A stretch of DNA of 42,101 nt, from assembly GCA_947496065.1 (NCBI GenBank), contig CANMBF010000023.1, positions 1 to 42,101 on the forward strand. The letters are read 5' to 3'. The notes under the pieces are model-generated. The model saw nothing but the letters and a program-made list of their open reading frames with translations, searched no databases and had not been told where the DNA came from. This DNA comes from Bacteroidota bacterium (GTDB lineage Bacteria; Bacteroidota; Bacteroidia; NS11-12g; UBA955). Below, piece after piece: positions 1 to 42,101 of this stretch (position 1 is its first letter; each line of letters starts with the position of its first letter). A program made the position numbers and the translations under genes.

Positions 1-245
1 ATTAAACGTTTGAACACATCGTTACTGATGACATCTAGTTTCTTTTGCTCTTCGCCTTGTATGTTGGTTTCACCAAAGTTGCCCAAAATATCAATTAACC
101 CAGCCTTGCGAACATCTCTGTTAATCATTTTAGCGGCTAACTGTATATCTCTAAAAATGCGCGATAAACTGCCCTTTACAAATGGGAATTGATTTTGTTG
201 GTCGGCAATAAACTGGTTCAGGGTGATGATTGTATTTTTTTGCAT
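1..245 (-). CDS. fbp: Fructose-1,6-bisphosphatase class I, N-terminal part (runs off left edge)
   Basis: Class I fructose-1,6-bisphosphatase removes the 1-phosphate from fructose 1,6-bisphosphate in gluconeogenesis (cytosol). Only about 81 N-terminal residues lie in the window; the rest is beyond the left edge. Reading leftward from ATG at 245, the product starts MQKNTIITLNQFI. It then shows the family's early landmarks: an FVKGSLSRIFRDI helix, LAAKMINRDVRKAG, DILGNFGETN, and NIQGEEQKKLDV followed by SNDVF. This matches the class I consensus, in which the NIQGE segment belongs to the regulatory and metal loop region. The gene is divergent from aspartate kinase. An exact Bacteroidota -7 box lies upstream on this strand at 279-286, which supports the ATG at 245. 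The catalytic C-terminal half cannot be seen. Confidence 0.88.
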   Translation of the reverse strand, partial: MQKNTIITLNQFIADQQNQFPFVKGSLSRIFRDIQLAAKMINRDVRKAGLIDILGNFGETNIQGEEQKKLDVISNDVFKRL

Positions 246-270
246 ATGTTATTAATTTATTCGCTTTAAT

Positions 271-286
271 TACTTTTGCAAAAATA
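271..286. promoter_or_regulatory. Back-to-back divergent -7 boxes for lysC (plus) and fbp (minus)
   Basis: TACTTTTG at 271-278 is an exact plus-strand match to the Bacteroidota -7 consensus TAnnTTTG. The abutting CAAAAATA at 279-286 reads TATTTTTG on the minus strand, also an exact match. Each box would start transcription a few bases downstream, giving short leaders to aspartate kinase (ATG 296) and fbp (ATG 245). I see no clear TTG -33 element at the right spacing for either. Confidence 0.6.
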
Positions 287-295
287 AGCAAAAGA

Positions 296-1561
296 ATGAA
301 AGTCTTTAAATTTGGTGGCGCATCTGTGAAAGATGCTGATGCAGTAAGGAATGTAGGGCATATCATTGCCCAATATACTGGTGAAAAACTATTGGTTATT
401 ATTTCGGCAATGGGCAAAAACACCAACAAATTAGAAGAATTGGTAGAAGCATTTTGGAAAAACGAGACCGAAAAAAAGCAACAAATCATCCAAGAACTCA
501 AAGATTTTCATTTTAAAATTGCCAACGATTTAATTGCCGATCCTAAGCACCATATTTTTTCCGACTTGGAAGATTTACTAATGGAGTTGGAATGCGTGGT
601 TGAAAAAAAATATAACAATGTGAGTTACGATGAAATTTACGATGGTATTATTTGTTATGGTGAATTACTATCAACAAAAATAGTATGCGATTATTTACAA
701 AGCATTGACACCAAAATCAAATGGGTAGATGCTCGTAATTTTATTCAAACCGATAGTAACTTTAGAGAAGGCCGTGTTAAATGGGCCGAAACCGAAGAAA
801 CGGTTAAGCGCATTTTAAAACCATATATCGATAGAAGCATTGTGATTACCCAAGGTTTTATAGGTCGCGACGAGCACAACAATACCACTACACTTGGCAG
901 AGAAGGATCTGATTACAGTGCAGCTATATTTGCTTATTGCCTCGATGCTCATGATGTAACCATATGGAAAGACGTTGCCGGTGTAATGAATGCCGACCCA
1001 AAACAATTTGCAGAAGCTGTAAAATTAGAGTCTATTAATTACAACCAAGCCATTGAGTTGGCCTACTATGGTGCTTCGGTGATACATCCTAAAACCATAC
1101 AACCCTTAAAAAGTAAAAACATTCAACTGAATGTTAATTCCTTCATAAATATTAATGCCATTGGTACTGCTGTTAACAATACCGCTCCTGCCCTTACCAA
1201 GGAGTGTTACATTATCAAAGACAAACAAACTCTATTGTCAATTTCTACAAAAAATTATTCCTTTATTGCCGAGGATAATTTGAGTGCCATTTTCGATGCC
1301 TTTGCTAAATTCAAAGTGCGTATTAATGTAATGCAGAATTCGGCCATTAGCTTCTCAGCATGCTGCGATACTAAGGAAGACAAGATCAATGAAATGATTA
1401 AAGCATTGGCTGAGGAATACATTATTGAACGACAAACAGATTGTACTTTGCTCACCATTTACAACGCCAAAAAAGAGAACGCCATTCCGGGATTTTTAAA
1501 CACTAAAAAAGTAATGTTGAATCAGGAATTAGGCATGGCCCGTCAATTGGTATTGGCTTAA
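296..1561 (+). CDS. lysC: Aspartate kinase (monofunctional, with C-terminal ACT region)
   Basis: Aspartate kinase phosphorylates L-aspartate, the first step of the lysine, threonine and methionine pathway. The 421-residue product begins MKVFKFGGASV, the family's KFGG nucleotide-binding start. TTLGREGSDYSAA (about residues 198-210), WKDVAGVMNADPK (about 224-236) and ELAYYGASVIHPKT (about 255-267) are hallmark kinase-domain motifs. Residues from about 311 look like the regulatory ACT region. No homoserine dehydrogenase domain is fused, and the length suits a monofunctional enzyme. The frame is open back to 230, but I chose ATG 296 because KFGG normally lies within the first ten residues and the -7 box at 271-278 leaves a short leader. 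The gene is divergent from fbp. Confidence 0.93.
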   Translation: MKVFKFGGASVKDADAVRNVGHIIAQYTGEKLLVIISAMGKNTNKLEELVEAFWKNETEKKQQIIQELKDFHFKIANDLIADPKHHIFSDLEDLLMELECVVEKKYNNVSYDEIYDGIICYGELLSTKIVCDYLQSIDTKIKWVDARNFIQTDSNFREGRVKWAETEETVKRILKPYIDRSIVITQGFIGRDEHNNTTTLGREGSDYSAAIFAYCLDAHDVTIWKDVAGVMNADPKQFAEAVKLESINYNQAIELAYYGASVIHPKTIQPLKSKNIQLNVNSFININAIGTAVNNTAPALTKECYIIKDKQTLLSISTKNYSFIAEDNLSAIFDAFAKFKVRINVMQNSAISFSACCDTKEDKINEMIKALAEEYIIERQTDCTLLTIYNAKKENAIPGFLNTKKVMLNQELGMARQLVLA

Positions 1562-1581
1562 TTTTTTTTAGCTTAATTTTA
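1553..1581 (+). promoter_or_regulatory. Possible promoter for the DUF1456 gene
   Basis: TTG at 1553-1555, an 18-base spacer, then TAATTTTA at 1574-1581, which matches the Bacteroidota -7 box at all but its last base. It overlaps the 3' end of aspartate kinase and sits 15 bases before the DUF1456 ATG. The gene may equally be read through from lysC. Confidence 0.35.
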
Positions 1582-1596
1582 CAAACACAAATCCCC

Positions 1597-1839
1597 ATGT
1601 CAAACAACGATATTCTTAAAAAACTGCGTGTGGCCTTGCACTTGCGCAACGATCAAATAGTAGAAATTCTAATGCTCGTAGATTTTAAAATTACCACCAG
1701 CGAATTAGGTGCTTTTTTTAGAGCTGACGACCATCCCAATTTCAAACCTTTGGGCGATCAGATATTGCGCAATTTTTTAAATGGCTTAATCATTCACATG
1801 CGCGGACCTTTAGATAAACCTAAAGAAGGGGTTGAGTGA
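1597..1839 (+). CDS. DUF1456 (YehS-like) family protein, single domain
   Basis: An 80-residue protein that looks like one DUF1456 unit. It opens with NNDILKKLRVALHLRNDQIV, then SELGAFFRADDHPNF, and closes with GDQILRNFLNGLI. These are the conserved features of the family, whose E. coli member YehS carries two copies of the domain; only one is present here. The biochemical function of the family is unknown. It follows aspartate kinase by 35 bases on the same strand. There is no signal peptide or membrane segment, so it is probably cytosolic. The ATG gives a product starting directly at the conserved motif. Confidence 0.8.
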   Translation: MSNNDILKKLRVALHLRNDQIVEILMLVDFKITTSELGAFFRADDHPNFKPLGDQILRNFLNGLIIHMRGPLDKPKEGVE

Positions 1840-1905
1840 TTTTTGAATTTATAAATTTTAAAATTGAAGGATTTTTAATACGGCTAATATTAGCATTTTG
1901 AAGTG

Positions 1906-2349
1906 ATGAGAATGTTAACCAAAATTGATAAGCACCAATATTGGGTTTATATTTTCTTACCCGCTGTAGAGTTTCTTGCCTTTTTAATTATTGGCAGTCT
2001 TGCGCTATTTACAGAACTCAATGTTGACATTAATTTAGCCTACTTTTTTCTTATTGGCGCTGCGATGCACGGTTGCATTGCCTATTTTACCTTAAAACAT
2101 TATGTTTATATCATCGACAAGGGTTTATTCAGTATAAAGCAAGGACCGATTCAAGTAGTAGAAATAACCATTAGTAGCATTGAAACCATCAACAATATCA
2201 GAAAAAACCACAGGAACTACGGTCTCTCTCGCGATTTAATTTCTATCAAAACAGTTCATAAAAAAGAACTTAATATTTCTCCGATTGATAAGGTTCGTTT
2301 TATTGAAACATTGTTGACCATTAATCCCAATATTAAAATAGATTTGTAG
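1906..2349 (+). CDS. Small membrane protein with bacterial PH-like domain
   Basis: A 147-residue protein with two hydrophobic segments. The first follows KHQYW (about residues 13-35), the second centres on LAYFFLIGAAMHGCIAYF (about 45-66). A predominantly beta C-terminal domain follows, with YVYIIDKGLFSIKQG, DLISIKTVHKKE and a closing ISPIDKVRFIETLL. That last pattern, 'ISP-x-DK-x-x-FIE-x-LL' followed by NPNI, is typical of two-TM bacterial PH-domain proteins (bPH, formerly DUF1200). The exact role is unknown. GTG 1903, ATG 1906 and ATG 1912 are all in frame; I chose the first ATG. The gene ends three bases before the DUF3820 gene, so the two are probably co-transcribed. Confidence 0.7.
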   Translation: MRMLTKIDKHQYWVYIFLPAVEFLAFLIIGSLALFTELNVDINLAYFFLIGAAMHGCIAYFTLKHYVYIIDKGLFSIKQGPIQVVEITISSIETINNIRKNHRNYGLSRDLISIKTVHKKELNISPIDKVRFIETLLTINPNIKIDL

Positions 2350-2352
2350 CGG

Positions 2353-2583
2353 ATGCAAAATTTCAATGGGCCCGACCCTACCCTGCTGCTTGAATTGGTA
2401 AAAATGGAAATGCCTTTCGGCAAATACAAAGGCACTGTGCTTTACCGTCTGCCTGTTTCCTACTTAGAATGGTTTAAGAGCAAAGGATTTCCCGCAGGTA
2501 AACTCGGCATGCTATTACAAACCATGTACGAAATAAAAATCAATGGCCTAGAAGATTTGTTGAAACCACTTTTGAGGAGGTAA
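2353..2583 (+). CDS. DUF3820 family protein
   Basis: A 76-residue protein with the DUF3820 signature: MPFGKYKGTVLYRLPVSYL, then EWFKSKGFPAGKLG, MLLQTMYEIKINGLEDLL. It reads as a complete small domain with no signal peptide. The family is annotated in places as a putative quorum-sensing-regulated virulence factor, but its molecular function is unestablished. The start lies three bases after the PH-domain gene stop, so the two are likely translated from one message. A strong hairpin at 2803-2830 probably ends this transcript. Confidence 0.82.
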   Translation: MQNFNGPDPTLLLELVKMEMPFGKYKGTVLYRLPVSYLEWFKSKGFPAGKLGMLLQTMYEIKINGLEDLLKPLLRR

Positions 2584-2586
2584 GCA

Positions 2587-2693
2587 ATTGGCAGTTGTCA
2601 GTTTTGCTAGTATTGCTCAGCGGTTTGTGGCAGGTTTTAGATAGTGCTTCTATAGTCGTTTTAGTTGGCAGTTAGCAATGGGCAGTTGGCAAA
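2587..2693. repeat. Degenerate GGCAGTTGGCA-type intergenic repeats
   Basis: Two clusters of the same short word lie just after the DUF3820 gene: a TTGGCAGTTGTCAGTT run at 2587-2603, and TTGGCAGTTAGCAATGGGCAG with its continuation at 2663-2693. The same word recurs near 31852-31884 and 32041-32050, always between genes. No coding potential is seen. Confidence 0.6.
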
Positions 2694-2802
2694 AAATCAT
2701 AAACGATTCTAAGTTTGTATGGTTTTAGAACCATAAAACATCTAAAATCCTTAGGAGCGGCAACATTCCATGCAATGACCATGTAACAAAACGCAGCGCC
2801 TC

Positions 2803-2830
2803 TAAAAACATACCAACTAGTATGTTTTTA
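2803..2830. terminator. Bidirectional hairpin terminator between convergent genes
   Basis: TAAAAACATAC at 2803-2813 and GTATGTTTTTA at 2820-2830 form a perfect 11-bp stem around the loop CAACTA. The stem ends in A/T runs on both strands, so it could terminate the plus-strand DUF3820 transcript and the minus-strand epimerase transcript, whose stop is about ten bases away. Confidence 0.65.
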
Positions 2831-2839
2831 TAAAGCACT

Positions 2840-3856
2840 TTACTTTTTCTCTACGCCCATACCTGGCGCTGTGCTCAACAATAAATGACCATCCTCTAAA
2901 GTAACTCCTTTAAATAAATCATTAGTCATCATTAAATGACCATCTAAATCTACCTTGTCGAATAAACTAGCAAGATTGGCGGCCGCTGTAATAGCGCAAA
3001 CCGACTCGGCCATGCAACCCAACATTAATTGCAAATTGTATTGTCTTGCTAAAGTTACCATTTTAGAGGCATTGGTGAGCCCACCGCACTTCATTAATTT
3101 TATATTCACGCCATCGAATAAATGGTGTTTACTTTCTATATCTTCTATGGTTTGTATGGATTCATCTCCAAAAATAGGCAGGGGACTATTTTCTTTCAAC
3201 CAAGCAAAATCAGCAATCAAATTTTCGGGCAATGGTTGCTCGGCATACTGAACCCCTTGAACATGGAGCCATTGTAATAATTCTAATGCCACATTACTAT
3301 TCGCAATGCCTTGGTTAAAGTCAACGCCCAATGGCTTTAGTGTATTTGATTGAATAAGAGTAATGGCGTGCTTCACATAATTTATATCCCCATTTAATTT
3401 TACTTTGACAAAGGGTAATCCTTCGGACTTTTTTAATTGTCGCATTAAAAAAGCATCATCGCCTATACCTATGGTAAATGAGGTAGGGATTGATTTTAAA
3501 GGTTCATTTGCAAAAAATGAACGCACATTTTGATTACTTGTTTTTCCTTTCAAATCGAGCAAAGCCATGTCTAACGCAGCTTTAGCTGGCAAGTAATTGG
3601 GGAAGGCATTGATATAATTTTGAATTTCTACAAAGGCATCAATTGAATTGAAAGACTCCAAATTTAAGCCCGCTAAAAAATCTAAATTATCCGTGCGTTT
3701 CTCCTTCATATATGGCGGAAAAGAAGCTTCCCCATAGCCTACTTGACCGTCGCTATAAAGCTCAATATATATTATTTCTGTACCCGTTCGGGCATTGGCC
3801 GAAACAGCAAATACCTCATCGAACTTTAAATCATAAGGATAAAATTTTAATTGCAT
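2840..3856 (-). CDS. Dipeptide epimerase (enolase superfamily, L-Ala-D/L-Glu epimerase-like)
   Basis: A 338-residue member of the muconate lactonizing/mandelate racemase branch of the enolase superfamily. Characterized relatives epimerize L-Ala-D/L-Glu or other dipeptides, often for recycling of murein peptides. Catalytic and metal residues are visible in order: the KVK motif (K151, K153), metal ligands D179 (GVDFNQG), E206 (YAEQPLP) and D231 (IFGDES), and the second-face lysine K253 in NIKLMKCGG. The N-terminal capping domain has YGEASFPPY. DLDGHLMMTND near 303-313 fits the dipeptide epimerase group. Length is normal for the family. It converges on the DUF3820 gene. The substrate cannot be fixed from sequence; o-succinylbenzoate synthase is less likely because no menaquinone genes are nearby. 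Confidence 0.85.
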   Translation of the reverse strand: MQLKFYPYDLKFDEVFAVSANARTGTEIIYIELYSDGQVGYGEASFPPYMKEKRTDNLDFLAGLNLESFNSIDAFVEIQNYINAFPNYLPAKAALDMALLDLKGKTSNQNVRSFFANEPLKSIPTSFTIGIGDDAFLMRQLKKSEGLPFVKVKLNGDINYVKHAITLIQSNTLKPLGVDFNQGIANSNVALELLQWLHVQGVQYAEQPLPENLIADFAWLKENSPLPIFGDESIQTIEDIESKHHLFDGVNIKLMKCGGLTNASKMVTLARQYNLQLMLGCMAESVCAITAAANLASLFDKVDLDGHLMMTNDLFKGVTLEDGHLLLSTAPGMGVEKK

Positions 3857-4395
3857 TATTGCCTTTTAAAAATGCGAATGTAGTGGGTAATAAAAGTATC
3901 AAAAACAATACTTATACTATCTATCAACAAAAAAACCCTAGCCATTGGACAAGGATTAAAAATTTAGTTCAAATTAATTGAGAAATAAAGTTATTGGTTA
4001 GAAGCACAATAAGAATAAGTACTTTAATTAACTAAAACTTTAAAAAACTAACGAATCCAAGCGATTGTTGCGCTGACAAGCTTTAATTAATTCCGTTTCT
4101 TTCGATTTATATGGTTGATTTTTGTCAACTTTCATTTAAGCATTTGTAAACTTAGGGATACGCTTTTTGACTATTAGACAGAATATTTGAGCCCTTTGTT
4201 GCAAGCAAATTATACTTTTTGTATTTTTTTATTCAATAAACAGAAAAAAAGTAAGTGCTTTTTAACTGATTTTTGAACAAGTAAACAGCTTATTCACAAA
4301 TATTTATTATATTCGCTTTAATTTAATTTTTACCAAATTTATAAAATAAAACCCCATAAAATATAAAAATAAGATGTCAAAAATGGAGGAATAGC
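3857..4395. other. AT-rich intergenic region
   Basis: About 540 bases without a supportable gene. A near -7 box for the epimerase (TACATTCG on the minus strand, one mismatch) lies just upstream of its ATG. The word CTTTAATTAA occurs twice, near 4022 and 4080. The open frames here lack recognizable content. Confidence 0.5.
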
Positions 4396-4425
4396 CTGCA
4401 ATTAGGTTAATTTTTACTATTTTTG
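4396..4425 (+). promoter_or_regulatory. Promoter of giant PKD gene 1
   Basis: CTG at 4396-4398 (TTG-like -33), exactly 19 bases, then TATTTTTG at 4418-4425, an exact Bacteroidota -7 box. The expected start of transcription is near 4431, giving a leader of roughly 20 bases before ATG 4451. Confidence 0.7.
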
Positions 4426-4450
4426 CACCAAACTAAAAAATCTCATCTAA

Positions 4451-7400
4451 ATGAGTAGAAAACTAATTTCAATTGGTCGCACGTTCTCTTTATTGTTCAT
4501 ACTTTCGTTTTTCAACGCAAGTTATGGGCAGTGTAAGGCCAATTTCACCTTGCCAACTTTTCAATGTTACGGAAGTAAACTTACATTCACCAATTCAAGT
4601 ACTGGCAGCAATTTGCAATACCGTTGGGATTTTGGCGATCCTTTTTCAGGTGCTGCTAACACGGACACAATTGCCAATGCCAGTCATACTTACCTAATTG
4701 ATGGTCTCATTAATGTTAAACTTATTATTAGCAATAACAGTGGTTGCGCTGACACCATTGTTAAGACAATGCGCGTTCTTAAAAAACTAAGCGCCAATTA
4801 CACCATTAGTCAAACCTGTCTTAACCAAGCAGCGGCATTTGTTTCAACAACAGCCATCGACACTTTTGATAAAATAAGTACCCATGCCTGGACCTTCGGA
4901 GATGGTGGAACATCAACAAGTGCCAACCCTACCCATTCTTACAGCAGCGCGGGCACCAAAAATATTCGCTATATTGTTACAACAACCAAAGGATGTAAAG
5001 ACACTCTTTCAAATAGTATTACTGTTTTTGATGCCATTACACTTACCACGAGCAAGGATTCCGCCTGCGCTGGCGACTTAATTAATTTTTCTATGAGTTC
5101 AGGAAGTACAAGTGCTTCTTCCTATAAATGGGACTTTGGAGACGCTACTAGCAGTAACACGCAAAACACATCGCATCTTTACAACATTTCAGGTAATTTA
5201 AATGTGAAAGCCATTTTCACTTATTCAAATGGCACCACTTGCACATCTGCAAAACTCTTAAAAATCAATCCAAGACCTTCGGCGGATTTCATTATCAAAG
5301 ATTCTCTTCAATGTTTTAAAAGAAATTCAGTTTGTATCAAATTTAAAAAATCAACTCCTAATTTATCTTATTGTTCCTTTTCATTTGATGATGGTTTTGT
5401 AGACAATACCACTGGATTAAAAGACAGTGTTATTTGCCATACTTATACAGATAAATTTGGTGGCAGATACACCTTAAGCGTTAACATGATTGACAAAAAA
5501 GGATGTGTGGCCTCTTATACTTCTCCATTTAAGGTTATTATTTATCCCGAGTTGAAGGCAAATGTTAATTTCCCTAAATCAGGTGGCTGTTTTAAAACAT
5601 CAGTAACCTTTACGAACAACTCCAACCAAGCACCACCAAGTATTACAAGTTATTTATGGGACTTTGGAGATGGCAGTACAGATAACACCAACTGGGCGAA
5701 AACCAAGCACGATTATGTAAAAGATGGCACCTTCGACTTGCGATTGATTATAAGAAATTCCGATGGGTGTGTTGATACTTTTTTGAGCAAAGCAGCCGTC
5801 AAAAATACCAACTTTGCAATTGATGCTAAAGTTGATTCCGCATTTAGTATCTGTCGTTCTACGAATCGATTTAAATTCAAACAAACAATTGACCCATCTG
5901 CATATATTTATTGGACCTACGGTGATGGAGACACCATGTTTAAAAAGTTCTCATTCACACACCACTATCAGCAAGTGGGTGTCTATTATCCTAAATTTTT
6001 TATCAGCAAATTTGGCTGTGGCAAAACAGTAGCACTCGATTCGGTAACAGTATATGGCCCACAAGCCGCTATTGGCAAAATTAAAAACCAATACCAATGC
6101 AGTATTCGCGACACCATTACACTTAACAATGTTAGCAAGTACTACAAAAATAAATCTCTTAAATTCTTTTGGGATGTTGGCGATGGCTTTGCACCTAACT
6201 GCACAAGTAATACAAAAAAAGGATTGAACACCAACGGAAACTGTCGTTACTCGGTAGATTCTACTGGGATACGGCACATGTACAAACCGGGCCAAGAGGG
6301 TTGTTATTTACCTAGACTAATTATTACAGACACGACTGTGGGTTGCAGTGACACAGGCTATGTGGCCTTGCCATTAATGAAACCCAATGCCAAAACAGGC
6401 TTAAAAGTTTTTTCAAAAGCGTTGTGTCCAGGCCCCGAAAAATACAAACGTGTAAGTTTGGACTTTTCTCAAACAGTGCCAGGCTGTGGACAACAATCGT
6501 ATTGGGTTATTTGGGACAGTGCTTATGCAGCAACAACTTCGAACTTCGATTCGAATTGGCGCTACATGGATACTTTCCACAACTATGACTACATGAAATT
6601 ACCCGCCAATAACCGTGTAACCGTTGGTGTGGTTATTCAAAACGGAAAAGACACAAGCGGAAATGAATGTACAGATACTGCATGGTATCCTAACATTATT
6701 AAATTTAGCAAAGTCAATCCGAAATTTACAAGTAGTTATAACCCTAAAAATCAATATTGCAAAAACAGTACTATTACGTTTAACATGGTTGATACGACGC
6801 AAGCAGATTCCTTGACATCTATTGTGTGGTCGTGGGGAGACAATACTTTCACAAAAGTTACCAATTGCAAACAGGTGTCACACAAATACAAGAGTGCTGG
6901 TGTTTACAAGGTGGCGTTATTATTACAGCACCGAAGCGGTTGTCTAGGGAATGACACTATAAAACTACAAGTGGGATATTCTCATTTCTTTTCGCCAACG
7001 GTTAACCAAGTATGTGCGGGCGGCAATGTCACGTTTTATAAATATGTTAATTATTGGAACAATAGCAAAGGACAATGGTACGACACTAGTAGATTCAACA
7101 AAGGGTTAGAATCTTTTAAATGGGATTTTGGCGATGGCAACGGCTTCAGCAATTCACAAGCTTTGCCAACCATTCAATACGCTAAAATGGGCAATTACAA
7201 AATACAATTGGCCACAGTCGATAGTGCTGGCTGCCGTGACACAAGTGTCTATCCCATTTTATTTAAAGTATTTAAAATCAATGCCGACTTTAGCACGATT
7301 CGCGATTCATTTATTTGTGCCCAGCAGGTGGCATTTACTTCAAGTGTCTCAACGTATGATTCTTTGAGCGGTATAGTGCCATACAGTGGCGTTGTTAATT

Positions 7401-10400
7401 CCTATAAATGGACCTTTGGAAAAGGTATTTCAAATAGTTCAATTGCCAATCCTAGTAAATTTTTGAAAACCGGTATCTATGCTGTTAAGTTGTTTGTAGA
7501 AACAGATCAACTATGTAAAGATAGCATCATCAAAAAAATTAAAATCATTGGGCCAAAAGCCTATTATGAATTCGTGGGCGACTCGACAGGTTGCACCCCA
7601 TTGAAAATAAAATTCAAAAATAAAAGTACGTTGGCCGCTAATTTCTTATGGCAGTTTAAAGACCCAACAAACAATAATGTAACGTTTTTTACCAACAGTG
7701 ATTCAAGTGTAAGTTGGACTTACTCGGCTGCGGGGATTGTTTATCCAACCCTGATTGCCTCCATCAATTTAATTAGCAACGGCTTTCCAATCGCTTGCAC
7801 TTCTATTTTCCCAGATACACCTTTCATTAAAACACTAAGGCCTGTGGAGGTATTTGGAAAACCTACCACGGGCTTTATTCAGCAAATTGATTGTGATAAC
7901 CGCATCGTAAGTTTTGCAAGCCAATGCTCTATCAAAAAAGGCAGTATCGTCGACTATGTTTGGGAATTTGGAGATGGCGACACTTCACATGCCGTTAACC
8001 CAAAGCATACCTACAATGATACAGGCTCTTATGTGGTAACATTAACTGCAATTTCTGACAAAGGCTGTGTAGGTGAATTTATTAAAACAGTGCGCGTCCC
8101 TAAGGGGCCAATTGTTTCCTATTATAAAAAGGATGTTTGCATAGGCAATTCAATTCAGTTTAGTGACTCACTTGGAATCTTTAATGACAAGGTTTATTAT
8201 TGGGAATGGTATTTTGGAGATGGTAATTACAGTAATATATCTAATCCATTAAAAAAATTTACTTCTGCAGCCAAATATAATGTGCGATTAAAAGTTTATA
8301 CTTTAAGTGGATGCACTAACAGTGTAACAAAGACTGTTTGGATACACAGCCGACCTAAAACAAACTTCACCTTCACTAATAAATGTTTAACCGACACCAT
8401 TAAATTTAACAACACAACAACATCTGATGAAACCCCCTTAAAATATTTCTGGCGTTTAGGAAATGGTGACACTTCCTCTAAAAATTCGTTGAATAAGGTT
8501 TATAAAACAGCGGGTAATTATTCCGTAAAATTATTGGCAACCAATCCGTTTGGATGTTCTGATTCAATTACAAAAACGGCGATTACTTATCCGCTACCAA
8601 ATGCAAGCTTCAAAATCAATTACCATACCACCTGTAAAAATGGCCATCGCTTTGTTTTCAATAATACAAGCACAACCGATACCGGTAATTTATTTTACCA
8701 CTGGAATTTTAAAAACACAGATACAAGTATTCTTAAGAATCCAAATTACGCCTATGACACTTCTGGTAAGTTTGTAGTTAAATTAATTGCTAAAACCAAT
8801 TACAATTGTCGCGATACAAGTTTGGATACCGTGTATGTGAATCCAAATCCAATAGCCAATAAAGCCATTATCCCATCGAATACTGTTTGTATTAACGGAA
8901 CACAATTTAAATTTATAGACAACAGCAGCATTGCTTCTGGATCGTGGACCAGAAAATGGTATACAGGCGATAACAATACTTCAACCGATTCTTCGCTTAA
9001 CCACCGTTACAAAGACACAGGTAATTTTACTGTAAAACTAACCACCCTAAGTAATCTAAACTGTCCTGATTCCATTCTATTTAAAGTTAGGGTAAGTCCT
9101 AAACCAAAAGCCAATTTCAGTATCAACAATGCTGCTCAATGTATCACTGGCAATCTCTTTGCATTCACCAATACCAGTCAAGGATTTTATAGCTCGACTA
9201 CATCTCGTTGGCAGTTTGGCGATGGCGATTCATCATTGAATACTAACAGTACCCATAGCTATAAATTCCAAGATACTTTTACGATTAGGTTGATAGCTAC
9301 CAATACTTCGGGTTGTAAAGACACCATTAAAAAAGATGTGATTGCATATCCGCGACCAAGCGCACAATTTGCCATTAAGGACACCTTACCATGCGAAGTC
9401 AACAACAAAATTTTATTTAAGAATAGCAGCACCGTAGCTTATGGCACCTTAACCCATGCATGGAATTTTGGCGACAATAAAACTGCTAATACACTTAACA
9501 CTTCGCATTCCTACGACACCTTTGGTACCTATGCGGTGCGTTTAATTGCTACTAGTAATTTCGGATGCAAGGATACCATTTACAAAAATGCAACGGTCTA
9601 TCCTATGCCAATGCCGGCCTTTAAAGTGAATAAGCAAGGCCAGTGTTTAAACAATCAGAACTTTATTTTTACCAATCTTTCTACCATTGGAAAAGACAGC
9701 TTTAGCTCCACTTGGATGTTAGGCGAAAAAGATTCTGTTAAAACAAAAAATGCGGCCAAGCAATTTAAAACGACTGCTTCTTTCAGGGTCTCTCTCATCC
9801 TAAAATCCAACAAAGGTTGTATTGATTCTACCAGCATGAAGGTTAAAATTTTCCCTAAACCTTTTCCGCAATACACCGTTAACGATTCTACGCAATGTAT
9901 CAATGGACAAGCCTTCAGCTTTACCAATACTTCGACCATTCTCAGTGGCAAAATGACCTATAGTTGGAACTTGGGCAATGGCTTTAAAACCATTAATACG
10001 CCTAACAATTATCGCTATGCCACTTACAAAGTTTATAAAGTAACTCTTACCGCTACCTCAGATTCTGGTTGTGTCGATTCGCTTAACAGAAGTACCGAAG
10101 TGTATCCAAAACCTGCGAGTTTTATTACAGCGAATGATAGCGGCCAATGTGTGAACAGCAATTTGTTTTTATTTAAAGGGAACTACAACATTCCATATGG
10201 CGCAGTGAATACTTACTATTGGAACTTAGATGGCATATTTAAAAAAGCAAGCATCGATACTTTTAAAAGTTATAGTGATACAGGTATAAAAAGCCTGTCA
10301 TTTATTGCCGAAAGTTTTAATCAATGTAGAGACACCTCTTCTCTAAAAATTTATTTACAACCTAAACCAAAAGCTGACTTTAGTATCAACAATGCTGCAC

Positions 10401-13400
10401 AATGTATTACCAGTAATTTATTTGCATTCACCAATACTAGTCAAGGTTATTACAGCAGCACAACATCCAATTGGCAATTTGGTGATGGTGATTCAGCGTT
10501 GAATTTAAACAGCACGCATTCTTATAAATTCCAAGATACTTTTACGGTTAGGTTAATCGCCTCCAATACTTCTGGCTGCAAAGACACCATTAAAAAAGAT
10601 ATCATAGCTTATCCCAAACCAAGCGCACAATTTGCCATTAAGGACACCTTACCATGCGAAGTCAACAACAAAATTTTATTTAACAATAGCAGTACCATTG
10701 CATATGGCACACTGACTTATGATTGGAATTTTGGTGATGCAAGAACCGCCAACATGACCAACACAAGTCATTCCTACGACACCTTTGGCACTTATGCGGT
10801 GCGCCTAATTGCAACTAGCAATTTTGGTTGTAAAGACACCATCACAAAAAATGCAACTGTGTATCCTATGCCAATGCCAGCCTTCCAAGTGAACAATCAA
10901 AGTCAGTGTTTAAACAATCAGAATTTTATTTTCACAAACCTCTCTACCATTGGTAAAGACAGCTTTAGCACCACTTGGATGTTAGGCGAAAAAGATTCTG
11001 TTAAAACAAAAAATGCAAGCAAGCAATTTAAAACGACTGCAACTTTTAAAGTCTCTCTAATCCTAAAATCTAACAAAGGGTGTATTGATTCAACCAGCAT
11101 GAAGGTTAAAATTTTTCCTAAACCTTTGCCGCAATACACCGTTAACGACTCAACACAATGTATCAATGGGCAGGCCTTCAGCTATACCAATACATCGAGC
11201 ATACTCAGTGGTAATATGTCTTACAGTTGGAACTTAGGCAATGGCTTTAAAACAATTTCAACGCCTAGTAATTATCGCTATGTTAACTACAAAGCTTATA
11301 TGGTTACACTTACCGCTACCTCCGATTCTGGTTGTGTTGACTCATTTAGCAGAATTACCGAAGTGTATCCAAAACCTGCAAGTTTTATTACAGCGAATGA
11401 TAGCGGCCAATGTGTGAACAGCAATTTGTTTTTATTTAAAGGAAACTACAACATTCCATATGGCGCAGTGAATACTTACTATTGGAACTTAGATGGCATA
11501 TTTAAAAAAGCAAGCATCGATACTTTTAAAAGTTATAGTGATACAGGTATAAAAAGCCTATCATTTATTGCCGAAAGTTTTAATCAATGTAGAGATACAT
11601 CTTCTCTAAAAATATATTTACAACCAAAACCTAAAGCATTGTTTAGCATCAATGATTCCGGTCAATGCGAGAATGACAATCTTTTCAGATTCACAAATAG
11701 CAGTCAGTTTGCCTTTGGCAACTTAACTTACAAATGGAATTTTGGAGATGGCAATACTTCAATCCAAACAAATCCGCAAAATAAATACGGAAAATATGAT
11801 ACTCTTAAAGTGAGATTAATCGCCTCTACTAAAGTAAATTGTCAAGACACTGCGATTCGCACCGTTATTGTGTATCCTAAACCATTGCCGCAATTTAATC
11901 TTAGTGACTCTGATCAATGTTTAGATGGCAACAAATTTATTTTCAACAATAGCAGTCGCATTTCAAGTGGCAACATTACCTACCTGTGGCAAACTGGCGA
12001 TGGCTACCAGGCGACACAGATGAACAATGGGCATATTTATGCGAAAGAAGGCACTTACATAATAAAGCTGCACGCAACATCTGATTTTGGTTGCATTGAT
12101 TCTATCCAACATTTTGCGACTGTTCATCCAGAGCCTAAGGCCGATTTTAGTATCAACAATTTAAAACAATGTCAAAACAATCAGCAATTTGTTTTCACAA
12201 ATAAAAGTCAATACACTTTTGGCACTTTAAGCTATGTTTGGCGCATGGGAGATGCCAATCAAGTGTTTACAAAAGATGTCAATTACCAGTATGCTTCGCA
12301 TGGTTTAAAAACCATAGAACTAAAAGTGATGACAGATAAATTATGTAGTGATAGTATTAGCAAACAAGTGCGTGTGTATGCAAAACCAATTGTTGCCTAT
12401 GCCATCAATGATACTGACCAGTGCGTGAACAATCAGAATTTACAATTCAAAACGACGACTACAATTGCGGAAGGCAGTATTAAAAAACATTATTGGAATT
12501 TTGGAAATGGCGTAAAAGACAGCGGCTTGGTTGTAAGTCATTATTTCCAATACACCCAATTGTTTGTTGTTACACATGTTGCCATTAGCGATAGTTTATG
12601 TATTGACAGTGTAAAGAAAAACATCCGTATTTATCCAAAACCAAACGCAGCGTTTAATATTAACGATACATCGCAGTGCTTAAAAAACAACAATTATGTA
12701 TTAAGTGATGCTTCAGTAGACATTAGCGGTATAAAAGATTATTTGTGGAATATTGATTCAAAAAGAGTCGCATTTACATCAATTGTGAACCACCAATTCA
12801 TTGATACAGGCTACAAGAAAATTAGCTTAACAATTACTTCCAATAATGGTTGCAGAGACACAACCGAGCGTCAGGTTTATGTAAAACGTCAACCAGATGC
12901 ATCGTTTACGAAACTAGCACCTTTTTATTGTGTTAATGGCCCAATGGTGCCAATTATTCCTAAAGAAAAAGGCGGTCAATTTTTTGGCAAAAACATGATC
13001 AACGACCAATATGTACCAACCAAATTATGGCGCGATACTGTGACCTATAAAATTGTGATCAATGGTTGTTCAGATAGTGTCACCTATACCACGGAAGTGT
13101 TCCCACCACCTATTGTGAATTTAGGAAAGGATACAATTCTGTGTAAATTTGAATCTATCATATTAAAAGCCAGCAATTGGAATTCTACTTATCAATGGAG
13201 CAATACATTCATGACCGATTCTATCCAGAAAATCACCAAAGCAGGTACTTATATTGTTAAAGTTACAAGCGTTTGTGGGTCGACCAGTGATACCATTGTT
13301 ATTAATTTCAGAGACAACAACTGTAGATTTTTTATGCCTTCTGCTTTCACACCTAATGCCGACGACAGAAACGAATATTTCAAACCTATCACCATCAATG

Positions 13401-13603
13401 TTCCAGAATTAACCATGCGTATATTTAACCGTTGGGGAGAAAAAATTTATGAAGGCGATATCAATTCACCAGGTTGGGATGGCTACTATATGGGGGCACC
13501 AGTGCAGCAAGACGTTTATGTATGGCAAGTTGAATACCGTTATCCTTTAGGCAATGGTTATATTAACCAATATGAAAACGGTACTTTAAATCTACTTCGA
13601 TAA
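4451..13603 (+). CDS. Giant multi-PKD-domain secreted protein with T9SS type B sorting domain (paralog 1)
   Basis: A 3050-residue secreted protein. Residues 1-26 form a signal peptide (FSLLFILSFFNASYGQ). About 32 PKD-like domains of 80-110 residues follow, most with a W-x-FGDG-type motif, an H-x-Y motif and a closing GC-x-D motif. Domains are joined by YPKP-like linkers, and most carry one cysteine near each end. Domain 8 (containing GPEKYKRVSLDFS) is divergent. Residues 1550-1970 and 1971-2391 are two tandem copies of a five-domain block. The last part has a CVNG/GGQFFG module, an Ig-like domain with NLGKDTILC, and a CHU_C-type T9SS type B sorting domain (MPSAFTPNADDRNEYF, IFNRWGEKIYEG, GWDG). 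The protein is probably a cell-surface or matrix adhesin; ligand and role are unknown. It is paralogous to the gene at 33158-41566 and has its own promoter. Confidence 0.92.
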   Translation: MSRKLISIGRTFSLLFILSFFNASYGQCKANFTLPTFQCYGSKLTFTNSSTGSNLQYRWDFGDPFSGAANTDTIANASHTYLIDGLINVKLIISNNSGCADTIVKTMRVLKKLSANYTISQTCLNQAAAFVSTTAIDTFDKISTHAWTFGDGGTSTSANPTHSYSSAGTKNIRYIVTTTKGCKDTLSNSITVFDAITLTTSKDSACAGDLINFSMSSGSTSASSYKWDFGDATSSNTQNTSHLYNISGNLNVKAIFTYSNGTTCTSAKLLKINPRPSADFIIKDSLQCFKRNSVCIKFKKSTPNLSYCSFSFDDGFVDNTTGLKDSVICHTYTDKFGGRYTLSVNMIDKKGCVASYTSPFKVIIYPELKANVNFPKSGGCFKTSVTFTNNSNQAPPSITSYLWDFGDGSTDNTNWAKTKHDYVKDGTFDLRLIIRNSDGCVDTFLSKAAVKNTNFAIDAKVDSAFSICRSTNRFKFKQTIDPSAYIYWTYGDGDTMFKKFSFTHHYQQVGVYYPKFFISKFGCGKTVALDSVTVYGPQAAIGKIKNQYQCSIRDTITLNNVSKYYKNKSLKFFWDVGDGFAPNCTSNTKKGLNTNGNCRYSVDSTGIRHMYKPGQEGCYLPRLIITDTTVGCSDTGYVALPLMKPNAKTGLKVFSKALCPGPEKYKRVSLDFSQTVPGCGQQSYWVIWDSAYAATTSNFDSNWRYMDTFHNYDYMKLPANNRVTVGVVIQNGKDTSGNECTDTAWYPNIIKFSKVNPKFTSSYNPKNQYCKNSTITFNMVDTTQADSLTSIVWSWGDNTFTKVTNCKQVSHKYKSAGVYKVALLLQHRSGCLGNDTIKLQVGYSHFFSPTVNQVCAGGNVTFYKYVNYWNNSKGQWYDTSRFNKGLESFKWDFGDGNGFSNSQALPTIQYAKMGNYKIQLATVDSAGCRDTSVYPILFKVFKINADFSTIRDSFICAQQVAFTSSVSTYDSLSGIVPYSGVVNSYKWTFGKGISNSSIANPSKFLKTGIYAVKLFVETDQLCKDSIIKKIKIIGPKAYYEFVGDSTGCTPLKIKFKNKSTLAANFLWQFKDPTNNNVTFFTNSDSSVSWTYSAAGIVYPTLIASINLISNGFPIACTSIFPDTPFIKTLRPVEVFGKPTTGFIQQIDCDNRIVSFASQCSIKKGSIVDYVWEFGDGDTSHAVNPKHTYNDTGSYVVTLTAISDKGCVGEFIKTVRVPKGPIVSYYKKDVCIGNSIQFSDSLGIFNDKVYYWEWYFGDGNYSNISNPLKKFTSAAKYNVRLKVYTLSGCTNSVTKTVWIHSRPKTNFTFTNKCLTDTIKFNNTTTSDETPLKYFWRLGNGDTSSKNSLNKVYKTAGNYSVKLLATNPFGCSDSITKTAITYPLPNASFKINYHTTCKNGHRFVFNNTSTTDTGNLFYHWNFKNTDTSILKNPNYAYDTSGKFVVKLIAKTNYNCRDTSLDTVYVNPNPIANKAIIPSNTVCINGTQFKFIDNSSIASGSWTRKWYTGDNNTSTDSSLNHRYKDTGNFTVKLTTLSNLNCPDSILFKVRVSPKPKANFSINNAAQCITGNLFAFTNTSQGFYSSTTSRWQFGDGDSSLNTNSTHSYKFQDTFTIRLIATNTSGCKDTIKKDVIAYPRPSAQFAIKDTLPCEVNNKILFKNSSTVAYGTLTHAWNFGDNKTANTLNTSHSYDTFGTYAVRLIATSNFGCKDTIYKNATVYPMPMPAFKVNKQGQCLNNQNFIFTNLSTIGKDSFSSTWMLGEKDSVKTKNAAKQFKTTASFRVSLILKSNKGCIDSTSMKVKIFPKPFPQYTVNDSTQCINGQAFSFTNTSTILSGKMTYSWNLGNGFKTINTPNNYRYATYKVYKVTLTATSDSGCVDSLNRSTEVYPKPASFITANDSGQCVNSNLFLFKGNYNIPYGAVNTYYWNLDGIFKKASIDTFKSYSDTGIKSLSFIAESFNQCRDTSSLKIYLQPKPKADFSINNAAQCITSNLFAFTNTSQGYYSSTTSNWQFGDGDSALNLNSTHSYKFQDTFTVRLIASNTSGCKDTIKKDIIAYPKPSAQFAIKDTLPCEVNNKILFNNSSTIAYGTLTYDWNFGDARTANMTNTSHSYDTFGTYAVRLIATSNFGCKDTITKNATVYPMPMPAFQVNNQSQCLNNQNFIFTNLSTIGKDSFSTTWMLGEKDSVKTKNASKQFKTTATFKVSLILKSNKGCIDSTSMKVKIFPKPLPQYTVNDSTQCINGQAFSYTNTSSILSGNMSYSWNLGNGFKTISTPSNYRYVNYKAYMVTLTATSDSGCVDSFSRITEVYPKPASFITANDSGQCVNSNLFLFKGNYNIPYGAVNTYYWNLDGIFKKASIDTFKSYSDTGIKSLSFIAESFNQCRDTSSLKIYLQPKPKALFSINDSGQCENDNLFRFTNSSQFAFGNLTYKWNFGDGNTSIQTNPQNKYGKYDTLKVRLIASTKVNCQDTAIRTVIVYPKPLPQFNLSDSDQCLDGNKFIFNNSSRISSGNITYLWQTGDGYQATQMNNGHIYAKEGTYIIKLHATSDFGCIDSIQHFATVHPEPKADFSINNLKQCQNNQQFVFTNKSQYTFGTLSYVWRMGDANQVFTKDVNYQYASHGLKTIELKVMTDKLCSDSISKQVRVYAKPIVAYAINDTDQCVNNQNLQFKTTTTIAEGSIKKHYWNFGNGVKDSGLVVSHYFQYTQLFVVTHVAISDSLCIDSVKKNIRIYPKPNAAFNINDTSQCLKNNNYVLSDASVDISGIKDYLWNIDSKRVAFTSIVNHQFIDTGYKKISLTITSNNGCRDTTERQVYVKRQPDASFTKLAPFYCVNGPMVPIIPKEKGGQFFGKNMINDQYVPTKLWRDTVTYKIVINGCSDSVTYTTEVFPPPIVNLGKDTILCKFESIILKASNWNSTYQWSNTFMTDSIQKITKAGTYIVKVTSVCGSTSDTIVINFRDNNCRFFMPSAFTPNADDRNEYFKPITINVPELTMRIFNRWGEKIYEGDINSPGWDGYYMGAPVQQDVYVWQVEYRYPLGNGYINQYENGTLNLLR
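9098..11623 (+). repeat. Two tandem 1263-bp copies of a five-PKD-domain block inside giant gene 1
   Basis: Copy A is 9098-10360 and copy B is 10361-11623; the period is 1263 bp (421 codons), so the frame is kept. Both begin PKPK followed by A-[ND]-FSINNAAQC. Identity is patchy. The last domain is nearly identical (10097-10332 against 11360-11595: three differences seen, all silent). About 62 bp at 9359-9420 matches 10622-10683 exactly. Other parts have diverged freely. Confidence 0.9.
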
Positions 13604-13742
13604 GAAAGCTGCTTGAAGGTTTGATAATTGATCATTTTATTGCATCAATTCCTTTTTTAAATTTAACGAAAAGCACCAAAACCAACCGACAAGTCGTTAG
13701 GTAACTTACCGTATTGCTTAGCCTTAGTGTGGTGTGATCTTC

Positions 13743-13768
13743 ACTGGGGTTTCGGCAGAAACCCCAGT
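13743..13768. terminator. Strong hairpin between convergent giant genes
   Basis: ACTGGGGTTTC at 13743-13753 and GAAACCCCAGT at 13758-13768 form a perfect 11-bp stem with a GGCA loop. It lies between the plus-strand giant gene (ends 13603) and the minus-strand gene (ends 13817). Flanking T-runs are weak on either side, so it may work as a shared, stem-driven terminator. Confidence 0.6.
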
Positions 13769-13816
13769 ATTTATTAGTACATTTATTAGTAAAAAGAATT
13801 TTAATCAGAAAAATGA

Positions 13817-16800
13817 TTAATTCATCAAGGTTATTTTGTGGGTTGATTTACCTTGAGTTGAAATAACAGTAATAAAGTAGACACCCATTGCATTTCCTGT
13901 TAAGTCAATTTGTTCGCTGTATGCTGCATTGTAAATCATTTTCCCCTCTGCATTTGTAATCAGTATTTGTGTACCAATGGCATTTTCTAATTGAATAGTG
14001 AGTGGACCGATGGTTGGATTTGGAAATACATTTGTACTTGAAACTTTATTGATGGCAAGTAAGTTGGTTGATTTAAAAGATTTACAAATGAAGGATTCGG
14101 AGAATACGGTACAAGTTCCATTCGAAATTCTAACAGTATAATCTCCATTTTCTGTCATGGTATACTGAGGTTTTGTAGCGCCCGGAATTTCAGTTCCATT
14201 CAAATACCATTGCACGTTTATTTTCACACTGCAGGTTAATGTATTTTGGCTAACAGTAATAATTGGAGTCTTAGGCAATGGATTTACAACAACAATAATT
14301 GGATCAGAAGTATTCGAACATTGTTTATAATCAGTAATTGTTACTGTGTAAATACCAGGAGCATCTACCAAGATATTTTGCACTTCTTCGTTATTATTCC
14401 ATAAATATGTATTGGAAACATTGGCACTTAACACCACAGACTCACCTTCACAAAATGTCGTAGGCCCATCGGGTGTAATAAGTACTTTTGGCAAGCTGTT
14501 TACTTTTATTGTTAATGGATATGAGATTGCTTTACAGCCGTTCTTATCTGTAACCAAAACTGCATAGTTACCTGCATCACCAATGTTTATTTCGGGCTTC
14601 GTTGACATATTATTCCATACATACGCATTGTATGTTCCAACGGATAATTTAACAGAGTCACCAACACAAATTTCTGGTGATTTATTAGTTGCGATTGTAG
14701 GCCTAGCAGGTAAAGTATTCACTTTAACAGTCGTTGGTAATGAGCTAGCAGTACAGCCATTTGAATCTACTGTCGTTACGACCATTATAACACTCGACTT
14801 AACCACAACTGAAGCATTTACTGCTAAAGAATTCCAAATATATTGTTTAGCATTTGAACTTTTTAGAATCACTGAATCGCCTTGACAAAATGTTGTTGAG
14901 CTTAATGGAATAACAATTGGCACAATCGGTTTATTGATTAGCACCTTAATATTTCTTGCAGTCGCAGAGCATCCCATTCCATCTGTAACTATAACATTAT
15001 ACAAGCCAGATTTTTTTGCAATTAATTGTTGCGTTGTTACTCCAGTATTCCAAAGGTATGCTTGTCCAACATTAGCGGTTAAAATCACTGAGTCACCATC
15101 GCATAAAACCGGTGATTGCTGTAATGTAATTTCTGCTAATGGCAACTGGTTCACTTGCACAAGAGTGATATTTGATTTTGATGAACAGCCATTTACATCG
15201 GTTATAAAGACATCAAATTGTCCACTATTTTTTACCACTATTGAAGCAGTTGTTGCTTTTGAATTCCATAAGAAGCTTTTGGCGCTGCTTGAAGTTAAAG
15301 TTACCGAATCGCCTTCACAAAAAGTTGTAGAACCATTCGCAGTAATTGTAGCCATCGGTAACGGATTAACATGCACAATGTTATTACTTGATGTTGCAGA
15401 ACAACTATTTTGATCAGTAACGGTAACATTGTACAATCCGCTTATTTTTATTTTGATATTCGCTGTTTGTTCGCCGTTGTTCCACAAGTAGGCATTAGCA
15501 GCAGTAGCTGTTAGTATCACTGAATCGCCATCGCAAAATGTTTGAGCGCCATTGGCTGTAATTGTAACTGAAGGCAAAGCATTTACTGTCACGCTTGTTG
15601 CTGTTGATGTATTTGAACAACTGTTATTGTCTGTAATTTTAACTAAGAAATTACCGCTAGCTTTTACTTTAATACTTTGAATAGTTGCGCCTGAGCTCCA
15701 TAAATAAGCATTGGCAGCAATAGATGTTAATGTTACAGAATCGCCTTGACAAAATGTTTTTGATCCACTGGCAGTGATAGTTGCTGTTGGCAAACTATTC
15801 ACAACAATGCTAGAACTAGCTGAGGTATTTGAACAGCCATTGGCATCGGTTATTTTAACTGAATAACTTCCTGCAGTTTTTGCTTTGATACTTTGACTAG
15901 TTGCGCCTGAGCGCCATAAATACGCTTTTGCTGCAGTCGATGTTAATGTTACAGAATCGCCTTGACAAAATGTTTTTGATCCACTGGCAGTGATAGTTGG
16001 CGCTGATGGATTACTATTTGAGGTAACACTTGTGCTCGTAGAAGTAGCAGAGCACCCAACGCCATTGCTAATGGTAACGCTGTAACTTCCGGCAGTTTTA
16101 ACAATTATGCTTTGTGAAGTCGCGCCATTGCTCCATGCATAAGCAGAAGCTGTACTTGATGTTAAGATAACTGAATCGCCAGTGCATAAAGCAGTTGAGC
16201 GACTAGCAGAAATGGTGGGTGTGGCTGGCGAACCATTCGCATTGACACTTATTGCGTTTGAGATTGCAGAACAACCACTCGCATTGGTTACTTTAACTGA
16301 GTAGGTACCTGTAGTTGAAATAGTGATGCTGCGAGTGTTAGCTCCATTGCTCCATAAGTAAGTTTTAGCAGTATCAGCCGTTAATATTACCGACCCTCCA
16401 GAACAAAAGGTGGTCGGACCGCCTGCCGCAATTTTAGCAACTGGATAAGCCGAAACATTCACTACTGTTTGAGCCGATGTACCAACACAACCTTGTGCTG
16501 ATTTAGTTTTTACACTATAAGACCCAGCCGTTTTTACTTTAATACTTGCGCTCGTATCGCCTGTACTCCACAGATTAGAATAAGAAGCGGAGGAAGTGAG
16601 TATAACAGAATCACCTGTGCATAAAACTGTAGAACGACTTGCACTGATGGTTGGAATGGTTGCAGCTAAGACTTTTATTTTCGTTGTATCCGATGGCACC
16701 ACACAACCTGTATTATCTTTTATACTTACAAAAAAATTACCGGTTGCTTTTACTTTAATGCTTCTGCTTGTATCGCCTGTACTCCATTTGTTCGGACCAA

Positions 16801-18973
16801 CACTCGATGCAGTTAGCACCACCGAGTCACCCTGACATATTGAATAAGATCCTTTCACAGCGATGGTTGGAACACTTGGCGCGTTGGGAATGAATTTCAA
16901 TTTCTGAACCGATACAGAGCGGTCGTAATTACTTGCGCCACCCCAAAAATGCAATTTTATACTTGCAGGTTTTTTCCAATTACTTTTGGCATCAAACAAT
17001 TTTACTTTTATAGGGGTAAAATTTCCATAAGAGAAGAGCACACCTGTGCTATCTGTTAAAATCTCAAAAGGTTGATCAATATTAGTAATACCTCTCATTT
17101 TCAAATCAGGAAAATTAACAATGGCAGTGCCATTGCATTTTACTTGGGTAGGATAAGATGCATTCACCATTGAAAGTTCGTTGGTTACTCTGCTAATGAT
17201 TTTGCCTTGGTCGTCGACAATATCAAAATAACTGGCGCCATATTGATCCCATGAGGCCGTATTGCCTGTATAGTTGATAGCTCCTGTTACTTTCCATGAT
17301 TTGATACAAGCCACGGGTTTTCCTAAATCGCGGGTCACATAATAGACGCTATCATTTCTATTTCTTCTAAAGAAAATTGAAATATCTGGATTGTCTTTTT
17401 TAATAGATTGCACATTGGTTTTAACCGACCAAAATTCATCCTTGCTATAATTTAAAATATCTTCATTAAGCGGATTTCTGTTCCAACCATAAGTGCCATT
17501 TTCTAACACCGAAAGGTAAGGCAAGCCTTCCATCAAATCGACACCTGCATTGTTATCAGGAAACGCTGATGGTATAAGATTCGCAGAAGGAATGATTTGT
17601 TTTGCTTGGCTGGTGCTCGACCATGAAAGGGTTGCAGTACCGCCTTTTACATCCATTCTCACGTTGTAACCTTTACCCGCTTCAAGTTTAATTGAAGTGA
17701 TATAACTGTATTGATTTTGACTTGCATTTTTCCATTGATCAATCACTAATGTATTATCAATCCATAACCTCACACCTTTATTAGTGTTAGTGTAAAAAGT
17801 ATACACTTGATTGTATTTAGGTTTTACAAAACCTGTCCAACGGGCTGAAAAACTAGTTGGATTATTGAGTTGAGGTGGGGTAGCCGAAAGATTAACAATG
17901 GTATCAACCCTTGTCAATTTGCGACTAAAACTATTTAAGTCTGTACCATCAAAATAAACGGCTGTCAATCCGCCATTCACAATGGTATTACTAATATAAA
18001 TGGTTTGCTCATTGATGGTATTCAAACCACTCACTTTCCATCTGTGTACACCACCATGTACACTTTCATCATTGTGATAAATATAATAATCAGACCCCGA
18101 TTTCACAATTGTAGCTGAAAATACATTACCTGCACACATGGGCGCTGACTGCCTGGTTTCTGCAAAAAGAGAAGGGATTCCAAACTGACCAATCATCAAA
18201 CCATTGTCATAAACATGGTTCCAAATATTGGTTTGGCTATTTTTCCAAAACTCACCATGGTAATTCCAAAATATATTTTTGTCGACTGCATAAACATGTC
18301 CACCAGGGTATTCGACATTGTTACCAATATCGTATCCTCCATCGGCCGGAAAAACGCCTTTATAGGCTTTGTTTGTCGCCATGGCAGTTTTCCACAAATA
18401 GCTTGTGTCACCTGTTTTAACTGCACCCAAATGATAGCCATCGCCTGTTCTACCCGGATTGAATACAACCAACATATTTGAACTTGTAATTTCCGGATAA
18501 GAACTTTCAGAATATGCCGGATCCAATGCTTGTATCACTGGCAATTTGGCCAAGGTGTCTATTTTACCCCAAACTGGATTGCCTGCAGTATCATAACTAT
18601 TTAACTTGCGGTATTCCCAATGGCCTTTGTTCCCTATTACATTGGTGGTTACCATTTTTATTAAATCACCCGCAGGCGTCATAATATCTTTGCTAAATGC
18701 TTTGAGCATAACGCCTGTATAACGAATATTGCCTGATGCACGTAACTCTACAAGCTCAGGGAACACATAACCTTTGGTACCATAATTATCTAAAAACGCG
18801 TACGTTCTTCCGTTACTAAGTGTCGTAACTTCTCTAAATATATTGGTCTTAAAATCTTGGTAATATTTTGCAACAATGCCATGCCTCCAATTCTTTACCA
18901 AAGTCCAAGAGCCGTTGTTAGGCGCCAGTGATTTTGAATAATTGATTTTAAATTCTAAATATTCATTAAACAC
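13817..18973 (-). CDS. PA14/Ig-repeat secreted protein with T9SS type A tail: C-terminal part of a gene split by an in-frame stop
   Basis: This 1718-codon frame continues, without any frameshift, the frame at 19007-20335; only a TAA at 19007-19009 separates them. The eleven codons between (SAYANENDPTR then V) read as ordinary protein. Its first ATG-like start has no signal peptide, so it is almost certainly the body of one 2172-codon gene. After a beta-rich N-terminal part, a PA14 domain lies at about residues 333-470 (LTAVYFDG, FYTNTNKGVRLWIDN). PA14 domains often bind carbohydrate. A further beta domain follows, then twelve Ig-like repeats of about 72 residues (residues ~700-1565, consensus FC-x-GDSV-x-LT ... 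YLW-x-x-G). A type A T9SS sorting domain ends it (NVFPNPTIGPLTI ... GVYFITV). It is likely surface-anchored or secreted; binding target unknown. It converges on giant gene 1. Confidence 0.85.
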   Translation of the reverse strand: MFNEYLEFKINYSKSLAPNNGSWTLVKNWRHGIVAKYYQDFKTNIFREVTTLSNGRTYAFLDNYGTKGYVFPELVELRASGNIRYTGVMLKAFSKDIMTPAGDLIKMVTTNVIGNKGHWEYRKLNSYDTAGNPVWGKIDTLAKLPVIQALDPAYSESSYPEITSSNMLVVFNPGRTGDGYHLGAVKTGDTSYLWKTAMATNKAYKGVFPADGGYDIGNNVEYPGGHVYAVDKNIFWNYHGEFWKNSQTNIWNHVYDNGLMIGQFGIPSLFAETRQSAPMCAGNVFSATIVKSGSDYYIYHNDESVHGGVHRWKVSGLNTINEQTIYISNTIVNGGLTAVYFDGTDLNSFSRKLTRVDTIVNLSATPPQLNNPTSFSARWTGFVKPKYNQVYTFYTNTNKGVRLWIDNTLVIDQWKNASQNQYSYITSIKLEAGKGYNVRMDVKGGTATLSWSSTSQAKQIIPSANLIPSAFPDNNAGVDLMEGLPYLSVLENGTYGWNRNPLNEDILNYSKDEFWSVKTNVQSIKKDNPDISIFFRRNRNDSVYYVTRDLGKPVACIKSWKVTGAINYTGNTASWDQYGASYFDIVDDQGKIISRVTNELSMVNASYPTQVKCNGTAIVNFPDLKMRGITNIDQPFEILTDSTGVLFSYGNFTPIKVKLFDAKSNWKKPASIKLHFWGGASNYDRSVSVQKLKFIPNAPSVPTIAVKGSYSICQGDSVVLTASSVGPNKWSTGDTSRSIKVKATGNFFVSIKDNTGCVVPSDTTKIKVLAATIPTISASRSTVLCTGDSVILTSSASYSNLWSTGDTSASIKVKTAGSYSVKTKSAQGCVGTSAQTVVNVSAYPVAKIAAGGPTTFCSGGSVILTADTAKTYLWSNGANTRSITISTTGTYSVKVTNASGCSAISNAISVNANGSPATPTISASRSTALCTGDSVILTSSTASAYAWSNGATSQSIIVKTAGSYSVTISNGVGCSATSTSTSVTSNSNPSAPTITASGSKTFCQGDSVTLTSTAAKAYLWRSGATSQSIKAKTAGSYSVKITDANGCSNTSASSSIVVNSLPTATITASGSKTFCQGDSVTLTSIAANAYLWSSGATIQSIKVKASGNFLVKITDNNSCSNTSTATSVTVNALPSVTITANGAQTFCDGDSVILTATAANAYLWNNGEQTANIKIKISGLYNVTVTDQNSCSATSSNNIVHVNPLPMATITANGSTTFCEGDSVTLTSSSAKSFLWNSKATTASIVVKNSGQFDVFITDVNGCSSKSNITLVQVNQLPLAEITLQQSPVLCDGDSVILTANVGQAYLWNTGVTTQQLIAKKSGLYNVIVTDGMGCSATARNIKVLINKPIVPIVIPLSSTTFCQGDSVILKSSNAKQYIWNSLAVNASVVVKSSVIMVVTTVDSNGCTASSLPTTVKVNTLPARPTIATNKSPEICVGDSVKLSVGTYNAYVWNNMSTKPEINIGDAGNYAVLVTDKNGCKAISYPLTIKVNSLPKVLITPDGPTTFCEGESVVLSANVSNTYLWNNNEEVQNILVDAPGIYTVTITDYKQCSNTSDPIIVVVNPLPKTPIITVSQNTLTCSVKINVQWYLNGTEIPGATKPQYTMTENGDYTVRISNGTCTVFSESFICKSFKSTNLLAINKVSSTNVFPNPTIGPLTIQLENAIGTQILITNAEGKMIYNAAYSEQIDLTGNAMGVYFITVISTQGKSTHKITLMN
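14275..16870 (-). repeat. Array of twelve ~216-bp Ig-like coding repeats
   Basis: Twelve in-frame units of about 72 codons encode the pattern [PS]-x-I-x-A-x-G-x-x-x-FC-x-GDSV-x-LT. Neighbouring units show recent homogenization: 61 bp at 15723-15783 recurs identically at 15939-15999, exactly 216 bp apart, while surrounding sequence differs. Confidence 0.85.
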
Positions 18974-19006
18974 CCTTGTAGGATCATTCTCATTGGCATA
19001 GGCACT

Positions 19007-20335
19007 TTAAGAATGCGGCAAATTCATCACCCTATCTACAAAGACTCTGTTGGAGGAAAAATGTTGTACACGTTCGTTACCTGGGTCACCAATCCAAAAT
19101 GAACTATCAGATTGAAAGGCAATGAAAGAACCTCTAATTTCTGTATACAAATCACTAAAATAAAATTTATCATCGTAAACAGTTGCATCAGTTTCATAGC
19201 CACCTTTTCTTCCAAGCACCCAAAGTGAATCACCATTGCTATTTTTATAGGCTTTTACTTGTTGGCTATAGCCACCATCGGCCACTAACAATTGGAAATT
19301 ATTAGGTGAAACCGCAATTCCTAGGGGATCTACCAAATTTGCAATTGATGCAATCGCAGAGGAAATAGTGCCATTTCCATTGATGGTATATTTTTGAACA
19401 GTTTTAGTACCTGTAATCATCCATAAATTATCATTGGCATCGATGCACAATTCTCTTGGCGCTGTTGCAGAAATGGTTTGAACCAATGCGCCTGTTGTTT
19501 TATTGAGAACATGAAGTTCGTTTAATTTAGCATGTGCAATTAAAAGATAATTGCCAGATTTTTGAACAGCAATGCCGCTAGGGTGGCCGTTTAAATTACT
19601 AGTGATTACATCAATGGCACTTTTGTATGTGCGTCCCCAAGCTGTACCTACTGAACTACCGCTGGTAAAAGCAGCTTCATTATCATTAGAAACTTTTGTT
19701 GCATAGACAAACGAAGTCGTCGCATTCACGGGATCGAGACCCGCCCAATACACCAATTTACCATCGGTGGCTACATGGTTGGCCTCATGACCAGTTCCAT
19801 AATCTTGCATAATACTGGTTTTACTTTGTGGATGTTTAAAATCTAATTTATGTGCGCTTGTAGACCCTTCACTATAACCCACTCCGAAGTAAGCTGTGTC
19901 ATTGTTAACCGCCATCGTACACATTCTTTTAAAAGTATGGATCTTTGAGACGCCAATGAGAGAATCGGAGGTATTTCCTAATACATTTTGCCATTCATAT
20001 TGCACATTATTCGATACTAGTTTTACAACATAACCTGTATCAGATATCAAACGACCTGCATCATCTCTCCTGTCCCAAGCGCCTTTGTTTGTTCCTGCTG
20101 GATAGTTGACATTATTCCATAAAGTTCTTACCAAGGTGCCATTCTTTTTATAAACACCTGCACTCGTTTTACTTGCGCTGCTTAAAGAAAATGTAAAAGT
20201 TACAGGGGCATTTTGAGCACTTAGTATAGAAATGGAAAATAGTAAAAATAAAAAAATCGAAAGTCCCGTTTTGAGATCAACGGATTTTTTTGTAAGCCAT
20301 CGCTTACTAAATACTTGTAGTTTTTTAGTTTTCAT
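19007..20335 (-). CDS. FlgD-like/NHL-propeller secreted protein: N-terminal part of the split gene
   Basis: The 442-codon N-terminal portion of the gene that continues at 13817-18973. It has a long N-region followed by a hydrophobic signal segment (GLSIFLFLLFSISILSAQ, about residues 24-41). A FlgD Ig-like domain comes next (TLVRTLWNNVNYPAGTNKG, WDRRDDAGR, about 50-110). A beta-propeller-like region of NHL type then runs to the end, with repeated HPSGIAV, LCIDANDNLWM, LGIAVSPNNFQLLVADGG and IGDPGNERVQHF motifs. Translation stops at TAA 19007-19009 immediately after MNLPHS. A product ending here would be secreted to the periplasm but lack the T9SS sorting tail, and so would probably not reach the surface. 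I saw no exact -7 box upstream. Confidence 0.82.
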   Translation of the reverse strand: MKTKKLQVFSKRWLTKKSVDLKTGLSIFLFLLFSISILSAQNAPVTFTFSLSSASKTSAGVYKKNGTLVRTLWNNVNYPAGTNKGAWDRRDDAGRLISDTGYVVKLVSNNVQYEWQNVLGNTSDSLIGVSKIHTFKRMCTMAVNNDTAYFGVGYSEGSTSAHKLDFKHPQSKTSIMQDYGTGHEANHVATDGKLVYWAGLDPVNATTSFVYATKVSNDNEAAFTSGSSVGTAWGRTYKSAIDVITSNLNGHPSGIAVQKSGNYLLIAHAKLNELHVLNKTTGALVQTISATAPRELCIDANDNLWMITGTKTVQKYTINGNGTISSAIASIANLVDPLGIAVSPNNFQLLVADGGYSQQVKAYKNSNGDSLWVLGRKGGYETDATVYDDKFYFSDLYTEIRGSFIAFQSDSSFWIGDPGNERVQHFSSNRVFVDRVMNLPHS

Positions 20336-21092
20336 AGTGTGTCCTAGTTTTAGTTGTGTTTTAGTTTTGGAAAAAAGAACTGTAAATGCTTCATTTATAT
20401 AGGTTTTATTACCTGTTAAGTAATTTTACTTATAGAAATCTACATTGATTGCTTCAAGTTTGTAAAACGTTTTTAAAATACAAAGGCTTATCTAAATAAA
20501 TCTATATCTCATTGAATTACAGGCCATAAAAATTAATAAAAAGAAAGAAAAGCGAGAAATTTCCTGCCAAAGCCATGCATTTTATTTTCATTTGGAATTT
20601 TAGACATCTAAATATTGATTTAATTTTAGCCTTTTTTCTAAAAAGTATAATATTGTTAAAACGGCTCCATTGGCTACGAGTCATTTGAAATTTATACTTA
20701 ACATTAAATTATATTTAAATTGCTGATTACAAGATATATAGCTTTTTATTTGACTTAATTTAGACAAGGTTAAAGAGTCGCGTGAATCACTCTTGAATCA
20801 CAGTTATAGAAGTATAAAAATGGAAAGAAAAGGTATAAATACCTAGGACCATTAATTTACCTTTAAACAAACAATTTGTTGCATAAAGAAGGTTCAAAAA
20901 CAAACCGAGTCGTCGGTTTTATTTTTTTGATTTATAAACTTTTTGATTTTCAAACTGTGTAATGAAAACACAATTGAAACTTCGAGCCAATTAAACAAGT
21001 TTCATTCTTCTTTAAATAGCGCTTACAGAAAAAAAAATGGATCGCAGCGACAAACCATTAAACAAGCATTATTTTATCGCAGCAAATTCACT
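20336..21092. other. Long AT-rich intergenic region
   Basis: About 750 bases between the start of the split NHL/PA14 gene and the end of cutC. No supportable gene is seen; the one short open frame (20943-21173) has no recognizable features and overlaps cutC. A hairpin at 20902-20919 is listed separately. Confidence 0.5.
20902..20919. terminator. Possible terminator downstream of cutC
   Basis: AAACCGA at 20902-20908 pairs with TCGGTTT at 20913-20919 around GTCG. T-rich sequence flanks it in both directions (TTTTATTTTTTT on plus, TTTGTTTTTG on minus). It lies about 175 bases beyond the cutC stop and may end that transcript. Confidence 0.45.
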
Positions 21093-21806
21093 TCACTGCT
21101 TACTTTCTGCAGCTGCCACCAAAGCCCTCACCTCCTCCACCCCACTCACCTGAACCATTTCTTGAAAAACTAAATTACCCATACCAACATTACTCGGTAA
21201 ATTAATTTTACAAGTTGCATGCAATTCAGTGCAACTGGTTACTTCTATAATTTCTTTTGCATTCGCAGCTGTTACACCCGCTCCTGGCAAAATATTTATT
21301 ACATGACCTAAGGCAGTTTGCATCTGCTTTAAGACAGGCAAGCCTTGCATTACATTTAGTGCACCACCGCTGCTTAAGATACGCTCGAATCCCAAATCGG
21401 CAATGGTATAGGCCGCTTGCATTATATCTGCACTGCGGTCGATGGCACGATGAAAAGTGGCCGGACCACCCCAAGCGTCTAATAACATTTTATTAATGGC
21501 TTTATCCACCGCACCTTTTTCATTTAAACAACCAAACACAATGCCCGCTACATCGATCTTTTTGCATATTTCAATATCATACAACATGGCCTCTATTTCA
21601 TATGTGCTATAATGAAAGTTGCCGCCGCGGGGCCTAATCATGACATACGCTGGCAACTCTAATTGCTTTACCAAATGCATCACACCTGCCGATGGGGTAC
21701 AACCGCCCTCTGCCAAATTCTCGAACAACTCAATGCGATGCGCACCACCCTTTACTGCATTTAATGCCGATTGGTAACCATTACAGGCAATCTCTATTTT
21801 AATCAT
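21093..21806 (-). CDS. cutC: CutC family protein
   Basis: A 237-residue TIM-barrel protein of the CutC family, historically linked to copper homeostasis, though its enzymatic role is not settled. Family motifs are clear: IEIACNGYQSA at the N-terminus, GAHRIELFENLAEGGCTPS (about residues 21-39), YVMIRPRGGNFHYS, GIVFGCLNEKGAVD, ATFHRAIDR and ILSSGGA. Length is normal. Its ATG overlaps by ATGA with the ancestral stop of the upstream asparaginase-like gene, a hallmark of translational coupling, so the two formed an operon. With the upstream frame now ending 131 bases earlier, coupling may be impaired. Confidence 0.93.
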   Translation of the reverse strand: MIKIEIACNGYQSALNAVKGGAHRIELFENLAEGGCTPSAGVMHLVKQLELPAYVMIRPRGGNFHYSTYEIEAMLYDIEICKKIDVAGIVFGCLNEKGAVDKAINKMLLDAWGGPATFHRAIDRSADIMQAAYTIADLGFERILSSGGALNVMQGLPVLKQMQTALGHVINILPGAGVTAANAKEIIEVTSCTELHATCKINLPSNVGMGNLVFQEMVQVSGVEEVRALVAAAESKQ

Positions 21807-21937
21807 AAAATGAATTTCGTTTTGACTTGTTGGGTATTAGTTCCCACTTGTGTGACGCCAAAATCAAATCCATCGTGTAAGGCATAAGCGCCATATTCTC
21901 CTTTTTTATTAATGGCAATAAATCCCACTTGAATATT
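21803..21937 (-). pseudogene. Detached C-terminal 44 codons of the asparaginase-like gene
   Basis: Directly after the TAA at 21938-21940 the same frame runs for 44 more codons (NIQVGFIAINKKGEYGAYAL, then HDGFDFGV) to a TGA at 21803-21805. This is recognizably the normal C-terminal end of glycosylasparaginase-type enzymes. The TGA overlaps the cutC ATG as ATGA. Confidence 0.85.
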
Positions 21938-22822
21938 TTATCTATCGCGTGGTGTTTTGGCTTTACTGCGCTCCACCGCTTTTTTACAAGCTTGTTCGGG
22001 CGAGTGGCCTTGGCGCATCAATTCAACCACTAAAAAGCTCCCACAAATGCGGATCACCTCTTCGCCATGACCAGTTGCAGTAGCGGCACCCACCTCATTA
22101 TCGACATACAAACCCGCACCTATAATGGGCGAGTCGCCTAACCTACCGCGCATTTTAAAACCCATACCACTGGTCGTACAAGCACCACTCAAATTACCTT
22201 CCGCATCCATGGCGATCATGCCGATGGTATCGTGATTAAATTCTCCCGACTCCATGGGATCGGGCATGTGTGGACCGCCTTGTTTTTCAATATTCATGAT
22301 GGGTTGGTACTCGCTTTTTTTCAACCATTCGTCATATGATTTTTGCGCATGGTCGCTCAAAACTTCTTTTTCTAAAGCTGCACCTTGCGATACCGCAAAT
22401 TCTTGCGCACCCAAACCCACCAACATCACATGGGGCGTTTTTTCCATCACCAATCGCGCAGTGTGGATCGGACTTTTAATACGTTCTAATGCAGCTACCG
22501 CGCCAATTTCATAGCGGTGGTTCATAATGCTGGCATCGAGGGTCACATGCCCTTCGCGGTCGGGATTAGCGCCCAAACCTACACAGCAATTGCCCCAATC
22601 ATTTTCGCTTACTTGCACACCTGCTTCAACCGCATCGAGTGCAGTGCCTTTGGCTTCTAATATTTTCCAGGCAGCCAGATTGGCCGTAACCGATTGGTTG
22701 TACCAAGTACTTAAAACCAATGGCCCTTTCACTTTTTTATTAGTTGCTGAAAAGGCTTTATTACCAATACCTGCAGCAATGGTTCCTAAGCCCAATAATT
22801 TAATTAATTCTCTGCGTTGCAT
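21938..22822 (-). CDS. Glycosylasparaginase / isoaspartyl peptidase-like enzyme, ended early by an in-frame TAA
   Basis: A 294-codon frame of the N-terminal-nucleophile hydrolase family that cleaves N4-(beta-N-acetylglucosaminyl)-L-asparagine or related amides. MQRRELIKLLGLG at the N-terminus resembles a twin-arginine signal, suggesting export. The autoprocessing site is visible as NHDTIG, with T199 the expected nucleophile freed by D198-T199 cleavage. GRLGDSP (R227, D230) and TGHGEE (250-255) are further active-site motifs. The frame stops after KTPRDR at TAA 21938-21940, yet the family's last strands are encoded in the next 44 codons. Loss of these probably destabilizes the fold. A change such as AAA to TAA would explain it, because KNIQ would read naturally. 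It precedes cutC in an apparent operon. Confidence 0.85.
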   Translation of the reverse strand: MQRRELIKLLGLGTIAAGIGNKAFSATNKKVKGPLVLSTWYNQSVTANLAAWKILEAKGTALDAVEAGVQVSENDWGNCCVGLGANPDREGHVTLDASIMNHRYEIGAVAALERIKSPIHTARLVMEKTPHVMLVGLGAQEFAVSQGAALEKEVLSDHAQKSYDEWLKKSEYQPIMNIEKQGGPHMPDPMESGEFNHDTIGMIAMDAEGNLSGACTTSGMGFKMRGRLGDSPIIGAGLYVDNEVGAATATGHGEEVIRICGSFLVVELMRQGHSPEQACKKAVERSKAKTPRDR

Positions 22823-23379
22823 AATGAGTTGAGATTCTTTTCACAATTATACGTTTTTTCAGGGAATAGTGATTAGGATTTAGGGAATAGGAATTAGGGA
22901 ATAGTAAATAGTGAATAGGGATTAGTAAATAGTTATGGGTTATTGAGTTAATAGGGAGCGTGGGTTGTGCCCTTAATAACTATTGTTAATCATTCCATAC
23001 TTATTTATCATCACTTTAAAATTAGTTTAAAGCGGCCATTATTTTTCCATTGCCGTTTTTTGGCGAAAAGCAATCGAAAGTTTAAAAATTTATTTTTTTT
23101 CACCCAATTATTTGAGAAGCACCGGCAATTATTAGTATTAAATAAAAGGATTTAGAGCCAATCTCAGAGATGTAACTGATGTCAAGTTCTTTCTCTTTAG
23201 ACTTGAAAAAGTATTCGCCTAACTTGATCCTTGTAACCAAAAAATAAAACTGATCCAAAATCCCTCAAGGCACATCGATTTCATACCAATTATTCCATTC
23301 AAAATAGAACACCCGGATTGCAAGAGAATCTAAAAATGGTTGTTGAGAAATGGAATCATTTACAACAATAGATTCAATC
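22823..23379. other. Intergenic region with short repeats
   Basis: About 550 bases between the asparaginase start and the cyclase stop. It holds the GGGAATAG-type repeat at 22861-22935. A weak -7-like TATAATTG lies on the minus strand near 22850. No supportable gene is seen. An open minus-strand frame runs past the cyclase stop to 23265 but has no start of its own and no recognizable domain. Confidence 0.5.
22861..22935. repeat. Degenerate tandem GGGAATAG/TGAATAG repeats
   Basis: About 75 bases built from 7-10 base variants of GGGAATAG: AGGGAATAG, TGATTAG, TAGGGAATAG, GAATTAGGG, AATAG, TAAATAG, TGAATAG, GGATTAG, TAAATAG. The array is non-coding and directly upstream of the asparaginase-cutC operon. 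Confidence 0.65.
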
Positions 23380-24396
23380 TTAATCTTTGATAAGGAACAA
23401 CGAGGTTTCTCCTTTGCCTTTAAGAAGCACTTCTCCAATTGATTCAAATTCAAATTCGTTAGAACATTGTGCCAATGTTTCTTGCGTGATAGCAACGCGC
23501 ATAGGTCTGCCATTGCTTTCAACACGTGCGGCTATATTTACACTATCGCCCATAATATCGTACACAAAGCGCGTTTTACCTACAATTCCACCTATAACGC
23601 TACCTGAATGAATGCCAATTCTGCAGATCCAATCAGGTCCATGCTGTAGATTTCGTTTCTTTAAAAACTCAATAAAACCTAAACCAACGCGTGAAAGTCT
23701 TGCGGCATGGTCGGCATGTTTACCATTTAAACCACATACGGCCATATAGGCATCTCCAATGGTTTTTATTCGCGTTGCATCATTTTTGGAACAGATTTCA
23801 TCGAATTCGCTGAATATAGAAGAGAGTTCTTCGATAAGTTCAACCGGCGACATGGTTGTTGTAATGCTCGTAAATCCTACAAAATCGGAAAAAAGAATAC
23901 TAACATTTTCGTGGATTTCTGGTGTATGTGAGCCCTTACTTATAAGATCGGAAATCACATTTTCTGGAAGCAACACCCGCAACAAGGCTTCCGACTTTAC
24001 GCGCTCTGCCTGTAATTCAAGATGCGTTTTGATGCGCGCTAATACAATATCGGGATTAAATGGCTTCGTAATGAAATCGGCTCCTCCCGAACGAAATCCT
24101 TTTGTTTCATCCATCACTTCGTTAAGTGCTGTAATGAAAATAACCGGAATTTTTTGAGTTACAGGATTTGCTTTAATCGCTTTGCAAACTTCAAAACCAT
24201 CCATGCCGGGCATTATTACATCAAGTAATATTAGGTTGGGTAGTGCATCTTGATTAAGAATCTCCAAGGCCTTTTCGCCACTCTTGGCAATTTTAATTCG
24301 GTAAAAGTCTTTCAGTAAAGCAGATAAAACCTGTAGATTTTCAACCGAATCGTCTACAACAAGAATAACGGGCAACTGTTCCGATTTATATAACAT
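23380..24396 (-). CDS. Response regulator with class III adenylyl cyclase output domain
   Basis: A 338-residue REC-cyclase protein. The receiver domain (about 9-125) has acidic pair D15/D16, phospho-acceptor D59 in [11 protein letters not shown]89 and K111. A short linker leads to a class III nucleotide cyclase domain (about 160-338). Both metal aspartates are present (D171 in [10 protein letters not shown]215 in IGDAYMAV). The substrate-selecting pair is K211 and D280, the adenylyl rather than guanylyl cyclase combination. Transition-state residues N287 and R291 are also present, so it should make cAMP. The frame is open to 24438, but I chose ATG 24396, which overlaps the 3' end of the histidine kinase gene by 11 bases, indicating translational coupling. 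The kinase is its likely phosphodonor. Confidence 0.9.
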
Positions 24397-26941
24397 AATT
24401 TGTTTTATTAAGAATAGATAGCGCTTCGTCAAACTCAAATTGATCCAACTGTGAACTCAGCGCTTGAAGTTCAATTTTAATTTCTTCGGAGATTTGGTAT
24501 TTCTGTATCAGACTTTCGCAATATTCAACCGCTCGAGAGTCATTGTTTTCGATGAGTTTTCTTAGCTCTTCAAATTTAGACTTAAGTTCTTGGCTAGAAA
24601 TTTCAATTAAAGCACTGCTGTCAATCTCTGCAACTTTTACAACAGCAACGATGCGTTCAGTTAAAGCTTCCATTTCTTTTGCCGCTTGCTCGCAAATGCT
24701 AATTTTCTCGGATGGAATGGTAATGAGTCCTTCGGAAGTTAACTGCTTAAAATAATGAGACAAAACAATCAATTTCTCATAAAGTTTATTGGCTCCTATA
24801 TTCCCACAAACGCCAGCAGCAGTATGAAAATATGCAGCAAGTTCATGTGAGTTATTACTTGTTAAAAAAGGAGAAATGTTGCTATTAGCATGCTTAAAAT
24901 GTGAAGCAAACGAACGCAATAATTTTTCGTATTGAGCAATTTTATTGCCTGTTCTGTATAATCCTTCGGCAACTTCAATGCCTTCAATTTTAAAAGGAAC
25001 ATCAAAATTGTCGATACTTCTTTTTGCTATTGCATTACCCTTCACTTCTATTCCTTTGGTGTAAAAACTCAGAGCAGTGTATAACAAATGTGGGTCAATG
25101 GGCTTGGTAATGTGGTCGTTCATACCAGCCTGTAAGCTTTTTTCACGTTCCCCTTTCATGGCATGTGCAGTCATTGCTAGAATTGGTAATTTATCGAAAC
25201 GACTATCTTTTCGGATTTCGCGTGTTGCCGTTAGTCCATCCATTTCAGGCATTTGTATGTCCATCAAAACAACATCATACTCATTTTCTTTTATTTTATC
25301 AACGGCCTCTAATCCATTACGTGCAAAATCAGTTACCACGCCAACATCTATGAGTAAATCAATGGAAATTTCGAGGTTAATATCATTGTCTTCAACCACT
25401 AAAACCCGAACCCCTTCGAGATGTTCACGAAATTGATCTACGTGAATAATTTCTGAATGATTCATCACTGGTTGTGCCGTTTCAGAATTTAAAACTTGGC
25501 TCAACGTGTCATACAAGGCCGATGGATTAATTGGCTTCAACATGAACGCATCAATCAGATTTTTACCTGCTGCATCCCGAATAATATCCACACCAAAAGC
25601 GGTCACCATCACCACAGAAGGTACATCTTGCCCGTATTCATTTTTAATATTTTCCACGAGTTGAAGCCCATCCATTCCGGGCATTCTCCAATCTACCACC
25701 ATTAAGGAGATGGGTTCTGATTTTTTCTTATGCTCTGCATAAATAGCCATCGCCTCAAGTCCATCGTTAGCAACAAGTACTTCAAATCCAAGACTCTGTA
25801 ACATCTCTTCAAGAACCATTCGCGCACTCTCCGAATCATCAACAAGTAATGCTTTTTGACCTTTCGCTTTATCGAGTGAGCTTTTGGTTTTTTCGGGCTG
25901 TGATTCTCTCAAGAATTTAGCTGTAAAGGCAAACTCGCTTCCAGTGCCTAGTTCACTAGATACTTGAAGTTGCCCTTCCATCATTTCAACAATGCGTTTG
26001 CAGATGGTTAATCCTAATCCCGTTCCTCCAAATTTTCGCGTAGTTGACAAGTCTGCTTGTTGGAATGGAGAGAATATTTTATCAACCTGCTCTTTTGTCA
26101 TGCCGATCCCCGAATCTTTAACTGCAAAACGAATGACCACCGAATCTTCGTTGTTTGAATTTAACAGGGCATTTAATTTTATTTCACCTCGTTCAGTAAA
26201 TTTAGATGCGTTATCGAGTAAATTCAAAAGAACTTGCCTCAAACGAATAGAGTCTCCACTTAACAATTCCGGAATATTAGGGTCAATGTAGGTTACAAGC
26301 TCAACTTCATTCTTACTTCGCAATTTCACATTTACGGCATCGGCAACATCCGAAATAATATTTTCAAGCCGGAGCGTAGTGTTTTCTAAAGACAGTTTCC
26401 CTGCCTCTATTTTAGAAAAATCGAGAATGTCATCAATAATGCGTAAAAGCGCTTTTGCAGAAATATCTATTTTGCTATGATAACCCAGTTGCTTTTCAGA
26501 CAATTCCGTTTTTTTCATCAGATAATTCATTCCGATGATTGCATTCATAGGTGTTCGGATCTCGTGGGACATATTCGCCAAGAACTCGCTTTTTGCATGA
26601 TTGGAACTATCTGCAATTTCTCGAAGCGATACCATTTGATCATATCGGATGTTGAGTTCTTTGTTTTTCAACTGAACTTTGTCCATCTGTTTTCCGCCAA
26701 ACGAGGCAAATAAACCAAGAAAAAAGGGAGCCGTATCAATAATCCAAATGAGTTGAGATTCAATTTGGGTTTGGATTAAACAATCTAAAGCGATTGATTG
26801 AAATAGAACAGCACTCTCGAGCATGGTTCCAAAAATTGGAAATACAAATCCAAACAAAGCCCCATACAAAGCATAAAGCGCTTGTTCAGTTTTTAATATT
26901 TTTCTAATCCAAGATGGCGCTGTCAAGGGTTTTTCTTTCAT
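24386..26941 (-). CDS. Membrane hybrid histidine kinase (HisKA-HATPase-REC-REC-HPt)
   Basis: An 851-residue phosphorelay kinase. Two hydrophobic stretches (about 21-45 and 64-83) suggest a membrane anchor with almost no extracytoplasmic loop, so the signal may be sensed in or near the membrane. HisKA has the H-box [11 protein letters not shown] (H126). The ATPase domain has N244, the DSGIG box (276-280) and GTGLGL (306-311). REC1 (about 362-485) has D417, T447 and K469. REC2 (about 511-628) has D561, T591 and K613. The C-terminal part contains a probable HPt domain: H706 in [13 protein letters not shown], where the usual HTLKG reads HTAAG. The HPt would suit transfer to the REC-cyclase encoded next in the operon. 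ATG 26941 gives a positively charged N-terminus before the first membrane segment. Confidence 0.92.
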
Positions 26942-27253
26942 TTTGATAGAAGTATTTTATTTTTATTTTACTTGAGTAAAAATCTTCTGCGAACTTAATA
27001 AATAACATTCGCAATTCTTTAAGCCTTTTAAAATTAAAAATAACAATCAAATTCAGTGGAATACGCCTTTTTCATTTATCCATTTATCTTATGTTAGTTG
27101 CTTAAAATAGTGCTCAATTTTATACGTTAAAAAACAATTAAACCCATTGATTCAAATACTATTTCATTTCCAACTAACTTTACAGAAGTTGCCTTAATGG
27201 CATTTAAATATGCTTACTAGCTAGCAAAAAATTTCAATACGCAAATCATATTA
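26942..27253. other. AT-rich intergenic region
   Basis: About 310 bases upstream of the kinase gene (minus) and the HIT fragment (plus). No gene and no exact Bacteroidota -7 box were found on either strand. Confidence 0.4.
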
Positions 27254-27472
27254 TTGCACTTGCAGTCGTGCTGGGATATGGTCAATAAGTTGAAAGCGAT
27301 ATTAGATGAAAAGTTCAAGCCATCAGGTTATAATATTGGCATCAACATTAACGAATCTGCTGGCCAAACCGTTCCGCATGTTCACATCCATTTAATCCCA
27401 AGATACAACTGGGATGTAAAAGAACCTAGAGGCGGTGTAAGAGGTGTGATTCCAGATAAAAGAGTTTACTAA
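27254..27472 (+). pseudogene. 5'-truncated HIT family (histidine triad) hydrolase gene
   Basis: Only the C-terminal half of a HIT nucleotide hydrolase/transferase is present. From CWDMVNKLKAILDEKF it continues GYNIGININESAGQTVPHV, includes the catalytic triad region HVHIHLIPRY, and ends PRGGVRGVIPDKRVY, a normal family C-terminus. The N-terminal half (CIFC, the nucleotide-binding strand and the GH-x-L-x-IPKRH region) is absent. In the same frame a TAG lies at 27218-27220, and other frames upstream do not encode it either. No ATG fits; the frame opens at TTG 27254. I read this as a deletion remnant and not a functional short gene. Confidence 0.85.
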
Positions 27473-27633
27473 GAATTCAAGATGAATGATTGGTTTTAAC
27501 ATTCAATCCCAAAAATGATGTTCAAGCACTTTAATTGGGCCTTCACTGGTTTAAAGTATGTGTTCGTTGAATAAAAATAAAATATCTGCTTATATCAGTA
27601 TTTATGATTAATATCGATAAATTATTTATAAAA

Positions 27634-28254
27634 ATGAAATCAATTAAACATCTTTCGATTATTGTGTTTGCAGTCGTTCTATTGTCATCTTGTGCTAAAA
27701 TATTCTATAGTCCTGATGCCTATACCCTAGCCCACAACCAAAAAATAATTGCAATTATTCCGCCAACAGTTTCAATTGCTGCGAATAAAAAAATTAATGC
27801 AGAGTCAATGAAAGAACAGCAAAGGACAGAGTCAATAAATTTTCAAAACGAAATGTATTCTTGGATGCTCAAAAGAAAAATGCAAGGAAAAATTTCACAA
27901 GAGATACAAGATATAGAAACTACAAATGCAAAATTAAAAAAGGCAGGCTATCCAGAAAATCCTTTAACATCCGCTGAGTTATGCGATATACTTGGAGTAG
28001 ACGGTATATTAACGTCCAATTACGGCTTAACTAAACCAATGTCTGACGGAGCAGCAGTTGCAGTTGCTACACTGGTGGGTGCTTGGGGAGCAACAAACGA
28101 AGTACATGTTTCATTAAGTATTAGTGATTGTAAAAACAAAAAAATAATTTGGAATTATGACCATAAGTTTTCTGGAAGTGTTGGCAGCAGTTCTTCAAGA
28201 CTCGTAGATGGATTAATGAGAAACGCTAGTAAAAAAATGCCCTACATGAATTAA
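27634..28254 (+). CDS. Putative lipoprotein, unknown function
   Basis: A 206-residue protein starting MKSIKHLSIIVFAVVLLSSC, a typical lipoprotein signal with LSSC lipobox. The mature part has IIAIIPPTVSI near the start, a charged helical stretch with repeated Q/E/K, then ELCDILGVDGILTSNYGL and a closing KIIWNYDHKFSGSVGSSSSR. The 'LGVDGIL' strand followed by 'KIIW' resembles the fold of periplasmic lipoproteins that report a value per component (CsgG/TolB-N-like), but I do not recognize the family with confidence. The frame opens at 27604; I chose the ATG at 27634 because the signal peptide starts there. It stands alone on the plus strand with no operon partner. Confidence 0.7.
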   Translation: MKSIKHLSIIVFAVVLLSSCAKIFYSPDAYTLAHNQKIIAIIPPTVSIAANKKINAESMKEQQRTESINFQNEMYSWMLKRKMQGKISQEIQDIETTNAKLKKAGYPENPLTSAELCDILGVDGILTSNYGLTKPMSDGAAVAVATLVGAWGATNEVHVSLSISDCKNKKIIWNYDHKFSGSVGSSSSRLVDGLMRNASKKMPYMN

Positions 28255-28453
28255 AAAATTGACTTAAGAACATTACTAAAAGCTAATAATATGTTTTTGC
28301 TTCGTTGATTTTCAATTCGCATTTCAAATCAAGTTTTACATTAAAAACTCATCCATTCTGGCGTTTTAAAACCGTTATGGGAAATATCTGTAAATTGCGC
28401 CCCTATTGATTAAAACTAAGCCATATAGTCTTTTCGGTAGTCCATCAACAAAA

Positions 28454-29161
28454 ATGAAATTCCTACGCTCAAAATTTTATCTCTTCTGCATACTTGCCTT
28501 TTGCAGTTGCGGGAAAAGCAAGGTGCATAGCCAAAATACCAAGGCAGATGATAAGGTTGCTATTGCAGCGCGCATAGAACCGGTAATCTCAAAAGAGGAA
28601 GGCGTTATTGAAATTGATTGCCCGCGTGAGGGAAATGCGACCACTGCGAAACTGAAGGCACTCAATAGTTTAAAGAATCGATCTGGTTTTCCATTGGCAA
28701 CTGATTTTAATTCCAAAATTACACTGACTTCACTCTTGGAAAAAGGCGATGATATCAACAGATGGCGTAACGAATCGGCGGGCAAAATAATCGGCTATGT
28801 GAGAGAAGTAAAAGTGGGCAGCGTTGAAACCGCTAATTGCAAAGCCACAGAAAAAGATTTGCGGGATACCCATATTGAATTGGTGTTGAAACCGAATAGC
28901 TATGAAAAAAATATTTGCGTGGTTATTGAAGTGACCCCAAGGATAAGAAAAATTATGTTAGCACAAGGAATTGATTGGAGCACACTCATGTTACGCAGCA
29001 AATATTTAGGCCGATGGGTTGAGGTAGAAGGTTGGCTATTTTTTGACTCTGAACACAGCAATAAGGCAGAGAACACAAACCCTGGAAATTTAACCAACTG
29101 GAGAGGCACCGCTTGGGAAATCCATCCGGTGACCAGCATTAAAATTGCTGAGAAACATTGA
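28454..29161 (+). CDS. Putative lipoprotein with OB-fold-like C-terminal region
   Basis: A 235-residue protein starting MKFLRSKFYLFCILAFCSCG, which looks like a lipoprotein signal with its cysteine in FCSCG. The C-terminal region is distinctive: GKIIGYVREVKVGSVETANC, then DTHIELVLKP, VVIEVTPRIRK, and WVEVEGWLFFDSEH ending with WRGTAWEIHPVTSI. This beta-rich pattern suggests an OB-fold-like domain, and I have no named family for it. The frame opens at TTG 28406, but the ATG at 28454 places the signal peptide at the N-terminus. It converges with the 29348 gene. Confidence 0.68.
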   Translation: MKFLRSKFYLFCILAFCSCGKSKVHSQNTKADDKVAIAARIEPVISKEEGVIEIDCPREGNATTAKLKALNSLKNRSGFPLATDFNSKITLTSLLEKGDDINRWRNESAGKIIGYVREVKVGSVETANCKATEKDLRDTHIELVLKPNSYEKNICVVIEVTPRIRKIMLAQGIDWSTLMLRSKYLGRWVEVEGWLFFDSEHSNKAENTNPGNLTNWRGTAWEIHPVTSIKIAEKH

Positions 29162-29347
29162 GAACTGAACAGGGAATTTGTAATTAAATTGGGTATTTAA
29201 AAAAAATTACAAGTTAAGTGATACTTAAGTTTAAATATTATTAGACCTCTTCCCTTTGATAAAAGCTGTATACTTCAATACTGTGTCTTTGATTACGATA
29301 TAGTTTTTATTGGAATGCCTGCGGATTGAAAGTAAATCAAAACTATC

Positions 29348-30154
29348 TTAGACTGCGATTATAATTGGACTTATGAGAATGATGAGCGCAGTTAAAGCAG
29401 CTAAAATCAATGCGAATACTGTATTTACATATAGTAAAATTAGAAATATTAACATTGACAGTGGTATGCCTGCTACAACAGCAAGTATTGGCAACAATTT
29501 AAGTTTATATTTTTCAGGATAAATTCTAAACTGTCTCAGCGAAATGCCCCCTAGCAAAAGAGCGATTGGCCAAAGATATAAAGTAAATAACAAAAAAAAT
29601 GATACAAGTCCTAGTATATTAAGTTTTCTGTTAGCCTTTGTTTTTTTTGATTGTGGTTCATCTATAGCAGCTATAGAAATACCTTTTCCTATGGTCGGCG
29701 ATGAATTTTTCGCAACCCGCGATTTCTGAACGCCTAATTTTATTTGTATCCCGTTCTCTTTCCTCGCACGAATAAATTCGGGTTGAGAAAGATCGCTTAT
29801 AGAAGGGTTCTCACTAATCTTCTTTAAGCCATTGTATTGAATATATTTTTCGTCTGATAGTTGATTTGTTTGCTTATTCTGTGAAACTAAGATTGTTTCC
29901 AATTGATCCCTCTTCTTATTTACAGCTACCTTGGAAATATTCGCTACTTTACTATCTGATTTTTTGAATCTGTCGGCGATTCCGATGTTAAATCCTCTGG
30001 AGTATCTCATTTTACTGATACTGCATGAAGAAAGAAACGTAAGACATATTAGCAATAGCATAATGCAATTAGGCCTGCTGAAAATAGATGCAGATAATAG
30101 AAATTTTTTTTCTGTATCCGAAATCTTTGTGGTGCTGTTTTTTTCGTTATTCAT
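29348..30154 (-). CDS. Lipoprotein-like membrane protein, unknown function
   Basis: A protein with an N-terminal export segment (IMLLLICLTFLSSC, a good lipobox) followed by SISKMRYSRGFNIG, a pattern often seen after lipoboxes in Bacteroidota. A charged, low-complexity middle section of about 120 residues follows. The C-terminus is strongly hydrophobic, with about three membrane segments (ILGLVSFFLLFTLYLWPIAL onward). Three ATGs are possible: 30199, 30154 and 30061. An exact -7 box at 30206-30213 would start transcription at about 30199, leaving no leader for the first, so I give 30154. Starting at 30061 would place the signal at the very N-terminus. Function is not recognized. Confidence 0.62.
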   Translation of the reverse strand: MNNEKNSTTKISDTEKKFLLSASIFSRPNCIMLLLICLTFLSSCSISKMRYSRGFNIGIADRFKKSDSKVANISKVAVNKKRDQLETILVSQNKQTNQLSDEKYIQYNGLKKISENPSISDLSQPEFIRARKENGIQIKLGVQKSRVAKNSSPTIGKGISIAAIDEPQSKKTKANRKLNILGLVSFFLLFTLYLWPIALLLGGISLRQFRIYPEKYKLKLLPILAVVAGIPLSMLIFLILLYVNTVFALILAALTALIILISPIIIAV

Positions 30155-30199
30155 ATGATTTACATTATAATTTTGTTGATCAATTTTTTGTTGTAGCAT

Positions 30200-31193
30200 G
30201 TGTCACAAAAATAGCTGACATCCAAAATAATAAATAATTGAAAAAAGTCTAAATAATTTAAATTATTGCAATTATTGCAACTGCGTATATCAAATATGAT
30301 AATATTAATTATTTTTCATTAAATTTAGACTAGAATTTTGAAGGTGAACTGTTGATTGTTCTAATTAAAGTATGCATTTACATCAATCATAGGGTCAAGG
30401 TCCTCGTTTCTATTTAGTGATTAACAAACGCTTCAAATATTTTTTAAAAAAAAATATGAAAAAAGGTTTCAAGAAGTATGCTTTTAAAAAGAACATAGTA
30501 AGTTGAAGTTAATTGTTAAAACAAGGTCACAATTTCGAATCTAATCCCTACTGGAACTTTTGACCTACAACCCCATTGAAATTCTTAACCCCTTCTCTAT
30601 TATTTACTTACAAAATATTGCGATCAAACAATTTGAAAACCAATGCATCCGTTTGTGAATTATATAGCCAATTTTGGGCAATCAATTCATGTAATAATAA
30701 TATTTTAATATTAATATTGCAGCCATATTTACTCAAAACAAAAAGGCTTTATTCGCATTTTATTGAACTGCATATACATGCGGATATAACCATTGCCTTC
30801 GAATCCAGTCCTAGTGTTTTGAATCAATAGGTAGACGTATGCTAAAATTCCAATTAATCAGAACTAGATTTGATAACCATTATATTCCAAATCATCACTC
30901 AAGAAGAACCACCAATCTTGTCAATCTCTCAAAAAATCCATCTACAAGAAAGCAAAATATCAAAGCTTTATTTACCATGATAAATAAGCGGTTAAATGCT
31001 TATTTATTGCATCCAATAAAACTGCAGGCGATATTTTCAAACCGAGTCTTACGCAATCTGATTTTTCAAGACCTTCAATTTATTATGATAGAGAGGAAAG
31101 AGACGATACATTAATTTCTCAGCAAGCAGAATTTGTAAACAATAACTTTCTTAAGCCCTATAAGCATGTTTTGCAAAAATTAATTAATGACCA
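30200..31193. other. Gene-poor region, possibly with a gene relic
   Basis: About 1 kb between divergent genes. The minus-strand -7 box TATTTTTG (complement of 30206-30213) is at its left end. Most of it holds nothing I can support. A frame without an ATG from 30988 to 31200 encodes a protein-like tail (PSLTQSDFSRPSIYYDREE followed by charged sequence, ending LINDHC). It may be the end of a decayed gene; the family is not recognized. Confidence 0.4.
30206..30213 (-). promoter_or_regulatory. -7 box upstream of the 29348 gene
   Basis: CAAAAATA on the plus strand reads TATTTTTG on the minus strand, an exact TAnnTTTG match. No TTG is seen at the usual -33 spacing. It implies a transcription start near 30199 and so favours one of the internal ATGs. 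Confidence 0.45.
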
Positions 31194-31223
31194 CTGTTAA
31201 GACCGCTTTTTATAATATCTTTG
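31194..31223 (+). promoter_or_regulatory. Promoter of the Cache-like lipoprotein gene
   Basis: CTG at 31194-31196, a 19-base spacer and TATCTTTG at 31216-31223 (exact -7 box). The architecture and spacing match the promoter of giant gene 1. The expected start is near 31229. Confidence 0.65.
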
Positions 31224-31307
31224 GTTTGAGTTTAACCTACCAATGGACAGGTTGTTCAGTAAATTATGACAGAATATCAATCTAAAAAACAATCAAATAC
31301 CACAGCA

Positions 31308-31805
31308 ATGAAAAATGTAATATCAATACTAGGCGTATGCTTTGCTTTTGCCTTTTTAATAACAACGCAGTCGTGTAAAAAGGATAAGGCATTAACAGAT
31401 GAAGCAACCATTGAGAAGGCCCTTGATGAATTTGTAACAGACCTGCAATCGCGACCCGCCAATACAAGCGATATTTCTGCCAGGGTTAGAAATTACATGG
31501 CGCGTCGACCCGTCCTATTTTATGGCTCAACAGTTACTTTATTAGATTCCACAAAAAAAGCTATTTCAAGTCCTTATTGGTACCTGCAAAATGACACCTT
31601 GGCTTATGCCAATTTAATGGATACAGCTTATCACATAGACACCCAGTTATGGTTGCGAGGGAGCATAGATGGTGGCGCACCGACATGGTCGGCCCCTTAT
31701 TTTGATTCGGGTGGCGGCAATGTATGGATGAAAACCCGCACGGTTCCTATTTACATCAACGGAAAAATAAAAGCTGTTGCAACGACAGACATGCATTTGA
31801 AATAA
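31308..31805 (+). CDS. Lipid-anchored stand-alone Cache/PDC-like sensor domain
   Basis: A 165-residue protein with lipoprotein signal MKNVISILGVCFAFAFLI ending TTQSC. The rest resembles a single extracellular Cache (PDC-type) module of the kind found outside the membrane in RsbU-type phosphatases, cyclases and chemoreceptors. It has NYMARRPVLFYGSTVTLLDS, SSPYWYLQNDTLAYANL, then PTWSAPYFDSGGGNVWM and VPIYINGKIKAVATTD. The PYFD-x-GGGN and GK-x-x-x-VAT-x-D patterns are the conserved core that in relatives binds small ligands. There is no transmembrane helix or output domain, so if it senses something it must act through a partner. The frame opens at ATG 31266; I chose ATG 31308, where the signal peptide begins. 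The 3' end is duplicated at 32950-33025. Confidence 0.72.
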   Translation: MKNVISILGVCFAFAFLITTQSCKKDKALTDEATIEKALDEFVTDLQSRPANTSDISARVRNYMARRPVLFYGSTVTLLDSTKKAISSPYWYLQNDTLAYANLMDTAYHIDTQLWLRGSIDGGAPTWSAPYFDSGGGNVWMKTRTVPIYINGKIKAVATTDMHLK

Positions 31806-31830
31806 GTTAAGTCGCTGCGTGTATTGTTGG
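31774..31830 (+). repeat. Direct repeat copy 1 (3' end of Cache-like gene and flank)
   Basis: 57 bp covering the last codons of the Cache-like gene and 25 bp beyond it. It matches 32969-33025 with one mismatch; the last 44 bp (31787-31830 against 32982-33025) are identical. Confidence 0.9.
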
Positions 31831-31884
31831 TGCTTTTTGCTGCGCAGGAGGACAGTTGGCAGTTGGCAATTGGCAGTTGGCAAA
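31824..31884. repeat. Intergenic repeat with GGCAGTTGGCA words, copy 1
   Basis: 31824-31860 matches 32011-32047 over 37 bp with three differences, all transitions. Copy 1 continues into a GACAGTTGGCAGTTGGCAAT-type run at 31852-31884, the same word family seen at 2587-2693. Confidence 0.8.
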
Positions 31885-32010
31885 GAAAAACCAATACCTG
31901 TCAATGACAACAGCTCCTTCGAAAACGTATTGGCTTTCCTAAAATTATGTAGTTTCTCTACAATCTCGGATTATAAATCAAAAAATTTACAAATCTTAAA
32001 ATCTTCGCCA

Positions 32011-32050
32011 TTGTTGGTGTTTTTTGCTACGCAGGAGGATAGTTGGCAAT
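32011..32050. repeat. Intergenic repeat with GGCAGTTGGCA words, copy 2
   Basis: Second copy of the 37-bp element at 31824-31860, ending in GATAGTTGGCAAT. It lies about 45 bases before the toxin-antitoxin promoter. The 140-odd bases between the copies hold no gene. Confidence 0.8.
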
Positions 32051-32094
32051 AATCCAAAACCCGCGGTATTGCAAAAAAAACAATCCAAACTTAT

Positions 32095-32125
32095 TTGTGA
32101 GATTAAATTATTTTATGTAATTTTG
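32095..32125 (+). promoter_or_regulatory. Promoter of the toxin-antitoxin operon
   Basis: TTG at 32095-32097 (within TTTG), a 20-base spacer, then TAATTTTG at 32118-32125, an exact -7 box. The expected start is near 32131, with the toxin ATG at 32151. Confidence 0.7.
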
Positions 32126-32130
32126 TATCC

Positions 32131-32144
32131 AACTGAATACAGTT
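32131..32144 (+). promoter_or_regulatory. Candidate operator: AACTG-AATA-CAGTT palindrome
   Basis: A perfect 5-bp inverted repeat with a 4-base centre lies exactly at the predicted transcription start of the toxin-antitoxin operon and before the toxin ATG. Antitoxins of this class usually repress their own operon, so this is the best-placed binding site; the role is inferred. Confidence 0.5.
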
Positions 32145-32150
32145 CAATTC

Positions 32151-32450
32151 ATGTACTTTATTGAAAAGACGCCAGAATTTGATAAATGGTTTAAGAAACT
32201 TAATGACTTGAGAGCAAAAGCACAAATTTTGTTAAGACTTCAAAAATTAGAAAAAGACGAACACTTTGGGAACTGTGAACCTGTTGGTAATGGCATAAAA
32301 GAATTGAAAATTAATTACGCAAAAGGTTACAGAGTTTATTTTAAAGAAATGGATGGGAAAATTATTATTCTGCTGATAGGAGGCGATAAATCAAAACAAC
32401 AAAAAGACATTGAAAAAGCAAAAGTCATTTGGAAAAAATTAAAAAATTAA
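32151..32450 (+). CDS. RelE/HigB-type (Gp49-like) toxin
   Basis: A 99-residue member of the phage Gp49-like HigB family within the RelE/ParE superfamily. Relatives are mostly ribosome-dependent mRNA endonucleases. Visible family features: TPEFDKWFKKLNDLRAKAQI near the N-terminus, then GNCEPVGNGIKELKINYAKG, the core strand YRVYFKE, IIILLIGGDKSKQ, and an ending helix DIEKAKVIWKKL. The G-x-KELKI and GYRVYF motifs with a GGDKS turn are characteristic of this group. It is first in the operon with the antitoxin four bases behind, the usual toxin-first order of HigBA-type modules. Confidence 0.88.
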   Translation: MYFIEKTPEFDKWFKKLNDLRAKAQILLRLQKLEKDEHFGNCEPVGNGIKELKINYAKGYRVYFKEMDGKIIILLIGGDKSKQQKDIEKAKVIWKKLKN

Positions 32451-32454
32451 AAAA

Positions 32455-32739
32455 ATGGAAACATCAAAATTTGACATTGCTGATTATTTAGACAGCAACG
32501 AAATGATAGCAGAATACCTAAATGCGGTTTTGGAAGAAGGAGATGATACAGAAATTGTCACCGCTATCGGGCATATTGCAAAAGCAATAGGCATGACCAA
32601 AATAGCTGAAGAAACTGGCATGAGCAGACCAAGTTTGTACAAAGCCTTGTCTGAGGGAGCGAAGCCACAATTTTCAACAATAATGAAGGTCTTGAAAGCA
32701 GTGGGCGGGCAAATACATATAAACCCATTAATTACTTAA
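32455..32739 (+). CDS. HigA-type antitoxin with helix-turn-helix
   Basis: A 94-residue partner of the toxin, of the 'probable addiction module antidote' family. The N-terminal part (DIADYLDSNEMIAEYLNAVL, then EEGDD) is typical. A Cro/C1-type helix-turn-helix follows at about residues 40-75 (GMTKIAEETGMSRPSLYKAL), ending VLKAVGGQIHINPL. It should bind and neutralize the toxin and repress the operon, perhaps through the palindrome at 32131-32144. The stop TAA at 32737-32739 is followed, in the same frame, by a T9SS tail relic. Confidence 0.88.
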   Translation: METSKFDIADYLDSNEMIAEYLNAVLEEGDDTEIVTAIGHIAKAIGMTKIAEETGMSRPSLYKALSEGAKPQFSTIMKVLKAVGGQIHINPLIT

Positions 32740-32871
32740 AAAAAACGCCATTCTTCGCCAACAAGCGGTACGATTGATATTTCAGCTTTAGCAAATGGCA
32801 TTTATTTTCTTACCATTTACGATTCGAATGATCAGTTAATTTTAACCAATAAAGTGGCCATTCTTAAGTAG
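32740..32871 (+). pseudogene. Orphan T9SS type A sorting-domain tail
   Basis: The frame directly after the antitoxin stop encodes about 43 residues (SGTIDISALANGIYFLTIYD, then a lysine-ending NKVAILK) to TAG 32869-32871. IDIS-x-L-x-x-GIYFL-x-I is the hallmark end of a T9SS type A sorting domain. No matching gene body is present upstream, so this is the 3' remnant of a lost secreted-protein gene. Confidence 0.75.
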
Positions 32872-32949
32872 TCATCAAAATAGTATCTCTTTTTTGAATG
32901 GTGCTGTCCTCAATAATTCGGCGAGAGCAATGCTTGGGTAAAGTCACTG

Positions 32950-33025
32950 TTTACATGAATGGAAAAAACTGTTGCAACGGCAGACATGCATTTGAAATAA
33001 GTTAAGTCGCTGCGTGTATTGTTGG
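32950..33025 (+). pseudogene. Second, frameshifted copy of the Cache-like gene 3' end
   Basis: 32950-33000 corresponds to the last codons of the 31308-31805 gene, with substitutions and a net 5-base deletion that breaks the frame. The following 25 bp (to 33025) match the sequence beyond that gene's stop. No larger body of the gene precedes it. Confidence 0.8.
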
Positions 33026-33157
33026 CATTATTTACTGCCACAAGAAAGCGAAAAGTATTTTTTCAATACTCTATCTCAAATTGATTGTAATCCATCCTTT
33101 ATTTTTTTTAAATATTTTTATTTAATTCGAAAACTTTGCACTCAAAAGCAATTGTCC

Positions 33158-36100
33158 TTATCGCAATAAATAAAAAACTTCTCGCTCATAGAATACATAC
33201 TTTTTACCAGCGTTTCTGTAACTATATGTTACATGTACAAAAAAATACGCATCCTGGGCTGGCAGGTCTTTATAGGTACCATCCCAACCCTGACTGTTGA
33301 TATCGCCGATATAAATCAATTCACCCCAACGGTTAAATATATTGTAGTCCATGTCGATGACATCAATACCAATCGGTTTGTAATACCCATTTAGTTGATC
33401 GCCATTGGGCGTAAAGGCTGTAGGCAACCACATACGGCAATTGTAATTGCGATAGTCAACGCTGATGGTATCAGCGGCAGACCCACAAATATTGGTAGCG
33501 GTTACCCAATACACACCAGGTCTTTTAACTTCGTAGGTTTCATCTGTATGGCCATCTTGCCAAACATATGTTGAATTCCAATTCTTAGCTTTCAATACAA
33601 TACTTTCTGTTTGGCACAATAACGTATCATTGCCCAATTGTATCAGCGGCATGGGATAAATCATGGTACTTTGCTTGCTTGAAGAGGTGCAATTGTCTAT
33701 GGTTACGGTGTAGTTAACAGTATCTGCAAACAATTGTTTCGGATACAAATAGTCACCTATCACATTGATACCTGTAAACAAACCACCAGGCACTATTGGT
33801 GTTAACAATTGTGGTGGTTCGTTGTTGCAATAGTAAGGCTTTAAAATATTGAATTTTGCATCTGGCATGGGCTTAACCCTAACAAGTTTCAGAATGGTAT
33901 CATGGCATAACGTATTGGAAGTACTTACATATTGTATTGCGTGCCAACCTGCTTTAACAAATGATTTTATAAGGAATGAATCTGCTGAGCTGACTGCATT
34001 ATCTACCCACCATTGGTGTTTGAGAATGCCATTCCAGTCGGTGGCAGTTGAACGCAGTATAAACCTATTACCGACCAAACATTGGGCGGTATCATTGATG
34101 CTAAAATCCGCCACTGGTTTGGCATAAACTACAATGGTCCTTGAAGCGGTATCACTACACAAACTATCACTAATTTCAATTAAACGCACAGGCAATGTGC
34201 CCACTTGATTAAATTTATAATTGCTAACATTCCAAGTGGCTGCCGATTGCCCATTTAAGGTCCATAGATGGCTTTTAAGTGCGCCCGTTTGAACTGAGGA
34301 TGTATTGATGAAATCGAAGCTTTGCGCATTAATACATTGGTCAGAATCTTTTGCATTAAAAGCAGCCTTTGGCATAGGACTCACCACTATTAATTGTATA
34401 ACAGAGTCTAGGCAACCATAAGCCGATTTGGCGATTACCTTCACTTTATAGTTGCCATATAATTTATATTGATGGGTGGGCGCCTTTAAATTGCTCGTAT
34501 CGCCATCACTAAAATTCCAATGAAACGACATATTGGTGCTGTCTATTGTCGACAAATTATTAAATACAAATTGATTGCCCTTCAAACACTGGCTCGCATC
34601 ATTTACCGAAAACGAAACATTGGGTTCAGGGTGCACCAAAACAGTCGTATCAAAACTATCCACACAATCATACTGGCTGCTCACCCATAAGTGTATTTTA
34701 TAATCCCCATGCTTATTAAAGCGATGGTTGATGTTCGTATCTGTGCTGGTAAAACCATCGGCTATACGCCACACAAAACGCATATCACCATGCTCCAATG
34801 TAGATCTGTTCAAGCCATTAAATTCATTAATTTTTAAACATTGTCCAGATTGATTCAAGGTAAAAAATGCTTTTGGACTTGGCTGCACATACACCAACCG
34901 TTCAAGTGTGTCTGTACAGAATTGATCTGACACCGTTACCAATTGAATGATGGGTGTATCGGTCTGGTTAAATGTTCTGCTAATTTGACTACCTGAATCG
35001 CGGTACTGTTGCGCCAAGAACCAACTATGCTTAAGGGTGCCATAGGCGATGCGCGAGGTGGCTTTGAATACATATTGATTGTTCTGTGCACATTGCACTG
35101 AATCATTGATGGTAAATGTAGCCTTGGGCATTGGATGCACAGTGAGCGTTTGATAAAGGGTATCTAAACAACCCTTATCGCTCTGCACACTATAGCTTAA
35201 CATCTTGGTACCAAAAGACCCAAATACAAGCGTTCTGTCTTTAAATCCTAAAACATTTAAGCCCGAAGTATCCCAATAATAAGTCGTGATACTCCCCTGT
35301 TGAATGGTAGAATTACCAGTCAATATAAACTTATTAAATCTTAAACATTGGTCGCTGTCATTGACCAAGAGTTTAGCCTTGGGTTGATGGTATACCAAAT
35401 TCGTTTTTGAGAGACTGTCTCTGCAACCAAAATTAGAAATGGCGGTGAGTTGAATGGTATAATTTCCAGGCAAAGCATAAACATGCTTGGCATTGATTGA
35501 GCTTGCTGAATTCCCGTCGCCAAACAACCATTGATAACCCATCGTCCCCTGTTTAATTTTACTCAAATTAGTCATTTGAAAATTCTGAACTGCCAAACAT
35601 TGATCGGTGTCATTCACATTGAAATTAGGCTTTGGAACCGAATAAGACTCAACAAATAAATGGGCAGTATCCTTACAGTTTTGATCGCTAACAGATACCA
35701 ATCTGTTTTTAAACAACGTATCTTTTGCAAAATAATGGGCCATCATTTTGGCCGTATCTAAACCAACATCGCCCCATGTCCATTGGCGGTTCAAGCTTCC
35801 ATAGGCGATGGCACTCTTATCGGTAAAAACAAAATTTTGGGTATTCAGACATTGGGTGCTGTCATTAATTCCAAACAAAGCCTTCGGCATGGGATGAACC
35901 AAGGCAATTTGTTGGAGTGTGTCCTTACAATTCTTAACCGAACTTGCAATTAATTGCACGGTATAAGATCCTTGATTTGCATAGCGCATTTGCGTGTCTT
36001 TTTGGCTGGCACTGTAGCCATTTCCTAGGGCCCATTGGTAACGCATCTGCCCATCTTTAGCCGCACTATAATTGCGATATTTAAACAGGTTGGATCTTAA

Positions 36101-39100
36101 ACATTGTTTTGCAGAATCAATTTTAAACAGTGCCACTGGCATTGGCCATACGTATGCATTTTTGCGAATGGAATCGATGCAACCGGCATTCGAAACCAGT
36201 TTCAAAACAACAGCATAGGTCGAATCTTTTGGCCATTGAACAGCAAAGGTATCTTTGCCTATAAGTTGCTTTACCATCGAACGCCAATAGGTTGTATAGG
36301 TACCTTGAGGTATCTTAGAGGTCGTAATGGCGGTCATTTTATTGGACCTAAAACAAGCGGTGGAATCCACCCATTTAAAATTGGCAACGGGCATACTAAA
36401 TACTTGTACTTTTTGATAGGAACTGTCTTTACACCCGAAATTAGATTGTACAAATAAACTGCAGGTATATGACCCAAAATTTAGATAAGCATGCGCAGGA
36501 TTTTTAAGTGTACTTGCATTTGCATCTCCAAATTGCCATGCATAGGATATGCTACCATGAGAAATACTCGAGCGGTTGGTAAAGTTAAACTGATTGGCTT
36601 TCAAACACTGTTTTAAAGTATCAATTTTAAACGCACTAATAGGCATAGGATGTACAACCAAAATTTGATTGGCTGTATCTTTACAATCCTTGTTGCTGAT
36701 GGCAACTAACTTTAACTTGAAAGTATCAACGCTTAAATAGCGGTGGGTGGTAATAGCTGAAATGGAGGTATCGCCATCTCCAAAATACCATGTGACACTG
36801 CTTGTGTAAGGATTGCTGATTTTAGACGAATCTTTATAGGTGAACAAATTATTTCTAAAGCATTGTTCTTTAATTTGCCGAGAAATAATGGCCTGTGGTT
36901 TTGGGTGAATGGCAATTGTTTTATAACTGGTATCCCAACAATTAACCGAATTCTGAACCCTCAATGAAACGCTGCGCGACCCAACGCTATTGTATTTGTA
37001 TTTAAATTGTTTCTGCGTATTGGTAACCCCTGAATCCAAAGTCCAAATTCTTGATCGTATGCTTGTATCAATTGTTGAAACATCCTTCAATGAAATTGAA
37101 TCTGCAGTATTGATACAATTTTCAGAAGCACTTAATTGAATTATTGATTTTGGTGACGGCCTTACATAAACTAACTTGACAATGGTATCATAACAAAAAT
37201 TGTTTGAGCGTGCAATAAGTTTAATGGCATACGTATCTGCGGCTAGAAAACTATAAACAATATTGGCCTTACTCGATACATACCCATTTGACAATCGCCA
37301 TTCATAGGCTGTAATCGTACCGGAATACATAACAGACGAATTACTTAAAACAAAACGGTTTTGATTCAAACATTGACTTGTACTATTGCTATTAAAATTG
37401 GCCTTGGGGTTGGCGTAAATTTGAATCTGTTTACTTACTGAATCTGCACAGCCTTGCACACTGGTGGTCTTGAGTTTAACGATGTATTTTCCTGTGTCGG
37501 CATAGGTCTTTGAAAAGGCATTCGATTGAAGATTTGTGCCATCGCCCATGGTCCATGCATTGCTCTGAACCGCTTGTTTTGAACTGCCTGTATTTGTGAA
37601 ATTAATAGTGTTTTTAAGACATACATTAACGGCTGTAAAATTGGGTTTTGGCTTGGCCCAAACCCTTACCTGTTTAGAAACAACATCACTACAACCCGAG
37701 CGGTTTCGCACCGTTAATTTTACTGTATAAAAAACAGAATCTTTGGGATAGATATAGTTGGGATTTTTTGATGAACTGCTCACCCCATTTCCAAAATTCC
37801 AAGTATAGTTGGTAATAATATCATTAAATGATTTTGATATATCTTTAAAATTTGTAGCTTTCCCTTGGCATATTTCGTTAAACGTAAAATCGGCCTCCGG
37901 TAATGGATACACAAAAATGTCCCGAGCGACTGAATCAACGCAGCCATACTGACTAAAAGCTCTTAACAGGATGGTGTATTTTCCTGAATCGGCAAACTGG
38001 TGCACCGGATTTTTTAAGGTACTTGAACTACCATCGCCAAAACTCCAACTATATTTAACAATCGTTCCAGTTGTTATTGTCGAAGTATTGGTAAACGTGG
38101 TGGTATAAGTGGCACAATTGGTTGAATGTGTAAATTTGGGTTTAGGTAATTCGTAGACTTCAATTTTAGGCGAATATTTTGTAAGCGGATTCGCCACAAA
38201 TGTATCAGCACAGGTGACAGAAATACCATTGTTTAAAAACGTATTACGAGCAATCAACTGAGGCCTAAAAATACCATAATTGGTATAGGTGAAATTAATA
38301 TTGGCATTCGAATTTGAGATGCTGATATTGTTGGCAGGATTTTTATACAACCAAGTGTAGCTGTTGGCATTTGTACTTTTGTTTTTAAAGGTCACTTTTA
38401 ATGGCATGCAGCCGGCAGTATCCGATACCATTTCAAATCTAGCCTCAGGACCGTTAATAAAAAAAGAATCTTTTTTTGAATCCTTACAGCCCAGCGTATT
38501 GCTCACCAGTAATTCAACATCGTGCCAACCGTGCTTAAAGAATTTATAGGGATTTTTTAATAGACTGGAGCTACTGGCTTGGTCAAAATACCACGCATAC
38601 GTTTTAATGCTGTCGTCTTTATGTCCAAACTGATTGATGCTGTCGTAGACACTCGCCGATGATTTGAATTGAAACACTTGGGCGCACACCAATTGCTTAC
38701 TAGGCAAAGTCATGCGCGAGAACACATCGAACACCCGAATAGGAATTGGATAATCAAGTGTATCCACACAACCAACACTGTCGGTGTATTCCAATTTAAC
38801 AGTATAGTTTCCGATCTTATTAAATTTGAAATAGGTTTGGTAATTGGTATTTGAAAAGCCGTTGCCATCGGCCATATCCCAGCGCGTTGTTTCTTTATTG
38901 CTTGCAACCCTTAATGGGTTTCTCCAATAAGCAGGACCATTCCAATAATTGGTGGTATTGACAACTTTAACACTGTCACCCAAACATATTTTATTTTTAT
39001 CAAATTGCAACGACGCTTGCGCACCAATTTTAAGAACCATTGAGTCGATGGCAACACAACCATTGGCATGGCGCATGGTCAATATGACCATGTAACGGCC

Positions 39101-41566
39101 TCGTTTCTTATACGTGTGCGTTCGTTTCCCCAAACTTAAGTTTGATTCATTCACACCATCGCCATAATTCCAATTGATGTACACAATGGAATCGAGTGTT
39201 GAATCATTCAACATAAAATCGAAGGTAGAATTCTTGCAATATTGAACCGCTGGATTATAAGTAGAGGTGAATCTTGGATCTGTCAATCCAAATCGCAGTT
39301 GATGGTGATAAAACGCAGTGTCTCTGCAAATCCTGCCATTGGTATCGCTTCCATTTTGAATGATAATACCGATACTAATATTCCCATTAGAATCACAAGG
39401 CACATAGGCGTAATTGTGAGTATAAGTATTCACTTGCCACCAAGCACTAAAATTACCTGAGTTTTCTGCACAAAGAGAATCCCACATCACCCACGACCGC
39501 TCGCGTCCGCAGGCTGGCTTGGTTGCACTAAAATCAATCCAGACATTTTTAGACTTCTCAGGACCTAAACAAAAGCCACCAACTGACCCCAAACTAATAC
39601 CTGTATGGGCATCAGGTTTTCTTAAGGGCAAGCCAAAATATTTAATATCAGAGCACCCTAAAATAGAATCTACTAGCTTTAGTTTAACTGTATAGCAGTT
39701 ATCCCGCCCTTTTTTGTACATGTGTTTAAACCTAAACGAATCGACACTCAAATTACAATTGCTATCAACATTTTGATTGATATTTGATTGGATGGTACAA
39801 TTGCCCGCATAGGGATCTTGTGCATCCCAAAACACCGATATTTTGTTATTGAGGTACAACAGAGAGGTATTGGTAAAATAAACGGTGTCCTTCACCTGGC
39901 ATTGGTAACGGTTAACTATGTTCGTATTGGCCAATGGGCCATACACGATATTGGGTTTTAAATTGATGAAGGAATCGCAGCCTAATTTACTCACCCTCAC
40001 TTTAGGGTAGTAGGTTCCTATTCGGTTTCCTCGGTAGTATTGGTGACTGACATTCCACCCATTGAGTGTATCCCCATCGCCAAAAAACCAAGTTGCAAAC
40101 GCGCCTTTAACGGATGTTTGAATAAATTTATACTGGTTGCTTGATTGACACGAATCAATGGCGTAGTTATACCCATCAACTTTAAAATTGATATTTTTAA
40201 TGGTATCTGGCGACGAAAAAGAATCCTTACAGCCATATAGGTCTGTGATGCTTAATTTAATTTTAAATACCCCATTGGCAATGTATTGGTGTTTTACATT
40301 GTTAAATATGCTGGTATCAAAACTTGAGCTATCACCCCAATTCCATGAAAAACGTTTAACCACAGGAATTTGCATATTGCTTAAATTTACAACCGATACC
40401 ATGGTCTTAAAACAACCGCCAGTGATAGTCACTTTAAAATCTGCCCTGGGGTCTTTGTAAACCTGAACACTGTCGTTTGGTGCCGTATACCGCGCGGCAC
40501 ATCCGTTGGTATCAATTACTTCGTGGGTAATTTTATACATCCCACCATTTTTATCATTGTAGGTATAGCATGCGCCTAAACTCGATTTATTTAATTGCAC
40601 ACTTGAGCCATCGTCCCACAACATATTGCTGTAGACAATATGTGTTGAATCCAATCCAAATTGCAAACACGTTTGATTGTCTTTATAGCATTGTTTTCTT
40701 GGCGTCAAAATGGTAAAAAATGCATTGGGCCTTTTGTAAACCAATACAGAGTCTTTATTAAAAATACAGACATTACCGTTGCTGTAGGTCAATTTTACAC
40801 CAATGTGTTTTAATCCAGGATTGCTGTATTGATGCGTAAAGGTTTTATTGTTAGAAATGGACCCATCCCCAAGATTCCAAGCGTATAGCTTAACAGAATC
40901 AGTTCCATGTTGAATGTCAATACCCAAATCATCGCCCGGACAAATCGAATCGGTGGACAATAAAACATTGGGTTGCGCAAAAACGGTTAAATTTTTTTGA
41001 ATAGAATCTGAGCACCCTTGTGTGGTTTGCACAAGAAACTTAACAGTTCTTACACCAGTTGAAGTATAGACATGTTGGGGCGAAGCTTGATTGCTCGTAT
41101 AACCATCGCCAAATTGATACCAATAACTGCTCATTGGATTATTAAAATCTGTCAGACTTGTATCGGTAAATTGCGCAGAAAGACCCAAACAAGCATTGAT
41201 AAAGTTAAAATTAGCAATTGGTTTATTATACACCGACCATGTATGCCAAACAGTATCAATTATACCATTTGTATCTCTAACAATTAAACGGACATTAAAG
41301 GTGCCTTTGCCAGCAAATATATGCATCACATTGGTGTCATTGCTCGTATTTAAAAAACCAGAAATGGAATCATCAAAATCCCAAAACAGTGAATCCCCTT
41401 GGCCTGTAAATTTGAAAAATACTGAATCGCCAAGACACTTTGAACCCGAAATAGAGAAAGACGCATTGCTTTGAGAATATGCAGCATTACATAAAATAAA
41501 AATGAAACAAACTAGCAATTTGCGCAAGTAACTTGTTTTATATTTTATGTTTTTTAAGATATTCAC
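33158..41566 (-). CDS. Giant multi-PKD-domain secreted protein with T9SS type B sorting domain (paralog 2)
   Basis: A protein of about 2800 residues built like the one at 4451-13603. It has a signal peptide (LRKLLVCFIFILCNAAYSQ), about 29 PKD-like domains with FGDG-like, H-x-Y and GC-x-D motifs and mostly paired cysteines, a GGLFTG module, an Ig-like domain (QLGNDTLLC ... LKAKNWNSTYVW), and a type B T9SS sorting domain (LPTAFTPNGDQLNGYY, IFNRWGELIYIG, GWDG). Domains 1-12 align one to one with paralog 1, including the divergent eighth domain (CLGPEKSKN; IGIIIQNGSDTNGR). No block duplication of the paralog-1 kind is evident. No ATG lies near the signal peptide: GTG 41566 or TTG 41527 must be used. 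A -7 box at 41574-41581 favours TTG 41527. It is probably a surface or matrix adhesin; partner unknown. Confidence 0.9.
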   Translation of the reverse strand: MNILKNIKYKTSYLRKLLVCFIFILCNAAYSQSNASFSISGSKCLGDSVFFKFTGQGDSLFWDFDDSISGFLNTSNDTNVMHIFAGKGTFNVRLIVRDTNGIIDTVWHTWSVYNKPIANFNFINACLGLSAQFTDTSLTDFNNPMSSYWYQFGDGYTSNQASPQHVYTSTGVRTVKFLVQTTQGCSDSIQKNLTVFAQPNVLLSTDSICPGDDLGIDIQHGTDSVKLYAWNLGDGSISNNKTFTHQYSNPGLKHIGVKLTYSNGNVCIFNKDSVLVYKRPNAFFTILTPRKQCYKDNQTCLQFGLDSTHIVYSNMLWDDGSSVQLNKSSLGACYTYNDKNGGMYKITHEVIDTNGCAARYTAPNDSVQVYKDPRADFKVTITGGCFKTMVSVVNLSNMQIPVVKRFSWNWGDSSSFDTSIFNNVKHQYIANGVFKIKLSITDLYGCKDSFSSPDTIKNINFKVDGYNYAIDSCQSSNQYKFIQTSVKGAFATWFFGDGDTLNGWNVSHQYYRGNRIGTYYPKVRVSKLGCDSFINLKPNIVYGPLANTNIVNRYQCQVKDTVYFTNTSLLYLNNKISVFWDAQDPYAGNCTIQSNINQNVDSNCNLSVDSFRFKHMYKKGRDNCYTVKLKLVDSILGCSDIKYFGLPLRKPDAHTGISLGSVGGFCLGPEKSKNVWIDFSATKPACGRERSWVMWDSLCAENSGNFSAWWQVNTYTHNYAYVPCDSNGNISIGIIIQNGSDTNGRICRDTAFYHHQLRFGLTDPRFTSTYNPAVQYCKNSTFDFMLNDSTLDSIVYINWNYGDGVNESNLSLGKRTHTYKKRGRYMVILTMRHANGCVAIDSMVLKIGAQASLQFDKNKICLGDSVKVVNTTNYWNGPAYWRNPLRVASNKETTRWDMADGNGFSNTNYQTYFKFNKIGNYTVKLEYTDSVGCVDTLDYPIPIRVFDVFSRMTLPSKQLVCAQVFQFKSSASVYDSINQFGHKDDSIKTYAWYFDQASSSSLLKNPYKFFKHGWHDVELLVSNTLGCKDSKKDSFFINGPEARFEMVSDTAGCMPLKVTFKNKSTNANSYTWLYKNPANNISISNSNANINFTYTNYGIFRPQLIARNTFLNNGISVTCADTFVANPLTKYSPKIEVYELPKPKFTHSTNCATYTTTFTNTSTITTGTIVKYSWSFGDGSSSTLKNPVHQFADSGKYTILLRAFSQYGCVDSVARDIFVYPLPEADFTFNEICQGKATNFKDISKSFNDIITNYTWNFGNGVSSSSKNPNYIYPKDSVFYTVKLTVRNRSGCSDVVSKQVRVWAKPKPNFTAVNVCLKNTINFTNTGSSKQAVQSNAWTMGDGTNLQSNAFSKTYADTGKYIVKLKTTSVQGCADSVSKQIQIYANPKANFNSNSTSQCLNQNRFVLSNSSVMYSGTITAYEWRLSNGYVSSKANIVYSFLAADTYAIKLIARSNNFCYDTIVKLVYVRPSPKSIIQLSASENCINTADSISLKDVSTIDTSIRSRIWTLDSGVTNTQKQFKYKYNSVGSRSVSLRVQNSVNCWDTSYKTIAIHPKPQAIISRQIKEQCFRNNLFTYKDSSKISNPYTSSVTWYFGDGDTSISAITTHRYLSVDTFKLKLVAISNKDCKDTANQILVVHPMPISAFKIDTLKQCLKANQFNFTNRSSISHGSISYAWQFGDANASTLKNPAHAYLNFGSYTCSLFVQSNFGCKDSSYQKVQVFSMPVANFKWVDSTACFRSNKMTAITTSKIPQGTYTTYWRSMVKQLIGKDTFAVQWPKDSTYAVVLKLVSNAGCIDSIRKNAYVWPMPVALFKIDSAKQCLRSNLFKYRNYSAAKDGQMRYQWALGNGYSASQKDTQMRYANQGSYTVQLIASSVKNCKDTLQQIALVHPMPKALFGINDSTQCLNTQNFVFTDKSAIAYGSLNRQWTWGDVGLDTAKMMAHYFAKDTLFKNRLVSVSDQNCKDTAHLFVESYSVPKPNFNVNDTDQCLAVQNFQMTNLSKIKQGTMGYQWLFGDGNSASSINAKHVYALPGNYTIQLTAISNFGCRDSLSKTNLVYHQPKAKLLVNDSDQCLRFNKFILTGNSTIQQGSITTYYWDTSGLNVLGFKDRTLVFGSFGTKMLSYSVQSDKGCLDTLYQTLTVHPMPKATFTINDSVQCAQNNQYVFKATSRIAYGTLKHSWFLAQQYRDSGSQISRTFNQTDTPIIQLVTVSDQFCTDTLERLVYVQPSPKAFFTLNQSGQCLKINEFNGLNRSTLEHGDMRFVWRIADGFTSTDTNINHRFNKHGDYKIHLWVSSQYDCVDSFDTTVLVHPEPNVSFSVNDASQCLKGNQFVFNNLSTIDSTNMSFHWNFSDGDTSNLKAPTHQYKLYGNYKVKVIAKSAYGCLDSVIQLIVVSPMPKAAFNAKDSDQCINAQSFDFINTSSVQTGALKSHLWTLNGQSAATWNVSNYKFNQVGTLPVRLIEISDSLCSDTASRTIVVYAKPVADFSINDTAQCLVGNRFILRSTATDWNGILKHQWWVDNAVSSADSFLIKSFVKAGWHAIQYVSTSNTLCHDTILKLVRVKPMPDAKFNILKPYYCNNEPPQLLTPIVPGGLFTGINVIGDYLYPKQLFADTVNYTVTIDNCTSSSKQSTMIYPMPLIQLGNDTLLCQTESIVLKAKNWNSTYVWQDGHTDETYEVKRPGVYWVTATNICGSAADTISVDYRNYNCRMWLPTAFTPNGDQLNGYYKPIGIDVIDMDYNIFNRWGELIYIGDINSQGWDGTYKDLPAQDAYFFVHVTYSYRNAGKKYVFYEREVFYLLR

Positions 41567-41573
41567 TAAAAGA

Positions 41574-41581
41574 CAAAAATA
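41574..41581 (-). promoter_or_regulatory. -7 box of giant PKD gene 2
   Basis: CAAAAATA on the plus strand reads TATTTTTG on the minus strand, an exact TAnnTTTG. No TTG occurs at -33 spacing. The predicted start, around 41568, would leave almost no leader for GTG 41566 and about 40 bases for TTG 41527. Confidence 0.5.
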
Positions 41582-42046
41582 AAGTTTTATATATTTAATA
41601 TGCTATTAATAAATATAAAACAAAATAATAATAATTGCAATTAAGGTCTCTTTTATCTTCAAAAACAATGGTATTCAGCTCACAGAAGTTTATAAAGACA
41701 CTTTCCCATTTTTCTATTAGTTTGGCAAACATTACCCCTTCTAAAAGTAAAATTGCTTACGTGGTCTTTACTTTCAATCGCGAAAATATTTCACAGCCAT
41801 TGACACCACTAATAGGCCGCTTAAGTTAAAAATGAGTCTTATCTACCTTTATTATTTAAAAAATATTTTTAATTAATTCAAAAACGGTGGGTGGAATTCC
41901 TTAAAACGGCTTAAAAAGAGAAGAAAAGAGTGATAATATTTGAAGAATTGTCAGTCAAAAATAGACCAAAAAAGAAGTAAAATTGGAGGGGTTCATTTTT
42001 CGCATTTTAAAAAAAGAATCCGGTTTTTATCCACTTTGCATAAAAA
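41582..42046. other. AT-rich intergenic region at right edge
   Basis: About 465 bases with no supportable gene. It separates giant gene 2 from whatever lies beyond the right edge. One plus-strand open frame (41635-41829) has no recognizable content. Confidence 0.45.
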
Positions 42047-42073
42047 AAGGCTAACAGAATGAATGCTAGCCTT
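42047..42073 (-). terminator. Rho-independent terminator for a minus-strand gene beyond the right edge
   Basis: AAGGCTA at 42047-42053 pairs with TAGCCTT at 42067-42073 (7-bp stem, 13-base loop). Read on the minus strand, the stem is followed by a run of Ts (complement of A42042-42048), the classic intrinsic terminator form. It predicts a minus-strand gene ending to the right of the window. Confidence 0.7.
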
Positions 42074-42101
42074 GTACTTCGTAATTTCGTAGTCCGTAGG
42101 G

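Follow-up and report, generated by a model that had tools for sequence, protein, structure and literature searches.

A T9SS cargo gene of a Bacteroidota bacterium cut by a single in-frame TAA: broken gene or wrongly called base

Introduction

Two long open reading frames that follow each other on the minus strand raise the question whether they represent two genes, one gene broken by a nonsense change, one gene still translated across its stop, or one intact gene with a wrong base in the assembly. They are situated in the DNA stretch of 42,101 nucleotides (hereafter the window) of contig CANMBF010000023.1, assembly GCA_947496065.1. The sequence-only reading had proposed that the frames 20335-19007 and 18973-13817 are one and the same, with one TAA and eleven sense codons between them, and translation of the whole frame confirmed this. 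Positions 20335-13817 (minus strand) form a single frame of 2173 codons, in which the TAA at 19007-19009 is the sole internal stop besides the final one. Directly 3' of this TAA eleven codons spell SAYANENDPTR, and no possible start occurs before the GTG at 18973; the span 18974-19015, earlier assigned to the stop and these codons, holds both, and its coordinates and reading were right. The features of the locus are as follows.

13817..20335, minus strand: T9SS cargo gene, a 2172-codon frame cut by TAA (translation, Pfam, alignment, model)
19007..19009, minus strand: premature in-frame TAA (alignment column Tyr, TAT/TAC, in 22/24 relatives and Arg in 2/24)
19010..20335, minus strand: N-terminal piece, 442 codons, with signal-peptide-like N-terminus, FlgD_ig and first part of the propeller
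13817..19006, minus strand: C-terminal piece, 1729 sense codons and stop, with the remaining propellers, PA14, Ig-like repeats and T9SS sorting tail
21806..22822, minus strand: asparaginase_2 gene of 339 codons, likewise interrupted by a premature in-frame TAA (21938-21940; Pfam, genus-mate comparison)

Methods

Relatives of the interrupted gene were sought in 70 genomes of the family, followed by a scan of genome contigs. The predicted fold was obtained with AlphaFold2 for residues 40-830, with Tyr put in at the stop column and an alignment that included 20 relatives, and the model was searched with Foldseek. Domains were assigned with Pfam.

Further interrupted genes were looked for in a sample of this genome of approximately 656 kb, about a quarter of its length. 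The sample consisted of approximately 288 kb, including the window, that lay mostly around short frames with T9SS tails, and of 368 kb of readable sequence picked regardless of content. Four genus-mates were sampled and scanned likewise. For the rate of stops in genes not chosen beforehand, two of the interrupted genes (those on L142 and L146) were left out, as they came from stretches chosen for short tail frames.

Results

One frame, open in every relative

A frame of 2172 codons with at most one stop would arise by chance with a probability of about 10^-54, given that stops make up 5.8% of the triplets in the window, and the codon-use score is 0.095 both upstream and downstream of the TAA. 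Within the genus the gene was found in roughly twelve genomes, and none of the matches found there in the search of the 70 family genomes carries a stop; the contig scan added further relatives from Spirosoma, Niastella, Segetibacter, Leeuwenhoekiella and others. All 24 relatives compared are open across the TAA position, each as one uninterrupted frame, so that the search for relatives with two separate genes, each with its own start and signal, returned none. Of these, 22 have Tyr (TAC or TAT) in the stop column and two have Arg, and in blastp the end of the N-terminal piece and the beginning of the C-terminal piece lie one residue apart in most relatives. Because precisely one residue fills this place in the relatives, an insertion or deletion at the junction was ruled out, and the earlier suggestion that a single base change would suffice holds.

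Both halves resemble the relatives equally, with values of, for example, 0.54 and 0.57 against L041, and where 90% or more of the relatives agree in a column, the gene keeps 67/71 such columns upstream of the stop and 74/77 downstream. Since both sides are equally preserved, either the stop would be too young for decay to have set in, or the base is not real. In genome G013 the gene and the asparaginase gene are found on one contig, as in the window, and this shared neighbourhood identifies the G013 gene as the positional orthologue, even though the two are only about 54-59% identical; the propeller-PA14 T9SS gene family evolves fast. It should be noted that in several genus-mates this gene is present as neighbouring copies (L041, L042, L044). 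In the genome studied here it is single-copy, and a second copy of the propeller part is absent.

Two export signals on separate frames

The N-terminal piece begins, as judged by eye from its translation, with a basic start and a hydrophobic stretch ending in SAQNA, resembling a signal peptide; it also contains an Ig-like domain of the FlgD type and a weakly matching NHL repeat, both under the curated Pfam cut-offs. The C-terminal piece has neither a signal peptide nor a start of its own before the GTG at 18973. It carries PA14 (66 bits), Ig-like repeats and, at residues 1660-1725, a Por_Secre_tail (PF18962) scoring 35.1 bits, over the curated cut-off of 27, which bears out the T9SS tail that had been read from the translation.

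The model of residues 40-830 is all-beta and confident (mean pLDDT 87, pTM 0.86). Tandem beta-propeller proteins, e.g. EML1 and Utp21, were among its best Foldseek matches, with modest whole-length TM-scores. The stop corresponds to model residue 404, placed in a loop between two strands within the predicted tandem beta-propeller. Taken together, the abutting pieces, the one predicted fold and the conservation and codon use, which are the same before and after the stop, point to one T9SS cargo gene in which either a nonsense change arose very recently or one base is wrong.

In its signal-peptide-like N-terminus, long beta-rich body and C-terminal sorting tail, this gene is like other T9SS cargo with Por_Secre_tail, whereas here the two signals sit on separate open frames. 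According to PMC12618676, T9SS cargo requires the front Sec signal and the back C-terminal domain on one chain, and therefore neither piece should reach the surface. As a separate observation, the genome (G000, 2.9 Mb) has approximately 155 T9SS sorting tails, comprising 120 Por_Secre_tail and 39 CHU_C matches that partly overlap, a large cargo set for its size.

Other genes with single stops

The asparaginase_2 gene, with its stop 2.9 kb from that of the T9SS gene, is a second case in the same window. Its orthologues in nine genus-mates are open at the position of 21938-21940, where relatives have Lys or Glu, and the 44 codons past the TAA are still conserved. Altogether at least seven genes cut by a single in-frame stop were found in the sampled part of the genome, namely the T9SS gene, asparaginase_2 and the five following.

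L149, position 9295 (G000:C13): NMO-type gene, TAA; column Glu in 13/15 relatives, Pro in 2/15
L146, position 7536 (G000:C7): CocE-type hydrolase with T9SS tail, TAG; column Leu in 11/12 relatives, Phe in 1/12
L142, position 8259 (G000:C3): another T9SS-tail protein, TAG; variable column
L141, position 12207 (G000:C3): aminotransferase-like gene, TAA; Tyr in the one relative compared
L195, position 5368 (G000:C22): NRPS condensation domain spanning TAA; Pfam only

No frameshifts were seen beside the stops in the sampled genome, and the same scans of the four genus-mates revealed no convincing single-stop gene. Two candidates were not counted: the stop at L180, position 18744, lies directly 5' of a methionine start, and that at L234, position 1511, in genome G019 falls in a poorly aligned stretch. 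In genes not chosen beforehand, 3 stops in 40,750 codons compare with 0 in 67,587 in the four genus-mates (p = 0.05), a borderline difference, so the excess of cut genes is suggestive only. The NMO-type gene is kept in 16 of 17 genus genomes, and the asparaginase orthologue in most.

The window has a further feature apart from these genes. At 32151-32739 (plus strand) a Gp49-like protein (PF05973) and an HI1420-type addiction-module antidote (PF21716) form a likely toxin-antitoxin pair, flanked by direct repeats of 75 nt, 91% alike, at 31769-31843 and 32964-33038 (plus strand), which perhaps mark a mobile or duplicated piece. Shorter direct repeats (39 nt, 92% alike) are located at 31823-31861 and 32010-32048.

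Discussion

We consider it somewhat better than an even chance (roughly 0.55) that a real and recent nonsense substitution has cut one T9SS cargo gene, the reality of the base and the loss of function both being inferred. The change would be a single one, having occurred in the lineage or, if the sampled population is mixed, in its dominant strain. Translation would then halt at residue 442, inside the tandem beta-propeller, and give a product open to Sec export but deprived of the C-terminal T9SS signal, while the downstream 1729 codons would retain the sorting tail, but with neither an export signal nor a plausible start, and the surface protein would be lost.

The several isolated nonsense changes in the genome, of which that in the T9SS gene would be one instance, suggest that the lineage is undergoing ordinary loss-of-function drift or that selection in it has weakened, rather than that this gene has a special property, and the differing residues in the stop columns of the cut genes point at scattered mutations. 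Furthermore, private amino-acid and silent changes stand at 117:595 in this genome against 49:426 in a near relative (p = 0.003; 11 genes, with unequal branch lengths), a higher ratio on this genome's side, which is compatible with relaxed selection and would fit it rather better than random error. On the other hand, the wide retention of the NMO-type and asparaginase genes in the genus makes their real loss a little surprising. Real gene decay usually brings frameshifts as well as stops, and their lack beside these stops is a point against it.

The locus is of the same kind as recent bacterial single-nonsense pseudogenes, with which it shares the one in-frame stop, the otherwise intact conserved frame and the open orthologues; it differs in that the base is known from a draft assembly alone and that several such genes occur in one genome.

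The strongest competitor, possible though clearly less probable, is that the draft contains scattered wrong bases, owing to low local coverage or mixed strains, with this TAA among them and the gene intact in the cell. It would account for several otherwise perfect genes, some of them widely kept, each having one substitution-type stop and no frameshift, and for comparable samples of four genus-mates showing none. Moreover, every private amino-acid change in the NMO gene is an A/C or G/T exchange, a class of confusion known from short reads. Over more genes, however, these exchange classes amounted to 26/69 against 6/30 in the near relative, which is not significant (p = 0.10), and this test for a surplus of wrong bases by private changes was mixed and not decisive. 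With 4.5% of single changes in the T9SS gene producing a stop, random errors would have to reach about 5 per 10 kb to yield the stops in the non-selected genes. For an assembly that has 79 contigs, some up to approximately 200 kb long, and a completeness of 96.6%, such a rate is high. Errors of the indel type are absent, and indel errors of long reads were rejected on the same ground, no frameshifts having been seen. A literature search on stops in metagenome assemblies returned nothing usable.

Tolerated or regulated readthrough, by which low-level passage of the TAA gives some full-length surface protein, appears improbable. The conservation downstream equals that upstream (74/77 columns kept), as readthrough would predict, and in-frame stops with purifying selection downstream have been described as widespread in bacteria (PMC7918605); yet a young change stays conserved anyway, with no need of readthrough, and no UUA-anticodon tRNA was found among the 28 tRNA places of this genome, an incomplete set. 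Belinky et al. 2021 (PMC7918605) retained only stops common to two or more genomes, to exclude error. The present stop is like theirs in its constrained downstream part, but it occurs in one genome. The sequence-only reading had named a very recent nonsense mutation, strain heterogeneity, readthrough and sequencing error as possible origins; readthrough is disfavoured, as no relative shares the stop in that column, and the other three stand. A broader variant has leaky termination as a property of the lineage, in which many in-frame UAA and UAG codons would be tolerated, the cut genes would still be made at a low level and nonsense changes would accumulate across the genome; we regard this as a very unlikely explanation.

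A changed code, in which TAA (and TAG) would stand for an amino acid, could explain why a single genome has several TAA and TAG codons in frame, but it is rejected: the stop columns hold differing residues (Tyr, Lys/Glu, Glu, Leu), long frames end normally and mostly with TAA (80/106 stops), the T9SS-tail genes counted above are almost all stop-free in the matched part, and no suppressor tRNA was found in the incomplete tRNA set. The idea that two genes merely happen to share a frame, with GTG 18973 as the possible start codon of the second, can be dismissed just as firmly, for in all relatives the parts form one frame joined by one residue, the valine of that codon is internal to the conserved motif TRVFNEYLEF, the break would fall inside one predicted fold, the second part is devoid of the signal peptide that T9SS cargo needs (PMC12618676), and no promoter-like site was found on that strand.

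Conclusions

The finding is correct and ordinary, being a broken gene or a wrongly called base. The T9SS gene alone matters little; of practical use is that, with roughly a quarter of the genome sampled, at least seven genes with a single stop have come to light. Gene calls and claims of gene loss made from this genome need checking against the reads. Should the stops be read through, leaky termination in Bacteroidota could be tested on them, and should they be real, nonsense changes from which the relatives have been spared would be costing this lineage its genes.
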